The translations under genes were made by a program, and so were the position numbers. The notes beneath the pieces were generated by a model. That model was not told where the DNA came from and ran no database searches. It saw only the letters and a program-made list of their open reading frames with translations. Shown piece by piece: positions 1-64,000 of a stretch of DNA of 64,000 nt. Source of the stretch: Thiomicrospira aerophila AL3 (GTDB lineage Bacteria; Pseudomonadota; Gammaproteobacteria; Thiomicrospirales; Thiomicrospiraceae); contig NZ_CP007030.1 in the NCBI RefSeq assembly GCF_000227665.2, positions 1,364,001-1,428,000 of the forward strand, given 5' to 3'. Positions within the stretch are counted from its first letter, which is position 1, and each line of letters begins with the position of its first letter.

Positions 1-219
1 TAGGTTTGCTTTTTCTACTTCGGCATCCAATTTTGCAGGATCTGATTGTAAAGCCTTTTTTAAGCGATTCGAAATCGTGCCACGTACTGATTTCTCTTGT
101 AATGCGAGTGGTGTTTTTTCAACATCTTTGTTATCCCAATTTGTACCGTACATAAAAGCATCGGATGGTACCAATTTCTTTTCGAATGCAAGAACAGATG
201 CGGTTAGTTTTTTAGACAT
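1..219 (-). CDS. csy3: Cas7f (Csy3), 5' part only, runs off left edge
   Basis: Backbone subunit of the type I-F Csy surveillance complex, which polymerises along the crRNA. Only the first 73 codons are visible; the frame is still open at base 1. The N-terminus carries [13 protein letters not shown], close to the Csy3 hallmark, followed by [12 protein letters not shown]. The ATG at 217-219 has an AGGAG ribosome-binding site five bases upstream. It lies 10 bp after cas5f, so it is the next gene of the cas operon. Cas6f (csy4) and the array would be expected further left, outside the window. Confidence 0.9.
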
Positions 220-229
220 GAGTATTCTC

Positions 230-1120
230 CTAGTTAAGTTGGTTTTGTTGACAAAGGTAAAGATTATTTTGTGTATCAGAATGATAGTGCCAAGCCATTT
301 CATCCCAATGGTTAAATCGAATTGGCATTTTGAATTCACCGAGAGTTAAAACACTTTCAGCAAATCGATGAGGGGTATTTGCATCACGTTGATGTTGAGC
401 TTTTCCTAGCTCAGTAAGCCCTTGGTAACCCGTTGCAATCGGAACAATCCAGCCGGGGTATTTTCTCTTGGGAGGATGCCAAGTGACATTGCCTTGCTCA
501 TCTTGCTCGCAGGCACGGTGAGATAGTTGACTGTCTAACAACGCGGTTAAAGCGTCATCCCCATGTTCCATTGCGTTAATCATCAAATCACGCCGCTCAA
601 TTAAACAGTAACTTGGCATCAACGCATTACGCACTTTGGCAAAGCTTTCGGTTGAATTGACCTGATAAATTCTGCCCGCTCTTGCAGAGAGAATATCGCC
701 ACTGGCTAATTTCATTTTGCCCCTGATACGATGATTGACTAGATCTAAAAACTTATCCGAATCATGCAGTCCCCAGTTCTTGAGTTCAATAACCAATGAT
801 ACGGTTAAGTCACAACGCGCTTCTTCAATAAAAGAAGGGCGACTGCCATCTTTATCCAATGGGTTACCTGTACCAATAATAGAGCTAATAAAGCCGTTTT
901 CAGCTTTGTGGGTATGTAACTTGATGGTGTGGCAAGCTACCGCAACGGATGTAAATTTGATGTCTGAAAACTCGGTATCGGCCAGCGTCCTTTGTAAAAA
1001 GTGTACGCCACCCAGCCAAGCGGTCATCGCAGGAAAACCGATTGTAAAGTTACTGGATAACGCATTTGCGTTATGAATTTTAATGTAAGGAATCAAAAGC
1101 AGGTTTTTTACGTCGCTCAT
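230..1120 (-). CDS. csy2: Cas5f (Csy2), type I-F Csy complex subunit
   Basis: 296 residues, a normal length for Csy2. In the family, Cas5f pairs with Cas8f to cap the 5' handle of the crRNA in the Csy complex. The sequence starts with [17 protein letters not shown] and contains [17 protein letters not shown], both typical of the Csy2 N-terminal RAMP-like fold. The start overlaps the cas8f stop by 4 bp, implying translational coupling. Because cas8f and cas5f are separate genes, this is the canonical I-F1 layout rather than the fused cas8/5 of Tn7-associated I-F3 systems. No frameshift is seen. Confidence 0.93.
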
Positions 1121-2400
1121 CGAAAGGCCTCCTTAATTTGTAGATTGGACTGAACATCAAATAAGTCAGCAACATTGATAAAGTGCTGTATATCGACATC
1201 ATTAAATACAATGGCGTTTTTCTTTAAATATTCTTCAAAGACGGTAATAAACCAGCTTGTAAACGCGGAAATAGCTTGATCAATATAGGCATAATCGACT
1301 TCACGCTCAGCTTGACGCGCATTATCTAGCCAGATTTTTTGCCAAGCAGGCAAGCTGCTATAGGTATCGGATTGTGACCAACCTTCATTTTGGGCGCGAA
1401 CCTGCCAAAGTGTTTCAGCCGCTTGATAAACCGCCTCTTGAAAAATTTGGTCGCGTTTTTGGCGAATCTCCATGTTGTTACGCCAATCTTCATTTAGCAA
1501 ATAATTTAGGCGAGAAAAAATCCAGCCATAGTCTTTAGCCCATAGCGTTTGTTTAAAAAAGTCATTTTTGGGTAAGCGAACTTTGCGCACTTCCAATTCT
1601 GGTGGCATAGATTTCAACAGAAAAGCTACACCGCCATTTGAACTATTTAACACGCTGATATTTTGTGGCTTCGTGCCACCAAAGCCTATGGCCGTCAGGT
1701 CATAGATTTCATAAAGCCCATTTGGGTTATACGCCTTATTTTTACGGTCTTCACGCGCCTGCTTCGTTTCGTCAGAAAAACGTACCTGATTAATTCGGTC
1801 TTTAAGGGCAAACATCATGCCGGATGAATTCAATATGGAAAGCAAATGATAACCGTTGGTTTCATCCGCAACAGGGAAGTAAACTTGCTTTACCTGTCCA
1901 CTTGTTAATGGTTCAGGATGACCATCTTGTTTGATAAGCAAGAACAGCTCTCGCAATTGTTCAAAATCAAGTGTCGGTATAGAAAATTGGCTTTGAATAA
2001 GTTCTGACGCTTGTTCAATATGCTGTAAAACGCTTTTTCCATCTATAAGCTTTAGTGATAAAAACTTATATACATCAATCGCAGCGGCATTGCCAAATAC
2101 ATCCTCCTCAATGTCTTTAACATTACCAAAACGCAAAAAGCCGTCATTTTCTTGTGGCGTTTGTGCAATCACGGAAGATGTTTTTGCGCCGGGATGCGTG
2201 AACTTAGCGGGATGAGAAACCAAGTTTAACTGTTTGGCACGTTTCGCGGCATTCGGGAGCCACTGCGCAAGCAAAAAGGAAACTTCCGCTTCAGCATAAA
2301 TTTCTGCCTGCTCAGATTCAGTCTGACTTGGATTCAACTGCTTTTTAAGCCAAGCCTCTTTTCGTTCTGATAAAAATGCTTGTATTGCTGGTTCTATCAT
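1117..2400 (-). CDS. csy1: Cas8f (Csy1), large subunit of the type I-F complex
   Basis: 427 residues, the usual size of Csy1. In the family Cas8f recognises the PAM and recruits Cas2-3. The sequence shows the Csy1 N-terminal region (IQAFLSERKEAWLKK), the segment FLRFGNVKDIEEDVFGNAA and the conserved central block IGFGGTKPQNISVLNSSNGG. It starts 12 bp after the cas2-3 stop and overlaps cas5f by 4 bp, so it sits mid-operon. The frame is intact from start to stop, so the effector module looks functional as far as it is visible. Confidence 0.93.
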   Translation of the reverse strand: MIEPAIQAFLSERKEAWLKKQLNPSQTESEQAEIYAEAEVSFLLAQWLPNAAKRAKQLNLVSHPAKFTHPGAKTSSVIAQTPQENDGFLRFGNVKDIEEDVFGNAAAIDVYKFLSLKLIDGKSVLQHIEQASELIQSQFSIPTLDFEQLRELFLLIKQDGHPEPLTSGQVKQVYFPVADETNGYHLLSILNSSGMMFALKDRINQVRFSDETKQAREDRKNKAYNPNGLYEIYDLTAIGFGGTKPQNISVLNSSNGGVAFLLKSMPPELEVRKVRLPKNDFFKQTLWAKDYGWIFSRLNYLLNEDWRNNMEIRQKRDQIFQEAVYQAAETLWQVRAQNEGWSQSDTYSSLPAWQKIWLDNARQAEREVDYAYIDQAISAFTSWFITVFEEYLKKNAIVFNDVDIQHFINVADLFDVQSNLQIKEAFR

Positions 2401-2412
2401 TAATGTATCCTC

Positions 2413-5400
2413 TTATTTCTTGGAAAACCCTAGTTGGGGCTGGTAGATTAATGCTTTGTTTTCAAGCAGCGATTTATCTAACCTCACTTCACCAAAAATC
2501 GCCGCTGCCAATGGCATATAGTGTTCCGGTGACTCTTTGAGTAGCTGTGCATAATCGCGGAGCATCCAAAGATTTGTTTTTTCTTGCTCGGATAAATCAT
2601 CTTGCTGCTGAATGTCATAGCGTTTTTCAACATCAACCAATTCCTTAGCTTCGTTGCGCTCTTTAAACGACCACCCCCCCTTACCATCTGACGTTAAATA
2701 CAAAGCCGTTTGCGGCGGCCCTTTGCGAAACTGCACATACAGTTGCGGTATTGCAGTCAACCACCAAAAACCCTGCAACCAGCCTTTTAAGGTTTCAGGC
2801 CCGGCTTGTTCAGGCAATAAGGCTTTCTGCGTTTTATAATGCTCTAAATCCGCAAGCACTGCGTTTGGAGTCAAGTGTTGTGGTCTAGTAATTCGCAGCG
2901 TGGCATCAAGCCGTTCGTTAAGCGCATTTAACTCAATAATGTCTGCAATGTTATGGCTTGTTAATAGACATACCTCATCTTCATAACCAGGCCTAGTGAA
3001 TACCGGATGGCGTTTTTGCGGGGCTTGAATGGCTTGAACAAAGCCTTTCAGGTTGTACTGTAAAACGCCGATATTCGGTTCATTTAGCTTTTCGACAGTC
3101 CGATGACGTAACACTCGCCCCGCCATTTGAATAATAGAGCGCAAAGACGATGGTTCAATAATCGCCCAATCAAAATCATGATCACGTCCCACTTCTTCAA
3201 CTGGCGTGGCGACTAGTATAAAAATGATATTTTCGGCTTGGCTGTTTTTGATGTGCTGTTGCACGATGGGATGTTGAAAAATCTGTTCGGGTTTATCAGG
3301 ATTACGTTTTAGCAATTGATCCAGAAGCTGTTCTTGCGCATTTCGCATAATCAAAAGTTGGCGTGAGTGATACGCCATAACTTTAATTTCGGTATTTTTA
3401 GGTGCGTTATTCAGCAGATATCGACTTAGTTGAATACAAGGCTCAATATTAGCAACCCGCACCACGCCAAAACTTATCGTTTTTTGGGTTTCTGGCTCTC
3501 GTTGACTGTGACATTGATGAAACGCCAAAGCGGCTAATTGAATTTGATGAAAATAAAACTGATGAATGGTTTCGGTTTCGCTGTCTAGTTTTTGTTTTTC
3601 ATACTGCGCAACGGTCATTTCAACCAGTTTTAACCTGCGTTTTGCTGGCGTTTGATTAAGTTTTTTTAAGCGTTTTTCTATAAAGGCATTATGGGCAGAC
3701 TCAAATTGAACCAGTAAATCATCCTGTTCAATAAAGTTTTGAGTTTGGGTAGTGAATTCATCAATCCATGCACAGCTGACCTTTTGGCTTTTTTGCCTAG
3801 CTTTAGCAAAAATTGCCCAACCCGACTGATAGGCGTTAAAAAAGCCCTTAGCCAAATCGGGTGGAATCGTTGCGGAGGAGATCATTACTTTACGGCCAGA
3901 AAGCCCTGCTAAATGTACAAGTCGCCCAATCGCTATTAAGTCATCCCCAACAAAGTCATCAACTTCATCAATCACCAAGTCTGACGACATGAGTCGTAAA
4001 CTAGGCAAAATATAGCGCCCACCACGACTGGTTTCTGTCGCCCCCATAATATGATCAATCGTGCAAGCCAAAACCGGCGCGTGCAGTAACGCTATGCTTT
4101 TATCCGTTTGAAATAAGGTGTCCAAAACACTGTCTGGAATCGGTGTGTCATAAATAATTTCGTCGTCCATTAAAGGCGCTTCTGATTCTGAACCAGAAAT
4201 GTCGGTTTGCTGTTGTTTGGTGTCCTGTGTTTGCTGATGTAATAATTGCACCGCTCGTGAACCAATCAATACAGCTAATTCATCCTCTTGCAAGCCTATT
4301 TTATGGCGGTATTCGTCGCCAGTTTGTAAGGTGAGCGTTCTTAAACCCAGTGCCAAAATATAACGCAAACTTTTTGTATCATGCGAAAGTGCGCGCATGA
4401 CTTTTGCATTGGCAAATGTTTTTCCCTGTCCTGTGCTTGCCATATTGACGGCAAAGAAACCAAATTGATGCGGGTTAAACTGGGTAGTTTGTGCAGTTTC
4501 TGCTTCGCGCCAAGCGAGTATTTTCTGTACCGCTTTATCCTGCCATGCAAAAGCCGGTGGGCTTTTCTTTTTCAAGATACGATTATCTTGCACATAACCA
4601 AGTTGGTGCGATTGCGCTTCAAACATCGGTAAATGATGGGCGATATGTAGGGTTTGCTTCATAACCCCAAGCAGATGTTCTTCCAAGCTTTGTTTAAGCT
4701 GATTTTTCCCCTTTATCTTTTGTGTATTTGCGTAGAGTTGCAGTTGGTTTTGAATTTTTTCATCTTTATCACGAGATGAATAATTGTGATCCGCCAGCAT
4801 AAGCACCAACCGTGATTGCTGCATTAACCAGCGCCATGCACCAGTTTCTAAAGTTTGTAAGAGCACTGCCTCTTGCGATAATAATCTAGCCGCCCACTTT
4901 TTAGCGGGCTTCAGCCAAAGCGTTGAGTCACTAGGCAAACCTTGTGGATAGTCAAAACAACGCGACAGGTTTTTTTTATATTCGTTGTCGTCATACTTAT
5001 TCTGATATTGCCAGTCCAATTTAATAAGCTGGAATAAACGTTGATACTCATTAAGTTCTGCGCCGAGAAATTGTTCTGCTTGTGGAAGACGGTGATGGCT
5101 CAAAATTAACCATGCAATGGATGCTGCCACAGGCGGTAAATCACTAAGTGGCGTGGCGTGGTCTTCAGCGACAGATCGCAATAACTCTGCTTTGTCAAAT
5201 TCACCTTTCGCAAGGCGCTCTAGCCACTGTGTATCACTCTGTCCATTCACATATGCGCGCAAAAACAAGACCGAAATCCATTCGTGTCGTAAGGGGTCTC
5301 CAATCGGTTTTGCTGACTTGGCTGTCAGTTTAGATTGAAAAAACTCTGATGCCTTTCCCCAGTCATGAAACAATGCCGCTATGGCCGCCAACGACTTAAT

Positions 5401-5733
5401 TAAGGGAAGCAGATGCCAATCATTTTCCCATTCGGTATTAACGATAGGTTGCTGAGTTGAATTAACTGGAACAATACCTTCTTCATTAAACTTATTGCGA
5501 TTGCCAATCACCCAAATCAATTCAGAACGGCTTCGACTTCTTAGCCAATGGCAACTCACCGCTGTACTTTTGGTTGCCGATTTTCGCAGTAATTTTTTTA
5601 CCGCCGACAAGCCTTCATCAGTAATAACTGTTTGCCAAGTTCGGCTGCCGATTCTGTTTGCAAAGCTATCAAGAATACGCCGTGTCTTAGGAAGTGCATT
5701 TTTTTCACACTGCGATACAAACGTGACCATCAT
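2413..5733 (-). CDS. cas3: Cas2-Cas3 fusion, type I-F nuclease-helicase
   Basis: 1106 residues, as expected for the I-F Cas2-3 fusion. Residues 1 to about 90 are the Cas2-like domain. An HD nuclease motif (LFHDWGK) has His123 and Asp124. The SF2 helicase follows, with Walker A ASTGQGKT at 432-439, a DEVD box at 589-592 and a late QMAGRVLRHR motif VI. In the family it degrades targets recruited by the Csy complex and also joins Cas1 in the adaptation complex. All the key residues I can check are present. The start overlaps the cas1 stop by 4 bp. GC content looks lower than in the housekeeping genes to the right, an impression rather than a measurement. Confidence 0.95.
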   Translation of the reverse strand: MMVTFVSQCEKNALPKTRRILDSFANRIGSRTWQTVITDEGLSAVKKLLRKSATKSTAVSCHWLRSRSRSELIWVIGNRNKFNEEGIVPVNSTQQPIVNTEWENDWHLLPLIKSLAAIAALFHDWGKASEFFQSKLTAKSAKPIGDPLRHEWISVLFLRAYVNGQSDTQWLERLAKGEFDKAELLRSVAEDHATPLSDLPPVAASIAWLILSHHRLPQAEQFLGAELNEYQRLFQLIKLDWQYQNKYDDNEYKKNLSRCFDYPQGLPSDSTLWLKPAKKWAARLLSQEAVLLQTLETGAWRWLMQQSRLVLMLADHNYSSRDKDEKIQNQLQLYANTQKIKGKNQLKQSLEEHLLGVMKQTLHIAHHLPMFEAQSHQLGYVQDNRILKKKSPPAFAWQDKAVQKILAWREAETAQTTQFNPHQFGFFAVNMASTGQGKTFANAKVMRALSHDTKSLRYILALGLRTLTLQTGDEYRHKIGLQEDELAVLIGSRAVQLLHQQTQDTKQQQTDISGSESEAPLMDDEIIYDTPIPDSVLDTLFQTDKSIALLHAPVLACTIDHIMGATETSRGGRYILPSLRLMSSDLVIDEVDDFVGDDLIAIGRLVHLAGLSGRKVMISSATIPPDLAKGFFNAYQSGWAIFAKARQKSQKVSCAWIDEFTTQTQNFIEQDDLLVQFESAHNAFIEKRLKKLNQTPAKRRLKLVEMTVAQYEKQKLDSETETIHQFYFHQIQLAALAFHQCHSQREPETQKTISFGVVRVANIEPCIQLSRYLLNNAPKNTEIKVMAYHSRQLLIMRNAQEQLLDQLLKRNPDKPEQIFQHPIVQQHIKNSQAENIIFILVATPVEEVGRDHDFDWAIIEPSSLRSIIQMAGRVLRHRTVEKLNEPNIGVLQYNLKGFVQAIQAPQKRHPVFTRPGYEDEVCLLTSHNIADIIELNALNERLDATLRITRPQHLTPNAVLADLEHYKTQKALLPEQAGPETLKGWLQGFWWLTAIPQLYVQFRKGPPQTALYLTSDGKGGWSFKERNEAKELVDVEKRYDIQQQDDLSEQEKTNLWMLRDYAQLLKESPEHYMPLAAAIFGEVRLDKSLLENKALIYQPQLGFSKK

Positions 5734-6677
5734 AAATGCTCACCTTCTAAACTCATTTGTTTTGTGGCTTCAAACATAAAGTCCAAGGCTTTATGTTTTG
5801 TAAAGTTCTGTAAACATTGTTGGCGAAACTCTTGCTCTGTGGCTTGCTCTTTCGCGCAAATAAACGCCCAAGGCAGTATCAAGGTATCTTTTACCAGGTC
5901 TGCTATATCGAAAACCAGCGCACCTCGTCTAGTCTTTCCATGCATCACGGCAAAAGCATGTGGAATGCCTAGCACCCACAAAGTTGTAGCCGCCAAACCA
6001 TAAGCCAGATAATTGCCATGATTTAAAAAACCATTGGCTAAGTCTTCCGCTTCAAAGTTACGTGTAAAAGATTGTAATTTTGTTTTTTGCGCTGCATAAG
6101 CATAAAGCTGTTTAGTAAAGCGTGCTTCAGCCGTAAGAAGCTCCGTCACACTCAACACACTGTTTATACTAGATCGATACTGTTTCATCGCATTTTCAAC
6201 AAGTTGATCGTCAATAAAAAACCCCTGTTCATTTAAATCGCGATCTGCCAACCAAACCTTTTCCATATACGTTAGACGTTGCTCTTGAAAACGTTTTGCC
6301 GCTTCCAATCGCTTACTATCATCAAACCAAAATTTCATCCATCCTTGTAAATATTCAGTTGGTCGATATTCGCTCTGTGGTGTCATCCACTCAATTTCAT
6401 TAGCCATGAATAAAGGTGTACCGCCGCCGCCGCAAAATCCAACCAACACGCCAGCAGAAGCTAACATCCTCACGGCAGCCTGCGTAACTGACGTGCCAGT
6501 ACCGAGTAAAATAACCGTCGTATTCGCTATCGGAATATTCCAATACTGTTTTTCTGCTTGATTCTCAGTGAGATACAAAACTCGCCCATCTTTCTGCATG
6601 ACGCGACATTTTTCGAGATAGTAAATATTTGCTCGTTTCGAGTGCAGTATGGCTTTTAAGTCAGTCAATTGCTCCAC
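5730..6677 (-). CDS. cas1: Cas1, type I-F spacer integrase
   Basis: 315 residues, starting at GTG 6675-6677 with AGGAG eight bases upstream. Cas1 is the metal-dependent integrase that inserts new spacers. The C-terminal half shows the I-F pattern: a Glu in EAEDLANGFLNHGN, then His in AVMHGKTRRG and Asp in FDIADLVKD, matching the Glu-His-Asp metal site. The glycine-rich GFCGGGGTPLF is also characteristic. First gene of the cas operon, 63 bp after the WYL regulator, so both may share a transcript. With Cas1 and Cas2-3 both intact, the locus should be able to acquire spacers. Confidence 0.95.
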   Translation of the reverse strand: MEQLTDLKAILHSKRANIYYLEKCRVMQKDGRVLYLTENQAEKQYWNIPIANTTVILLGTGTSVTQAAVRMLASAGVLVGFCGGGGTPLFMANEIEWMTPQSEYRPTEYLQGWMKFWFDDSKRLEAAKRFQEQRLTYMEKVWLADRDLNEQGFFIDDQLVENAMKQYRSSINSVLSVTELLTAEARFTKQLYAYAAQKTKLQSFTRNFEAEDLANGFLNHGNYLAYGLAATTLWVLGIPHAFAVMHGKTRRGALVFDIADLVKDTLILPWAFICAKEQATEQEFRQQCLQNFTKHKALDFMFEATKQMSLEGEHL

Positions 6678-6740
6678 GTAGCAAGCTCCTTTATAAATTT
6701 ATATTGTTTATGTATACCACTACTCTACCACCTCTCGTTG

Positions 6741-7715
6741 TCAGAACCTGTCACGGGAATAGTGCTTGAGTGTTTCTTCTAGGCGTTGCTTTACTTTCTG
6801 CCTGAGTTCGGGCGGTTCGATCACTTCGACTTCGGGGCCGTGTTTTAGGATGTCTTGGATGAGTTCGGTGTCGTGTTTGTAGGGAATGGTGAGTTGGTAG
6901 CGTCCGTCATCTAGCCAGCGTGTTTTCTGCTCGGGGTGCCAAATTTCAAATTGTATCCAGCGCGCTTGGTAGGCGCTAAAGTTGAGCACGGCCTGTTGAT
7001 CGGCTTGGCCTGCAAAAATGCCGTAACTGGTTTCAAAGTGTTCGGATAGGTCTTGCGGCTTGACCTCTAGTGCGGCTTGCTCCAGTAAGCAGGCCTGCTG
7101 AATGCCTTCTAACGAAAAGCTGCGAATCGCTTGACGCTGATGGCAAAAGGCATCGAGTATCCAATGATCACGATAACGAATCAGTTGTTGCGGCGAAATC
7201 TCTCGGTCGTTGAGTTGATTAGTCTGCCGGCTCCAGAATGTTATGTTAAGCCGTTTTTGGTTGGCAAGAGCTTGGGCGATTTGCGTGAAAGTAGTCCGGT
7301 TTAATGGACCACTCGCCATTTGAATAATTTTTATTTTGTCGCTAAGCGCTGGGTTAGCTTGCCCTTGCTGACCCAGCCTGCGTTCAATTTGCGTCTTAAA
7401 AGGAGCCAGTTGTTCTGCAAGCAGGCCTGCTTGTAATTGATTCAAACTATTGCTCAGAATTAAGAGCGCTTGCAGTTCCTCTGGCGTTAACCAGTAACCG
7501 GCAATAGGCACTTTTTGGCTATTGCTTTTGTCGCGGTAAACCCGATTATCTGAAATAAAAAAAGGCGCACCTGTTTCTTGAATAAGTAGCTCAAGATCAC
7601 GCCGAATGGTGCGGGTAGAGCAGTTAAATTGATCGGCAATATCGGCCAACCCAATCGGGCCGCTAGACTGTTGCAAATACTGAATGAGCTTATTAAGTCG
7701 AATCACCCTATCCAT
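6741..7715 (-). CDS. WYL-domain transcriptional regulator with DeoR-type HTH, next to cas operon
   Basis: 324 residues. Residues 1-60 form a DeoR/HTH_11 winged helix (IADQFNCSTRTIRRDLELL). The middle carries a WYL domain whose motif reads HWILDAF, and the C-terminus resembles the WCX extension. WYL regulators sense ligands, often nucleic acids, and a WYL protein (sll7009) represses a CRISPR locus in Synechocystis. Here the gene is codirectional with cas1 and 63 bp upstream, so it is a good candidate for controlling the cas operon; that link is inferred. A palindrome lies directly before its start. It contains two CAGGCCTG repeats (7090, 7422), which the cas genes lack, so it may belong to the resident genome. 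Confidence 0.85.
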   Translation of the reverse strand: MDRVIRLNKLIQYLQQSSGPIGLADIADQFNCSTRTIRRDLELLIQETGAPFFISDNRVYRDKSNSQKVPIAGYWLTPEELQALLILSNSLNQLQAGLLAEQLAPFKTQIERRLGQQGQANPALSDKIKIIQMASGPLNRTTFTQIAQALANQKRLNITFWSRQTNQLNDREISPQQLIRYRDHWILDAFCHQRQAIRSFSLEGIQQACLLEQAALEVKPQDLSEHFETSYGIFAGQADQQAVLNFSAYQARWIQFEIWHPEQKTRWLDDGRYQLTIPYKHDTELIQDILKHGPEVEVIEPPELRQKVKQRLEETLKHYSRDRF

Positions 7716-7719
7716 TAAG

Positions 7720-7747
7720 CCACCTTAATTAATCTTAGTTAAGGTGG
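7720..7747 (-). promoter_or_regulatory. Palindrome before the WYL regulator start, likely autoregulatory operator
   Basis: Perfect 9-bp inverted repeat CCACCTTAA / TTAAGGTGG separated by 10 bp, ending 4 bp from the ATG of the WYL gene. On the transcribed strand one arm supplies the Shine-Dalgarno-like AAGGTGG, so the element could act as a DNA operator or as an RNA hairpin that hides the ribosome-binding site. The related string AGGTGGTA also occurs on the minus strand in the WYL-cas1 gap (around 6727-6734). Confidence 0.55.
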
Positions 7748-7770
7748 TATTAAACCCTATTTGAAGTGAA

Positions 7771-7805
7771 TAAAAAACCCTCTTGTACAAACACACAAGA
7801 GGGTT
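7771..7805 (-). terminator. Rho-independent terminator of the cytochrome c gene
   Basis: An 11-bp stem AACCCTCTTGT / ACAAGAGGGTT (7776-7786 with 7795-7805) is followed on the minus strand by a run of six T. It starts about 40 bp after the cytochrome c stop codon and points the same way as that gene. Confidence 0.85.
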
Positions 7806-7846
7806 ATCGAGTTACAGCCCTTCAGGCCACAAAAAAGCGCAATGAC

Positions 7847-8443
7847 TTAGAACGTCACGATGTAATCTGCTAGTGCTTCAATTTCAGCATCATTTAGATT
7901 AGTGGCCATTGGCGCCATCATGGCGGTCATCGGTCCAACTTGCTCGCCCGCGCGGTAGGCGTTCATTTTAGTGATGATGTCATCACGGCTTTGGCCTTGT
8001 AGTTTGGGACCGACACCGCCACCGCCGGTCATGCCATGACACCCCATACAGGTACTGTAAAGCTGTTGGCCATTGGCAGCAGGCGCCGCGGGTGCCGCTG
8101 CTACTTGAGTTACAGGTTCCGTCGCTGAAATAGGTTCGGCTTGCTCAGTCGCTTCTTCAACTACTTTTTCAGGTACTTCTTCTGCCATCATCGGTGGTTG
8201 AGGACGTGATGAGGCGTCTGGCATCGCCATACTATCAGCCGGTGCGCTAAAGGCTTCGGGTAACTCACCTTCAACTCTGTTATCTAAACTAGGTACTGAA
8301 GGTTCAGCTGGTTTTTTGACTTCACGGGTATCAACGGCTTTTGCCGCATCTGAACCGTTTTCTGAACCACAACCAACCATCAGTAATGATGAGCCGGTGA
8401 TGGTCACTGCAAACAATGCAGCAAATAATTTGTTAAATCGCAT
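7847..8443 (-). CDS. Monohaem cytochrome c5-type lipoprotein
   Basis: 198 residues. A lipoprotein signal ends in LMVGC with the lipidated Cys25. Residues 26 to about 122 are a low-complexity stretch rich in Ala, Pro, Glu and Val, probably an extended tether. A C-terminal class I cytochrome c domain has the haem site CMGCH (Cys132, Cys135, His136), and a Met in the GPMTAMMAPM region is the likely sixth ligand. It should act as a membrane-anchored periplasmic electron carrier; the partner is unknown. It has its own terminator and is transcribed away from the histidine kinase gene. Confidence 0.85.
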   Translation of the reverse strand: MRFNKLFAALFAVTITGSSLLMVGCGSENGSDAAKAVDTREVKKPAEPSVPSLDNRVEGELPEAFSAPADSMAMPDASSRPQPPMMAEEVPEKVVEEATEQAEPISATEPVTQVAAAPAAPAANGQQLYSTCMGCHGMTGGGGVGPKLQGQSRDDIITKMNAYRAGEQVGPMTAMMAPMATNLNDAEIEALADYIVTF

Positions 8444-8513
8444 AGGTCTCTCCTAAGAAATATAAAGGGTTAGGTATACTTGGGTTTTTAGCTTGGGCTT
8501 GAGTAGTGTTGTT

Positions 8514-10100
8514 ATGTTTCGACATCATTTAGTTATATCGTTAAGTTTGCTACTGGGATTAGTCTTGTTGCAAGCCTTAATGACATTTTGGTCATTTCAA
8601 AACTTAACTTATCATAAAGAACGCAGTTTGTCTGCACAGCAAATGCTAACAGAGGTCGTGCAATTTCGGGCCGATGCCAAACGACTAAAAGTTTGGCTTG
8701 CAGATTTTATCATTACCGAGAAAAGCAACACGGCTATTCGTGATAATTTATTTGCCAGAATGGATCAACAGCTGGCTGATTTAGCTCGCCAAAACCGCCT
8801 ATTTGAACAGTCAGCGCGAACAGAAGATATCCTATTTAGCCAAGCCGTGGCAAACAACAGTCTGCTGTTACAGCAAAACCTCAATGCACTAAAGCAGGCT
8901 TTGCAAACTCGTCAAGTCCAGGCGCTCGATTCCGATGAAGCACGCTGGCAAACCCTACTAGCCCTGTTCGATAAGTTTCAAGGCGCGGATATTCAACAAG
9001 TCGTGAACGAACTTATTGACCTACACAAAGCACACGTGGCCAAAGCCGAAGCGGACGCAGAGGCTACGCGTCAATTTATCTACCTTGCACTCTTAGCAGT
9101 GACCGCGCTGAGTTTAAGTTTAATGCTCTTTTTAAGTTATCACTTAATTCACCGCTTTAATCAGTCGATGCGAAACCTAACGGCAGGTGCCGACCGCTTT
9201 GCACAGGGCCATCTAACCGATCCCATTCCTACTAGCGGCCCACGTGAATTTCAAGATTTAGCCGCCCGCTTCAACGATATGGCCGCGCATTTAGATCAGG
9301 CCATCAAAACCCAACTGCAATTACAAGAAAATACCGAAGACAAAGTGCGCGAACGCACTGCCCAATTGCAACATGTGGTGACCCAATTACATGATGCCGA
9401 ACAACGACAGCAGGGGTTTTTAGCCGAACTTACTCACGAACTACGCACCCCCACTACAATTATTTTAGGCGAAGCAGAACTGGCATTACGACATTCACCC
9501 TCGGCACAGCACCAACAAACCCTGACGCGGATTATTGAATCCTGCCAAACCTTATCACTGCGTATTGATGACCTGATTATGGTAAGCCGTGGTCAGCACG
9601 CATTGGTTTCGGTTAACTTAACACCCGTGTTATTAGGTGATTTTTATCACGCCTTAGTAAAACAATGTCGAGATTACCAAGCGCGACTTGGCTTTGAATT
9701 GCAGCTTGACACTATTGCACTAACTGATAATCAACAGGTTTACATCGACTTGGAAAAAATGCATTTAGTGCTAGGCGTACTGCTTGAAAACGCCCTGCAC
9801 TACCAGTATCCGCCTTTACAGATTAGGCTGACCATGAACATTAAGGATGAACAAATACGAATTATCCTAGCTGACCAGGGTATTGGCTTAGACTTTACTG
9901 ATACTAGAGCACTCTTTACCCGCTATCATCGTGGTGAACAGGCTAAAAAAATGCGACCCGAAGGCTTAGGTTTAGGCTTACCCATAGCCAAAGCTTTGGT
10001 TGAAGCTCAGGACGGCGTGCTGCATTTTGCGCAAAATCAGCCGCAAGGCACTCAAGCCATGATAGATTTACCCCTCTTTGAGTTGAGGAGCGACGAGTAA
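8514..10100 (+). CDS. Membrane sensor histidine kinase (HAMP, HisKA, HATPase)
   Basis: About 528 residues from ATG 8514; an in-frame TTG at 8493 would add seven, but the ATG version starts directly at the first membrane helix. Order: membrane helix, about 160-residue periplasmic helical sensor domain, second membrane helix (about residues 188-210), HAMP, coiled linker, HisKA with LTHELRTP (His about 308), then HATPase with ENALHYQYPP and GLGLGLPIAK. It autophosphorylates and passes the phosphate to the adjacent OmpR-type regulator, whose start overlaps its stop (TAATG). The stimulus cannot be deduced; the divergent cytochrome c gene is one possible target. Confidence 0.88.
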   Translation: MFRHHLVISLSLLLGLVLLQALMTFWSFQNLTYHKERSLSAQQMLTEVVQFRADAKRLKVWLADFIITEKSNTAIRDNLFARMDQQLADLARQNRLFEQSARTEDILFSQAVANNSLLLQQNLNALKQALQTRQVQALDSDEARWQTLLALFDKFQGADIQQVVNELIDLHKAHVAKAEADAEATRQFIYLALLAVTALSLSLMLFLSYHLIHRFNQSMRNLTAGADRFAQGHLTDPIPTSGPREFQDLAARFNDMAAHLDQAIKTQLQLQENTEDKVRERTAQLQHVVTQLHDAEQRQQGFLAELTHELRTPTTIILGEAELALRHSPSAQHQQTLTRIIESCQTLSLRIDDLIMVSRGQHALVSVNLTPVLLGDFYHALVKQCRDYQARLGFELQLDTIALTDNQQVYIDLEKMHLVLGVLLENALHYQYPPLQIRLTMNIKDEQIRIILADQGIGLDFTDTRALFTRYHRGEQAKKMRPEGLGLGLPIAKALVEAQDGVLHFAQNQPQGTQAMIDLPLFELRSDE

Positions 10101-10771
10101 TGAAACTACTTCTTATCGAAGATGACCAGCGCCTCGCCGACTTTTTAGTCAGGGGCTTATTGGCCGAAGGCTATAATATTGAACGAATCAGCCGCATCGA
10201 CGCAGCCATGCCTTTAATCCGCTCTAGCGAACCTGATGTAGTCATTCTTGATCGACTGCTCGAAGATGGTGATGGATTGCAGGTGTGTCGTGATATTCGC
10301 AATATGAATCTGCCCTGCAAAATTTTAATGCTATCGGCTTTAGCTGAGGTCGATGATCGCATTCTTGGCTTACGCACAGGCGCCGACGATTATTTGGGTA
10401 AACCCTTTCATTTTGAAGAGCTTCTAGCTCGTATTGAGTCACTTGCACAGCGCACCGGGCAGCGTGAACAAGATGTGGTACTTAAGCTAAAGGATTTGCA
10501 GCTTAACCTTGCAAAACAAGAGGTGCGGCGACAAGAACAAGCCATTGAGATGACCGCAAAAGAATTACGTATTCTTGAAATGCTGATGCGCAATCAAGGT
10601 CGCGTATTAAGTCGAGAGCGGATTCTTAGTCATGTTTGGGGTGTTCTGGAAGACCCCATGACCAATATTGTTGATGTATATATGGCACGATTACGACGAA
10701 AAATTGATGATGGATTTGATGAAAAACTCATTAAGACACGACGAGGATTGGGTTATGTCATAGGGGATTAA
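10100..10771 (+). CDS. OmpR/PhoB-family response regulator
   Basis: 223 residues. An N-terminal receiver domain has the acidic pair EDD at 7-9, phosphoacceptor Asp51 in VVILDRLL and the Lys of LGKPF. A C-terminal winged helix includes TAKELRILEMLMRNQGRV and ends in RRGLGYVIGD. Its ATG overlaps the kinase stop by one base, so the two form a cognate two-component pair. Target genes are not evident from sequence. It is convergent with the next gene, 44 bp away; the gap holds only an imperfect AT-rich dyad. Confidence 0.92.
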   Translation: MKLLLIEDDQRLADFLVRGLLAEGYNIERISRIDAAMPLIRSSEPDVVILDRLLEDGDGLQVCRDIRNMNLPCKILMLSALAEVDDRILGLRTGADDYLGKPFHFEELLARIESLAQRTGQREQDVVLKLKDLQLNLAKQEVRRQEQAIEMTAKELRILEMLMRNQGRVLSRERILSHVWGVLEDPMTNIVDVYMARLRRKIDDGFDEKLIKTRRGLGYVIGD

Positions 10772-10815
10772 CCTCCTATGACATCGTTTAACTAATTATG
10801 ATTTTTGTGAATCAA

Positions 10816-11370
10816 CTAGTTGGCAACAAAGGGTAAGGATGAATGATGTAGCACAATACGTAACTGCCCCTCATCATCTTTTTTAAAGCCCCAGGTTTTA
10901 TCAACGGTGGTGGTTTCTCCCGCTTTATTGGTGAGCGTGACATGGCCCATCGTTAATGCCAGGTCGCCGTTAATATAAACCGCAGCATTATTAAACTCAT
11001 ATCCCTGCCAACCTTTTAGCGCAAAACCATCATCGCCATAGTTGGGGTTATTCCCCACAAAATAGGCCAAAGCGCCTTCATGCGTGGTTCTAAAAGTAGT
11101 ATCACCGGTTGCTAGAGTCGGCTTAAATAATACCGGCCCCATCTTATAGCCGTAAGCTTGATTAAGCACCGCTTCAGCCGTTGCTTGTGCTTTGGCTTGG
11201 CCGCCTTTAGCATAATCTTGACTAATTTGAATCAATGCTGCACCCCAGGCTTGTTGCGCGGCACGCACCTCGTCTTCTGTGATATTGTTGTTTTGAACTG
11301 GTGCGGCGAGCGCGGCACCGGATGCCATCACAGTAACGAATCCCAAACTAAGTAATGTACGTCTTTTCAT
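10816..11370 (-). CDS. Secreted NTF2/SnoaL-like protein of unknown function
   Basis: 184 residues from the ATG that follows GGAG at a good distance; upstream in-frame ATGs (to 11385) would only lengthen the basic tip of the signal peptide. A cleavable signal (MKRRTLLSLGFV ... ALAAP) is followed by a single compact domain with conserved ATGDTTFRTTHEGALAYFVG, INGDLALTMGHV and KTWGFKKDDEGQLRIVLHHSSLP. I recognise this as a periplasmic NTF2-like family that databases often mislabel as phosphoribosyl-AMP cyclohydrolase; it has none of that enzyme's motifs. Function unknown. Monocistronic, convergent with the response regulator. Confidence 0.75.
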   Translation of the reverse strand: MKRRTLLSLGFVTVMASGAALAAPVQNNNITEDEVRAAQQAWGAALIQISQDYAKGGQAKAQATAEAVLNQAYGYKMGPVLFKPTLATGDTTFRTTHEGALAYFVGNNPNYGDDGFALKGWQGYEFNNAAVYINGDLALTMGHVTLTNKAGETTTVDKTWGFKKDDEGQLRIVLHHSSLPFVAN

Positions 11371-11530
11371 CTTGTTCATCTCCATTCTTGGCTATACCCC
11401 TTTACGGGCTGAGTGCTTCGAGTCATATGTTTGATGAGCTCTGCAGCTGTTCGAGTTCTATAGTAAGAGAGGAGTTTGAATCAGCCTGTTGAGAAAGATT
11501 AACCTAAGATGAACAGCTGATTAAGATGGA

Positions 11531-14500
11531 TTACAACTTCGCTAAAGCCTTTTGCAACCGATTTATCGACACGGTTTGGATGGTTTTCATCGGTTGTGAA
11601 AACAATGAAATGCGCAACTCTTCCAGCATCCAACGCAACTCGATTAACTCTGACGGCGGATGTGCGCCATAACGCTGTGCCAAGGCGTCATAATCGGCAA
11701 GTAAACCCAGCATTTGGCGTTGGGTGTGTTGATCTTTTTGCGGGTCTAAATCCAGTTTTTCTAGGCGCAATTGCAAGGCTTTTAAATAACGCGGCATTTG
11801 TTTGAGCCATGTATCCGGGGTTTCCAGCACAAAATTCAGATTCACCAAACCATCCAACTGACTTTTAATATCGTCCATCGAAGCCAACCAACGCGGATTC
11901 ACCTTGCCTTTCACTTGTTTGGCCAGTTGTTGATGGCCGGTTAAAATCTCCGTCACCAGGCCTGCTAAGGTTTGCGCATCGGCCACCCAGTCGGCTTTCA
12001 GGGTAGCCAAAGCAGCTACAAACTGCGCGTGTTGACGTATGGCTTGCGGTTCGGGCACAAGACGGCGCAGGGATTTATCAATAATCTGCTCGGTTAAATG
12101 GGCGCAGGAACCATAGGGCGCAAAACACAAGCAGGCCTGCTTGAGATTAAGATGTTTTTGCAGGTATTTCACCTTGTCGTGCAGTTGCATTTTTAACAAA
12201 GCCCAGACCGCATAACCATGGTGTTTTGTGGCCTGGCGTTCGTCGCCACTGCGGGTTAAAAACACCTGACCCTGCTCTATCACCAGGCCTGGATAGGCTT
12301 GTAATTGCTTGCCGTGAGATTTGATGGTTTCATGGTCTTTAAGGTCACCAAAATTCCATTCGGTGACCGCCTGTTTTTTCTCGCCGCCACTTTGCTGAAT
12401 TTTCGCTTCAACCAGATGATGATAACGTCGTTTGAGCTCAGCCAGGTCGGCACTTTCGGCAATCAACTTGCCTTTGTCATCCAGCAGTTGATACCAAGGC
12501 AGCAGATGAGCGGGCAAGCTGACCGCATGAAAGTCATCAAGACCAATTTTGTGCTGTGCGCTGCGATTAAGTGCTTGAATCAGTTGCGGCGTAAACTCGC
12601 CCTGCTCGGCACTGATCTGCTGCGCTACCCGCTCGGCCACCGCTGGCGCGGGCACAAACTGTTTGCGAAGTTGTTTTGGCAAGGCTTTGATATAGCAGGT
12701 GATTTTTTCCTTAATAAATCCGGGCGTAAGCCATTCAAACTGGCTTTCATTCACCAGGTTCAGACCGGCTAACGGAATTTTAAATACCACACCGTCTTGT
12801 TGCTTGCCTGGCTCAAAACGGTAATCCAATTGCAAGGGGATGCGCTGGCTGAGTTGAATTTGATCTGGAAAATCGCGCTCGTACTGACGGTCTAAATCCT
12901 GTTTTAATAAATCGGATTCGGTCAGCTTTAGCGCTTCTTGCTGCTTTTTATCGGCTTTTTTCAACCAGCTTTCTAACGCCGGTTGGTTATAAATAGGCTC
13001 CGGAATCCGCGCGGCATAAAAGTCTTGCAGCACCTGTTCTTCGACTAACAAGTCTGGCCGACGCAGTTTGCTTTCATAACGCTCAATGTTTTCAATCAGC
13101 TTGAGATTATGCTGGTAAAAGGCGGCACGCGTATTGACCTCTTGTTGTGCCAAGGCCCGAATAAAAATGCCACGCGCGTCTTTTGGGTTAATAGGCCCGT
13201 AGTTACATACGCGACGGCTCACAATCGGCAGACCATACAAGGTAACCGACTCATAGGCACCAACCTGACCGGTTTTTTTCTGCCAATGCGGGTCCGCATA
13301 ACTGCGTTTTATAAGATGCGGCGCACAATCTTCGACCCAGCGCACATCAATTTCGGCATTGGTACGCGCGTAAAGCTTGCTGGTTTCGACCATTTCAGCC
13401 GACATCAACCATTTGGGTTTGCGTTTAAACAACACCGAGCTGGGATGAATAAACAGCTTGGTACCGCGTGCACCCAGATAGCCCTGCGCGTCATCACGCA
13501 TCATAATCTGCCCAAGCAGGCCTGCTAGTAGCGATCGATGCAGATTGATGCTATGCAAATCACTCAGCCGTTCAAGGGTTTGGCCATTTTCAGTGACTTC
13601 TTCATACAAATGCAGTTCACCAACTTTTAAACCAATCGACTTTAAGCTGACTTTAAGCTGGTGAAATAAATCATGCCATTCGCGCAAACGTAAATACGAC
13701 AGGTAATTGGTTTTACAGAGTTTGCGCAGTTTATTTTGACTGAGGTGGCGCGCTTGGTATTCATAAAACCGCCACAAATTGAGGAAAAACAAAAAGTCTG
13801 AGCGCGGGTCTTCCCATTGTTTGTGCTTAGTACGCGCCGCCTGCATGGTTTGTTCGTTAATGTCTCGCGGGTCTTGAATACTGATGGCGGCGGCAATAAT
13901 CAACACCTCGGCCAGCACATTGTTTTTTTCCGCTTCTAATACCATTTTGGCAATGCGTGGTTCGAGCGGTAAGCGCGCCAAATCACGCCCGGCGTCGGTC
14001 AGTTGTTTTTTGTCATCCAGCGCGCCAATTTCAATCAGTTGGCGATAACCGTCATTGACGGCTTTTTCTTCCGGCGGTTCAATAAACGGAAAGTTTTGCA
14101 CCTTGCCGAGTTTAAGCTGCGCCATATTCAATAACACCGACGATAACGAGGTGCGGTGAATTTCCGGGTCGGTAAATTCAGGACGCGCGTTAAAATCTTC
14201 TTCGGAATACAAGCGAATACAAATACCGTCCGCGACCCGTCCACACCGCCCTTTACGCTGATTGGCCGAGGCTTGCGAGATTTTTTCAACCGGCAGTCGC
14301 TGGACTTTTGAACGCACACTATAACGGCTGATGCGCACCAGGCCAGGATCAATTACATAACGAATGCCCGGCACTGTCAGGGAGGTTTCGGCGACGTTGG
14401 TGGACAGAATAATTCGGCGCTTGTTGGAGGTTTGGAACACCTTGTTTTGCTCGCTCATCGACAAACGGGCATAAAGCGGAATGACTTCGGTGTTTTTTAA

Positions 14501-15466
14501 ATTCTGTTTGCGTAGTGCCTCGGCGGTTTCTTTGATATCGCGCTCGCCGATTTGAAACACCAGCACATCGCCAAACGGATCATGCGTCGCCAATTCGTCC
14601 AACGCCTCGATAATGCCATCGGTTAAATCCTGCTCAATCACCGTGCCGTCGTCCATTTCGACCTGACCCAGCGGGCGATAGCGCACTTCTACCGGATAGG
14701 TGCGCCCAGACACCTCGACAATCGGCACTGCCCGACCGGGTTGCTTGAAATGCTCGGCAAAGCGTGCGGTATCAATGGTCGCCGAGGTGATAATCACCTT
14801 TAAATCCGGGCGTTTGGGCAGCAGCTGTTTAAGTATGCCAAGCAGAAAATCAATATTGACACTGCGCTCGTGCGCCTCGTCGATAATAATCGTATCGTAT
14901 TGACTGAGAAAACGGTCGTTTTGGATTTCCGCTAATAAAATCCCGTCGGTCATCACTTTGATTAAACTGGTTTCGTGTACCTGATCATGAAAACGCACTT
15001 GATAACCGACCAACTCACCCAAGCTCGAACCGAGTTCTTCTGCCAGACGTTCCGCCACACTGCGCGCCGCCAAACGTCGCGGTTGCGTACAACCAATTCG
15101 CCCCATCACACCGCGTCCGGCTTCTAAACACAGCTTCGGAAGCTGGGTGGTTTTGCCCGAACCGGTTTCCCCGGCAATCACCACCACTTGATGGTTTTTA
15201 ATCAAATCCAATAACTCATCACGCCGCCCCACTACCGGTAAAGCGGCATCATAATGGATGGTCGGCACCAAGGCTTTGCGTGCTTGTACCTTATCCAACG
15301 ATTGCTGCAATCTTTCACACCAACGCAACCAGGCCTGCTTGTCTTGCTCGGTGTCAGCGCTCAGATTTAACCGCTTTAAATCACGTTTTAATCGAAACTG
15401 ATCACGACTTTGCGCTTGTGTTATCAACGGGAAAAGTTCAGCTGGATTTTTAGGAAATGAGGACAT
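11531..15466 (-). CDS. hrpA: ATP-dependent RNA helicase HrpA (DEAH box)
   Basis: 1311 residues from the ATG at 15464-15466 (MSSFPKNPAEL); the longer frame to 15538 overlaps yoeB and is unlikely. E. coli HrpA is about 1300 residues. It shows Walker A GETGSGKTT, the DEAH box IIDEAHERS, SAT motif III and QRKGRCGRV motif VI, then the HA2/OB-fold region and the long C-terminal DUF3418 domain. HrpA acts on stalled ribosomes and structured mRNA. It carries five CAGGCCTG repeats (11957, 12132, 12284, 13517, 15330). It lies 13 bp downstream of yoeB and could be read from that promoter too. Confidence 0.95.
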   Translation of the reverse strand: MSSFPKNPAELFPLITQAQSRDQFRLKRDLKRLNLSADTEQDKQAWLRWCERLQQSLDKVQARKALVPTIHYDAALPVVGRRDELLDLIKNHQVVVIAGETGSGKTTQLPKLCLEAGRGVMGRIGCTQPRRLAARSVAERLAEELGSSLGELVGYQVRFHDQVHETSLIKVMTDGILLAEIQNDRFLSQYDTIIIDEAHERSVNIDFLLGILKQLLPKRPDLKVIITSATIDTARFAEHFKQPGRAVPIVEVSGRTYPVEVRYRPLGQVEMDDGTVIEQDLTDGIIEALDELATHDPFGDVLVFQIGERDIKETAEALRKQNLKNTEVIPLYARLSMSEQNKVFQTSNKRRIILSTNVAETSLTVPGIRYVIDPGLVRISRYSVRSKVQRLPVEKISQASANQRKGRCGRVADGICIRLYSEEDFNARPEFTDPEIHRTSLSSVLLNMAQLKLGKVQNFPFIEPPEEKAVNDGYRQLIEIGALDDKKQLTDAGRDLARLPLEPRIAKMVLEAEKNNVLAEVLIIAAAISIQDPRDINEQTMQAARTKHKQWEDPRSDFLFFLNLWRFYEYQARHLSQNKLRKLCKTNYLSYLRLREWHDLFHQLKVSLKSIGLKVGELHLYEEVTENGQTLERLSDLHSINLHRSLLAGLLGQIMMRDDAQGYLGARGTKLFIHPSSVLFKRKPKWLMSAEMVETSKLYARTNAEIDVRWVEDCAPHLIKRSYADPHWQKKTGQVGAYESVTLYGLPIVSRRVCNYGPINPKDARGIFIRALAQQEVNTRAAFYQHNLKLIENIERYESKLRRPDLLVEEQVLQDFYAARIPEPIYNQPALESWLKKADKKQQEALKLTESDLLKQDLDRQYERDFPDQIQLSQRIPLQLDYRFEPGKQQDGVVFKIPLAGLNLVNESQFEWLTPGFIKEKITCYIKALPKQLRKQFVPAPAVAERVAQQISAEQGEFTPQLIQALNRSAQHKIGLDDFHAVSLPAHLLPWYQLLDDKGKLIAESADLAELKRRYHHLVEAKIQQSGGEKKQAVTEWNFGDLKDHETIKSHGKQLQAYPGLVIEQGQVFLTRSGDERQATKHHGYAVWALLKMQLHDKVKYLQKHLNLKQACLCFAPYGSCAHLTEQIIDKSLRRLVPEPQAIRQHAQFVAALATLKADWVADAQTLAGLVTEILTGHQQLAKQVKGKVNPRWLASMDDIKSQLDGLVNLNFVLETPDTWLKQMPRYLKALQLRLEKLDLDPQKDQHTQRQMLGLLADYDALAQRYGAHPPSELIELRWMLEELRISLFSQPMKTIQTVSINRLQKALAKL

Positions 15467-15479
15467 GAGTATTTTAAAT

Positions 15480-15734
15480 TTAGTAATGATAGCGAAGTTG
15501 AGCAATGAGAAGATCATTCTCCACCAGCTTGTAAACAATGCGGTGCTCTTGGTTAATACGGCGCGACCAATAACTGCTTAATGCATGTTTAAGCGTTTCT
15601 GGTTTACCTCGCCCTTCAAAAGGCGTTCGTTGAATTTCATGGATCAGATCATTGATTTTCTTGAGGGTCTTTTTGTCTTGCGTTTGCCAATAAAGATAAT
15701 CAGACCAAGCATGCTCTGAAAATATTAATCGCAT
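15480..15734 (-). CDS. yoeB: YoeB toxin, ribosome-dependent mRNA interferase
   Basis: 84 residues, exactly the E. coli YoeB length and alignable end to end by eye. Catalytic positions are kept: Glu46, Arg59, Arg65 and the C-terminal His83-Tyr84 of RYHY. YoeB cleaves mRNA in the ribosomal A site. The start overlaps the antitoxin stop by 10 bp, the usual coupling for YefM-YoeB. Since catalytic residues and antitoxin are all present, the module looks active. Confidence 0.95.
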   Translation of the reverse strand: MRLIFSEHAWSDYLYWQTQDKKTLKKINDLIHEIQRTPFEGRGKPETLKHALSSYWSRRINQEHRIVYKLVENDLLIAQLRYHY

Positions 15735-15982
15735 TCAACCAATGCCCGCGCTTGACTCTGTCCACTTTCAAGCTCATGGATCGAATCCATTAAACGCTTG
15801 GCATTTTTCGGGCTACGCAGCAAGTAAGCGGTTTCTTCTAGCGCTTGATAGTCCTCAAGTGACATCAAAACGGCTGCACGATCATTTTTTTTGGTGATCA
15901 CCATCGCTTCATGGTTATCACACACCTGGTTAATACTTTCCGCTAAATGGTTGCGCGCCCAAGAATAGGTAACAGCTTGCAT
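15725..15982 (-). CDS. yefM: YefM antitoxin (Phd/YefM family)
   Basis: 85 residues from the ATG at 15980-15982 (MQAVTYSWARNHL); an upstream TTG adds three. Antitoxin and DNA-binding repressor of the YefM-YoeB pair: the N-terminal half is the Phd/YefM fold (VTKKNDRAAVLMSLEDYQAL) and the C-terminal part wraps the toxin. A TGTACA-centred palindrome lies about 35 bp upstream, matching the known YefM operator core. Confidence 0.93.
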   Translation of the reverse strand: MQAVTYSWARNHLAESINQVCDNHEAMVITKKNDRAAVLMSLEDYQALEETAYLLRSPKNAKRLMDSIHELESGQSQARALVECD

Positions 15983-16009
15983 GATTATCAACCCCGCTTG
16001 ATTAATGAC

Positions 16010-16027
16010 AATATATTGTACAACATT
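16010..16027 (-). promoter_or_regulatory. Candidate YefM-YoeB operator/promoter
   Basis: The palindrome TTGTACAA at 16016-16023 contains the TGTACA hexamer that forms the core of the E. coli yefM-yoeB operator. On the minus strand it overlaps TACAATAT, usable as a -10 element, about 30 bp before the yefM ATG. The match to known operators supports autoregulation. Confidence 0.55.
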
Positions 16028-16144
16028 AAACCTTAATCCATTCGTTCATTCAATCGTCAGTGTTAGGCTTAAATTTATGTCAATCTAGAGGAAGCAGCAT
16101 TAACCGCTGAACGAGTAGTCAGCGGTTGCTTCAAGTGTTTGAGG

Positions 16145-16681
16145 TTAATTGGTGATGTCTTTTGGTTCACCAACCACGGCTTTCAGTTTGGCAAGATCAA
16201 AGGTGGTTTGTTCGATATCCAAACCCAATTCGAGCATTTGCGCTTCCAACTGTTCTTTTTCCGCTTTCAGATCAATCAAGCCACTGGTGTTTTGTTCGAG
16301 CGTGTACATCTGGGTCACACCTAGGTGATAAAAACGCAATAGTTTCATCGCTTCGACATCGCCGGCAGCAACCTTTTCTTGCAGTTGGCGCATGGCATTG
16401 GTGATGTGCATTAGGCTGCGTTTGAGTTTCCAGCCATACATCGCCTCCGCCATCCACGGCTTATCTTTAAAAAATTTCGCGGTGATCCAAAACACTAACA
16501 CCAAACCCATTAACGCGCCCATAATTTGAATCGTTAGCGGATTGTGTGGATTATCAAACAGACTATAAAACCCATAGGAGGTACTAAAACCGACTAGAAT
16601 AAATAACGCCATAATCCGAATGGTCGCATTACGCGTGTTAGTACGATAGACCTTAGGATCAATATCTTGAATCTGAAACAT
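16145..16681 (-). CDS. DUF3087 membrane protein
   Basis: 178 residues, recognised as the DUF3087 family, which has no assigned function. Two membrane helices (about residues 22-40 and 52-70) are followed by a cytoplasmic helical tail with heptad-like segments (LKAEKEQLEAQMLELGLDIEQ), likely a coiled coil. It is transcribed 17 bp after the SlyD-type isomerase gene, so the two probably share an operon. Downstream, at 16102-16127, a 9-bp stem (AACCGCTGA / TCAGCGGTT) lies where a terminator would be expected, but no T run follows. Confidence 0.75.
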   Translation of the reverse strand: MFQIQDIDPKVYRTNTRNATIRIMALFILVGFSTSYGFYSLFDNPHNPLTIQIMGALMGLVLVFWITAKFFKDKPWMAEAMYGWKLKRSLMHITNAMRQLQEKVAAGDVEAMKLLRFYHLGVTQMYTLEQNTSGLIDLKAEKEQLEAQMLELGLDIEQTTFDLAKLKAVVGEPKDITN

Positions 16682-16698
16682 CCTGCCTCCTATTCAAC

Positions 16699-17124
16699 TT
16701 ATTCAACTGAAACGACTTCGACCTTATAATTTAAGCGTTTGCCGGCTAACGGATGATTACCGTCTAAAAAGACCTTATCGCCAGACACCTTCGTAATTCT
16801 AAAGTTAACGATTTCACCATCTGGATCTTCCGTTTGAACTACGCTACCCTCAACCAGCTCAACGGTATCATCAAAGTTCTCCGGGCCTGCCACCACAATC
16901 AAGTCATCACGACCTTGACCGTAAGCTTGCTCGGGCTCAATCGTTGTTTTGCCGACAAATCCAGGTTCTTCGCCATCCATAAAGGTTTCTAAACCTTCAA
17001 TAATCTCTTCTTCACCATGTATATAAACCACAGGTTCAACATCAAACGTTGAGTCTAGTAATTCCCCTTTTTCATCACGTAATTCGTAGTGAAATGTGAC
17101 CTTTGCACCATTTTTAATTCGCAT
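16699..17124 (-). CDS. FKBP-type peptidyl-prolyl isomerase, SlyD-like
   Basis: 141 residues starting at the second in-frame ATG, which has AGGA six bases upstream; the first ATG (17130) has no usable spacing. Split FKBP domain with an insert-in-flap chaperone region: GAKVTFHYELRDEKGELLDST, then VYIHGEEEIIEGLETFMDG, then NHPLAGKRLNYKVEVVSVE. It catalyses proline isomerisation and helps protein folding in the cytoplasm. It lacks the His-rich metal-binding tail of E. coli SlyD, so SlpA/FkpB-like naming is also possible. It is divergent from dnaQ. Confidence 0.85.
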   Translation of the reverse strand: MRIKNGAKVTFHYELRDEKGELLDSTFDVEPVVYIHGEEEIIEGLETFMDGEEPGFVGKTTIEPEQAYGQGRDDLIVVAGPENFDDTVELVEGSVVQTEDPDGEIVNFRITKVSGDKVFLDGNHPLAGKRLNYKVEVVSVE

Positions 17125-17152
17125 AAACATTCCTTTGTGTTCTACATAAAAT

Positions 17153-17168
17153 TTTCAGCATGCTAAAA
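17153..17168. promoter_or_regulatory. Near-palindrome between the SlyD-like gene and dnaQ
   Basis: TTTCAGCATGCTAAAA, an eight-base-pair AGCATGCT core with TTT/AAA flanks and one mismatch pair, sits in the 76-bp divergent gap. It could be a shared operator, but nothing else supports that. Confidence 0.25.
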
Positions 17169-17200
17169 TTAACGTTATTTTACTCGATTTGGAATAGACC

Positions 17201-17908
17201 ATGCGCCAGATTATCCTTGATACCGAAACCACCGGCATAGACCCCAAAAAAGGCCATCGTATTATTGAAATTGGCGCGGTGGAAGTCATTGATCGCCGGA
17301 TTACCGGTGCCTACTACCACCAATACATTCACCCTGAGCGTGAAGTAGAACAAGAAGCAATTGATGTGCATGGCATCACGAATGAATTCTTAACCGACAA
17401 ACCGCTATTTAAGGCGATTGTTAGCGAGTTTATGGACTTTGTAGCAGGTGCCGAGCTGATTATTCATAATGCCCCTTTTGATGTCGGCTTTATCAATCAT
17501 GAGCTAAATCTACTGCAACCCAATAGCTGGGGCAAAATCGAAGACCATTGCAAAATTACCGATACGCTTAAAATGGCGCGGCGGATGTATCCCGGCCAAC
17601 GTGCATCGCTAGACGCACTTTGCAAACGCTTGATGGTTGATAATAGTAACCGCACCCTGCATGGCGCATTACTCGATGCCGAAATCTTGGCGGATGTGTA
17701 TTTAGCCATGACCGGCGGCCAGGTGAGTTTAAGCCTAAAAAATCAACACGAAGCGCATAGCCATTCGCTAACACAGCAAGTGGCCACTGCGCGTGCGGAT
17801 ATAATTGACCAACTTAAAGTCATTTATCCCAGTGATGATGAACTGGCCGCCCATCAGGCTTATTTAGCACAATTGTCAAAAGAAACCAAAACCGAGATTA
17901 ATTGGTAA
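17201..17908 (+). CDS. dnaQ: DNA polymerase III epsilon subunit (proofreading exonuclease)
   Basis: 235 residues, the normal size. Exo motif I LDTETTG (catalytic Asp and Glu), Exo II HNAPFDVGF and Exo III HGALLDAEILADVY are all present, giving the DEDDh active site. It provides 3'-5' proofreading in the replicative polymerase core. The C-terminal tail (after about residue 185) is the region that binds the alpha subunit. It is convergent with folD, 15 bp apart. Confidence 0.95.
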   Translation: MRQIILDTETTGIDPKKGHRIIEIGAVEVIDRRITGAYYHQYIHPEREVEQEAIDVHGITNEFLTDKPLFKAIVSEFMDFVAGAELIIHNAPFDVGFINHELNLLQPNSWGKIEDHCKITDTLKMARRMYPGQRASLDALCKRLMVDNSNRTLHGALLDAEILADVYLAMTGGQVSLSLKNQHEAHSHSLTQQVATARADIIDQLKVIYPSDDELAAHQAYLAQLSKETKTEINW

Positions 17909-17923
17909 CGTTAACCTGCAAAA

Positions 17924-18772
17924 CTATGACGCCTGTGCAACGGCCAAGGTATTTTGTAACAAAGTAGCGATTGTCATCGGACCCACGCCGCCTGGTACAG
18001 GTGTAATCCAACTGGCGCGCGCTTTTGCTGATTCAAATTCGACATCACCGCATAAACTACCATCGTCTAAACGGTTAATACCTACATCAATCACAATCGC
18101 CCCTGGCTTAATCCAATCACCTTTTACCATGTTAGGAATACCTACCCCCACGACGACCAAGTCAGCTTCCGCAACCTTAGCGGGCAAATCTTTGGTGGCG
18201 CTATGACAAATAGTGACTGTAGCGCGCGCATTTAATAATTCAAGCACCATAGGTACACCAACAATATTGGATGCTCCCACGACCACCGCATTTAAGCCGC
18301 GCAATTCGATACCGGTTTTTGCCAACATTGTCATTACACCATGAGGTGTACAAGGGGCGAGTTTTGGCATCCGTGTCGCTAAGCGACCTACATTATAAGG
18401 ATGGAAACCATCAACATCTTTAGCTGGACTAATACGCTCAATCACTGTCTCAGGGTTAATATGATCAGGAAGCGGCAGTTGCACTAAAATGCCATGCACT
18501 TCAGGGTTTTCATTAAGCTCGTCAATCAAGGCTAACAAATCCACTTGGGTGGTGCTAGCAGGTAGGTCATACGCAAAGTCGGCAAAACCGACTTCTTTAC
18601 AGGCATTTTTTTTGTTACGTACATACACCTGAGAAGCAGGGTTTTCACCCACTAAAATCACTGCCAGGCCTGGTGGCAATTGATCTTGCTCTAAACGCTC
18701 AGTAACCTGGGCTTTGATTTCTGCGCGCACCTCGGCGGCAATCGCTTTACCATCTAAAATGTTTGCGGACAT
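17924..18772 (-). CDS. folD: Bifunctional methylenetetrahydrofolate dehydrogenase/cyclohydrolase
   Basis: 282 residues, full length. FolD interconverts methylene-, methenyl- and formyl-tetrahydrofolate for one-carbon metabolism. It shows [14 protein letters not shown] with the catalytic Lys, [13 protein letters not shown], the Rossmann segment [12 protein letters not shown] and the C-terminal [19 protein letters not shown]. The ATG has AGGAG upstream. One CAGGCCTG repeat at 18665 codes for PGL. Confidence 0.97.
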
Positions 18773-18857
18773 AGCTTAAAAAACTCCTTCTATTTAATCT
18801 GCAAATTATAATAACCGAAATATTACAAAATGAATGCAAAAAAAGCATGGTGGCTAG

Positions 18858-18886
18858 TTGACAGTATTAAAAGCGGTCTATACAAT
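18858..18886 (+). promoter_or_regulatory. Sigma70 promoter of the tRNA operon
   Basis: TTGACA at 18858-18863, exactly 17 bp, then TACAAT at 18881-18886, followed by the GC-rich discriminator ACGCGC that is typical of stringently controlled stable-RNA promoters. It lies 60 bp upstream of the first tRNA. Confidence 0.8.
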
Positions 18887-18945
18887 ACGCGCATCTTTTG
18901 GCTGATACCAAAAAGGTTTTAAACCTTAGCCCTAAGATGTGTTCT

Positions 18946-19023
18946 CGGAGTGTGGCGCAGCCTGGCTAGCGCATCTGTTTTGGGTACAGAGGGTCGGGGG
19001 TTCGAATCCCTCCACTCCGACCA
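18946..19023 (+). tRNA. tRNA-Pro (UGG)
   Basis: The acceptor stem CGGAGTG pairs with CACTCCG and CCA is encoded at 19021-19023. The anticodon loop has TGG at 18981-18983, and the T arm contains GGTTCGAATCC. First gene of a three-tRNA operon. Confidence 0.95.
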
Positions 19024-19071
19024 TATTTCGTTTAGTAGAGTCTTTCTAATAAACAGCCCAGGTTCGAATGA

Positions 19072-19148
19072 GCGCCCATAGCTCAACTGGATAGAGCATC
19101 GCCCTTCTAAGGCGAGGGTTGCAGGTTCGAGTCCTGCTGGGCGCACCA
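19072..19148 (+). tRNA. tRNA-Arg (UCU)
   Basis: The acceptor stem GCGCCCA pairs with TGGGCGC and CCA is encoded. The anticodon TCT is at 19106-19108 in a TCGCC/GGCGA stem, and the T arm is GGTTCGAGTCC. Second gene of the operon. Confidence 0.95.
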
Positions 19149-19166
19149 ATCAACGCCTTATAATAT

Positions 19167-19243
19167 GGTGGTCGTAGCTCAGTTGGTAGAGCCCAGGATT
19201 GTGATTCCTGTTGTCGCGGGTTCGATCCCCGTCGATCACCCCA
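19167..19243 (+). tRNA. tRNA-His (GUG)
   Basis: The anticodon GTG is at 19201-19203. The acceptor stem GTGGTCG pairs with CGATCAC, with an extra G at 19167 opposite discriminator C, the hallmark of tRNA-His. CCA is encoded. Third gene of the operon, convergent with the GGDEF gene. Confidence 0.95.
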
Positions 19244-19267
19244 TTTTTCCAAGATTTTTCCAGCTAA

Positions 19268-20554
19268 CTAATTATTTACACACTCTAATGCTTCAAACAT
19301 CTTGTTTTTACCACTTCTCTTTGCTTTATACATAGCTTGATCAGCTTGCTTAACTAAGGTTTGCCCATCAATAGTATCGGATTTAGCATAATAAGCGACG
19401 CCAATGCTGGCCGTTACAGCCAAAGGATGTCCATTGAAATAAATAGGTTTAGCAACAGACTCTAATAGTTTTGCAATAAACGTCAGATCTATCTTTTGGT
19501 TTGATAAGACATGCTTCAAAATCACAAATTCATCACCGCCGTATCGTGCAAAAATATCCTCACTTTCAATTTGAGTACTTAATCGCAGCGCTAATTGATT
19601 TAATAAAAAATCACCTGCCTCATGACCAAGACTATCATTAACTTCTTTAAACCCATCTAAATCAAAAAATAATAGCGCAAGACGTACATCTTTATCAGCG
19701 ATATCACGCATAGATTTTTCTAAATATTCAGCAAAATAAATGCGATTAGGCAAACCCGTTAAACCATCATAATAAGCCAATCTATCCAGTTTAAGCTCAG
19801 CAACTTTTTGTTCTGAGATATCTAACATAGAGCCCACAACCTTACCATGGCGTATATTCGATTTAGGTTTAACTCGCTGCCTTACCCACCTAACCGCTTG
19901 GTTAACAACTAATCGATGCTCAAGCTCTAATAACTCTTTACCTTCAGCAATATTTTCCCAAAACAATTTAAAGATTTTAAGATCATCAGCGTGAATTAGA
20001 CGCTCAAAACGCTCAACATCAATATTAAGACTACCTTCTAATCCAAGCATTCTTGCTGCTTGCGCTGATAACTCCAATTCAGCTGATGAACAATCTAAAA
20101 CCCAATGACCTAAATTTGCGACCGACTCGGCTTCCTCTAAAAAGGTTAAAGCCTGTTGTAATTGAAGTTGAAACGTATTTCTTGCCAACAAATTATCAAT
20201 CCGCAACTCTAATAATCTTAGGCTGAATGGTTTGGTAATGAAATCATCAGCACCATACTCTAAACCTTTTACATGAGTGGCTTCACTGTTATCAGCCGTT
20301 ACAAGCACAATAGCCATTACCTGCCCCCACTCTAATTCTCTAATGGTTTTGAGTAAAGTTAATCCATCCATGTCAGGCATCATGACATCTAGCAAAATTA
20401 ATTCTGGTTTTAACGACTCAATAAGCTCAAGCGCATCTTTAGCCGAACCAGCCACATAAAGCTCAAAACGTTTATTCAATGTTTTTGCTAAGATGCTAAG
20501 CATTGCGGGCTCATCATCAACAATTAAAATTTTTGCTCGCTTGGTATTATTCAT
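19268..20554 (-). CDS. Response regulator with PAS and GGDEF domains (diguanylate cyclase)
   Basis: 428 residues. A receiver domain (residues 1-120, phosphoacceptor Asp56 in LILLDVMMPD, Lys in ITKPF), then a PAS_3-like domain (about 135-255) and a C-terminal GGDEF domain with an intact RYGGDEF active site. It should make cyclic di-GMP when phosphorylated. The RxxD inhibitory site normally five residues before GGDEF is absent (the region reads IESEDIFA), so product feedback at that site is unlikely. No kinase is adjacent. Monocistronic. Confidence 0.9.
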   Translation of the reverse strand: MNNTKRAKILIVDDEPAMLSILAKTLNKRFELYVAGSAKDALELIESLKPELILLDVMMPDMDGLTLLKTIRELEWGQVMAIVLVTADNSEATHVKGLEYGADDFITKPFSLRLLELRIDNLLARNTFQLQLQQALTFLEEAESVANLGHWVLDCSSAELELSAQAARMLGLEGSLNIDVERFERLIHADDLKIFKLFWENIAEGKELLELEHRLVVNQAVRWVRQRVKPKSNIRHGKVVGSMLDISEQKVAELKLDRLAYYDGLTGLPNRIYFAEYLEKSMRDIADKDVRLALLFFDLDGFKEVNDSLGHEAGDFLLNQLALRLSTQIESEDIFARYGGDEFVILKHVLSNQKIDLTFIAKLLESVAKPIYFNGHPLAVTASIGVAYYAKSDTIDGQTLVKQADQAMYKAKRSGKNKMFEALECVNN

Positions 20555-20710
20555 CAGCCTGGTTACACTCTAAGAGTTTAGTAGGATGCTCAAAACTCAA
20601 CCAACTATCGGTCAATTGATAGTCTTAAGTTTTTACACTAAGCACACTTTATAGGTATTAAGTTTAAAGTAATACTTCTTACAAAAAAATAAAAATTATC
20701 AAGGCTGAAG

Positions 20711-23700
20711 ATGTTTACCCTCCACACCTCGAATAAAACTGAAAATCTGCTGGCACATCTGAATAAGGTGTTAGAAATGCAACCCTTATCCAGCCCGTTT
20801 GCCCGCGACGTGTTTTTAATTCAATCGCAAGGCATGGAGCGTTGGTTATCGCAACGGCTGGCGGATGCGTTCGGCGTTTGCGCGAACGTAGATTTTCTGT
20901 TTCCGGGCAAGTTTTACAATCAAATTGCGCAAGCGATTGATCCCACACTTGCAAGTGATTTTTTTGAGCGCGAACAGCTAATGTGGCGTCTTGACGCGCG
21001 CTTACGTGATCTCAGCCATGCCGATTTGGCGCCGTTACAAACCTATTTACAAGGCGAGCAGTTGGCGATTAAACGCTTTGGTTTGGCGCAACAACTGGCG
21101 CAGGTGTATGACCAATATGAACTGATGCGCTTGGATTTATTGGATCGCTGGCAAGCCGGCCAAACCTTCACAACCCATCCGGCAGAAATCTGGCAACGGC
21201 GTTTGTGGTTGGATTTAATCATTGACACCGAACAACCGCACCGTGGCCAGGCCTGGTTACGAGTGATTGAGCGCCTAAAAAATACCGAACCCAACAACAG
21301 CGCCTTTGCCCTGCCGGAACGGATTTCGGTCTTTGGTTTAACCACCATGCCACCGCTGTTATTGGATTTTCTGCACGCACTGGCGCGGCATACTCAGGTG
21401 CATTTGTATTTAATGCAGCCGTGTCAACATTATTGGGGCGACATTCGCTCCGGCAAACAAATGCGCATCGAACGGCTGCAAGCCGAACAACTGGAACAGA
21501 TTGGCGACATCAGTCATCCGCTGTTATCGCTGCTCGGGCAACAAGGGCGTGAGTTTCAACAGATGATTTTGGAGCGCGGCGAACTCGACTGGGAGTTTGA
21601 CAGTTTTGAACCTTTTGGCGATGCAAGCGATGATGCGTGCGACGATTCAACCCCGCGCTCGGCACTGGTGCAATTGCAAAACAGTCTGCTTGAAGGTCAA
21701 CACACCGATAAAATCGCGGTGCAAGACAACTCGATTCAACTGGTCAGTTGCCACAGCCCGATGCGCGAACTCGAAGTGCTTAAAGACGCGCTCTTAAAGC
21801 AACTCGACCAAGATCCAAGCTTAGAACTGCGCGATATTTTGGTGATGGCGCCTGACATTTCGGTGTACGAACCCTTTATCTCAGCGGTGTTTGATAGCGC
21901 TTCGTCATCACAACCCACGTTTCGCTACGCCATTGCCGACCGCAGTTTGCGCTCGTCAAACGAACTGCTCGATACCTTAATTAACCTGCTGAACCTATTA
22001 TCAAGCCGATTTGAATGGCACGCGGTGTTGGATATTTTAGAGCGCGAAGCGGTGTACCCCAACTTTGATTTGGACGCCGACAGCCTCGCCTATATTCGCC
22101 GTTGGGTCGAACAAACCCATATCCGCTGGGGACGCGATAGCGCGCATCGCCAACAACTGCAATTGCCGGCTTTGGAACAAAACACTTGGCACGCTGGCTT
22201 AAACCAAATGATGTGGGGTTTTGTTAAACAAGGTACCGGTTTGGAAATCGAAGGTTCCGCCGCGCAAGCACTCGGCGGCTTGGATGCGTTTGTGCGCGAA
22301 GTGTTGTTTGACTATGCCGAGCGTACTAGTAAACCGTTAAGTTTGCAGGCCTGGTCAGCATTGTTACTCAATCTAATCGACAAAACCCTGCAAGACAATG
22401 CCTACCAACAACTCATGCCCTTGCGTGACATGCTGCAACGCTTGGCGCAGATGCCGAGCAACGAAAGCTATCCGCTCAGTGTGATTGTACGCTGGCTGGA
22501 TTTGGCGGCGGGTGAACACAAAACCTCACAAGGCTTTTTAGCCGGACAACTGACCTTCTGCTCGATGCTGCCGATGCGCTCGATTCCGTTCAAGATGATT
22601 GCGATTTTAGGCTTGAATGACGGTGATTTCCCCAAAATCGACCGCCATCCAAGTTTTGACTTAATGGGCTTGGCGGGACAATTTCGTCAGGGCGACCGTT
22701 CTGCACGCCGCGACGACCGCTATCAATTTCTCGACGCGATTTTATCTGCCCGTCAAACCTTGTATTTGAGTTACGTCGGACAATCGATAAAAACCAATGA
22801 CGATTTACCGCCGTCGGTGGTGGTGAGTGAATTACGCGATGTGCTGGCGCTTACCCCGCTCAAACAACCGCTAAACGGCTTTTCGCAAACCTATTTTACT
22901 TCAGAGTCATTGCCCAAGGCTTTGCGAACCTACCAACCGCGCGCTGCGCGGATTGCGCAGGCGTTTGCGCTCAGTCAACGCTTTAAACACGCCCCACGCT
23001 GGTGGCAAGGCGCGATTGACGCTCAAAACTCGGATGAATCCGGCTCAGCAGGCCTGCTTATCGAGGAACTGGTGCGCTTTGCCGGTGACCCGCCGTTGTA
23101 TTTTATGCAAAACGTCATCGGCATACGCTTTGATGAAGTGGCCCAACAACAAAGCGCCAGCGAACCCTTTGCGCTCGATGGTTTAGAAAACTATCATCTC
23201 AATCAACGCTTACTGGCCGCCAAACTCAAAGGCGATGCGCAACTCAACGCGCTTATCGAACGCCTGCAACACTCCGGCGAATGGTTATCCGGTCAGTTTG
23301 GTGACATAAAACTCGACGAACAACTTCGCGGTTTGCAGGCCATCGCTGCATTGATTGAAAATACGCTAACGCAAATCGGCGAGGCGCAACCGGCCGACTG
23401 GTTAGAACTCGATTTGACCGCCGGACGCCTAAACGGCTGGCGTCACCATCACGCCAATGGTCAGTTGCATTATCGCTACAGCAAACTTAAACCGAAGGAT
23501 TACCTGCAGGCCTGGTTATGGCACCTAACCGGCGATCAACCGACTTGGTTAATTGGTTTGGACAAAGACAATAAGCCACAAGCCTATGAGTTTGCGCCGC
23601 TCGACCAAACCGAACGCATGGCGCAGTTGAACAACTGGTTACAAACCTACCAACACAACTTAACCGAACCCTCGGCACTCATTCTGGAAGCGGCCTGGGC

Positions 23701-23947
23701 ATACGTCAGTGCCAAGAAACCAGAAAACGCTGAACGCGATGCGCTTAAAGCGATCTGCGACAAAGTGGAAGGCACCAAAGATTGGGCTAGCAACACCAGC
23801 CGTCCACCCAAAGCGGAAATCGCCTTGCTGTACCAAGGCATCATGGTCGATGAACTCTACAGCGACGCATTTTTAACCCTCACCGAACAACTCATCACGC
23901 CGATCTGGCAAGCGCTGAACGACAAGGAGACGTCTGCAAATGACTAA
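20711..23947 (+). CDS. recC: Exodeoxyribonuclease V gamma chain
   Basis: 1078 residues against about 1122 in E. coli. RecC is the Chi-recognising scaffold of the RecBCD helicase-nuclease. Recognised from FLIQSQGMERWLSQRLAD, LYLMQPCQHYWGDI, the central SCHSPMRELEVLKD and LNDGDFPKIDRHPSFDLM. First gene of recC-recB-recD, overlapping recB by 8 bp. It carries four CAGGCCTG repeats (21248, 22346, 23049, 23517). A GAAG-type ribosome-binding site precedes the ATG. Confidence 0.95.
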   Translation: MFTLHTSNKTENLLAHLNKVLEMQPLSSPFARDVFLIQSQGMERWLSQRLADAFGVCANVDFLFPGKFYNQIAQAIDPTLASDFFEREQLMWRLDARLRDLSHADLAPLQTYLQGEQLAIKRFGLAQQLAQVYDQYELMRLDLLDRWQAGQTFTTHPAEIWQRRLWLDLIIDTEQPHRGQAWLRVIERLKNTEPNNSAFALPERISVFGLTTMPPLLLDFLHALARHTQVHLYLMQPCQHYWGDIRSGKQMRIERLQAEQLEQIGDISHPLLSLLGQQGREFQQMILERGELDWEFDSFEPFGDASDDACDDSTPRSALVQLQNSLLEGQHTDKIAVQDNSIQLVSCHSPMRELEVLKDALLKQLDQDPSLELRDILVMAPDISVYEPFISAVFDSASSSQPTFRYAIADRSLRSSNELLDTLINLLNLLSSRFEWHAVLDILEREAVYPNFDLDADSLAYIRRWVEQTHIRWGRDSAHRQQLQLPALEQNTWHAGLNQMMWGFVKQGTGLEIEGSAAQALGGLDAFVREVLFDYAERTSKPLSLQAWSALLLNLIDKTLQDNAYQQLMPLRDMLQRLAQMPSNESYPLSVIVRWLDLAAGEHKTSQGFLAGQLTFCSMLPMRSIPFKMIAILGLNDGDFPKIDRHPSFDLMGLAGQFRQGDRSARRDDRYQFLDAILSARQTLYLSYVGQSIKTNDDLPPSVVVSELRDVLALTPLKQPLNGFSQTYFTSESLPKALRTYQPRAARIAQAFALSQRFKHAPRWWQGAIDAQNSDESGSAGLLIEELVRFAGDPPLYFMQNVIGIRFDEVAQQQSASEPFALDGLENYHLNQRLLAAKLKGDAQLNALIERLQHSGEWLSGQFGDIKLDEQLRGLQAIAALIENTLTQIGEAQPADWLELDLTAGRLNGWRHHHANGQLHYRYSKLKPKDYLQAWLWHLTGDQPTWLIGLDKDNKPQAYEFAPLDQTERMAQLNNWLQTYQHNLTEPSALILEAAWAYVSAKKPENAERDALKAICDKVEGTKDWASNTSRPPKAEIALLYQGIMVDELYSDAFLTLTEQLITPIWQALNDKETSAND

Positions 23948-26900
23948 TAGATCACCCACCCTTGCGCCGTTTCATGTTCTAAACCATCCGCTAATCCCCG
24001 GATCGTGCCTGATTGAAGCCAGTGCCGGCACCGGCAAAACCTTCTCGATTGCGTTTTTGGTGTTGCGCTTGGTAGTGGAAAAAGCGCTGCCGATTGAACA
24101 GATTTTGATTGTGACCTTTACCGATGCCGCCACCCAAGAGCTGCGCGAACGCGTGCGCCAGCGCTTGGTGGAAGCGAAAAATGCGCTGAACGGCGCAACC
24201 AGTGAAGACAAACTGCTCAATGACTGGCTGACTCAATTGGCATCCCAAGTGCCACACGCCGACGCCCAAGCGCGTTTGGTGCAAGCCTTAGCGAACATCG
24301 ACCAAGCCAGCATTTCGACTATTCATGGATTTTGTCAAAAAATCCTCACCGAATACCCGCTGGAAAGCGAACAGGCGTTTGGGCAAACCCTCACCACCGA
24401 TATGACTGGCCTTTACGATGAATTGGTCGCCGATTTTTGGCGCCAAACCGTTTACGAGCGTTCTAAAGAGCAGGTGGCGTTGATCTTAGCGGCGTTACCT
24501 TCACCGAAACACTTACATCAACTCGTAAAGCAGATTAAACAACCGGGCTTGCGTATTACGCCCAGCCTTGACGATCTGGATACACTGATGCCCGAACTGC
24601 TCGCGCACCAGCAGGCCTGGCAAGATTGGCTTACGCAAACGCAACCGAAAATCGACGCCTTTATCGCCGAGGCACAAGCACAAAACTGGATTAATGCGCG
24701 CAGTTTAGGCGCGCTGGCTGGGCATCAAGCTAATTTCACCCACGACCCGCTCACGCTGCTTGATTATTTGGCGAAAGGTACGCCCTTTAACAAACAAGGT
24801 AAACCCGCCGCGGCTGAATTCGTTGCCCAGATTCATCCCGGCGATACCCTGCTCACCAACCAAACGCAATTACATCAGCAACTCAAAATCGCTTTGCAAT
24901 CGGCGTTTGCCGCGCACTTTCATCAGCAACTCAGCGTCAAACTGCAAGCGCAAAACCTCATGAGTTTTGACGATCTCATTCAACGCTTGTATCAGGCTTT
25001 GCAACAACCGCAAGCGAGCACGCTAATCAAAAGGGTGCGTAGCGGCTATCAAGCAGCGCTGATTGACGAATTCCAAGATACCGACCAATGGCAATGGGGC
25101 ATTTTTTCCGCGCTGTTTAATCAAAGCACACAGACCCTTCAAAACCCGCAAACCGAACCCGCGTATTTGTTTTTAATCGGCGACCCCAAACAAGCGATTT
25201 ACAAATTCCGTGGCGCCGATATTCACGCCTATTTTGCCGCCGCAAGCCAATGCCAAGCGCATTACACCCTGGACACCAATTGGCGCTCCCAACCAAATTT
25301 AGTACAAGCTGTGAATCAGGTGTTTAACGTGGACAACCCGTTTCGATTTGACGCACTGCATTTTCAACCGGTCAACGCTGGCGTCAATTCTGACCCACAA
25401 CTTTCCGCGCAACCGGCGTGGCATTGGCTTACCCTTCCCGATAAAGACGATGGCAAACCCTGGGAAAATAAGTACGCCGAGCCACTCATTCAACAAAATC
25501 TACTCGCTGAAATCAGCGACATGTTGCAACATCACGGCGTGCAACCAAAACAAATCGCGATTTTGGTGCGCGCCAATCATCGTGCTGACGCCTATCGTCA
25601 AGCGCTCGCCAAACTCGGCATTCCGGCGGTGATTAAAAGTCGCCAATCCATTTATCAAACCGCACAAGCCGAACAACTTTATCGGGTGATGGCCGCGATG
25701 TTACAGCCCAACGACAGCCGCCTGATTAAGCCGTTATTGGCACTGGATTGGTTTGGTTTAAACAGCGAACAGGTGTATAGGATTCTGCACAGCGATGCCC
25801 TTGAACACTGGTTTGAGCTGATGCAACAGCTCAATCAACTTTGGCACAAAACCTCGTTTATCGCTGCACTCTATGCACTACTGGAACAGCAACAGGTGTT
25901 TGAACATTTAACGAAATTTAATGATGCAGAACGGCGCATTGCTAATATCCAACAGCTGGCGGAAATCCTGCAAACTGAAATCCATCAGCGCCATCTGACC
26001 CCCGCCAAAACCCTTGGTTTTTTGGCGCATCAGCTCACCGAGCCGGATGGTTCCGATGCCACAATTGTGCGCCTTGACCGCGATGACGAAGCCTTGCAAA
26101 TCGTCACCGTTCACGCCGCCAAAGGCTTAGAATACGACTATGTATTCTGTCCGGATTTATGGCAAGCCAAAGACCCGGAAAAAAACCCGAAAGACCCGGT
26201 ACGCGTGTATCAAAATGGAGAATGGCTATTGGATTTGGGTTCCGAGCAATTTACGCAACACCATTATCAAGCCTATCAAGAACAACAAGCCGAAGACTTG
26301 CGTCTGGCCTATGTCGCACTGACCCGCGCCAAAACCCGCAACACAGTGGTGACCGGTGAAAACCTAAAAGGCTTTGACCTTTCGCCACTGGGGTATTTGC
26401 AACAACAGCCATCGCGCGCTGAACGCCATGACAGCCTGTTTACCCGCCGCGAACTCGCGCTACATGCACAGCCGCAGGTCTATCAACCGCCAAGTGCACC
26501 ACGCGATTACCAGGCCTGCTTAATGCAACGCACTTCGGTCGATACGCGTTATCGACTGTTTAGCTTTACCGGTTTAGTCAAAGCCGGTCACAGTGCCGCC
26601 AGCACGCCTTCTGCACAACTGGAAGCCGTTAACGAAACCCCGACCGATAAGGCACAAGAAAACCTGCAGCCTCAGGAAGCGACGGCGATCGATGCGTTCG
26701 ATAAAGAACGCGATATCGCACGCGGAGCGGACTTTGGTAATCTGGTGCATGACCTATTGGAACAGCAGAATTTTGCGCAACTGGCGCAAGGCGTTGATCC
26801 CGAATTTCGTCAAGCGCTGTGCCAAAAATACGGGCTTAAACTCAATCCTAACCAACAACTTGCGCTAGATAACTTAATGCAACGCATCGTCACCACGCCG

Positions 26901-27443
26901 CTGCGCAGCGATCAACCCGATTTAACGCTATCGCAACTGCCCAGCAACAAGGTGCTGAAAGAAATGGCGTTTTACTATGCGCTCGCGCCCAGCTCGACCT
27001 TGCAACTGAATCAGGCCATGCCCAACGATGTGCCGTTTTTACCGATCAAAGCGCAACAACTGGCCGGCTATCTGAACGGTTTTATCGATTTGGTGTTCGA
27101 GCATCAGGGACAATTTTATCTGCTCGATTACAAAACCAACTACCTCGGTTCCGACCCGAACGACTACACCTCAGATCGGCTGTTTGCAGAAATGCAGCAT
27201 CACAGTTACGGCTTGCAATTTATGCTCTATTGTTTAGCGCTGCATCAGTATTTAAGCCATCGCCTGCCCGACTACGATTACGAACGCCACTTTGCCGGCG
27301 TGGTGTATGGTTTTGTGCGCGGCATGAACGGTGAAAACGCCGACACCGGCGTATATCACTATCGCCCAAAACTGGCCGACCTTGAACGCTTAGAAGCGTG
27401 CTTAAGCCCACAACACGCGCCATTACAGGGAGATGCATCATGA
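23940..27443 (+). CDS. recB: Exodeoxyribonuclease V beta chain
   Basis: 1167 residues (E. coli 1180). UvrD-like helicase: Walker A ASAGTGKT, Walker B LIDEFQDTD, motif IV GDPKQAIYKFRGAD and VTVHAAKGLEYDYVF. The C-terminal nuclease has GNLVHDLLEQ, GYLNGFIDLVF and LDYKTNY, giving the His/Asp/Asp/Lys site. It unwinds 3'-5' and performs all the cutting for RecBCD. Overlaps recC by 8 bp and recD by 4 bp, so translation is coupled. Contains CAGGCCTG at 24612 and 26511. Confidence 0.96.
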   Translation: MTNRSPTLAPFHVLNHPLIPGSCLIEASAGTGKTFSIAFLVLRLVVEKALPIEQILIVTFTDAATQELRERVRQRLVEAKNALNGATSEDKLLNDWLTQLASQVPHADAQARLVQALANIDQASISTIHGFCQKILTEYPLESEQAFGQTLTTDMTGLYDELVADFWRQTVYERSKEQVALILAALPSPKHLHQLVKQIKQPGLRITPSLDDLDTLMPELLAHQQAWQDWLTQTQPKIDAFIAEAQAQNWINARSLGALAGHQANFTHDPLTLLDYLAKGTPFNKQGKPAAAEFVAQIHPGDTLLTNQTQLHQQLKIALQSAFAAHFHQQLSVKLQAQNLMSFDDLIQRLYQALQQPQASTLIKRVRSGYQAALIDEFQDTDQWQWGIFSALFNQSTQTLQNPQTEPAYLFLIGDPKQAIYKFRGADIHAYFAAASQCQAHYTLDTNWRSQPNLVQAVNQVFNVDNPFRFDALHFQPVNAGVNSDPQLSAQPAWHWLTLPDKDDGKPWENKYAEPLIQQNLLAEISDMLQHHGVQPKQIAILVRANHRADAYRQALAKLGIPAVIKSRQSIYQTAQAEQLYRVMAAMLQPNDSRLIKPLLALDWFGLNSEQVYRILHSDALEHWFELMQQLNQLWHKTSFIAALYALLEQQQVFEHLTKFNDAERRIANIQQLAEILQTEIHQRHLTPAKTLGFLAHQLTEPDGSDATIVRLDRDDEALQIVTVHAAKGLEYDYVFCPDLWQAKDPEKNPKDPVRVYQNGEWLLDLGSEQFTQHHYQAYQEQQAEDLRLAYVALTRAKTRNTVVTGENLKGFDLSPLGYLQQQPSRAERHDSLFTRRELALHAQPQVYQPPSAPRDYQACLMQRTSVDTRYRLFSFTGLVKAGHSAASTPSAQLEAVNETPTDKAQENLQPQEATAIDAFDKERDIARGADFGNLVHDLLEQQNFAQLAQGVDPEFRQALCQKYGLKLNPNQQLALDNLMQRIVTTPLRSDQPDLTLSQLPSNKVLKEMAFYYALAPSSTLQLNQAMPNDVPFLPIKAQQLAGYLNGFIDLVFEHQGQFYLLDYKTNYLGSDPNDYTSDRLFAEMQHHSYGLQFMLYCLALHQYLSHRLPDYDYERHFAGVVYGFVRGMNGENADTGVYHYRPKLADLERLEACLSPQHAPLQGDAS

Positions 27444-29038
27444 CTCTTCAACAACCCACCTCGTTTTTAGATCATCGGTTAGCGGCGTTTTTTGCGCCGA
27501 ACAACCCCGAGCTGGCGCAAATCATTAAACAGCTGTCGCGCGCGCTCAGTGAAGGTCACAGTTGCATTCAACTCGATGCTGACCAACAAACCATCATTCG
27601 CAACAATCCGAGCGAAGCTTGGGTGCTGGATGACGATTTGCTCTATTTCAGCCGCTACCATCAATACGAAACCCAACTGGCACAACAACTAAAACGCAAA
27701 GCCGCCCCCACCGAGCCGCTTGGCTTAGACGCGCAAAGTCTCCACGCGCTGTTTAACGACCCGTTGCAGCAACAAGCCGCTGAATTGGCACTGACCAAAC
27801 AACTCGCGCTGATTACCGGCGGCCCTGGCACCGGCAAAACCACTACCGTGGTCAAAATTCTCGCCCTACTCATGCAACAGCACCCGCACGCCACTTTTGC
27901 GCTGGCCGCGCCGACCGGCAAAGCGGCGATGCGACTGCAAGAATCGATTGCCAATAGCAAAGCGCAACTGACCGATTTGTTTCCAGCCGACCTGCTAGAC
28001 AAGATTCCGCACCAAGTTAGTACCCTGCATCGTCTGCTGGGCGCACGACCGCTGACGCCAGAATTTAAACATCATGCCGAAAACCCACTCAGTCACGATG
28101 TGCTGGTGGTCGATGAAGCCTCGATGATTGATTTGGCGCTGATGAGTAAATTGGTCAATGCCCTTAAACCGAATGCCAAACTCATTCTGCTCGGCGATAA
28201 AGATCAACTCACCTCGGTCGAATCCGGTGCGGTGCTGTCCGACTGTTACCGCGCCTTAGCCGATAATCGGGTCGAACTGCAAACCACCTACCGCTTTAAC
28301 GAACAGATCAAAAAACTGGCACACGCGGTCAATCAACAGGACGCAGAAAAAGTATTGATACTGTGCAAAGAAGCCGAAAAAGCCGACAGCCAAGCGGTCA
28401 TTGGGTTAAAAAACGTGCAAAAAGCCAGCGAGCTGAGCGGCTTTATTCAACGCCATTACCGCGCCTATTTTGATCAGGTCACCCAAGTTCAAACCGAACA
28501 AGACATTCTCGCGCTGTTTCAAACCTTTAACCAATTTAAAATTCTCAGCGCGACGCGTGAAGGCGAATTTGGTTTAAGTGCGTTTAATCAGCTTGCGCAA
28601 CCAGGCCTGGTGACCACGCAATGGTACGCCGGACGTCCGGTAATGATTGACAAAAACGACCCGAGCACCGGCTTATACAACGGCGACATCGGCTTGTGTT
28701 TGCCGAATATTCACGCGCCGAACAGCGACCAATTGAAAGTGTATTTTCTGCTCGCCGACCAGCTGCGAGCATTTGTGCCGAGTCGCTTACCCAGCCATCA
28801 AACCGCGTTTGCGATGACGATTCACAAAAGCCAAGGCTCGGAATTTGCCCACGTAATGATTGCACTGGGCAACCAGCTCAACAGCCAAACCGAATCCTTA
28901 GTAACCAAAGAACTGCTCTACACCGCCATCACCCGCGCCAAAAGCCAAGTGACACTGGTCGCCAGTGACAGCGTCGTGAAGCAATGCGTCAGCAACGCGA
29001 TAGAGCGCCACAGTGGTTTAGCGCGGCGTTTGACGTGA
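27440..29038 (+). CDS. recD: Exodeoxyribonuclease V alpha chain
   Basis: 532 residues from ATG 27440 (MTLQQPTSF), which overlaps the recB TGA as ATGA; the longer frame to 27398 lies inside recB. SF1B 5'-3' helicase: Walker [10 protein letters not shown], Walker [23 protein letters not shown] and the C-terminal [12 protein letters not shown] and [11 protein letters not shown]. It is the fast motor of RecBCD. The 3' end overlaps the convergent yaiI by 21 bp. One CAGGCCTG repeat at 28602. Confidence 0.95.
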
Positions 29039-29479
29039 CTTTTGCTGTAACCAGCGATCAAGCTGATTCGCAAAGGCTTGCCGGTCAGCTTGATTAAAGC
29101 TCGCTGGCCCACCGGTTTGAATCCCGCTTGAGCGCAGGTTCTCCATAAAATCACGCATAGTTAAACGCGCCTTAATATTGCTTTCTGTGTAGAGTTCACC
29201 GCGCGGATTCAACGCCAAACCGCCTTTGGCAATCACCTCGGCCGCCAAGGGAATATCCGCCGTAATCACCAAATCGCCGGCAGACAGTGCTTGCACAATA
29301 TGATTGTCGGCCACATCAAAGCCTTTAGGCACTTGAATCAAACGAATATAGGGGCTACCTGCGATAGCCATCGCATGATTGGCAACTAAAGTCACCGAGG
29401 TTTCAGTGCGCTTCGCTGCTTTAAATATGATTTCTTTAATGACCGCCGGACAGGCGTCTGCATCCACCCAAATTTGCAT
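29018..29479 (-). CDS. yaiI: YaiI/YqxD family protein (UPF0178, PIN-like fold)
   Basis: 153 residues from the ATG of [11 protein letters not shown]; an in-frame GTG adds three. DUF188 family with [29 protein letters not shown] and the C-terminal [13 protein letters not shown]. The family has a PIN-like nuclease fold, but its role is not established. It overlaps recD by 21 bp tail to tail. Confidence 0.88.
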
Positions 29480-29599
29480 AGTGTTCACTTTTTATTATTA
29501 CGGCATGACTACCGAGAGCTAAAAATCATAACTCTAGCCAAGCAAGTACTCTTGATTAGCCATCCAAACCTAACTCATCCTGCGCATAGGATACCCTGA

Positions 29600-30604
29600 T
29601 TATGCGTTAATGCTAAATTGAAAAGTTTGCTTTAACAACGGCTGTAGCTGAACCACCCTGGCAACCGGTTCAGCATCTTTATAACGCCTTGGGTCAATGA
29701 TCACAAACCCCCAAAACTGTAAAAATCGTACCATAAACCGTGATTCGATAAGCAGGCTTAAACACTCTTCTGGCGAGAAGTAACCATCCGTAGGGAATTT
29801 CGTTAATAAATCGGGAAAAGCCGTCATTACTTCTTCAGTCAACTGATCTACACTCTTGTGGCTCTGAATGCGCCACAACATAAAAACCCAAATGAGTCGC
29901 AGGTCGATATCGTATTCAAAACCATCGAAGTAGCCCCAGTTATATTGACTAACAGCGGCTTCTAACATAGGTTTAAAAAATGCCTGTAAACCTGATTTTT
30001 GATACTGTTTTTGCGCGGCCTTTTTTATATGGTAGCGACCACTACGTTGATAAATAATGCCGCTAATTTCTGCTAACACCCTCGTGTAGTGCAAGGCATT
30101 AAATTTATCTTCGTTACTGCCTGCAAACTCACTGATACTGATGTCATCTTCAAATTGAGCAACTGAAAATTCAGATAATAACTCACTCGCCTGTTTAACC
30201 AACTTTGCCGGTAAATTGCCTTTAGTTGTGGCTTTAAACGACCCGTCTTGCGTCATCGCTTCATCAAGAATAAGGCCGAGATAACGCATCACAGGGCTGG
30301 CACCAAGCTCATCTGGTGTGCTGATTGTCACCCACTGTAATTCATCAAAAGGCGCATAAAGCCAGTTAGCCATTTGTGTTGGCGTCACGCCACAAAAATC
30401 AGATTGTGGTTGATTATTTCGATCTTTCATTTGGTGTTGCAAAGCGAAATTAAGTTCATCAATACTCAAATTTGGACTCATGGCCAGCATGGCTTCTACC
30501 TCATCCATAACTTGGGCATGTTGCTTGGATACGCTGTTCATACAACAACGTTTAAATTTTTTACCGCTGCCACAGTGGCAAGGATCGTTACGACCGAGCT
30601 TCAT
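29600..30604 (-). CDS. SEC-C motif protein of unknown function
   Basis: 334 residues. The N-terminus is a SEC-C zinc motif (NDPCHCGSGKKFKRCC, Cys9, Cys11, Cys20, Cys21), as at the SecA tail, where it binds zinc and SecB or ribosomes. The remaining 310 residues are mostly helical with no motif I recognise. It starts 19 bp after the HTH gene and is in the same operon. In that position a HipA-type kinase would normally follow a HipB-like regulator, but no kinase motif is visible here. Could be part of a toxin-antitoxin or defence pair; function unproven. Confidence 0.6.
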   Translation of the reverse strand: MKLGRNDPCHCGSGKKFKRCCMNSVSKQHAQVMDEVEAMLAMSPNLSIDELNFALQHQMKDRNNQPQSDFCGVTPTQMANWLYAPFDELQWVTISTPDELGASPVMRYLGLILDEAMTQDGSFKATTKGNLPAKLVKQASELLSEFSVAQFEDDISISEFAGSNEDKFNALHYTRVLAEISGIIYQRSGRYHIKKAAQKQYQKSGLQAFFKPMLEAAVSQYNWGYFDGFEYDIDLRLIWVFMLWRIQSHKSVDQLTEEVMTAFPDLLTKFPTDGYFSPEECLSLLIESRFMVRFLQFWGFVIIDPRRYKDAEPVARVVQLQPLLKQTFQFSINA

Positions 30605-30623
30605 GGTTATCCCTTACATGGGT

Positions 30624-30914
30624 TTAAAAGGCATCTTTTAGCACCTCATCAATGCTAAAGGGCATGGTGGTGCGCGCTATGTTAGATTGTGTGAGTTGAT
30701 AGAGTCTGTCTAGCGAATCGAGGGTCTGCCAAAGCAACAACAATTGGCGAAATGAAATTTTCCCAGTCAGCTCAAACTTCTTAATCGTAGCCGCAGGTAC
30801 GCAGCTTCGCTCTGCCAATGCCGCGCGTGACAGTTTGGCTTGCTGGCGTAACCCACGCAAATAAGCCGCATAAGCTTGGCTTACATCGGTATCATCAAGT
30901 AAGGTAAGATTCAT
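30624..30914 (-). CDS. XRE-family HTH regulator, HipB-like
   Basis: 96 residues from ATG 30914; a TTG two codons upstream is possible. The helix-turn-helix covers LRQQAKLSRAALAERSCVPAATIKKFE. The C-terminal tail TMPFSIDEVLKDAF resembles short HipB-type antitoxins that pair with HipA. It is followed at 19 bp by the SEC-C gene rather than hipA. Inverted half-sites around its promoter suggest autoregulation. Confidence 0.75.
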   Translation of the reverse strand: MNLTLLDDTDVSQAYAAYLRGLRQQAKLSRAALAERSCVPAATIKKFELTGKISFRQLLLLWQTLDSLDRLYQLTQSNIARTTMPFSIDEVLKDAF

Positions 30915-30929
30915 CCGCAACGACCTATT

Positions 30930-30986
30930 GGATACAGTTGTGTCTTTTATATAGATTAAAGGCCATAAATAGCTACTATTGTATCC
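30930..30986. promoter_or_regulatory. Paired half-sites GGATACA / TGTATCC around the HTH promoter
   Basis: GGATACA at 30930-30936 and its exact inverse TGTATCC at 30980-30986 bracket an AT-rich segment (TATATAAAA on the minus strand) that can hold the -10. Likely operator half-sites for the HTH protein. The next 120 bp (30987-31104) show nothing else. Confidence 0.45.
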
Positions 30987-31104
30987 ATTTTAAACGGCCA
31001 CACCTCAAACGACAGGCTATGCTCAATCGGGATGCTGTTTTTGACATAACGAAACGGCAAACTAAACCAACCCAAATTATTGCAAAAAATCAAATTAACA
31101 ATAA

Positions 31105-31212
31105 CTAACCCACCGCCAACTTTGCAGCTTGCTCAACAATCCGCGCAATGCCGCTGATTAGGTTACCCAATTCTGTAGCTACTGTGTTTTGTAGGTCGGT
31201 TGATTTCGTCAT
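31105..31212 (-). CDS. Small ORF with strong ribosome-binding site, function unknown
   Basis: 35 codons, ATG at 31210-31212 with AGGAG six bases upstream. The product is amphipathic and Ala/Val-rich toward the end (TELGNLISGIARIVEQAAKLAVG). It could be an intact small protein or the truncated front of a longer gene; I do not recognise it. It lies between MazF and the HTH/SEC-C operon. Confidence 0.3.
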   Translation of the reverse strand: MTKSTDLQNTVATELGNLISGIARIVEQAAKLAVG

Positions 31213-31293
31213 TATTCTCCTTTGCTGTCGGCTACTACTGGCACGGTTTGATACTTTTGTTTCGGGCTACTGGGCTTGTCCGGTAAGGTCATG

Positions 31294-31311
31294 GTTAGCA
31301 GGCCTGCTAAC
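31294..31311. repeat. 18-bp perfect palindrome built on CAGGCCTG
   Basis: GTTAGCAGGCCTGCTAAC reads the same on both strands. It is the only clearly intergenic copy of the CAGGCCTG family and lies 22 bp after the MazF stop. It could fold as a hairpin at the 3' end of the mazEF transcript, though no T run follows. Confidence 0.7.
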
Positions 31312-31332
31312 GCCTGCCGACAAATTTCACCC

Positions 31333-31695
31333 TCAGTTCAAAAAACCCAATACTTGCTTTATATTGTGCTCTATTCGCTGCATTTCATTGGGTGTTAACA
31401 GCGTTAAGCAATCAGACGTGATTCTGCAAATATCTAAGGCTCGGATCTGGTCGCAGAGTACATCCGATGCTTTGTGCAACCGATCTCTCGATTGCAATCG
31501 AAACCGTAATGGCTCGGCATGGTCTATCAAACTGGTACTCAAGGGTAATACAATCACGGTTGGGTGAGGGAGTTCATTAAGCCAGTTGTTTTGCAAAACC
31601 AATACCGGTCGCACTTTTCCCGGCTCATTACCTTTTGATGGATTTAAGTTGGCGAGATAAACACCGCCGCGCAGTAGTTGTGGTGCCTCCATCAT
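31333..31695 (-). CDS. MazF/PemK-type endoribonuclease toxin
   Basis: 120 residues from the ATG overlapping the antitoxin TGA (ATGs or GTG one codon either side are possible). MazF fold: LLRGGVYLANLNPSKGNEPGKVRPVLVLQ with the conserved Arg and Pro, PTVIVLPLST, then SDVLCDQIRALD. Family members cut single-stranded RNA at short motifs. Paired with the ribbon-helix-helix gene immediately upstream. Confidence 0.88.
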   Translation of the reverse strand: MMEAPQLLRGGVYLANLNPSKGNEPGKVRPVLVLQNNWLNELPHPTVIVLPLSTSLIDHAEPLRFRLQSRDRLHKASDVLCDQIRALDICRITSDCLTLLTPNEMQRIEHNIKQVLGFLN

Positions 31696-31937
31696 CACAA
31701 GCCTTTTAATCCATCATTGACTGTTGCGTCCCAGTCGTCTAGTTCTTCCTGCGTCTGTGCCCGCACTTTTTGCGCGGCCGCTTGCATTTTGGCCTTTAAC
31801 AAAGTCTGCTCTTGTTGCTGACGGAAACGCTCAACCGCTTGACGAATCAGCTCACTTTTAGACAGGTGCAACTGCCCCGCTAAATCAACCAGATTTTGCG
31901 CAAACTCATCAGATGCTTTAATCGTAATCGTCTTCAT
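31695..31937 (-). CDS. Ribbon-helix-helix antitoxin of the MazF pair
   Basis: 80 residues from the ATG that has GGGAG five bases upstream; a GTG two codons earlier is less likely. The N-terminus MKTITIKASDEFAQNLVDLA and the segment HLSKSELIRQAVERF form a CopG-type ribbon-helix-helix DNA-binding domain. The rest is a charged helix that would bind the toxin. It ends at the MazF start, so the two are translationally coupled. Confidence 0.82.
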   Translation of the reverse strand: MKTITIKASDEFAQNLVDLAGQLHLSKSELIRQAVERFRQQQEQTLLKAKMQAAAQKVRAQTQEELDDWDATVNDGLKGL

Positions 31938-32059
31938 AGTCACTCCCTCTAGAAGCCTTGGTAATACTTTAGTAACACCAGTATAGCAACACTCGTTAAA
32001 ACCGACAACGCTAACACCGCAAAGTGTGACCTATCAAAATTTTGCGGATGGTCGGTTAG

Positions 32060-32201
32060 TACTTGGGAACACATTTTTTCAAGCCGTTCCACTTGTAGAG
32101 CAAATTCGTTCTAACCCCTAAAGATTGCGTGGCTTCAGCTACACTGTATCCCTGCTCAGTGACTAAGGTGACGGCTTCTTTATTAAATTCTGTTTAATTT
32201 T
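32060..32201 (-). pseudogene. IS3-family transposase OrfA remnant
   Basis: Minus-strand translation gives TEFNKEAVTLVTEQGYSVAE followed by ATQSLGVRTNLLYKW, the HTH region of IS3-group OrfA, then stops. Both the start and the downstream orfB are missing and no inverted repeats are visible. This scrap is the only content I see in the 340-bp gap between the mazE-like gene and the Phd antitoxin. Confidence 0.75.
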
Positions 32202-32279
32202 TAGCTTTTAACTTTTGGAGATAAAGGGTTTGATTGATGTTATTGTTTGTACATTAATATGTACGTAAAGGTATGCGAG

Positions 32280-32525
32280 ATGAATGTAAGCATTTCAGAA
32301 TTTCGTCAACATTTGCCACAGTACTTGAAACAAGTTCAACAGGGCAAAGAAATTCAAATTGCTAATCGTGGCAAAGTGATTGCACGATTAGTTCCTGATG
32401 AACAGGTTGCTAAACAACAAAAGGCCTTAGAAAAACTGCTTGCTTGGCAGAAGCACATAACTATGGACGATGTTGTTAATACAAGTGATCTAGCAACATG
32501 GAGTCACGATAAAGATAATCTGTGA
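32280..32525 (+). CDS. Phd/YefM-family antitoxin
   Basis: 81 residues from ATG 32280 (MNVSISEFRQHL), with AAAGG eight bases upstream; an upstream in-frame ATG lacks this. Phd fold: SISEFRQHLPQYLKQVQQGKEIQIANRG and VIARLVPDEQ. The C-terminus ends at 32525, overlapping the frame of the PIN gene, the standard arrangement for a VapBC-like pair with a Phd-type antitoxin. Confidence 0.85.
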   Translation: MNVSISEFRQHLPQYLKQVQQGKEIQIANRGKVIARLVPDEQVAKQQKALEKLLAWQKHITMDDVVNTSDLATWSHDKDNL

Positions 32526-32910
32526 CACACACGTATTAATTTTTTGGGCCTCAAGTCCTGAAAAACTAACAGATAAGGCCAATCAGCTTATTCGACTAGG
32601 GCTTACCAAAGGCACTTTGGCCTGTTCAGATATCAGTCTTTGGGAAATGGCGATGCTAATAGACAAAAACCGTTTGTGTCTACCAACGACGATTAAAGCC
32701 AGCGAGTATATCCAAACGATAATCGATGCAATGAATTTAAGGGTATTACCCATTACGGCAGAAGTGGCTGAATTAGCGCAACTCGACGATTTTGTGCATG
32801 GTGATACGGCTGACCGATTAGTTGCAGCGACCACACTTGCAAACAATGGCACATTGATTACAGCTGATGCCAAGTTACATAAAGTAAAACGCCTAAAATG
32901 TGAGTGGTAA
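32518..32910 (+). CDS. PIN-domain toxin without a canonical start codon
   Basis: About 130 codons. The frame begins IICDTHVLIFWASSPEKL, a normal VapC N-terminus with the first catalytic Asp, then SDISLWEMAML and GDTADRLVAATTLANNGTLITADAKL, with the remaining acidic residues. The in-frame codons between the upstream TAG (32491-32493) and the PIN domain contain no ATG, GTG or TTG. The codon where ATG is expected is AAG, followed by ATA ATC. The first usable start, TTG 32617, would delete the first strand and catalytic Asp. It may initiate at AUA/AUC or be inactivated by start loss. Confidence 0.65.
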   Translation: MCDTHVLIFWASSPEKLTDKANQLIRLGLTKGTLACSDISLWEMAMLIDKNRLCLPTTIKASEYIQTIIDAMNLRVLPITAEVAELAQLDDFVHGDTADRLVAATTLANNGTLITADAKLHKVKRLKCEW

Positions 32911-32917
32911 AACATTA

Positions 32918-32987
32918 TTTTCAAGCCACAAAAAAGCCCGCGGAAGCGGGCTTGGGTATATGGTGGAGCTGGGTGGATTAGAACCGC
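32918..32987 (-). repeat. Decayed copy of the tmRNA 3' end and terminator (att-like direct repeat)
   Basis: Aligns with 35052-35125. It contains TTTTCAAGCC, the terminator stem AAGCCCGC/GCGGGCTT and the last 27 bases of tmRNA through CCA (32961-32963). The T loop has drifted (GGTTCTAATCC instead of GGTTCGAATCC). It marks the far side of a unit inserted at ssrA. Confidence 0.8.
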
Positions 32988-33028
32988 TTTTAAATAGAGG
33001 GTTTCAATTTATTTTTTCGTTAAACTTA

Positions 33029-34345
33029 GAGCCTGTAAATTAAATTGTGTAAACGCTCATAGTTTAAAATCCCCCAAAAAGGAAAAATACTATGAGCCAA
33101 TTCGATCAAGAAAAACTTAAAGCCATGGCTGCTGAGCTGGCCAAAGACGTTAAAACCCAAGCCGACTTATCTCAACTTTCCGCCGCACTGCTCAAAATGA
33201 CCGTAGAAGCGGCTCTCGGCGCTGAGATGGAAGCTCACCTAGGCTATGCCAAACATCAGCCATCCGAGGGTGCTAACAGTCGTAATGGCTATTCCACCAA
33301 AACCCTCAAGGGCGACCATGGTGAGGTTGATATTAGCGTACCGCGAGACCGCGAAAGCACCTTTGAGCCCGTTATGGTGAAAAAGGGTCAGACGCGCTTG
33401 ACCAGCATGGATGACCAAATTCTCGCCCTCTATGCCAAAGGCATGACCACCCGTGATATCGTCGCGACCTTTCAAGAGATGTATGGCGCGGAGGTTTCGC
33501 CCACACTCATCTCAAAAGTCACCGAAGCGGTGATGGAAAAGGTCACCCTTTGGCGTTCCCGTCCGCTCGATGAGGTTTATCCGGTGCTCTATCTCGACGG
33601 CATTGTGATCAAAGTCCGTCAAGACAAGCAGATCGTCAGAAAAACCATGTACGTCGCACTCGGCATCAACCTCTCTGGTCAAAAAGAATGCTTAGGGCTA
33701 TGGCTGTCAGAAACCGAATCTTCCAAGTTCTGGTTAAGCGTATTGAATGACATTCACGCCCGTGGCGTGAAAGACATTCTTATCGCCTCGGTCGACGGTT
33801 TAACCGGTTTTCCCGAAGCGATTAGTGCTGTGTACCCTAAAACCGATGTGCAACTGTGTATTGTTCACATGGTGCGCAATTCACTCAAATACGTCGGCTA
33901 CAAAGAGCGCAAGGCGGTAGCCACTGACCTCAAGCAGATTTACCAATCCGTTACAGAGGAAGAGGCTCTATTGGCGCTGGAGCAGTTCGAGACGAAATGG
34001 GATGCCAAATTCCCCAGTATCAGCCGTTCCTGGCGCAATCATTGGGACAATATCGCCACGGTATTCCAATACTCGCAGGCGATTCGTAAGGTGATTTACA
34101 CCACCAATGCCATTGAATCCTTGAACTCAGTGATTCGCAAGGCGATTAAAAATCGCAAACTATTCAGTCATGACAATTCGGCCTTTAAAATCATCTTTCT
34201 GGCGATTGAATCAGCCTCAAAGAAATGGACGATGCCAATTCGTGACTGGAATGCAGCAATGAACCAGTTTATGATTCTGCATGAAGAACGCTTGCAAGCA
34301 TATGTTTAACCCAACGAGCGTTTACACAGAATTATTTACAGGCTC
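33029..34345 (+). mobile_element. Complete IS256-family insertion sequence with 8-bp target duplication
   Basis: 1317 bp. Terminal inverted repeats of 30 bp (33029-33058 and 34316-34345) both start GAGCCTGTAAAT and end GTGTAAACGCTC, differing only in the middle six bases. The target duplication TAAACTTA is perfect (33021-33028 and 34346-34353), which fits the 8-9 bp of the IS256 family and implies a fairly recent insertion. It holds one intact transposase. It landed in the final codons of vapC. It has no CAGGCCTG repeat. Confidence 0.95.
33092..34309 (+). CDS. IS256-family transposase
   Basis: 405 residues, the normal length. Mutator-type transposase with the DDE triad apparent as Asp in VLYLDGIVIKV, Asp in ASVDGLTGFPEA and Glu in TTNAIESLNS. 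The N-terminal AALGAEMEAHLGYAKH and RNGYSTKTLKG are typical. AAAAGGAAAAAT upstream supplies the ribosome-binding site. The frame is intact, so the element may be mobile. Confidence 0.97.
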   Translation: MSQFDQEKLKAMAAELAKDVKTQADLSQLSAALLKMTVEAALGAEMEAHLGYAKHQPSEGANSRNGYSTKTLKGDHGEVDISVPRDRESTFEPVMVKKGQTRLTSMDDQILALYAKGMTTRDIVATFQEMYGAEVSPTLISKVTEAVMEKVTLWRSRPLDEVYPVLYLDGIVIKVRQDKQIVRKTMYVALGINLSGQKECLGLWLSETESSKFWLSVLNDIHARGVKDILIASVDGLTGFPEAISAVYPKTDVQLCIVHMVRNSLKYVGYKERKAVATDLKQIYQSVTEEEALLALEQFETKWDAKFPSISRSWRNHWDNIATVFQYSQAIRKVIYTTNAIESLNSVIRKAIKNRKLFSHDNSAFKIIFLAIESASKKWTMPIRDWNAAMNQFMILHEERLQAYV

Positions 34346-34747
34346 TAAACTTATCCAGTTCTGCAATCTCAATCCTTCAACTCGCTCAAATTCTTTCATG
34401 TTGTTGGTGACTAAAATTGTACCAAGGCTTCTTGCATGACCAGCAATGTGAAGATCATTCACTCCAATAGTCGTTCCGGTAAGTTCAAGTTCGGCACGAA
34501 TTTCACCGTAATGAGCGGCTGCTTTTGGGTCATATTCTATAACGTCTAATCGACTACAAAAATCTTCCACAGCTTGCAGGTTTTTGCTCGTATGTTGGCT
34601 TTTTTCTACGCCGTGTAAAAGTTCAGCAAGTGTAATCGATGAAATAGCCAAATGCCCAGCCGCTTCATTAAACCTGCTTAGCACTTCAATCGGGCGACGT
34701 TTAATCACATAAATGCAGATATTTGTATCCAGCAAATATTTAATCAT
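34322..34747 (-). CDS. vapC: VapC-type PIN toxin with tail rewritten by the IS
   Basis: 141 residues from the ATG of MIKYLLDTNICIY, overlapping the vapB stop by 8 bp. Catalytic acidic residues: Asp in LLDTN, Glu in TLAELLHG, Asp in GVNDLHIAGHA. VapC toxins cut tRNA or rRNA. The last seven codons (EPVNNSV) come from the right end of the IS. Rejoining across the target duplication gives an original ending of WISLTKK with its stop at 33009-33011. The PIN core is untouched, so activity may persist. Confidence 0.88.
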   Translation of the reverse strand: MIKYLLDTNICIYVIKRRPIEVLSRFNEAAGHLAISSITLAELLHGVEKSQHTSKNLQAVEDFCSRLDVIEYDPKAAAHYGEIRAELELTGTTIGVNDLHIAGHARSLGTILVTNNMKEFERVEGLRLQNWISLEPVNNSV

Positions 34748-34982
34748 CGAAAGATTCTCTGGGTGTTTCAGTTTGTTCGGCACGTTCGTTTAAAAAATCG
34801 TCAGTCACAGATGTTGTCGGAGATAAGAAAAAACTATCCCAGGTATTTTCAACCGGCGTGATGATGCGCTCTTTACCCTGTTTTCTAACAAATACCTTTT
34901 TGACTGAAGATTCAAACCGAACAGCTACAGGTAAGCGTACTGCTTGAGTTTTGTTGTTTTCAAAAACCGTCGCTGTAATCAT
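34740..34982 (-). CDS. vapB: VapB-type antitoxin (AbrB/MazE-like fold)
   Basis: 80 residues. The swapped-hairpin DNA-binding domain is seen in TATVFENNKTQAVRLPVAVRF and VKKVFVRKQGKERIITP. The C-terminal half would occupy the VapC active site. A strong GGAGG lies upstream. It overlaps vapC by 8 bp. Direct repeats in front suggest autoregulation. Confidence 0.85.
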   Translation of the reverse strand: MITATVFENNKTQAVRLPVAVRFESSVKKVFVRKQGKERIITPVENTWDSFFLSPTTSVTDDFLNERAEQTETPRESFDD

Positions 34983-34996
34983 TTGAGCCTCCTTTT

Positions 34997-35017
34997 GTAT
35001 ATAGGTTTAGTATATAG
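34997..35017 (-). promoter_or_regulatory. Direct repeats GTATATAG upstream of vapB
   Basis: Two identical octamers at 34997-35004 and 35010-35017, 13 bp apart, just before the GGAGG of vapB. Likely operator half-sites for the VapBC complex; they also offer TATAC-type -10 sequences. Confidence 0.45.
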
Positions 35018-35051
35018 AAGGTTTTGTTGAAATTCTACCTAGATAAACCGC

Positions 35052-35125
35052 TTTTCAAGCCGATAAACAAAAAGCCCGCAGAAGCGGGCTTGGGTATTTG
35101 GTGGAGCTGGGCGGATTCGAACCGC
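35052..35125 (-). repeat. tmRNA 3' end and terminator, functional copy of the direct repeat
   Basis: Partner of 32918-32987. Here the sequence belongs to the intact tmRNA and its terminator. AACCGCTTTT at its left border (35046-35055) also occurs at the right border of the other copy (32982-32991), a possible recombination core. Confidence 0.75.
35069..35091 (-). terminator. Terminator of the tmRNA gene
   Basis: Stem AAGCCCGC / GCGGGCTT (35072-35079 with 35084-35091), followed on the minus strand by five T. It begins 7 bp after the tmRNA CCA end. Confidence 0.88.
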
Positions 35126-35456
35126 CGTCCGGAAAGCATCCATCGGAGAATCTACATGTTTATTTAGTCTACTGATTTAATCAAAACGCTGCCCGACTAG
35201 CAGGGAACGCGTCCGACGAGTTTGTCTGTTTTAACCACCATCTACCCAAACACGCGATGTTGGCGATTCCGTGTAAGATGATACGGCATCGGGTGCCACG
35301 AACAACTACCCCGGGCCGCACCAGCGGGATTAAGCCGCTAGAGCGTAGTTATCGTCGTTTGCAACTATAACAATGTGAATTAAGATTTACGTGCATCATT
35401 CAGGCACGACATGCCTCTCAAACTTCAATCTCCCCGTCGAAACCAAGTACAGCCCC
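35099..35456 (-). ncRNA. ssrA: tmRNA (one-piece), ribosome rescue
   Basis: 358 nt. The 5' end GGGGCTG pairs with the 3' CAGCTCC, discriminator A and encoded CCA; the 5' region continues TACTTGGTTTCGACGGGGA as in other tmRNAs. The T arm is GGTTCGAATCC. The tag frame is at 35330-35362 on the minus strand and codes for ANDDNYALAA before TAA, ending in the LAA degradation signal. A TATAAT lies at 35471-35476, about 15 bp before the 5' end. It adds the tag to peptides on stalled ribosomes. The 3' end is a classic integration site, and a second partial copy lies at 32918. Confidence 0.95.
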
Positions 35457-35478
35457 GCGAGTAACTAATTATTATACG

Positions 35479-36870
35479 CTAAATTCTATCAAATACCGAA
35501 CCTTGTTTAGGTAGGAAGAATTTTTCATAGAGTTTCGACGCATAGTTATTGGTCATACCGGCGATGTAGTCACAAATCACCCGTTTACGCGCCCGTTCAG
35601 ATTCCGCCTGATTAAACTTAGCCAAGGTATTAGCGGGTAATAATCGATCGGCATTGGCCTCAAGTGCTTCAAATAAGGTCATCACAATTAGTTGCCCCTT
35701 GTACTCCATCCCCTTCACTTCGGGAATGGTAATGACATTTTTAAACACGAATTGTTTTAACAGTTCTAACACTTGCGCTTGCGCCGTCGGTAAGCAGGCC
35801 TGGTAACGCAATAATGGATGCGCGAATTGATCACGCTCAATCACAAAAATCTCTTCCACCATAATGCCGACCATTTTCGATACCGCGTGTTTGCGCTGTT
35901 TTGAGCTGCCACTAAACAATCGATCTGTCATGGTGTTATCCCATAAACGATGCGCTATAAAATGCGGATGCGCCATTACTTCGACTTGCCATAAATCTCG
36001 CGTGACCATTTTCATCGCCACCGCATCCTCTAGATCATGGATGCCATAGGCAATGTCATCAGCCAGTTCCATAATCGTGGTGTCAAAGGCTTTAAATTGG
36101 GTACGAACGCGTTGTTTTGATGTGGGATCAATTGGCGGTTTAATGGCTAAAAACACCGCTCGATCCTGCTCACTAAAGGGCGATAACAACCAGTCAACTA
36201 CCGATGCTTCTTCTTGATATAAACACTTGGGCGGATGCCAAGGTTTCATATTCCAGGTTTTAAAGTCGGTGACTGGAGGTAAGTTTAAGCAGGCCTGGTA
36301 GCCGGTATCCAGCGCCACTAAGTCTTCATAAATCGCCGGATATTTCATTACACCTAGCGTTGCACGTCGGGTTAAATCCAAACCGTTTTTAGGCGTGTAT
36401 TCGCCTAAGTAAGCCAAGATTCGTAAGGTTTGCGCATTACCTTCAAAACCACCATGATGACGCATCATGTAGTTAAGCGCCACTTCACCACCATGCCCAA
36501 AGGGTGGATGACCCAGATCATGCGCTAAACAAATCGCTTCAATTAAATAGGGCGAAGGTAACCAGGCCTGGTAATGGTCGGCCTCTTCACGCAAGGCTAA
36601 ATGCTCTACAATACCTGAGCCAATTTGCGCCACTTCCATTGAATGGGTCAAACGCGTGCGAAAAAAATCCGACTCATTTAAGCCAAAAATTTGCGTTTTG
36701 GACTGCAAACGCCGAAAGGAGGCAGAATGAATAACACGAGCGCGATCACGTTGGTAGGCCATGTGCGGTGGGCGCGCCGACTTACGTGCCGGATCAAGCA
36801 TTTCGGTATATTTTTCAACCCAAATACATGCGTCATCCTGACTGAAGGTTGCGTCACCCATCGCCATCAC
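35479..36870 (-). CDS. dgt: Deoxyguanosinetriphosphate triphosphohydrolase-like protein
   Basis: 463 residues. HD-superfamily dNTPase that removes triphosphate from dGTP or other dNTPs. The metal site is visible as LTHSMEVAQ, CLAHDLGHPPFGHGGE and MELADDIAYGIHDLEDA. The ATG lies directly after the gltX stop and several ATGs (MMAMG) are close together, so the exact start is uncertain by three codons. It forms an operon with gltX. Contains CAGGCCTG at 35795, 36290 and 36563. Confidence 0.9.
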   Translation of the reverse strand: MMAMGDATFSQDDACIWVEKYTEMLDPARKSARPPHMAYQRDRARVIHSASFRRLQSKTQIFGLNESDFFRTRLTHSMEVAQIGSGIVEHLALREEADHYQAWLPSPYLIEAICLAHDLGHPPFGHGGEVALNYMMRHHGGFEGNAQTLRILAYLGEYTPKNGLDLTRRATLGVMKYPAIYEDLVALDTGYQACLNLPPVTDFKTWNMKPWHPPKCLYQEEASVVDWLLSPFSEQDRAVFLAIKPPIDPTSKQRVRTQFKAFDTTIMELADDIAYGIHDLEDAVAMKMVTRDLWQVEVMAHPHFIAHRLWDNTMTDRLFSGSSKQRKHAVSKMVGIMVEEIFVIERDQFAHPLLRYQACLPTAQAQVLELLKQFVFKNVITIPEVKGMEYKGQLIVMTLFEALEANADRLLPANTLAKFNQAESERARKRVICDYIAGMTNNYASKLYEKFFLPKQGSVFDRI

Positions 36871-38283
36871 TTAGCCTTGCTCTGCCCGGGCGGCGATAAA
36901 ATCCAACGCCATTTGCAAGCGTGCAATACAACGATGCTGACCAATTAACGCCGCTGTTGCGTCAATAGAGGGCGACTGCCCGGCGCCTGTTATCGCGACT
37001 CGCAAGGGCATCCCCACCTTGCCCATGCCAATATCTAGCTCGGTCGCAGTACCTTGAATCGCTTGATGAATGCTTGCGGTATCCCAGGTTTTTAACTCGC
37101 TAAATTTTTGTAACAACTTAGCCAATGGTTCAGCCGCCACCGGGCGCAAATGCTTTTTAGCCGCATCGGCATCAAACTCACTGAAATCTTGGTAAAAATA
37201 AAGTGCACTATCAGCCATTTCAACCAAATTACGCGCACGCTCACGTAATAAATCTGCCACTTGATCTAATGCGGGGCCTTGCGATAAATCACAGCCACGT
37301 TCAGCCATAAAATGCGACAAATGTCTTGCTAAATGCGCGGCGGGAGCCTGTTGAATATGCTGTTGACTCACCCACAAGCATTTTTCGTCGTTAAAGGTCG
37401 AAGGCGCGGCATTGACCGCGTCTAAATCAAAGGCTTCAACCATCTGATCCATCGAGAAGATCTCTTGATCACCGTGCGACCAGCCCAATCGAATTAGATA
37501 GTTAAGTAGCGCTTCGGGTAAATAGCCCTCTTCTTTATATTGCAATACGCTGACTGCACCATGACGTTTTGACAAGCGCGCACCATCTGGGCCTAACACC
37601 ATAGGAATATGCGCATATTTTGGAATCGGCGCGCCTAGCGCTTTGAGAATATTAATTTGGCGTGGCGTATTATTTAAATGATCATCACCGCGAATAACAT
37701 GGGTAATACCCATGTCCCAGTCGTCAACCACCACGGTTAGGTTATAAGTCGGCGTACCATCAGAACGGGCAATAATTAAGTCATCAATTTCGGCATTTTT
37801 GACCGTCACCTGGCCTTTAACCATATCATCAATTACCACTTCACCATCCAGCGGGTTTTTAAAGCGCACAACCGGTTTAATGCCTTCAGGTGGCGTACCG
37901 GTAAAATTACGGTAGCGACCATCATAACGGGGTTTTTCACCGTTCAATCGTTGCTGTTCACGCATCGCATCTAGCTCTTCCGGCGTGGCATAACAATAAT
38001 AGGCATCACCCTGCGCAATCAATTGCGCGATAACCGCCTTGTAACGTTCAAAATGATGGGTTTGAAAAAAAGGACCCTGATCATAATCCAAACCAAGCCA
38101 AGCCATCCCTTCCAAAATAGCATTCACTGATTCTTGTGTGGAGCGCTCGAGATCTGTGTCTTCGATTCGTAAAATAAACTCGCCGCCCATTTTGCGTGCA
38201 TATAACCATGAAAATAAGGCGGTACGGACGCCGCCAATGTGTAAATAACCGGTTGGACTTGGGGCAAATCGAGTGCGAATCAC
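36871..38283 (-). CDS. gltX: Glutamyl-tRNA synthetase
   Basis: 470 residues, full length. Class I synthetase with the HIGH-type motif [11 protein letters not shown] and the KMSKS-type motif [11 protein letters not shown]. It charges tRNA-Glu. The stop abuts the dGTPase start. The 260-bp gap upstream separates it from the divergent ABC transporter operon and carries that operon's regulatory sites. Confidence 0.97.
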
Positions 38284-38414
38284 AGCAAACTCCTTTACAT
38301 AAAATGAGACTGAATTATAACCATCCTTAGCCGTTAAAGCGACTATTGCTTAGCGCACTGAACTCAAACCAATACCCACAAACAAAATTACAATTACTTA
38401 CAAATAATTACAAT

Positions 38415-38464
38415 ATGTTTATTTTTGTTATTTTTTGCACTAAAAATATGACGAAAATAAACAT
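38415..38464. promoter_or_regulatory. Inverted repeat upstream of the sigma54 promoter, candidate enhancer
   Basis: ATGTTTATTTT at 38415-38425 and its exact inverse AAAATAAACAT at 38454-38464, 28 bp apart, in an AT-rich stretch. It lies 30-80 bp upstream of the -24/-12 element, where activator sites of sigma54 promoters usually lie. Confidence 0.5.
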
Positions 38465-38495
38465 AAACCATTGAAAAATATGCAAATTTTATCCA

Positions 38496-38511
38496 TGGCA
38501 TAACGGTAGCT
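38496..38511 (+). promoter_or_regulatory. Sigma54 (-24/-12) promoter of the ABC transporter operon
   Basis: TGGCATAACGGTAGCT: GG and GC are separated by exactly 10 bases, and TGGCA plus TAGC compare well with the TGGCAC-N5-TTGC consensus. It sits 33 bp before the ATPase ATG, and a sigma54 activator is encoded in the same operon. Confidence 0.65.
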
Positions 38512-38544
38512 AATTCATCAATAAGAATAACTAATTGATGAGTA

Positions 38545-39324
38545 ATGGCCATGAGCGCACAAAATAGTAAAGTTTGGATTGCCGAGTTATCTCACACGTT
38601 TAAAAAACAACCCCACCCGACGCTAGTTAACATCAATTTGAGCGTGAACCAAGGTGAAAAAATTGCACTAATTGGACGCAGTGGCTGTGGTAAATCAACC
38701 TTACTGCAAATGATAGCAGGCCTGCTGATTCCCTCTGATGGCGCCGTGCGTATTAGCGGACACACGGTCACTAAACCCAGTGCCAAATGGAACATGATGT
38801 TTCAAAAACCCTCGCTATACCCTTGGATGACCGTGCGAGAAAACGCTGCACTGGGGCTGGTATTTGCCGGAACCTACAAGAAAAACCCTGAGTATGTTGA
38901 AAAACTTTTGGATATGGTGGGTTTAACCGAGCATAAAGATAAAAACGTTCAACAACTCTCCGGTGGCCAACAACAGCGCGTGGCGCTGGCACGGTCTCTC
39001 GCCACAGATCCGGATATTTTACTACTCGATGAACCTTTCTCAGCTCTCGATGCCTTTACTCGCACCAGTCTGCAAAACGAAGTCGCAGAGATTTGTGATC
39101 GCAGCAACATTACGCTGATTATCGTCACCCATGACATCGAAGAAGCGATTGCGATGTCTGATAGGGTGATAATCATGAGCCACAACCCAGGTGAAATTGT
39201 CGGCGAACTGCATGTTCCCTTAGCCTTTCCACGCAATCGCGGTGCTGAAGAATTCTCAGCATTGCGCGACCAACTTTTCAAACAGTTTGAACAGATTGAT
39301 CAACTCAAAAAGCAATCTGCCTAA
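38545..39324 (+). CDS. ABC transporter ATPase, NitT/TauT (SsuB/NrtD-like)
   Basis: 259 residues. Walker A GRSGCGKST, Q loop, signature LSGGQQQR, Walker B LLLDEPFSALD and the switch His in VTHDIEEA are all present. It energises import of a small anion across the inner membrane with the permease and binding protein that follow. The family covers nitrate, taurine, alkanesulfonate and bicarbonate importers; the substrate cannot be fixed from the ATPase. First gene of the operon behind the sigma54 promoter. CAGGCCTG at 38717. Confidence 0.88.
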   Translation: MAMSAQNSKVWIAELSHTFKKQPHPTLVNINLSVNQGEKIALIGRSGCGKSTLLQMIAGLLIPSDGAVRISGHTVTKPSAKWNMMFQKPSLYPWMTVRENAALGLVFAGTYKKNPEYVEKLLDMVGLTEHKDKNVQQLSGGQQQRVALARSLATDPDILLLDEPFSALDAFTRTSLQNEVAEICDRSNITLIIVTHDIEEAIAMSDRVIIMSHNPGEIVGELHVPLAFPRNRGAEEFSALRDQLFKQFEQIDQLKKQSA

Positions 39325-39352
39325 ATTTACCCCCACCCTAAGGAGCAGCACC

Positions 39353-40615
39353 ATGAAAATTAAACCTGACCAACTCCTCGTTGAGGATAGCTTTTTAAAC
39401 CCTAATGACTATCACTTTAACCAAACAAAAGGCCGTCGTGACTTTATCCTAGACTCAATGGCCGCTGCTGGTGGTTTAGCCGCCGCCTTTAGTTTACCCA
39501 ATGCGATGGCCAACGCAGCACCATTTGATGATGTGGTTAAGATTGGCTACATTCCGATTACCGACGCTACGATTCTACTCGTTGCGCACGCGATGGGCTA
39601 TTTTGAAGAAGAAGGCCTTAAGGTAGAAAAACCGACCCTTATCCGTGGCTGGTCACCTTTAATTGAAGGCTTCGCCGCTCGCCGTTTTAACCTCGTCCAC
39701 TTTTTAAAACCGATTCCCATTTGGATGCGCTACAACAATAACTACCCTGTTAAGGTCACCAGTTGGGCACATACCAATGGATCAGGCCTGGTCGTTGGTC
39801 GCCATATTAATGCCACCCAGTTTAGCGAACTTGGCGGACTCCAAGTTGCCGTACCCTACTGGTATTCGATGCATAATGTGGTGTTACAAATGGGCTTGCG
39901 TGAAGCAGGTTTAGAGCCTGTTATTCAACCTCAAAACGCGCCGCTCAAACCCAATCAGGTTAACCTGCAAATCATGCCACCACCTGATATGCCGCCTGCC
40001 CTAGCTGCACGAAAAATTGATGCCTACATCGTGGCTGAGCCGTTCAATGCAGCGGGCGAAATCTTGGCCGGTGCCAAAATGTTACGCTTTACCGGTGACA
40101 TTTGGAAAAACCACCCTTGTTGCGTGGTCTGTATGCATGAAGAACAAGTGGAACAGCAAAAAGTCTGGACCCAAAAAGTCATGAATGCGGTTGTTAAAGG
40201 TGCGCTTTATGCCCAGGAAAACAAAGAGGAAGTGGCCGTCATGCTTTCGCGTGAAGGTAAAAACCGCTATTTGCCAATGACCGCTGAAGTCGTGTTAAAG
40301 GCCATGACCGATTACAATTTTGATAACTACCAAGCGCCCCATGCCATACGCAATGAAAACTGGGATGTAGGGCGCATTGATTTCAACCCATGGCCCTATC
40401 CATCGGCCACCAAGCTTATTATTGATAAAATGCGTGAGACCCTCGTCGGGGGCGATAAAACCTTCCTTGAAAATCTTACCAGTGATTTTGTGGCAAACGA
40501 CCTGGTCAATTATGACTATGTTAAAAACGCTATGGATAAGCACAATGCTTGGACTAGAATCAAAGATATTGACCCAAACAACCCCTTTGAACGTGAAGAG
40601 GTGGTTAAATTATGA
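39353..40615 (+). CDS. Twin-arginine ABC substrate-binding protein, NitT/TauT type
   Basis: 420 residues from ATG 39353, which has AAGGAG; the longer frame to 39242 lies in the ATPase gene. The N-terminus has GRRDFILDSMAAAGG, a Tat signal, and likely cleavage near AMANA. The mature part is an NrtA/SsuA-like periplasmic domain: VKIGYIPITDATILLVAHAMGYFEEEGL and KIDAYIVAEPFNAAGEILAG. Tat export suggests folding or cofactor binding before export. The ligand is unknown; CmpA/NrtA-type and sulfonate-type proteins are both compatible. CAGGCCTG at 39783. Confidence 0.82.
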   Translation: MKIKPDQLLVEDSFLNPNDYHFNQTKGRRDFILDSMAAAGGLAAAFSLPNAMANAAPFDDVVKIGYIPITDATILLVAHAMGYFEEEGLKVEKPTLIRGWSPLIEGFAARRFNLVHFLKPIPIWMRYNNNYPVKVTSWAHTNGSGLVVGRHINATQFSELGGLQVAVPYWYSMHNVVLQMGLREAGLEPVIQPQNAPLKPNQVNLQIMPPPDMPPALAARKIDAYIVAEPFNAAGEILAGAKMLRFTGDIWKNHPCCVVCMHEEQVEQQKVWTQKVMNAVVKGALYAQENKEEVAVMLSREGKNRYLPMTAEVVLKAMTDYNFDNYQAPHAIRNENWDVGRIDFNPWPYPSATKLIIDKMRETLVGGDKTFLENLTSDFVANDLVNYDYVKNAMDKHNAWTRIKDIDPNNPFEREEVVKL

Positions 40616-41448
40616 TGAAATCAACCACGCTGCCCCCCAGCGTGGCTTTTGGCCACCTGGGGATTAAAAAATTTAAGGCCATGCCAGCATGGTCACATAA
40701 TCTACTCTATGCCACCTTAGGTATGTTAATGCTATTAGCGGTATGGTGGTTTGGCGGCTGGCTGATTGCCTCCAACCCAGATACCGCCACCTTTGCTGGT
40801 TTTGGACCCGGCCCGGCATTTGCTGCACTCTATGAACTTGTCGCATCAGGCAGTATTTGGCAAACCATTTGGTCGAGCTTGTATCGGATTTTAATTGGTC
40901 TATTTTGGGCGATTGTCATAGGCGTTCCTGTCGGGGTTTTGATTGGGTATTACGCGGTAGCGCGCCAAGTAGCCAATATGCCTTTTCAATTTTTACGCAT
41001 GATTAGTCCACTAGCCTGGATGCCGATTGCGGTACTGGTCTTTGCTAGCTGGGATAACGCGATTATCTTTTTAATAACCATCGCTGCGGTTTGGCCGATT
41101 ATTTTCGGTACGGCGCATGGTGTACAGCGCATTGACCCACTCTGGTTTAAAGTCGCACATAACTTGGGAGCAGATGGAACCCAAATGCTCACGCGGGTGA
41201 TTATGCCGGCGATTGCACAAGATGTATTTGCCGGCATTCGATTGGCGGTTGGCGTCGCTTGGGTAGTGTTAGTTCCAGCAGAATACCTCGGGGTCACCAG
41301 TGGGTTAGGCTATGCTATTAATGATGCTCGAGATACGCTAGACTATGACAAACTAGCCGCTATTGTTATCGTGATCGGTATTATTGGCTTTATGCTTGAT
41401 AGTATTGGCGCAAAACTGATTAAAATGTATAGCTGGAAAATGGAATAA
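40612..41448 (+). CDS. ABC transporter permease, NitT/TauT type
   Basis: 278 residues with about six membrane helices and the EAA coupling loop AHNLGADGTQMLTRVIMP. It forms the import channel with the preceding ATPase and binding protein. The start overlaps the binding-protein stop (ATGA). Followed at 9 bp by the sigma54 activator gene, so all four genes form one operon. Confidence 0.88.
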   Translation: MMKSTTLPPSVAFGHLGIKKFKAMPAWSHNLLYATLGMLMLLAVWWFGGWLIASNPDTATFAGFGPGPAFAALYELVASGSIWQTIWSSLYRILIGLFWAIVIGVPVGVLIGYYAVARQVANMPFQFLRMISPLAWMPIAVLVFASWDNAIIFLITIAAVWPIIFGTAHGVQRIDPLWFKVAHNLGADGTQMLTRVIMPAIAQDVFAGIRLAVGVAWVVLVPAEYLGVTSGLGYAINDARDTLDYDKLAAIVIVIGIIGFMLDSIGAKLIKMYSWKME

Positions 41449-41457
41449 TGAGTACGC

Positions 41458-43077
41458 ATGAACCCATCAAAATCGCAAGACACGGCTAACGAATCCGAGT
41501 TTACCGTCATCAAACAAGCGGCCATGCAAATTGAGTTGGCCGCTGATCCTGATCAAGCCATCTATAACATTCTCAGCATCTGTTCTCGCCAAATGGGCCT
41601 AAACCGAGGGCGCGTTTTCTTAAAAGAAGCCAATAGCGATTGGTTATTTGCCGCCTATAGTTATGGTCTGACCCCTTTAGAAATCGAGCGCAGCCGTTTC
41701 CACCTGAAAGAAGGTATTACCGGTAAGGTCATGGCGACCGGACAAGCCGCGGTGGTACCCGACATTGACCTAGAGGAAGACTATTTATTTAGAACGGTGG
41801 ATCGCGCAGCCCTGCCCCAAGAACCCGTCGCCTTCTTTGCGCTACCTTTAATTAGAAAGCAAAAAACTGTCGGTGTACTCACGTTTAACCGCCTGAAAAA
41901 CCGCCAGCGCTCCTATGACCGTGATTTAGCCTTCTTAAAAATCATGGCCACCTTTATTAGTGAAATTTTGGCAGTCCATCAACTGATTGAACAACAAACG
42001 CAGCATCTAAAACACGAAAATGAACAACTACGTCAAGTGGCTTTAGGTCAAGGCAGCCAGTATGGCATTATTGGTGAAAGCTTGGCCTTAACCCAGGCAC
42101 TGGATAAAGCCGCGCGTGCCGCCGCCACGCCCGTAACAGTGATGCTAAAGGGCGAATCAGGTACAGGTAAAGAAAAGTTTTCGCGGATGGTGCATCGAGC
42201 CAGTCACCGCAAAGACGGTCCCTTTATTGCGATTAACTGCGCGGCTATTCCTAAAGATTTAATTGAAGCCGAGTTGTTTGGTTATGAAAAAGGTAGCTTT
42301 ACCGGTGCTCATCAACAAAAGAAAGGTAAATTTGAACTGGCCAACAAAGGCACGCTGTTTTTAGATGAAATTGGTGATTTAGATCTTGACCTTCAGTCGA
42401 AATTACTGCGCGTACTTGAAGAAAAATCGGTGACTCGACTTGGCGGGGTCGAACCAGTTGCGTTAGATGTGCGTATCATTGTGGCCTCGCATAAAGATTT
42501 ACAACAAGCGGTCAATGATGGCCGTTTCCGGCTCGATTTATTCTATCGCTTAAATGTATTTCCGATTGACTTGCCACCCTTGCGAGAGCGTCATGGCGAT
42601 GTGCGCATTCTCGCGCGCCATTTTTTAGACTTAACCAATCAAGACTACCATTCAAATGTTGTACTAGCCCGTGAAACGCTGGGGTACTTTGAGCAATATG
42701 ATTGGCCGGGGAATATTCGCCAACTTGAGAATGTCATCAAACGCGCAGTATTAATGGCCAATGAGCATGGCATCGTATCGGTTGCGACTATCCAAAACAT
42801 TTTAAATGATGAGCGCGGCATTACCCATGACACAGATATGACTAAGGGACAAGCACCGACACCTTTAATGCAAAGTCAACTCACCCCGCCCGTTCAGGAT
42901 TTTCAACAACATACCACCGATACCCTTACCAGGTCTTACTGGAAGGTTAATCAAGAAGATGCCGATATGTTGCAAGCGGCACTTAAACAAGCGCGCGGCA
43001 ATAAAACCCGCGCCGCAAAACTATTAAACATGACGCCACGTCAGTTAAGTTACCGCCTTGAAAAACTAGGCATTTAA
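41458..43077 (+). CDS. GAF-domain sigma54-dependent activator
   Basis: 539 residues. An N-terminal GAF domain (about 20-175) senses a signal. The AAA+ domain has Walker A GESGTGKE, the sigma54-contact loop GSFTGA (Ser in place of the usual Ala) and Walker B TLFLDEIGDL. A C-terminal Fis-type HTH ends RAAKLLNMTPRQLSYRLEKLGI. It should open the -24/-12 promoters seen at 38496 and possibly 46181. It ends 10 bp from the convergent rubredoxin-reductase gene. Being last in the operon it activates, it may form a positive loop. Confidence 0.92.
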   Translation: MNPSKSQDTANESEFTVIKQAAMQIELAADPDQAIYNILSICSRQMGLNRGRVFLKEANSDWLFAAYSYGLTPLEIERSRFHLKEGITGKVMATGQAAVVPDIDLEEDYLFRTVDRAALPQEPVAFFALPLIRKQKTVGVLTFNRLKNRQRSYDRDLAFLKIMATFISEILAVHQLIEQQTQHLKHENEQLRQVALGQGSQYGIIGESLALTQALDKAARAAATPVTVMLKGESGTGKEKFSRMVHRASHRKDGPFIAINCAAIPKDLIEAELFGYEKGSFTGAHQQKKGKFELANKGTLFLDEIGDLDLDLQSKLLRVLEEKSVTRLGGVEPVALDVRIIVASHKDLQQAVNDGRFRLDLFYRLNVFPIDLPPLRERHGDVRILARHFLDLTNQDYHSNVVLARETLGYFEQYDWPGNIRQLENVIKRAVLMANEHGIVSVATIQNILNDERGITHDTDMTKGQAPTPLMQSQLTPPVQDFQQHTTDTLTRSYWKVNQEDADMLQAALKQARGNKTRAAKLLNMTPRQLSYRLEKLGI

Positions 43078-43087
43078 AACACACTAT

Positions 43088-44461
43088 TTAACACACTAAG
43101 CCTTGATATTTATGTGCGGCTTGGGTGACGAGTTCACCGGATAGCACAAAGCCTTTGAGCTGGTCGCTTACCAGATAATTCAACGCCAAGTCTTGCTGAT
43201 CCAAAGGTTGTGCGAGTGTCCAGCGTCCACCCTGCAGCTGATGTTTTCTTAAAGGCGGACAACTTACTATCGCAAAGGAAGGGGTTTTAGTCTTAATTAA
43301 TGCCGGTTTAAGCTCAAATTTCGCCTCTTGCCCCATTAAGTGCTGTGCAATCACATGGGCCTGGCGCCGTATCGGCTCTAAATAAGCTTGAGTCTCATCT
43401 TCAAACTCTACACAATCCCCTAGCGCATAAATATACTCATTTGATGTTTGCAGCTGCTCGTTGACTACAATGCCACGTCCAATCAGCAGGCCTGCTTTTT
43501 GCGCCAGGGTAATACTGGGTTGTAACCCTATAGCGGATAAGACTAAATCCGCAGTAATCACCTGACCTTGGTGGGTATGAAGCTGGTAGCCTTGGCCGAT
43601 TGACTCAACAGCTTTCACACGGGTTTGATAATAAATCGTCATACGCTTCGCAGCTAGATGGGTTGCTAAACGCTGTGCAATCGCCTCAGGTAACACGCTC
43701 GATAGCAGCTGCGAACCGCGTGCGATTAAAGTCACCGCAATACCCTGCGACATTAAATCTTCAGCCAATTCAACGGCAATTAACCCACTTCCCATAATAG
43801 CAACCTGTTGCTTACCAGCTAACTGAGCACGAAAGCGTTTGTAACCCGCTAAATCATTAATACTCATCACATCATTGGCCGCATCACCCTCTAAATCCGG
43901 TTTTACCGGCGAGGCACCGGTTGCTAAGATCAACTTATCGTAAGAAACCATACCGGTTGTGGTGGTCAATTTCTGGCGTTGCGTATTAATAGCGGTAACG
44001 CGTGAACGAATTTTGAGCGTCATTTGTAAATTTTTGGCTTTTTCAGCACCAGACATGTCAACTAAGTCTTCAGCTGAGCGTCTTTGCGACAAGGCCATAG
44101 ACAATGCCGGTTTTGAATAAAAGGCCCCATCACAGGCGGTAATCATCGTAATATTAACCAGCGGATCTTGGGCACGAATTTTTTCAGCCACTGTCCAACC
44201 CGCATAGCCTGCCCCCACAATCACCACGCTGGGTGCTGCAGATTGTTTAACCTTGACCGATGCGGCCACCGCTGCCACTTTCGGTTTATCATCAATGAGC
44301 ACAAAGTCAGACTTAGATACCAAACACAGAGGGCAATACCAATCGTCGGGTATGTCTTCAAATCGCGTGCCGGGGGCGAGTCCACTATCTGGGTCGCCCT
44401 CGGCTTCGTCGTAGATCAAACCACAGGTTTTACAAATATACTTTTGATATGGACGGGACAT
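43088..44461 (-). CDS. Rubredoxin fused to an FAD-dependent NAD(P)H:rubredoxin reductase
   Basis: 457 residues. Residues 1-55 are a rubredoxin with the two iron-binding pairs CKTCG and CPLC. The rest is a pyridine nucleotide-disulfide reductase-type flavoprotein: [17 protein letters not shown], a second Rossmann site [17 protein letters not shown] and YALGDCVEF near the end. The fusion would pass electrons from NAD(P)H to the rubredoxin and then to a partner. Its operon neighbour, the acyl-CoA dehydrogenase-like flavoprotein, is the likely partner. CAGGCCTG at 43497. Confidence 0.88.
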
Positions 44462-44470
44462 CGTTAACTC

Positions 44471-45547
44471 CTAGGCGGCATCCAGGCGCGCCAATTCTTT
44501 ACGTAAATGCTTAATGGACGGGGTCACTATAATCACAAAGTAAGCTTCACGCTGTTTACGCTGGGCCGGCGCATCTAAAATATAGCCTTTGGCGCCGCAA
44601 TGTTGCATCACCGCATCCGCTGCACGTTTAGCAAACTCAGACCCCAACAATCTTGCCTCTAATACCTGACGTAAATAATCAGTCGATGAATCAAAAGGCG
44701 TAGCGGCAATATCAGCAATCATCGCTTTGACATCATCCAGCTCTTCTTGCAACTCATCAGGGCGATCATCAAGGTAAACATTGATTTCACCCAGAGTTAA
44801 ATCAGCCTTGTGCATTTCATCAATACAGCCTTGGATAACACCCAATGCCATACCGGTTTGCAATAAAATAAAGCCTGCTTTAATTTTGCTTAGATAAGGC
44901 TTAATCGGGTCGGCCAACAGATAACGTTTCGGTAAAAAAGCATTTTCAAAAATAAGTGCGTAAGTACCCGAACCTTCCATACCCGCAAAGGACACCATTT
45001 GTTTCATGGTTAAACCAGGCAGATTACAGGGCACCAGTGCCATCACATCTTTCTGCCCTACTTCACTTTTTACGGTAAAAATGGAACCGAAAAAGTGTTT
45101 ATCACTCTTATCTAACAGGTTGGATACCCATGGCAAAGTGCCATTGATGATATAACCGTCTTCGGTCTCAACCGCGCTTAACTTCAGCTCCTCAATCCCC
45201 GAAAAATACTTCATAGGATTGGACAGCGCGGTTGCGCCATAAACCTCACCGGCCACCATTTTGGGTAGAATCTCTGTTTTTAACCACTCATTATCGGAGT
45301 TCTCGATATACCAGCAGCACACATCATGTGCCCACATCATAAATCCGGTTGTCATACATTCGCGTGATACGTCGGCCATAGCACTAATCGCCGCAAACAA
45401 ATCCGTTTCGCCGCCATTTAAAGAAGCAATATGCGGCTTGAAGGCACCAGCTTGACCCAGTTTTGCCAATATATCCGTGGTGTAGTGACCGTGGTCAATC
45501 GAAACAACTTTGGGTTTTAATTCATTTTTAACGATATCAGCAATCAT
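44471..45547 (-). CDS. Acyl-CoA dehydrogenase-like flavoprotein, atypical active site
   Basis: 358 residues, slightly short for the family. The N-terminal helical part, the central strand domain (GATALSNPMKYFSG, GYIINGTLPWVSN) and the C-terminal QHCGAKGYILDAPAQRKQRE region match acyl-CoA dehydrogenases. Where medium-chain enzymes have the catalytic Glu in IYEGT, this protein reads IVTPS, so ordinary acyl-CoA oxidation is doubtful. The same fold includes flavin monooxygenases for organosulfur compounds (DszC, SfnC type), which is an alternative. Same operon as the rubredoxin reductase (9 bp away) and the OsmC-like gene. Confidence 0.75.
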   Translation of the reverse strand: MIADIVKNELKPKVVSIDHGHYTTDILAKLGQAGAFKPHIASLNGGETDLFAAISAMADVSRECMTTGFMMWAHDVCCWYIENSDNEWLKTEILPKMVAGEVYGATALSNPMKYFSGIEELKLSAVETEDGYIINGTLPWVSNLLDKSDKHFFGSIFTVKSEVGQKDVMALVPCNLPGLTMKQMVSFAGMEGSGTYALIFENAFLPKRYLLADPIKPYLSKIKAGFILLQTGMALGVIQGCIDEMHKADLTLGEINVYLDDRPDELQEELDDVKAMIADIAATPFDSSTDYLRQVLEARLLGSEFAKRAADAVMQHCGAKGYILDAPAQRKQREAYFVIIVTPSIKHLRKELARLDAA

Positions 45548-45592
45548 CTTGCGCTCCTAAGCCTGGCTTAGCCAGGCGTCATTCAATAAGGG

Positions 45593-46126
45593 TTAGACTA
45601 GCGATGCGTTAACAGGCACTTTGTTGATATAGGTATTGGCAACCGGTGACCATTTGGTAGCATGCTGTACCAATTCTTCAAGTTCTTCTTTTGAGCAATC
45701 CGCTTCGATATCAAAAAAGGCACGTACTTCACGCACACCCAAAATTTTGTTGGGATCAACATCACCCGTTCCCCATACGGCGGTGATATTGATGTCACCT
45801 TCCAACGAAATTTCGAGCTTATGCAATGCAATGCCGCGCGCGGTAGCATTAGCTTGAATACCTACCGATAGACAGGAGCCCAACGAAAGGAGTGCCATTT
45901 CAGATGGATTAGGCGCCGTGTCTTCCCCTAGCAGGCCTGGTGGTTCGTCCACAACAATCGGTGGTAAACCGCGGACATAATTGATGTTTTTGAATTGACC
46001 TTCTAATACGGTCTTGGATTTAATGGTTTTAATCGTGTCAGGATTGGCTTTGCCCTGCTCAGCCAATGACATTAAACCTTGGTTATCGATAGGTCTTAAA
46101 CATGAAGGGACATATAATTCAGTCAT
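45593..46126 (-). CDS. OsmC-like protein
   Basis: 177 residues. OsmC/Ohr fold with the first active Cys in LLSLGSCLSVGIQA. The second Cys, normally just before P(V/I)SN in OsmC, is replaced: the segment reads TKWSPVANTY. A two-Cys peroxidase cycle is therefore unlikely; it may bind or process a thiol or organosulfur intermediate. First gene of the minus-strand operon with the flavoprotein and reductase, behind a sigma54-like promoter. CAGGCCTG at 45932. Confidence 0.82.
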   Translation of the reverse strand: MTELYVPSCLRPIDNQGLMSLAEQGKANPDTIKTIKSKTVLEGQFKNINYVRGLPPIVVDEPPGLLGEDTAPNPSEMALLSLGSCLSVGIQANATARGIALHKLEISLEGDINITAVWGTGDVDPNKILGVREVRAFFDIEADCSKEELEELVQHATKWSPVANTYINKVPVNASLV

Positions 46127-46180
46127 CGCTCGCTCCTTAGTAGCAAATTAACATTCAGTTGAATGGTCATCTAGCTATAA

Positions 46181-46196
46181 ACCAGGAGCGTGCCAC
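46181..46196 (-). promoter_or_regulatory. Sigma54-like promoter before the OsmC operon
   Basis: Minus strand TGGCACGCTCCTGGT: a perfect TGGCACG -24 element, but the -12 part is TGGT rather than TTGC (GG-N10-GT). It lies 55 bp before the OsmC-like ATG. The good -24 box and the shared activator make it plausible. Confidence 0.45.
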
Positions 46197-46264
46197 TAAA
46201 ATATTTTTTACTTAAAAATCATAAGCATAGATAAAAAATGAGCCATTTAAATCCAACATTTAAT

Positions 46265-46314
46265 AACAATTTAAGACAATTTGTAGGCTTGCCAAAACAT
46301 TGTCTTAAATTGTT
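46265..46314. promoter_or_regulatory. Perfect 16-bp inverted repeat, candidate activator site or transcript end
   Basis: AACAATTTAAGACAAT at 46265-46280 pairs exactly with ATTGTCTTAAATTGTT at 46299-46314, with an 18-bp spacer. It overlaps the last codons of the DUF5718 gene and lies 70-130 bp upstream of the OsmC-operon promoter. No T run follows on either strand, so an operator or enhancer role is preferred over a terminator. Confidence 0.5.
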
Positions 46315-47192
46315 AAATCCTGCACTAATTGCTTGAGGCGTATCACCCCTTGTGACACCAATTTTTCATCTGTTTCTTTTGCTAGACTGGGTAAATTTTC
46401 AACAAACGCTAAGGGCACAAGCCATACACTGAGTTGGTCACCGGGTTGTAAATAGCACTGCTCCCCAAAAGCGGTATAGCGCGTTGCACCCAACGACACG
46501 ATGAGTTGCTTGGGATAATCTAAGGCGTGTACTATCGCCGGCATATCTTCCAACGGGCCTTCATCTAACTGAGTATTTAACTGTTTAAGCATCCAGTTCA
46601 TTAATCGTTCATTCCAGTAACTATAATGCTTAACCGGTGTCGTTTGACCATAGGCTTGTAGCAGGCCTGCTCGTTGGTGGTAACAGGCAATGGCATAGTT
46701 TTGCAAATCGCTTTGCTCGCCCCAGTTTTCAAGCTTAAACCAGTGTTGTGCAATGCCGGTTGAAGCAGGCCCCCAGTTTTTCTTGAAGCTGATTTTGGGC
46801 GCATGAATCCGATTAGAACAATCATTAAATGCGGTAAAGGCAACAGGCGCTAATCCAGTCACCTGCCCTGTTACATCATAAAAAACATCCAACAACAGAG
46901 CGAGTTCAGGTTCAATTTGCAACTTGGTAGGCGGATCGATTTGGCTAAAATCAGCCACAATCTGCTCATGAGAAAGTGGGTAAACACCCAAAAAGCTCCG
47001 CTGGTTAGGCAGATAGATTGGAAACAAACCTTTTGGCGCTTCAGCTGACTCAGTAGTAATGGCGATAAAATCAGCTGCCTCACCCGCCTGATTTAAGTGT
47101 TCAGCGAAATTACCTGCAATACCCAGTACAGGTATGGCGGCTAATTGTGCCTGACTTAACTGAAACGACGTTAGCCGCTTGTGGCTACTCAT
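46305..47192 (-). CDS. DUF5718 family protein
   Basis: 295 residues, recognised as the DUF5718 family, which looks distantly related to fumarylacetoacetate hydrolases. It starts GIAGNFAEHLNQAGEAADF after a short lead and contains APKGLFPIYLPN, EPELALLLDVFYD and SFKKNWGPASTGIA. No experimentally defined role is known to me. It overlaps the MscS gene by 4 bp, so they are co-transcribed. CAGGCCTG at 46672. Confidence 0.75.
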   Translation of the reverse strand: MSSHKRLTSFQLSQAQLAAIPVLGIAGNFAEHLNQAGEAADFIAITTESAEAPKGLFPIYLPNQRSFLGVYPLSHEQIVADFSQIDPPTKLQIEPELALLLDVFYDVTGQVTGLAPVAFTAFNDCSNRIHAPKISFKKNWGPASTGIAQHWFKLENWGEQSDLQNYAIACYHQRAGLLQAYGQTTPVKHYSYWNERLMNWMLKQLNTQLDEGPLEDMPAIVHALDYPKQLIVSLGATRYTAFGEQCYLQPGDQLSVWLVPLAFVENLPSLAKETDEKLVSQGVIRLKQLVQDLTI

Positions 47193-48289
47193 TCCTTCGT
47201 CTCGCTGCGCGACGGATTTAAGCTATCCTGCAGGCCTGCTGGCATAGACTTGATATATAAATCATGCTTGCTGTAAGGAATTTCAATACCGGCTTGCTGA
47301 AAGCGCTTGAAAATCGTGGTGTTTAAACTATCAAGCACTCGCGAACGTATTTCAGGGTCTGCAATCCATACTCGCAGAGAAAAATCTAAACTTGACGCAC
47401 CAAAGCCCATAAACCTGACAACAGGTACAGGGTCTTGCAATACCTGTGGGTCGGCTTGAGCAATCTCGAGCAGGATTTGGCGAACCTGATCAATATCACT
47501 ATCATAAGATACACCGACATTAACACTCATACGCATACTGACAAAACGACCCGATGATTGGTTAACGACTTTGCCGTTGGCTAGCACGGAGTTAGGAATA
47601 TTAATCTCGACATCATCGCGGGTCAAAATGCGGGTCGAGCGCAAACCAATTTGCGTCACCTTGCCTCGATCTGTGCCATCCACCACAATGTAGTCGCCGA
47701 TTTTAAAGGGTGAATCAGCCATGATAAATAAACCGGAAAGAATATTGGCAAGGGTGTCTCGAGCCGCAAAACCGACCGCAATACCAATGACACCGGCAGA
47801 AGCGAGCCAAGCGGTCATATTAATATTCCAAGTTAAGAATAATAAATACACCACCACTAAAATAATCAACACCGCCGACAAGTTATCCAACACCGGCAAG
47901 GTTTGTGGTCGAATAAATGACCCTTCTTGCTGACGGGTACTTTGTAGCTTCAAACCAAATTGCGAGGCCCGATAAATAAACTGCCCCCAAATTAAAATAT
48001 TTATACTGGTTAAAATACGATTGGAGTAGAGTAATAACTCTTCAGGCAAATTAAATTGCAAATTCATAATCGTACTAATCGCAATAAACACCACCGACAC
48101 CATAATGGGCAAACGGATATGGGTCAGCGCAAAGACTAAAATCTCGCGATTTTTTTGAATCGCCCAACGCTTGGGGCCCAGTGTAATAGCCAGATTAATC
48201 GTCCAAGCAGCCACCACCGCGATCAATAAATATCCCACTGCCAACAGGATAGGATGGGTAATGCCAATACTGCCTAACCAGGTTTCCAT
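47189..48289 (-). CDS. MscS-family mechanosensitive channel
   Basis: 366 residues. Four predicted membrane helices precede the MscS core: the pore helix region ends AGVIGIAVGFAARDTLANILSG, then the beta domain GDYIVVDGTDRGKVTQIGLRSTRI. Such channels open under osmotic downshock. Upstream is a 120-bp divergent gap to the M61 peptidase. CAGGCCTG at 47231 near the C-terminus. Confidence 0.9.
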   Translation of the reverse strand: METWLGSIGITHPILLAVGYLLIAVVAAWTINLAITLGPKRWAIQKNREILVFALTHIRLPIMVSVVFIAISTIMNLQFNLPEELLLYSNRILTSINILIWGQFIYRASQFGLKLQSTRQQEGSFIRPQTLPVLDNLSAVLIILVVVYLLFLTWNINMTAWLASAGVIGIAVGFAARDTLANILSGLFIMADSPFKIGDYIVVDGTDRGKVTQIGLRSTRILTRDDVEINIPNSVLANGKVVNQSSGRFVSMRMSVNVGVSYDSDIDQVRQILLEIAQADPQVLQDPVPVVRFMGFGASSLDFSLRVWIADPEIRSRVLDSLNTTIFKRFQQAGIEIPYSKHDLYIKSMPAGLQDSLNPSRSETKE

Positions 48290-48430
48290 GATGTGCGTTA
48301 CTCCTGAGTTGATGTTTTTTATTTAGGCGCTATTTTGCGGGATAACCGGCAGAATTAGCAAGTTATCTGCGCTTTAAGGCATAATAATGTCAATAGATAA
48401 ACGCAATTTTTGAAATGTACTAGGATAACG

Positions 48431-50227
48431 ATGAACCCACTTCACTATCAACTGACTCTACACGACTACCGCTCACACCGTTTTGCCATCACCTTAATTA
48501 TTGAACAACCCGATCCAGATGGCCAATTGCTTCGGTTGCCCAAGTGGATTCCCGGTAGTTACATGATTCGCGATTTTAGTAAACACATTATTAATGTGCG
48601 CGCGACCACATTTGATGGCGAGACCTTGAACGTGGAGGTGGTCGATCCGAGCCATTGGCAAGTGGCACCGCATCATGGCAGCATCAAAGTTCACTATGAG
48701 GTCTATGCTTGGGACTTGTCTGTGCGGGGCGCACATTATGATCAACAACACGCTTTTTTAAATGGCACCAGTTGTTTTTTAGAAGTGGTTGGTCAAAGCC
48801 AGCAACCTCACAGCTTGGACCTTCTTGCTGATGAGTGGGCACAGCAGCAGGCCTGGTCAGTGGCGACCACCCTGCCAGCGCTGGCGGTTAATCAACAGGG
48901 ATTTGGGCGCTATCAAGCTGCAAACTATGCTGAGCTGATTGATCATCCCATTGAAATGGCCAAGTTTGCTGAGCTGCGCTTTGAAGCCGGCGGGATTGAA
49001 CACCGCATGGTATTAACCGGTGTGCATGATGCCGATTTGGACAGGATTGCCGCGGACTTAGCGCCCATTTGTGCCGCCCAGTTGGCTTTTTTTGGCCAGC
49101 CTGCCCCTTTTGAGCGCTATATTTTTATGGTGATGGTAACCGGTGATGGCTATGGTGGCCTAGAGCATCGCAGTTCAACCGCCTTAATCTGTTCACGCGA
49201 TAGTTTGCCCTATCCTGGCATGAATCAGCCCCACGACAAATATCTTGAGTTCTTAGAGCTTTGTTCGCACGAATATTTCCATAGCTGGAATGTTAAACGT
49301 ATTCAACCGGCACGGTTACAGCAAAGTGATTTGCAAAGCGCTGCGACAACGCAATTGCTTTGGTGGTTTGAGGGGGCGACCTCTTACTACGACCTGTTAT
49401 TTTTATATCGGGCAGGCACGATAGATCACACCACTTACCTTAATAAACTCGCAGAACAGTTAAGTCGTGTTTATCGAATGCCGGGACGTTTTCAGCAAAG
49501 CCTGGCCGACGCGAGTAAGCAGGCCTGGACTAAATTCTATCAACAAGATGAAAATGCCCCCAATGCGATTATCAGCTACTACACCAAAGGAGCTTTAGCG
49601 GTAATTGCGCTTGATTTAACTCTACGCATTCGTACGAAAGGACAAAAAAACCTAGATGACTTAATGCGACTGTTGTGGCAAGACTTCGGCATAACAGAAC
49701 AGGGTTTGGCTGAACACGCCATTGAACAACTAGCGAGTCAAATCGCAGTTTATGATCTCGACGACTTCTTTAACCAGGCGCTTTATGCTACACAAGACCT
49801 GCCCCTTGAACAATTGTTTGCTCAAGTAGGGGTTGATTTTTCCTTGCGCCCACCCTTTGCGAGCCAAGACTTAGGGGGGCCGCATCATAAAGCCAAGCAA
49901 TCGGACGCCAAGCCCTATTTAAACCTAGGCGCCAATTTAGTGAACACCCCCAACAACAGCGTTAAACTGACTCATGTATGGCATGAGCGTCCAGCCCATC
50001 GTGCCGGGTTAAGCGGTGGTGATGAAATCATTGCCCTTGATGGTATCCGCATGAACAATGCCAGCCAATTAGAGGCCTATTTACAACGTCGTCCTGTCGG
50101 TGATCGTTTAACCTGTCACTACTTCCGGCGTGATGAACTGGCCCAAACCGAAATCACTTTAGATAGCCCACCGGCTGATCGCGTAGTACTGAGTGCAACA
50201 ACGTCTTGTAGTTGGCCGGAGAAATAA
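48431..50227 (+). CDS. M61-family glycyl aminopeptidase with PDZ domain
   Basis: 598 residues from ATG 48431 (MNPLHYQLTL) with AGGA upstream; an in-frame start at 48410 has no support. Zinc peptidase motif SHEYFHSWN (HExxH), preceded by GDGYGGLEHR, the GLEH-type segment of M61, and followed by WWFEGATSYYDL. A C-terminal PDZ domain has WHERPAHRAGLSGGDEIIALDG. No signal peptide is seen, so it is likely cytoplasmic. One base separates it from slyX. CAGGCCTG at 48848 and 49520. Confidence 0.9.
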   Translation: MNPLHYQLTLHDYRSHRFAITLIIEQPDPDGQLLRLPKWIPGSYMIRDFSKHIINVRATTFDGETLNVEVVDPSHWQVAPHHGSIKVHYEVYAWDLSVRGAHYDQQHAFLNGTSCFLEVVGQSQQPHSLDLLADEWAQQQAWSVATTLPALAVNQQGFGRYQAANYAELIDHPIEMAKFAELRFEAGGIEHRMVLTGVHDADLDRIAADLAPICAAQLAFFGQPAPFERYIFMVMVTGDGYGGLEHRSSTALICSRDSLPYPGMNQPHDKYLEFLELCSHEYFHSWNVKRIQPARLQQSDLQSAATTQLLWWFEGATSYYDLLFLYRAGTIDHTTYLNKLAEQLSRVYRMPGRFQQSLADASKQAWTKFYQQDENAPNAIISYYTKGALAVIALDLTLRIRTKGQKNLDDLMRLLWQDFGITEQGLAEHAIEQLASQIAVYDLDDFFNQALYATQDLPLEQLFAQVGVDFSLRPPFASQDLGGPHHKAKQSDAKPYLNLGANLVNTPNNSVKLTHVWHERPAHRAGLSGGDEIIALDGIRMNNASQLEAYLQRRPVGDRLTCHYFRRDELAQTEITLDSPPADRVVLSATTSCSWPEK

Positions 50228-50228
50228 T

Positions 50229-50444
50229 ATGGATAGCCGGTTAATTGAACGAGTGAATGAATTGGAAATGTTAGTGGCCTACCAGGATGATACCTTGCAG
50301 GCCACCCAGCAAACCTTACAAATTCAACAGCGTCAAATTCAACAGATAGAGCGACAATTAAACTTACTCACCGACTTTCTTAAATCACTTAAGGAGCCAC
50401 AAATTAAGGCCCTAAACGAAGAAACCCCACCCCCTCATTACTGA
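50229..50444 (+). CDS. slyX: SlyX family protein
   Basis: 71 residues from ATG 50229 (MDSRLIERVNELEM). A single coiled coil (LEMLVAYQDDTLQATQQTL and following Gln-rich heptads) ending in a Pro-rich tail PPPHY, the SlyX pattern. Function not established. Cotranscribed with the M61 gene; the stop sits inside an inverted repeat. Confidence 0.88.
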   Translation: MDSRLIERVNELEMLVAYQDDTLQATQQTLQIQQRQIQQIERQLNLLTDFLKSLKEPQIKALNEETPPPHY

Positions 50445-50458
50445 GGAAGCGGGGTTTC
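50421..50458 (+). terminator. Inverted repeat over the slyX stop, possible two-way terminator
   Basis: GAAACCCC (50421-50428) pairs with GGGGTTTC (50451-50458), enclosing the slyX stop. It lies between convergent slyX and purA. No clear T run follows, so efficiency is doubtful. Confidence 0.4.
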
Positions 50459-50495
50459 AGCCCAACTTCGAATAAGCGTAAGTTTATGGAATAAC

Positions 50496-51815
<1,320 letters not shown>

Positions 51816-51826
51816 TTAATCTTCTA

Positions 51827-53011
51827 CTATTTAATCTTAATAACCCATTGTCCAGCCTGTGCCACCAATTCTTCTGCACCCACTGGAATATCTTGTTGCT
51901 GATAAGCACGAATCACTGTTCTGCCGCTTGCCTTTAACTGCTTTACTTGATCCAGCCAGGCTTGTGTAGCTTCAAAAAGCGTGTAAACCGGCGCTTGGTC
52001 GGCGACTTGGTCTGCCAAGTTATCAATTAGATTACGCAGGTCGATACTAAAACCTGTCGCTGGATAATCGGCACCAAAAGCCGAACAAACGCGGTCATAG
52101 CGCCCGCCCTTGGCAATTAAAATCGAACTGACATCCGCTTGATAGCAGGCAAAAATAAGACCGGTATGATATTGAAAGCCACGCAAATCGGCTAAATCCA
52201 AATGAATTTCAAAACCTTGTACTTGTCCAAAATAATCCACAGCAAGGTTTAAGTCTTCCAAACACTGATCTAATTGCGTATCCAGGCCTGCTAGTGATTG
52301 ACTTGCATTCGATAACACCCCAGCCGCATCACCTACTAGGTTAACCAAAGCTGTAAAAGCGTTAGCTAGCGGTGCGCTTAGGCTTTGACCCGTTAACCAG
52401 GCCTGGTATTCCGGAATCGCTTTACGCTTTAAGATATCCACCAATTCATTTTGGTTAGCCGCATCAAGTTGCGCTAAATCCATTAAACGCTGCACAACGC
52501 CAACATGACCCAAACTTAACGACACATCGGTAAAACCTAGCGTATGCGCACCAGACAACATGAGATCAATCATCTCGATATCGCTGGCAATACCTTGATG
52601 ACCAAATAATTCCGCACCCACCTGAATGGGGCTTCTTGAACCTTTCGCCTTGTTATTTCTGGACTTGAGTACTTCACCGACATAACACAAACGAGTAATG
52701 GTGCCAGAACGCGGTTTGAGTCTATTACTGACTATACGTGCAACCTGAGGGGTCATATCGGCTCTAACACCCATCATACGACCACTTTCATTGTCGGTAA
52801 AACGGCAGGTATCTAATGCCAATTTTCGTCCGGTGCCCGTTAGTAACGAATCAGTAAATTCAGCAATCGGCGGTAAAACTAGATCATAACCAGCGGCGGT
52901 AAACGCATCGACCAAGTTACGTCGATGGGCTTCTAAGCGTGCCGCTTGCGGGGGTAAAAGATCCTCAATCCCTTCTGGGGTTAACCATATATTCTGTTGC
53001 ATAACTTTCAT
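51827..53011 (-). CDS. hisZ: ATP phosphoribosyltransferase regulatory subunit
   Basis: 394 residues, a HisRS-like paralogue without the synthetase anticodon domain. It has motif 2-type GTITRLCYVGEV and LRGFQYHTGLIFACYQ. HisZ binds the short-form HisG, so a short hisG is expected elsewhere. Lies between the DUF2065 gene and purA. CAGGCCTG at 52283 and 52398. Confidence 0.93.
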   Translation of the reverse strand: MKVMQQNIWLTPEGIEDLLPPQAARLEAHRRNLVDAFTAAGYDLVLPPIAEFTDSLLTGTGRKLALDTCRFTDNESGRMMGVRADMTPQVARIVSNRLKPRSGTITRLCYVGEVLKSRNNKAKGSRSPIQVGAELFGHQGIASDIEMIDLMLSGAHTLGFTDVSLSLGHVGVVQRLMDLAQLDAANQNELVDILKRKAIPEYQAWLTGQSLSAPLANAFTALVNLVGDAAGVLSNASQSLAGLDTQLDQCLEDLNLAVDYFGQVQGFEIHLDLADLRGFQYHTGLIFACYQADVSSILIAKGGRYDRVCSAFGADYPATGFSIDLRNLIDNLADQVADQAPVYTLFEATQAWLDQVKQLKASGRTVIRAYQQQDIPVGAEELVAQAGQWVIKIK

Positions 53012-53025
53012 CTTATATTAAATTT

Positions 53026-53217
53026 TTAACCCCAAAGTAACAGCATAACCAAGCCGATTAATATCAATGCCAAACCTGTCATGCGTAGCTGATTAAGCGG
53101 CAATTGAGCTGCACTAAGAACCATTTTTCGCCATAGGTTTGGAAACAACAAAGGTAATAGCCCTTCCAGAATTAAGACTAATGCAAGTGCTGTTATTAAA
53201 GCTGTGGTTAACATATT
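53026..53217 (-). CDS. DUF2065 small membrane protein
   Basis: 63 residues from the ATG of MLTTALITAL; an earlier in-frame ATG (53229) lies in the terminator flank. Two hydrophobic helices separated by LFPNLWRKMVLSAAQLPLNQ, the DUF2065 (YjeT-like) pattern. It commonly lies between hflC and hisZ/purA. Function unknown. Because of the terminator behind hflC it probably starts a new transcript with hisZ and purA. Confidence 0.85.
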   Translation of the reverse strand, partial: NMLTTALITALALVLILEGLLPLLFPNLWRKMVLSAAQLPLNQLRMTGLALILIGLVMLLLWG

Positions 53218-53227
53218 GGGGTGTTCC

Positions 53228-53254
53228 AAAAAAAAGGTGGGGAATCCCCACCTT
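53228..53254 (-). terminator. Strong terminator after hflC
   Basis: Nine-bp stem AAGGTGGGG / CCCCACCTT with a three-base loop, followed on the minus strand by eight T. It starts 5 bp after the hflC stop. Confidence 0.9.
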
Positions 53255-53259
53255 CTTCA

Positions 53260-54108
53260 TTAGCGTGTAAAGTGTTTAAAGAAATCCAAGTTTGGATCTA
53301 ACACTAACATATCGTTTTTGCTAGAGAAAGACTCTTGATAGGCGTTCAAACTCTGATAGAAAGAGTAGAACTCAGGGTCGATACCATAAGCTTCTGCATA
53401 AATACGCGCTGCAATTGCATCCCCTTCACCTCGTGTTTGCTCGGCCTCACGGAAAGCATCAGCTAAAATGACGGTACGCTGACGATCCGCATCAGCGCGA
53501 ATACGTTCGGCTGATTCGCCACCCAAAGAGCGAAGATCGGCCGCTACACGTTGACGCTCTGCTTCCATACGACGGAACACCGAATCACTGATGTCACGCG
53601 GCAGGTCAATACGTTTTAGACGGACGTCAACAATTTCAATGCCAAACTGTACCGCTTCGCGGTTAGCTAGACGGGTAATGTTGTCGGCAATAGCAACACG
53701 CTCACCTGATACGATATCCTCTACGGTACGTGAACCAAATTGCGAACGCAGACCATCTTTAATTATCTGCGATAGACGTTGATTAGCTAAATTAAAATCA
53801 CCACCCATCGAGGTATAAAAACGTTCCGAGTTAGCAACACGCCACTTAATGTACGAATCTACTTCAAGGTTTTTCAACTCGCCTGTCAAATAACGCTCTG
53901 GGGTCGCATCCAGCGTTTGGATACGCTGATCAAAAGTGCGCACATTGTTTACAAATGGCATTTTGAGATGCAGGCCTGGTTGCAGATCAGTTTTAACAAT
54001 TTCACCTAAGCGAAATACGACACCGGTTTCTGACTCTTGCACCACAAACAATGAATTACTGCCGATGAAAAGAACAGCGGCGACACCTAAACCTAAAATC
54101 GCTTTCAT
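53260..54108 (-). CDS. hflC: HflC, FtsH protease modulator
   Basis: 282 residues. An N-terminal membrane anchor, then a SPFH/Band 7 domain (VQESETGVVFRLGEIV, LPRDISDSVFRRMEAERQRVA). With HflK it forms the large periplasmic cage around FtsH. Starts 1 bp after the hflK stop. The strong terminator behind it ends the operon. CAGGCCTG at 53971 codes for PGL. Confidence 0.95.
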   Translation of the reverse strand: MKAILGLGVAAVLFIGSNSLFVVQESETGVVFRLGEIVKTDLQPGLHLKMPFVNNVRTFDQRIQTLDATPERYLTGELKNLEVDSYIKWRVANSERFYTSMGGDFNLANQRLSQIIKDGLRSQFGSRTVEDIVSGERVAIADNITRLANREAVQFGIEIVDVRLKRIDLPRDISDSVFRRMEAERQRVAADLRSLGGESAERIRADADRQRTVILADAFREAEQTRGEGDAIAARIYAEAYGIDPEFYSFYQSLNAYQESFSSKNDMLVLDPNLDFFKHFTR

Positions 54109-54109
54109 C

Positions 54110-55345
54110 TTAACGTAACTCCCTATTTCTTAAAAAGTCACGAACATTGCTATCCGCAGGACGCGGGTTAGCTGCGTTCGCTTGGTTAGCAGGTGCACGT
54201 GTTGCACCAGGTGCCGGTTGAGCAGGTGCAAACGGCACATTACCGGCCGTACCCGAACCACCCATTATTTTATCTAACGGCAAGTACATAAGATTATTGC
54301 CACCTTCAACGCCCATAAAGACTTTTGAAGTGTTGTTCAATACATTAGTCATGGCTTCGATGTATAAACGCTCGCGCATGACCTCAGGCGCATTTTGGTA
54401 TTCGGTGACAACACTCACGAAACGTGATGCCTGACCTTCCGCTCTAGCAACAACCTGATCACGGTAAGCACGCGCTTCTTCAACAATACGTGCCGCTTGA
54501 CCACGCGCTTGCGGGATAACTTGGTTAGAGTAAGCTTCCGCCTCATTAATCAAACGCTCACGGTCTTCACGAGCTTTTACCACGTCAGCAAAGGCTGATT
54601 GAACCTGCTCTGGCGGCTGCGCATCCTGCAAGTTAACCGTAGTTATAAATAAACCTGATTGATATTGATCTAAGTTACGCTGAGTCAGCTCACGTACCAG
54701 GGCAACCACCTCAGTACGGCCTTGGGTCAAGACAAAGTCCAGCGAGTTACGACCGACAATTTCACGCAACGCACTTTCAGAAGCAGCACGTAAGGTGGCA
54801 TCTGGGTCACGGACATTAAATAAATAGTCCGGCGCTGACTGAATACGATATTGCACAGCAATACGCACATCGACAATGTTTTCGTCACGGGTCAACATTA
54901 AGGCTTCAGACAACACACTGCCAGTACGATTTTGACCATCGGTCCGATAACCAATTTCTGTGGTACGAATGCGGTCAACGTTAACCTTAGTAACCGATTC
55001 AATCGGATAAGGAATATGCCAATGCGGACCTGGGCCAGTTTCTGTTACATAAGCACCAAAGCGCTTTACCACACCACGCTCAGCGGTATCAACAATGTAA
55101 ATACCTGAAAGTAACCAAATCACTAACAGGACTAAGAATGCAACACTGATGTGCTTGCCACTGATTCCACCATTAAAATTACCACCAGCCCCACTAAACA
55201 TTTGTTGGGCTTTTTTCAGCAGTTCATCAAGCTCTTGATCAGATTTACGCTGTGGTCGTTTGGGTGGCTCATTGTTATTGCCAGAGCCTTTTCCAGGATT
55301 ACCCCAAGGGTCCTGTCCGGGCTTACCGGGTTCATTCCATGCCAT
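54110..55345 (-). CDS. hflK: HflK, FtsH protease modulator
   Basis: 411 residues. A Gly/Pro/Asn-rich cytoplasmic head (AWNEPGKPGQDPWG), one membrane helix (about 68-88), the SPFH domain (VDTAERGVVKRFGAYV), a long charged helix rich in Ala, Arg and Glu, and a low-complexity Pro/Ala tail. It pairs with HflC. A 115-bp gap separates it from hflX. Confidence 0.95.
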   Translation of the reverse strand: MAWNEPGKPGQDPWGNPGKGSGNNNEPPKRPQRKSDQELDELLKKAQQMFSGAGGNFNGGISGKHISVAFLVLLVIWLLSGIYIVDTAERGVVKRFGAYVTETGPGPHWHIPYPIESVTKVNVDRIRTTEIGYRTDGQNRTGSVLSEALMLTRDENIVDVRIAVQYRIQSAPDYLFNVRDPDATLRAASESALREIVGRNSLDFVLTQGRTEVVALVRELTQRNLDQYQSGLFITTVNLQDAQPPEQVQSAFADVVKAREDRERLINEAEAYSNQVIPQARGQAARIVEEARAYRDQVVARAEGQASRFVSVVTEYQNAPEVMRERLYIEAMTNVLNNTSKVFMGVEGGNNLMYLPLDKIMGGSGTAGNVPFAPAQPAPGATRAPANQANAANPRPADSNVRDFLRNRELR

Positions 55346-55460
55346 GTTACTCTCCAGTCATTTTTGGGATGCTATATTTTAGGGTTATAAAGTCGTGTTG
55401 TCATCCATTAACTCACAATACATGAGGATAATCGCATGTATTGCCATTACTAGCTAGTTA

Positions 55461-56771
55461 TTAGACTACGGCTTCCTGTAATTTTTCAATATATTGACAC
55501 TCTGGCCACTTTGACACTTGATGATATTGTTGCTCAGTTAAATACACCTGCAGTCCGATCGTGCCATCGTCATCACTAGCCTCTTGCTCCACCTTACCTA
55601 AGGCATACAATTGGGCACGACGATGGCCCGCTTCCGCCCCAAGCTTGATAAAAATCCTGACAAATTGACCTTTAAAGAAACTCGCTAACGCATCTTTTAA
55701 ATAATCTAATCCCAGATTATTTTGGGCTGAAATCCACACCCGCGCTGGCTGGCCTTCTTCATCAAAATCAACATGGGGCTCAACAGCCGGCTTTAGTAAA
55801 TCAATCTTATTAAAAACCAATAATTGCGGTACATCGTTTGCCCCTACTTCCGTGATAACCTGTTGTACTTGCGCAATTTTATCATCTCGTAGTGGATCAG
55901 CGGCATCAATCAAATGAATCAGCAGATCCGCCTCGCTGGTTTCTTCTAATGTAGAACGAAATGCCGTCACTAAATCATGGGGAATGTGGCGAATAAAACC
56001 AACGGTATCAGCCAAAATGGCTTGACCACCACCCGGTAAATGCACACTCCGCAAGGTGGCATCTAACGTGGCAAATAATCGATTTTCGGCATAGACATCA
56101 GCCGCAGTCAGCTGGTTAAACAAAGTTGACTTGCCTGCATTGGTATAACCCACTAGCGTGATAGTAGGATGGTCTGATCGTTGCCGTGATTGACGACCTA
56201 ATGCGCGTTGTTTGCGGACTTTTTCAATACGCTTTAACAAATGCTTAATTCGCTCTTGCAACAGACGTTTATCTGACTCAAGCTGGGTTTCACCCGGCCC
56301 ACGCAAACCTATACCGCCTTTCTGACGCTCCAAGTGAGTCCAACCACGGACCAAACGAGTGGACATGTGACGCAACTGCGCCAACTCAACTTGCAACTTA
56401 CCTTCATGAGAACGCGCGCGCTGCGCAAAGATATCCAGAATCAACCCTACCCGGTCAATCACACGGGCTTTAACCACCCGTTCTATATTACGTTCTTGTC
56501 CCGGACTTAATGCATGGTTAAAAATCACCACATCTGCTTGGTGTAAAGCGACCGCTGCCGCGACCTCATCTAACTTGCCTGAACCAATAAATAGTTTAGC
56601 GTCTGGACGATCGCGCTTAGTTTTGACTAACTCGGCCTGCTCTGCGCCTGCCGATTCGACCAGCTCTAAAAACTCAGTTAACTCTTCTCGACAGGTTTCA
56701 TCTTCAAAATCAACATGAACCAAAATAGCAACATCAAGTTGCTTACGCTCTAGGCGCCCAAATAATTCCAT
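55461..56771 (-). CDS. hflX: HflX, ribosome-associated GTPase
   Basis: 436 residues. The N-terminal HflX domain includes FNHALSPGQERNIER and LRGPGETQLESDKR. The G domain has G1 GYTNAGKST, G3 DTVGFIRHIP and G4 FNKIDLL. It splits stalled or heat-damaged ribosomes. It begins 12 bp after hfq, the standard hfq-hflX order. Confidence 0.95.
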   Translation of the reverse strand: MELFGRLERKQLDVAILVHVDFEDETCREELTEFLELVESAGAEQAELVKTKRDRPDAKLFIGSGKLDEVAAAVALHQADVVIFNHALSPGQERNIERVVKARVIDRVGLILDIFAQRARSHEGKLQVELAQLRHMSTRLVRGWTHLERQKGGIGLRGPGETQLESDKRLLQERIKHLLKRIEKVRKQRALGRQSRQRSDHPTITLVGYTNAGKSTLFNQLTAADVYAENRLFATLDATLRSVHLPGGGQAILADTVGFIRHIPHDLVTAFRSTLEETSEADLLIHLIDAADPLRDDKIAQVQQVITEVGANDVPQLLVFNKIDLLKPAVEPHVDFDEEGQPARVWISAQNNLGLDYLKDALASFFKGQFVRIFIKLGAEAGHRRAQLYALGKVEQEASDDDGTIGLQVYLTEQQYHQVSKWPECQYIEKLQEAVV

Positions 56772-56783
56772 ATTAAAGTTGGC

Positions 56784-57056
56784 TTATTCCACGTCGGCTT
56801 TGTCTGAATCGTTTTGAGTGGCAAAATCATAGGCTTTCGGATCACGCATCGGCACAATAGTAGAAATGGCATGTTTATAAACCATTTGCGTGACATTGCT
56901 ACGCAACAACACAACAAACTGATCAAACGAGTCAATGCGACCCTGCAGCTTGACGCCGTTAACGAGATAAATAGACACGTTAATACGTTCTTTACGCAGG
57001 GCGTTTAAATAGGGGTCTTGAATGGGAACGGCCTTAGCCGGTTTTAGCTTGTCCAT
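56784..57056 (-). CDS. hfq: RNA chaperone Hfq
   Basis: 90 residues. Sm1 ([21 protein letters not shown]) and Sm2 ([11 protein letters not shown], carrying the YKHA motif) are intact, with a short acidic tail. It mediates sRNA-mRNA pairing. A 60-bp AT-rich gap after miaA may hold its own promoter. Confidence 0.97.
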
Positions 57057-57116
57057 TTTGCTATCCTTATTATTGTAAATGGTATTATTTTTTTCGACTC
57101 AAAAAGCATATCACAA

Positions 57117-58097
57117 CTATTCGGCCATATCTTTACATTTTCGAGCCACTTCTTCGAGCACCTGAGCGACCAACTGATCAGGACTATACGCATAGGGGTC
57201 CAAAATAACGCCATCAGTTTCTTTACGCAACCAGGTGATTTGGCGTTTAGCCAACTGCCGAGTCGCTACTAACGCCTTATCAAATAACATTTCTTTAGGG
57301 TAGTGACCGGCAAAAAACTCCAATACCTGACGATAACCGACACTGCGCATCGCCGGACTATCAGGATTGTGTTCTGACTGCTTAGCCAGAGAGGCCACTT
57401 CCTCCACCAGGCCTGCATCAAACATACCCTGTAACCGCTGTGTAATTTTGTCATGCAAGGCTTGACGTGATGCTGGCATCAATACGACCTTAAGTAATGG
57501 ATAGGTCCATGGCGTCGAGCGACTATGTTGCAAACTACTTAAACTCTGACCACTGACCTCATAAACTTCTAATGCGCGAATCAAACGTTGCTGGTCGGCT
57601 TGATTAATCCTCGCCGCTGCTTGGGGGTCTACTTTCTGTAGCTTGGCATGCAGCTCTGCTGGATTTTGCTCAAATTCAGCCTGCAACCTAGCGCGTATAT
57701 CAGCATCGGCAGTTGGTAAATCCGACAAACCTTGCGTCAAGGCATTAAAGTACATCATCGTCCCGCCCACTAAGACAGGAATCTTACCGCGTGCAAAAAT
57801 TTCCGTCGCAAGGCGCTGTGCGTCCGTTACAAATTCAGCTACTGAGTAGCTTTGCGCCTGCCCCAAGAAATTAATAAGGTGATGCGGTACTTGAGCTAAC
57901 TCCGTATCCGTCGGCTTGGCTGCGCCGATATTTAAATCACGATAAATTAGCACCGAATCCACATTGATAATTTCAATGGGTAGTCGCTTGGCGAGCGCTA
58001 AAGCCAGAGCGGTCTTGCCACTGGCGGTAGGCCCCATAATGGCTATGGCATTGGACTGCTCGATAAATTGATTCCAGTTACTGGCGGGCTCTGACAT
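57117..58097 (-). CDS. miaA: tRNA dimethylallyltransferase
   Basis: 326 residues. P loop GPTASGKTALALALA, then NVDSVLIYRDLNIGAAKP and the DxxRxxRALE-like DQQRLIRALEVYE. It isopentenylates A37 of UNN-reading tRNAs. Its first base overlaps the last base of mutL. CAGGCCTG at 57408. Confidence 0.96.
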   Translation of the reverse strand: MSEPASNWNQFIEQSNAIAIMGPTASGKTALALALAKRLPIEIINVDSVLIYRDLNIGAAKPTDTELAQVPHHLINFLGQAQSYSVAEFVTDAQRLATEIFARGKIPVLVGGTMMYFNALTQGLSDLPTADADIRARLQAEFEQNPAELHAKLQKVDPQAAARINQADQQRLIRALEVYEVSGQSLSSLQHSRSTPWTYPLLKVVLMPASRQALHDKITQRLQGMFDAGLVEEVASLAKQSEHNPDSPAMRSVGYRQVLEFFAGHYPKEMLFDKALVATRQLAKRQITWLRKETDGVILDPYAYSPDQLVAQVLEEVARKCKDMAE

Positions 58098-59956
58098 TAA
58101 CGTCCTCGCATAAATAATTGATCAAGCTGATCCATGGATAGCTGTACCCAAGTTGGACGGCCATGATTACATTGAGAAGAAGCGGGTGTTTGTTCCATGT
58201 CACGTAACAGTTGATTCATCTCCGCAAGGGTTAATTGACGATTAGCCCGAACCGAGCCATGACAAGCGCGTCGTGATAAAATCGCGGCAAACTCTTCCTC
58301 CAGCATTGTTTCAGGTCGTTGCTCGGTCAGCCAATCTGCAAAGACCTTTTCAAGTAACTCCGTCAGATTTAAACCTTGCAAAACAGCAGGGACGGCCATA
58401 ACGCGAAGTTGTTCCGGTCCCAGCTGTTCAAACTCAAACCCCCAACCTTGCCACCAAGCCACATTCGCTTCCCAATGCAAGATGGCTGCAGATGACAGAT
58501 GCAGCACTAAAGGCACCAGCAAGGGTTGCGATACAATTTGTTGGTCACGCCATTGGCCTTTTAAACGCTCATAGACAATGCGCTCATGGGCAGCATGCAT
58601 ATCCACCAATACCAGGCCGGCTGCATTTTCCGCCAAAATAAACACCCCTTTTATTTGCGCTTTGGCAAAACCCAACATCGGGGCAAGTGCTTGCTGCTCA
58701 CCAGACTCTTGAATAATCGGTAGACTATCTGGCTGTATCGCCGTGGCATAGTTTGATTGAGCGGGCTGCTGAAAAGCGAAGGCATCGGCTAAATCTTGAG
58801 TTGAATCTGAACGAGCAGAAGCCAAGCTCAATGACGTTTGACGGATGATGGGTTGACGCGGAGTTGATTGCTGCAAATTTGGCTGATCCGTCCTTTGCGC
58901 GATTGCATCCCCGTTAGCAGGCCTGGTTGCGCCCTCTTGACCCATGACAAGCGGCTGCATAATGGCATCTCGAATAGCGCGCCGGACATGATCATACACC
59001 TGCCTGGCATGTTGAAAACGCACTTCATACTTAGCCGGATGCACATTCACATCGACTTGATCAAAGGGCACGTTAATAAACACCACAAAAACGGGATGGC
59101 GCCCATGATAAAGCACATCGGCATAAGCCAGCTTGACTGCTTGCAATAATTGGCGATCGCGTACAATACGGCCATTAACAAATACAAACTGTTTATCGGC
59201 CAAGCCTCGATGATAAGTAGGCAAACTCACCCAGCCTTCTAGGTTTACTCCTGGCAAAGACTGACTGATATGCAAGGACTGCTCGACAAAAGCCTCACCT
59301 AATAAGGCTGCAAGACGTGTCAAATACTTGGCTGGTTCGATCGCAGGTACAAAATCAAACACTTGTTTGGCATTATGGATTAAGCGCAAACCAAGGTGCT
59401 GATTCACTAGCAAAGTACGTTTAAGATAATCTTCAATTTGGGTAAACTCTGCACGCGGGGTTTTTAAAAACTTGCGACGGGCCGGTGTATTGTAAAAAAG
59501 AGAGGCCACCTTAATACGCGTACCCAAGGGAGCGGCGGTCGGTGCAAGTGGACTCCAGCGCCCATCCACTTGATTTTGCAACAACCAGGCGTGAGGTTCT
59601 GTTGGATGGTAACTCACCAGACTAAATTGACTTACCGATGCAATACTGGCCAAAGCCTCGCCTCGAAAACCCAAACTGGCGACGCAAGCTAAATCATCAT
59701 AACTTTTAACTTTACTGGTCGCGTGGCGTTCCACCGCTAGTGGTAAGTCATCTGCTACGATGCCCACACCATTATCTTGCACATCTATAAGCTCAATACC
59801 CGCTTCCTCAAGCCAAACCGTAATCTGGGTAGCGCCAGCATCGAGTGCGTTTTCGACTAGCTCCTTAACTACAGACACTGGGCGCTCAACCACCTCGCCA
59901 GCCGCAATTTGATTGGCAAGCGCATCTGGCATCAAGGTAATACGATTTGTATTCAT
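58097..59956 (-). CDS. mutL: DNA mismatch repair protein MutL, endonuclease type
   Basis: 619 residues. N-terminal GHKL ATPase with NQIAAGEVVERPVSVVKELVE and LGFRGEALASIASVS. After a Gln/Pro-rich linker, the C-terminal domain carries DMHAAHERIVYE, matching DQHAxxExxxxE except Met for Gln, and CNHGRP near the end. Those are the metal-site motifs of nicking MutL proteins, so this organism probably does not use MutH. CAGGCCTG at 58918, the only copy read in the Arg-Pro frame. Confidence 0.96.
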   Translation of the reverse strand: MNTNRITLMPDALANQIAAGEVVERPVSVVKELVENALDAGATQITVWLEEAGIELIDVQDNGVGIVADDLPLAVERHATSKVKSYDDLACVASLGFRGEALASIASVSQFSLVSYHPTEPHAWLLQNQVDGRWSPLAPTAAPLGTRIKVASLFYNTPARRKFLKTPRAEFTQIEDYLKRTLLVNQHLGLRLIHNAKQVFDFVPAIEPAKYLTRLAALLGEAFVEQSLHISQSLPGVNLEGWVSLPTYHRGLADKQFVFVNGRIVRDRQLLQAVKLAYADVLYHGRHPVFVVFINVPFDQVDVNVHPAKYEVRFQHARQVYDHVRRAIRDAIMQPLVMGQEGATRPANGDAIAQRTDQPNLQQSTPRQPIIRQTSLSLASARSDSTQDLADAFAFQQPAQSNYATAIQPDSLPIIQESGEQQALAPMLGFAKAQIKGVFILAENAAGLVLVDMHAAHERIVYERLKGQWRDQQIVSQPLLVPLVLHLSSAAILHWEANVAWWQGWGFEFEQLGPEQLRVMAVPAVLQGLNLTELLEKVFADWLTEQRPETMLEEEFAAILSRRACHGSVRANRQLTLAEMNQLLRDMEQTPASSQCNHGRPTWVQLSMDQLDQLFMRGR

Positions 59957-60031
59957 CTGGATAGTGGACTTGATAAGAAAGACGCTATTCTAACAATAAC
60001 GTCCAACTAACCCAACCTGATTGACAAGATA

Positions 60032-61780
60032 TTAACTCGCTGCAAGCAATTGTTGACGAATAGGAATCCGTAGTTCGGTGCCCACCCTAAGTTGATTGGC
60101 ATTGGTAAGATTATTCATCTGCATGATCTCATTGACCGACACACCATGGCGCTGAGCGATACGCGACAAGGTATCTCCTGACTGCACTCGATATGTACGA
60201 TGATAATGAACAGTCATTTTATCAGTAATAGGAATACGCAATGTGCGACCCACGACTAATTGATTAGGGTTACGTAAGCCATTTAATTGCATCAGTTCAC
60301 GGGTGCTCACGCCATAGGTATCGGCAATGCTTGATAGATTATCACCTCGTTGAATTTGATGGCGCACAAACAAAGGCTCACCCCAATTAGGCTTATGTCC
60401 AGATTCTTGCAAAAATGCTTGCAAACCACTTGCTAAAGATCGCGCAAATTGTTGCTGAAATCTTGGATTCACTAATAGCCTTTCATCCTCGGGATTCGAT
60501 ATAAATGCCGCCTCGACCAAAATAGAAGGCATATCGATTGATCTTAACACCGCAAAATTAGCGGCCTGCACCGATGATTTATGTAAATGCAAGCCATTGC
60601 CATTCATGGCGGCCAGCACCTGAGAACCTAACTTACGACTCGCTTGTAAACTCGACTCACGTGATAAATCACTCAGCACAAAAGCCACATCTTGATCACG
60701 CCCAGCGAGCGTGACAATGCCTAATGCCTCGTTTTCACGCTCAGCAATCGCGCGCGCCATGGCACTTGAAGCACCACGCTGTGATAATACATACACCGAA
60801 CCGCCACGGGGTTGTGGACTAGTATAGGCATCAGCATGAACCGAAACGAATAAATCCGCTTGATGGCGACGAGCGATTCGCGCACGCTCATCCAATCCAA
60901 CATAGACATCACGATCACGCGTCAGTACCGCTCGCATACCCGGCAACCGATCAATCTCTGCTTTTAGTTGTTTAGAAATGGCCAGCACCACATCTTTTTC
61001 GAATAAACCCGAGGGGCCAATCGCACCCACATCATTACCGCCATGACCCGGATCGATGGCAATCACAAACTCTTTACTCATGCGATTATGCTGTTGCAAG
61101 GTGTTGCGCACCGCCGGTTGGGCCACCGCGGGCTGGGGTGAAGATGATACTGGCTGCGCAGCAGTTGGTTTGGGCGCTGCAGCTGCAGCTGGCGTTTGTG
61201 ATGCCGCGGGGGCTGGTGCCGGAGCTGGTTGAGGCGCTTTTGCGACAACAGTCGCTGGAGAAGATTGCGAAGGTGTAGATTGTGACACTGTAGCGGCAGG
61301 CGTAGCGACTACCGGCGCTTGAGCTATTTGGGTGTCAGCAAGCGGTGGCGCAACCTGACGTACACGCTCACTAATATCGACCACTAAACGTTGCGGGCGC
61401 TGAGCTGTTTTTGCTAACACAAAATGCTTATACTCATATCCTGCTGATAAGTCCAGTACCACGCGCGTTCTCTGCGCATCGGTTGCCATACGAATGCCTG
61501 ACAAGCGGGGATCTTGAAAACGCTGATTACGAAAACTGACATTACTTTGAGCGCCTGGAAAATCAATGACAATCCGCGGTGGATTATCAAGGTGCATCAC
61601 CCGATAAACATCCGTATTTGCCATTTCGAACACCACGCGCGTCTGATCCGGCGTTTGACCCAAACGCACACTATTGACTTCTGCAGCAATAGCCACCTGG
61701 CTTGTTAACAGTAACAACAGCGTAAATAAGGCTTGAAGCCCTAGTTTAGATTTTGATGTGACTGGCTTAGAGAAGTACAT
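60032..61780 (-). CDS. Periplasmic N-acetylmuramoyl-L-alanine amidase with AMIN and two LysM domains
   Basis: 582 residues, AmiB/AmiC type. Signal peptide, then an AMIN domain (about 35-135) for targeting, a Pro/Ala/Gln linker (about 145-230), the Amidase_3 catalytic domain with zinc ligands in AIDPGHGGND, EKDVV and VSVHADAY and catalytic Glu in VEAAFISNPEDE, and two C-terminal LysM repeats (GDNLSSIADTYGVS and GDTLSRIAQRHGVS). It splits septal peptidoglycan during division. The only recognisable operon partner is tsaE, 107 bp upstream. Confidence 0.94.
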   Translation of the reverse strand: MYFSKPVTSKSKLGLQALFTLLLLLTSQVAIAAEVNSVRLGQTPDQTRVVFEMANTDVYRVMHLDNPPRIVIDFPGAQSNVSFRNQRFQDPRLSGIRMATDAQRTRVVLDLSAGYEYKHFVLAKTAQRPQRLVVDISERVRQVAPPLADTQIAQAPVVATPAATVSQSTPSQSSPATVVAKAPQPAPAPAPAASQTPAAAAAPKPTAAQPVSSSPQPAVAQPAVRNTLQQHNRMSKEFVIAIDPGHGGNDVGAIGPSGLFEKDVVLAISKQLKAEIDRLPGMRAVLTRDRDVYVGLDERARIARRHQADLFVSVHADAYTSPQPRGGSVYVLSQRGASSAMARAIAERENEALGIVTLAGRDQDVAFVLSDLSRESSLQASRKLGSQVLAAMNGNGLHLHKSSVQAANFAVLRSIDMPSILVEAAFISNPEDERLLVNPRFQQQFARSLASGLQAFLQESGHKPNWGEPLFVRHQIQRGDNLSSIADTYGVSTRELMQLNGLRNPNQLVVGRTLRIPITDKMTVHYHRTYRVQSGDTLSRIAQRHGVSVNEIMQMNNLTNANQLRVGTELRIPIRQQLLAAS

Positions 61781-61887
61781 GGCTACAGCACCTGCTGATT
61801 AATTCGTATCTTCAGTATAATCCATCGAAACAGCAAAAATCAACAACAACAATAGGTTGTAAGTGTTTTTTAAAGTAATTTTTAGCT

Positions 61888-62391
61888 TCAATCAAACCGA
61901 GCTAACCAATCCTGCATGCAAGAATCAAACGTTTTTATATTTAGGTAACGGCCCGTATCAGAAATACTTAAGTCTAAAATAATATCTGCTTTAGGCAAAA
62001 AACCCTCTCCTTTTGACGGCCACTCAATTAACAACACATCCGCTTGCATTTCCAGATCACGAAAACCTAGATACTCAAGTTCTTCAGCCTCTACCAAGCG
62101 ATACAAATCCGCATGCAATACTCTGCAATCGTCGGTGTCCGACTCATAACTTTCAATGAGTGTATAGGTTGGGCTTTTTACCCTTAAGGTCGCGTCTTGC
62201 ATCAGCGTTTTGATAAATGCTTGAGAAAAGGTCGTTTTACCAGCACCCAAATCGCCAGCAAGATACCACACTCTAGGACGATCATTTGATGAAGTCTGCA
62301 ACCAATGGTTTGCTAACCCTTGCCCCATCTTCTGAGTCGTTTCCGTATCAGCTAAATAGTATTGTTTGGTAGAATACTGATCATGAACCAT
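61888..62391 (-). CDS. tsaE: tRNA threonylcarbamoyladenosine biosynthesis ATPase TsaE
   Basis: 167 residues. P loop GDLGAGKTTFSQAF, then VKSPTYTLIESYE, HADLYRLVEAEELEYLGFRDL and LIEWPSKGEGFLP. It supports TsaBD in making t6A on tRNAs. The assigned ATG lies 9 bp inside the divergent queG gene; a later ATG (62328) would avoid the overlap but would cut the first strand. Confidence 0.93.
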   Translation of the reverse strand: MVHDQYSTKQYYLADTETTQKMGQGLANHWLQTSSNDRPRVWYLAGDLGAGKTTFSQAFIKTLMQDATLRVKSPTYTLIESYESDTDDCRVLHADLYRLVEAEELEYLGFRDLEMQADVLLIEWPSKGEGFLPKADIILDLSISDTGRYLNIKTFDSCMQDWLARFD

Positions 62392-63591
62392 ATATCAAAC
62401 GCCTCCGAAAACGCTGACGATTTAAATCAATTAAGTAGGCTTATTTCACAACATGCCTACAGCTTAGGTTTTAGTCATTGTGGTATTAGCAATACCGACT
62501 TGAGTGCACATGAAGCTGATTACTTTAATTGGATCGGCTTAGGCTATCACGGCACCATGGACTATATGGAAAAGCATGGAACCAAACGTACCCGGCCAAC
62601 TGAACTGATTCCAGGCACCCAAAGTGTTATTAGTGTGTTAATGCCTTACTTTGAGTATGAACAACACCACCCTATTACACAGCTTCAATCTTCACAACAG
62701 GCTTATATCTCACGTTATGCACTTGGACGAGATTATCATAAGGTTCTGAGAAAAAAGCTAGCCAAACTGGCGGAATATATCCTCACACTAGAACCTCAAG
62801 CTGCACTCCGTGGCTTTGTTGATTCAGCGCCAGTACTGGAACGACAACTCGCTCATAAAGCGGGATTAGGTTTTTTAGGCAAAAATAGCCTATTAATTCA
62901 CCCTAAAGCCGGCTCGTGGTTTTTTATTGGTGAAATTTATACGAATTTGATACTTCCAACACACACCAGATCAGTAAAAGATGGCTGTGGTAGCTGCCAG
63001 GCCTGCATCCAAGAATGCCCCACCCAAGCGATTGTCGCCGACGGTGTTGTTGACGCCCGCCGATGTATCTCATATTTGACCATTGAACATCCCGGCCCTA
63101 TTGATGAAGTATTACGGCCTTTAATGGGTAATCGCATTTATGGTTGTGATGATTGCCAATTAGTCTGTCCTTGGAATCATTTTACGCCACCCAACCAGCA
63201 GGTCGATTTTAAAGTGCGCCATCAGCTTGACCAAGCCAGTTTGATTGAGCTGTTTAGTTGGACAGAAGCAGAATTTGAGCAAAACACGGCCGGTTCACCC
63301 ATAAGACGAATTGGCTATGAAAAATGGCAAAGAAATATCGCCACAGCCCTAGGAAATGCGCAATTTGATGTCGATATTGTTACATTGCTTGAAAAAAACC
63401 TTGGCAAGGTCAGTGAAATGGTTGATCAACACATAAATTGGGCGCTACAACAGCAACTTAATAAGCAAAAACCTGAGGTGAAAGATCAAAATCTGCAAAA
63501 ACCAGGGCGCCCATTTCATGCCGCAAAATACTATTTACCCAAGGCTATTAAAACAACTACTCAAACAGGCTTTCTAGATCGACCTGAATGA
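62383..63591 (+). CDS. queG: Epoxyqueuosine reductase
   Basis: 402 residues from ATG 62383 (MNHISNASEN). A B12-binding N-terminal part (HGTMDYMEKHGTKRTRP, YALGRDYHKVLRKKL) and two [4Fe-4S] clusters from CGSCQACIQECP and CDDCQLVCPWN with the CISYLT Cys. It carries out the last step of queuosine synthesis in tRNA. The 5' end overlaps tsaE and the 3' end overlaps cheW by 35 bp. CAGGCCTG at 62998 lies within the first cluster motif. Confidence 0.95.
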   Translation: MNHISNASENADDLNQLSRLISQHAYSLGFSHCGISNTDLSAHEADYFNWIGLGYHGTMDYMEKHGTKRTRPTELIPGTQSVISVLMPYFEYEQHHPITQLQSSQQAYISRYALGRDYHKVLRKKLAKLAEYILTLEPQAALRGFVDSAPVLERQLAHKAGLGFLGKNSLLIHPKAGSWFFIGEIYTNLILPTHTRSVKDGCGSCQACIQECPTQAIVADGVVDARRCISYLTIEHPGPIDEVLRPLMGNRIYGCDDCQLVCPWNHFTPPNQQVDFKVRHQLDQASLIELFSWTEAEFEQNTAGSPIRRIGYEKWQRNIATALGNAQFDVDIVTLLEKNLGKVSEMVDQHINWALQQQLNKQKPEVKDQNLQKPGRPFHAAKYYLPKAIKTTTQTGFLDRPE

Positions 63592-64000
63592 TGACTTGGT
63601 CACGATAATGCGCGATGCTCGAGATCCCTTTTGCACCACGACTATTATTATAGTTAGATAAGGATTCAAATAAATGCTCAGGTATATCTTGCACTTCTTG
63701 CACTTGATCAACTAACAAGCCTATTGCATGCTCATCATCTAGCTCAACCACAATAATCCGAGCTTGATCTGAAAGAGGCTTATCAGGCAATCGAAATAAA
63801 CGCCTGGCGCTTACCACAGTAATAATAATCCCACGAACATTAATGACACCCAATACTTCCGCAGACGAGCCAGGTACTTGCCGAATTTGCCCAACCCTCA
63901 AGACCTCACGAATACGATTAACACTTAATCCATATCGTTCATCTTCTAAACTGAACACAACAAAACGAATGGTCTTATGCAGACGCTCGTCATCATAGTC
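63557..64000 (-). CDS. CheW-like protein, 5' end beyond right edge
   Basis: 148 codons visible and the frame is open to base 64000. The CheW core begins IRFVVFSLEDERYGLSVNRIREV and continues PGSSAEVLGVINVRG and VDQVQEVQDIPEH. A GTG at 63958 would start inside the first strand, so the true start lies to the right of the window. It couples chemoreceptors to CheA, or may be a pilus-signalling CheW. Tail-to-tail overlap of 35 bp with queG. Confidence 0.85.
   Translation of the reverse strand, partial: DYDDERLHKTIRFVVFSLEDERYGLSVNRIREVLRVGQIRQVPGSSAEVLGVINVRGIIITVVSARRLFRLPDKPLSDQARIIVVELDDEHAIGLLVDQVQEVQDIPEHLFESLSNYNNSRGAKGISSIAHYRDQVIIQVDLESLFE

Follow-up and report, generated by a model that had tools for sequence, protein, structure and literature searches.

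A conserved flavoprotein–OsmC pair with altered active sites is tied to cyanate metabolism and may form cyanate from thiocyanate

What can two enzymes be doing when both depart from their families at the residues of catalysis? The question is raised by two neighboring genes of Thiomicrospira aerophila AL3, located in a window of 64,000 nucleotides (contig NZ_CP007030.1, positions 1,364,001 to 1,428,000 of the forward strand), the whole stretch of DNA analyzed here, from whose first letter positions are counted. The original prediction held that a flavoprotein and an OsmC-like protein encoded side by side have altered active sites in intact reading frames, that neither should run the usual reaction of its family, and that the two share a new role. 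Both frames are indeed intact (Table 1). The OsmC gene is followed by the flavoprotein gene and then by that of a rubredoxin-reductase, the three being convergent to the genes of an activator and an importer.

Table 1. Features of the window block
Feature	Position	Strand	Remarks
Sigma-54-like site TGGCATAACGGTAGC	38496..38510	+	49 nt upstream of importer ATPase
ABC importer ATPase (type I)	38545..39324	+	from profiles
Importer substrate-binding protein, nitrate/bicarbonate-type (NMT1_2; NrtA/CmpA-like)	39353..40615	+	
ABC importer permease	40612..41448	+	from profiles
NifA-like sigma-54 activator with GAF domain	41458..43077	+	from profiles
Rubredoxin fused to NorW-like NADH-dependent FAD reductase	43088..44461	-	from profiles
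Acyl-CoA-dehydrogenase-fold flavoprotein without catalytic Glu	44471..45547	-	358 aa; IVTPS for IYEGT
OsmC-like protein, single conserved Cys85, Ser160 for resolving Cys	45593..46126	-	177 aa
Sigma-54-like -24/-12 site TGGCACGCTCCTGGT	46181..46195	-	69 nt upstream of OsmC start

The flavoprotein (which contains the stretch ...REAYFVIIVTPSIKHLRKE...) is recognized by the Pfam profile of the acyl-CoA dehydrogenase N-terminal domain (PF02771), and its predicted structure (mean pLDDT 95.3, pTM 0.93) has the acyl-CoA dehydrogenase fold, with 4kto_C matched over 342 residues at VIA Z 39.7. The whole fold is common to the short-chain, isovaleryl and butyryl enzymes (4kto, 1ivh, 1jqi and 9w61; 342-350 residues, VIA Z 38.4-39.7), and sequence identity to the solved entries among the 50 matches listed is 14-23%. 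Unlike those dehydrogenases, the flavoprotein has no catalytic glutamate, and its gene adjoins those of OsmC and the rubredoxin reductase. The replacement of the glutamate motif IYEGT by IVTPS is borne out both by alignments of relatives and by comparison with the short-chain enzyme 1jqi. The pairwise alignment with 1jqi stops at flavoprotein residue 340, opposite chain residue 366, and its gap-free extension places Thr342 opposite residue 368, which we take, from number and motif, to be the catalytic glutamate. Every one of the 43 rows of alignment A2 has threonine at residue 342, as do 20 of the 21 rows of alignment A1, whose remaining row has serine, and Pro343 is invariant in both; the window protein is present in each alignment, and their lineages overlap. 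Residue 225 is presumably the alternative glutamate position of isovaleryl- and long-chain enzymes. The window protein has Gly225, and the relatives have glycine or alanine in every row (Gly 20 and Ala 1 in A1, Gly 29 and Ala 14 in A2), which rules out a compensating glutamate there; the residue is therefore absent from both known positions of the flavoprotein, 342 and 225. The Thr-Pro pair is retained in plasmid-borne and other relatives down to ∼32% identity, and the C-terminal stretch around VTP[SA] is conserved. Judged by its sequence, the flavoprotein is a distinct, conserved subfamily of the acyl-CoA dehydrogenase fold.

The OsmC fold of the partner is supported by the PF02566 profile and by a model (pLDDT 90.0) that matches OsmC/Ohr chains. 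As had been read from the letters, the first cysteine is kept (LGSCLSVG) and the second is lost (WSPVANT): the protein has the peroxidatic cysteine of OsmC/Ohr, Cys85, and Ser160 where the resolving cysteine would be, the serine standing opposite this residue in the Ohr profile alignment. Cys85, Ser160, Pro161, Ala163 and Asn164 are invariant (39 of 39 aligned rows). Among the 105 OsmC partners found in a wider survey of flavoprotein loci, described below, all have Ser-Pro at the second-cysteine site and 103 match the first-cysteine motif; of the other two, one has its cysteine within a variant motif (L143) and one was left without a call, the frame picked being too long (L176). Four partners (L074, L079, L096, L101) read SPMANC, with a cysteine a few residues past the proline, and one of these has an additional cysteine preceding the serine. 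The window OsmC-like protein has neither, and no nearby glutamate or cysteine that could substitute for the missing ones was found in either window protein. The closest solved structure, GSU2788 of Geobacter (2opl; 35% identity, Z 16.6, 164 residues), likewise has Ser-Pro for the second cysteine (SPVxNT). The loss of this cysteine, as far as the residues tell, is thus not unique to the pair, being found also in a known structure, although to our knowledge no function is known for GSU2788.

Both substitutions are conserved in the clustered homologues, and the conservation of the substituted residues in aligned relatives rules out the decay of two ordinary enzymes. Given the known catalysis of the two families, neither protein is likely to run the usual reaction of its own. 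Two-component flavin monooxygenases of the acyl-CoA dehydrogenase fold (DszC/HpaB type) also do without the dehydrogenase glutamate, and in this the flavoprotein resembles them; their usual partners are flavin reductases, from which the reductase of the module differs in type. The 50 fold matches listed for the flavoprotein are mostly dehydrogenases, and flavin monooxygenases are not prominent among them, although their scarcity in a list of that length does not argue against a monooxygenase. The fold is also common to 3-sulfinopropionyl-CoA desulfinase (5ahs; Z 36.5, 347 residues), which presumably acts on a sulfur group of a CoA-thioester substrate; against the NCBIfam model NF042439 the flavoprotein scores 41.5, the cut-off being 600.

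The joint role foreseen for the two proteins is strongly supported by their genomic association. A survey was made of 109 flavoprotein loci, comprising the best 80 of 546 candidates, a choice biased toward near relatives, and 29 of 41 stretches added from order, class and phylum samples (8 of the 41 were excluded as copies, and L130, L139, L142 and L145 were excluded though not copies). An OsmC match is present in 105 of the 109 loci. Of the four loci in which none was found, three (L081, L180, L181) encode in its stead a relative of the CMD-family protein that adjoins the flavoprotein on a Moraxella plasmid. The flavoprotein also has a dedicated NAD(P)H reductase partner, matched in 94 of the 109 loci, and a rubredoxin motif occurs in 91 of the 94 reductase matches within 3.5 kb of the flavoprotein; in L179 the usual reductase is replaced by one resembling the partners of dioxygenases. 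The rubredoxin-reductase is the probable electron supplier of the module.

The other recurrent neighbors give this association its metabolic context. A sigma-54 activator is matched in 79 of the 109 loci and a cyanase, within the fetched stretch, in 73 (52 of the 80 best candidates, 13 of 15 order and class loci, 8 of 14 phylum loci). No cyanase was seen in the other 36 fetched stretches, some of them short; among the phylum stretches these are L174, L176, L178, L180, L181 and L185. Binding proteins of the window-type (type I) importer and of the importer type of cyanate clusters occur in 43 and 47 loci, respectively, a two-domain rhodanese in 42, a porin in 13 and a formate/nitrite-type channel in 2. 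Blh-like sulfur dioxygenases are found in only 4. Two of these, checked by profile, score 390 and 383 bits against the dioxygenase part of Blh, both below a model cut-off of 625 that was chosen for the longer fusion protein; a comparison of one of them with solved structures included ETHE1. A profile check of representatives confirmed the cyanase, the rhodanese, the formate/nitrite transporter and the sigma-54 activator with its PAS domain. Several loci are arrays on one strand: importer, OsmC, flavoprotein, rhodanese, cyanase and reductase in L179; activator, OsmC, flavoprotein, reductase, formate/nitrite-type channel, porin, cyanase and rhodanese in two loci of Acidithiobacillus (L067, in which channel and rhodanese were identified by profile, and L071). 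Six phylum loci (L172, L173, L177, L182, L183, L184) have the order OsmC, flavoprotein, rhodanese, with a cyanate-type importer and a cyanase nearby.

Cyanase also follows the flavoprotein across whole genomes. In a sample of 62 genomes of the order, it is present in 27 of 27 flavoprotein carriers vs 5 of 35 non-carriers (Fisher 7e-13), and in 369 genomes of the class, in 13 of 14 carriers vs 38 of 355 non-carriers (Fisher 2e-11). The thresholds for carriers were E 1e-30 and 1e-40, genomes were treated as independent in the tests, and the window genome and G043 count as carriers in both samples. The single class carrier in whose genome no cyanase was detected, G382, is 85% complete. At E 1e-60 the flavoprotein is found in 16 of 398 genomes of the phylum sample, and the neighborhoods of 14 were fetched. 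A conserved module tied to cyanate metabolism is therefore well supported, and the cyanase link of the pair is the main new result.

The window block itself has no cyanase. The only one detected in this genome lies at ∼183 kb of the contig, ∼1.2 Mb away, clustered with separate genes for a binding protein, a permease and an ATPase and with a divergent sigma-54 activator. The gene order of this cluster is that of the cyanate-induced cynFABDS cluster of Pseudomonas pseudoalcaligenes CECT5344, which has a sigma-54-type activator and an ABC importer (PMC6627978). Compared with cynFABDS, the window block is without a cyanase; its importer is a second and different one, and OsmC, flavoprotein and rubredoxin reductase are additional. 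Since G055, of the same genus, has a cynFABDS-like copy and a second cyanase beside the pair, the window lineage appears to be without only the local copy. A separate importer already serves the cynFABDS-like cluster; therefore, the window importer should transport something other than cyanate, namely a cyanate precursor. The nearest solved relatives of its binding protein include nitrate and bicarbonate transport proteins. Two other assignments were rejected: sulfonate uptake, the SsuA model match of 76.5 being under the cut-off of 163.5, and selenocysteine-assisted organometal (Sao) transport, the importer and OsmC scoring under the cut-offs of the Sao-type and OsmC-seleno models and a review describing a different operon.

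Both operons of the window block have a sigma-54-like site upstream (Table 1); in the one at the OsmC gene, the -24 box is complete and the -12 box weak. A scan of the loci (own scoring, best site per 250 nt upstream, threshold at least 11 of 14.5; locus copies were kept, importers with <50% identity to that of the window were excluded, and the starts, taken from a simple longest-ORF picker, are approximate) gave sigma-54-like sites at 35 of 41 importer ATPase starts (2 in shuffled sequence), 77 of 103 OsmC starts (26 shuffled) and 70 of 88 activator starts (20 shuffled). At internal starts the counts are lower, 35 of 103 for the reductase (26 shuffled), 44 of 107 for the flavoprotein (28 shuffled) and 18 of 79 for the permease (19 shuffled).

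The module is found in Thiomicrospira/Hydrogenovibrio/Thiomicrorhabdus, Halothiobacillus, Guyparkeria, Thioalkalivibrio and Acidithiobacillus, and also in Vreelandella/Halomonas, many Burkholderiales and Azospirillum. The flavoprotein is matched in 39 of 72,556 plasmid records, of which 6 were inspected. The order OsmC, flavoprotein is retained on plasmids of Marinobacter, Acetobacter, Pseudosulfitobacter and Methylocystis; cynS is present in the Marinobacter and Acetobacter stretches, and of the two without it, Pseudosulfitobacter has a sulfurtransferase and Methylocystis neither. On the Marinobacter plasmid, importer, activator, OsmC, flavoprotein, reductase and cynS follow one another on one strand. 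A relative at 32% on the Synechococcus plasmid pANL lies beside an importer and a cysteine synthase, in a stretch where no OsmC and no cyanase is annotated. Because other partners accompany the Moraxella and Synechococcus relatives, the wider flavoprotein family is not uniform.

Given these links, the pair is proposed to be the core of a cyanate-making module, most likely acting on thiocyanate, a reading to which we assign a probability of roughly 0.48. Thiocyanate was chosen by elimination and is moderately supported as the substrate: cyanate is the expected product and cannot also be the precursor, the importer is of a small-anion type, and some of the neighbors handle sulfane sulfur. More specifically, and at somewhat under even odds, a flavin- and thiol-dependent system would cleave thiocyanate (and, via a rhodanese cycle, cyanide) to cyanate, with the single-cysteine OsmC protein as covalent carrier of a sulfur-cyano intermediate that it receives from the flavoprotein, a remodelled oxygenase of the acyl-CoA dehydrogenase fold; we know of no counterpart of such a system.

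For the steps of this scheme, we infer the substrate, the direction of electron flow, the use of O2 and the cysteine chemistry. The GAF/NifA-like activator, acting with sigma-54 RNA polymerase, would turn on the genes of the importer and those of OsmC, flavoprotein and reductase. Thiocyanate, a small anion, would enter through the nitrate-type ABC importer; where a lineage has no such importer, rhodanese may form thiocyanate from cyanide. Electrons would pass from NADH through the reductase and rubredoxin to the flavoprotein, which, without the base that starts acyl-CoA oxidation, could react with O2 and oxygenate the sulfur of thiocyanate. The resulting sulfur-cyano intermediate would be captured by Cys85 of OsmC, giving a mixed Cys-S-SCN species. 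Lacking a resolving cysteine nearby, this adduct would persist until hydrolysis frees its cyano group in the form of cyanate and a cysteine persulfide remains. The sulfane sulfur may then go to rhodanese, sulfur dioxygenase or cellular sulfur oxidation, and cyanase would convert cyanate to ammonia and CO2. The absent resolving cysteine fits a carrier that needs to retain its adduct.

The distribution of importer and rhodanese bears on this scheme. Among the 81 loci, of the 109, that are flanked by 5.5 kb or more in both directions, both are present in 4, only the importer in 32, only the rhodanese in 28 and neither in 17. The raw p of 1.9e-6 for this exclusion becomes a median p of 0.25 over independent pairs, which is not significant after correction for relatedness, and the pattern was rejected as proof of two thiocyanate sources; it is a hint, fitting two routes to thiocyanate.

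According to a review, the first enzyme proposed for the conversion of thiocyanate to cyanate was uncharacterized, and a copper thiocyanate dehydrogenase, which hands electrons to cytochrome c, was described later (PMC5778177). The window proteins match Pfam families other than those of this enzyme and of the cobalt thiocyanate hydrolase. Guyparkeria SCN-R1 (L053), described with a thiocyanate dehydrogenase and a cyanase operon (PMC6504805), carries the module in addition to the copper enzyme; therefore, thiocyanate use by this strain can be explained without the module.

Cyanide is the first alternative substrate to consider, and it would agree with the presence of cyanase and rhodanese almost as well as thiocyanate does. 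The module would then be the long-proposed cyanide monooxygenase, with the flavoprotein supplying peroxide or oxygenating cyanide directly: Cys85 would be oxidized to Cys-SOH, cyanide would take the place of the resolving cysteine to give Cys-SCN, and hydrolysis would release cyanate for cyanase. This agrees with the linkage to cyanase and to rhodanese, which can mean cyanide detoxification, and with the cioAB-like genes, resembling those of a cyanide-insensitive oxidase, that adjoin the pair in L176, but relatives of these oxidase-like genes were found in none of the other loci among the 109. An ABC importer should be superfluous for HCN, which crosses membranes, yet 43 loci encode a type I binding protein, and the sulfur dioxygenase neighbors in 4 loci would be left unexplained; we hold the cyanide reading to be unlikely. 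A cyanide monooxygenase feeding cyanase has, according to PMC11049912 and PMC5778177, been proposed but not demonstrated; both this enzyme and the copper thiocyanate dehydrogenase would yield the product proposed here, cyanate.

The same neighborhood evidence would suit the splitting of another small sulfur-nitrogen compound, such as an organic thiocyanate, thiourea or thiocarbamate, with cyanate as one product. The distant relatives with other partners and no cyanase in their stretch suggest that the family may have more than one substrate, but the nitrate and bicarbonate carriers among the importer's nearest solved relatives transport small inorganic anions, and such a substrate is decidedly unlikely for the module.

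A protective role, in which the pair repairs thiol damage caused by cyanate (carbamylation) or by peroxides while the importer carries cyanate, is very improbable. OsmC proteins are classically peroxidases, the fold is confirmed, and the importer and the cyanate importer are members of one broad family; however, a cynFABDS-like importer cluster is already present in the window genome, which also encodes a second OsmC-family protein, and the dedicated NADH-reductase-rubredoxin partner suggests a redox enzyme turning over a substrate. That these are unrelated genes in a nitrogen-responsive neighborhood, linked to cyanase by shared sigma-54 control only, would agree with the sigma-54-like sites at both operons and the remote cyanase of the window genome, but is highly improbable in view of the co-occurrence with cyanase in two samples and the one-strand arrays with cyanase in several lineages.

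No description of this gene combination was found, by title or opening of the abstract, in the literature searched, which includes few of the subscription journals, and the module is undescribed as far as these searches reach; cyanase, OsmC and acyl-CoA dehydrogenase are mentioned together in PMC5596200. A metatranscriptome study reports cyanase transcripts and no thiocyanate dehydrogenase transcripts (PMC6172326). In many bacteria of this kind, the cyanate-forming step has no assigned enzyme, and the module is a concrete, testable candidate for it. Better annotation would follow for genes now named acyl-CoA dehydrogenase and OsmC family protein, as the pair is in plasmid records. If the proposal is true, the module would give many nitrogen-scavenging bacteria an entry to the cyanate pathway that has so far been missing, with relevance for the nitrogen and sulfur cycles and for the treatment of mining and coking waste.

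The flavoprotein's partner is not always an OsmC-like protein. On a Moraxella plasmid (L188) its neighbour belongs to the carboxymuconolactone-decarboxylase family, and relatives of this protein, at 46-59% identity, occur in three of the four loci that gave no OsmC match (L081, L180 and L181). In locus L176, the two genes adjoining the flavoprotein have translations resembling both subunits of a cyanide-insensitive (bd-type) oxidase; among the 109 loci compared, relatives of these genes turned up nowhere else. The flavoprotein of Synechococcus plasmid pANL (32% identity) carries LTPS in the same position. The genes adjoining it encode a DUF4242 protein, cysteine synthase and an ABC importer similar to the window's, and this part of the plasmid is sulfur-regulated.

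Features of the window genome and of related loci
Feature	Location	Strand	Remark
DUF5718 protein	window 46305-47192	-	upstream of OsmC gene
Second OsmC-family gene	G000:C1:146235-146531 (window genome)		away from window pair
Formate/nitrite-transporter-family channel	L067 12564-13469		Acidithiobacillus
Flavoprotein and decarboxylase-family neighbour	L188 7136-9074		
Oxidase-like gene pair	L176 6676-9136		
pANL flavoprotein region	L186 7409-11868		

The window's DUF5718 gene lies roughly where several close relatives have a divergent cyanase gene. In Acidithiobacillus (L067, also L071), a formate/nitrite-transporter-family channel occupies the place that the ABC importer holds in the arrays of other lineages, and may carry the same anion.

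The copies L187 and L190 are plasmid-borne, and both fetched stretches also hold transposase genes, which suggests cassette-like spread.
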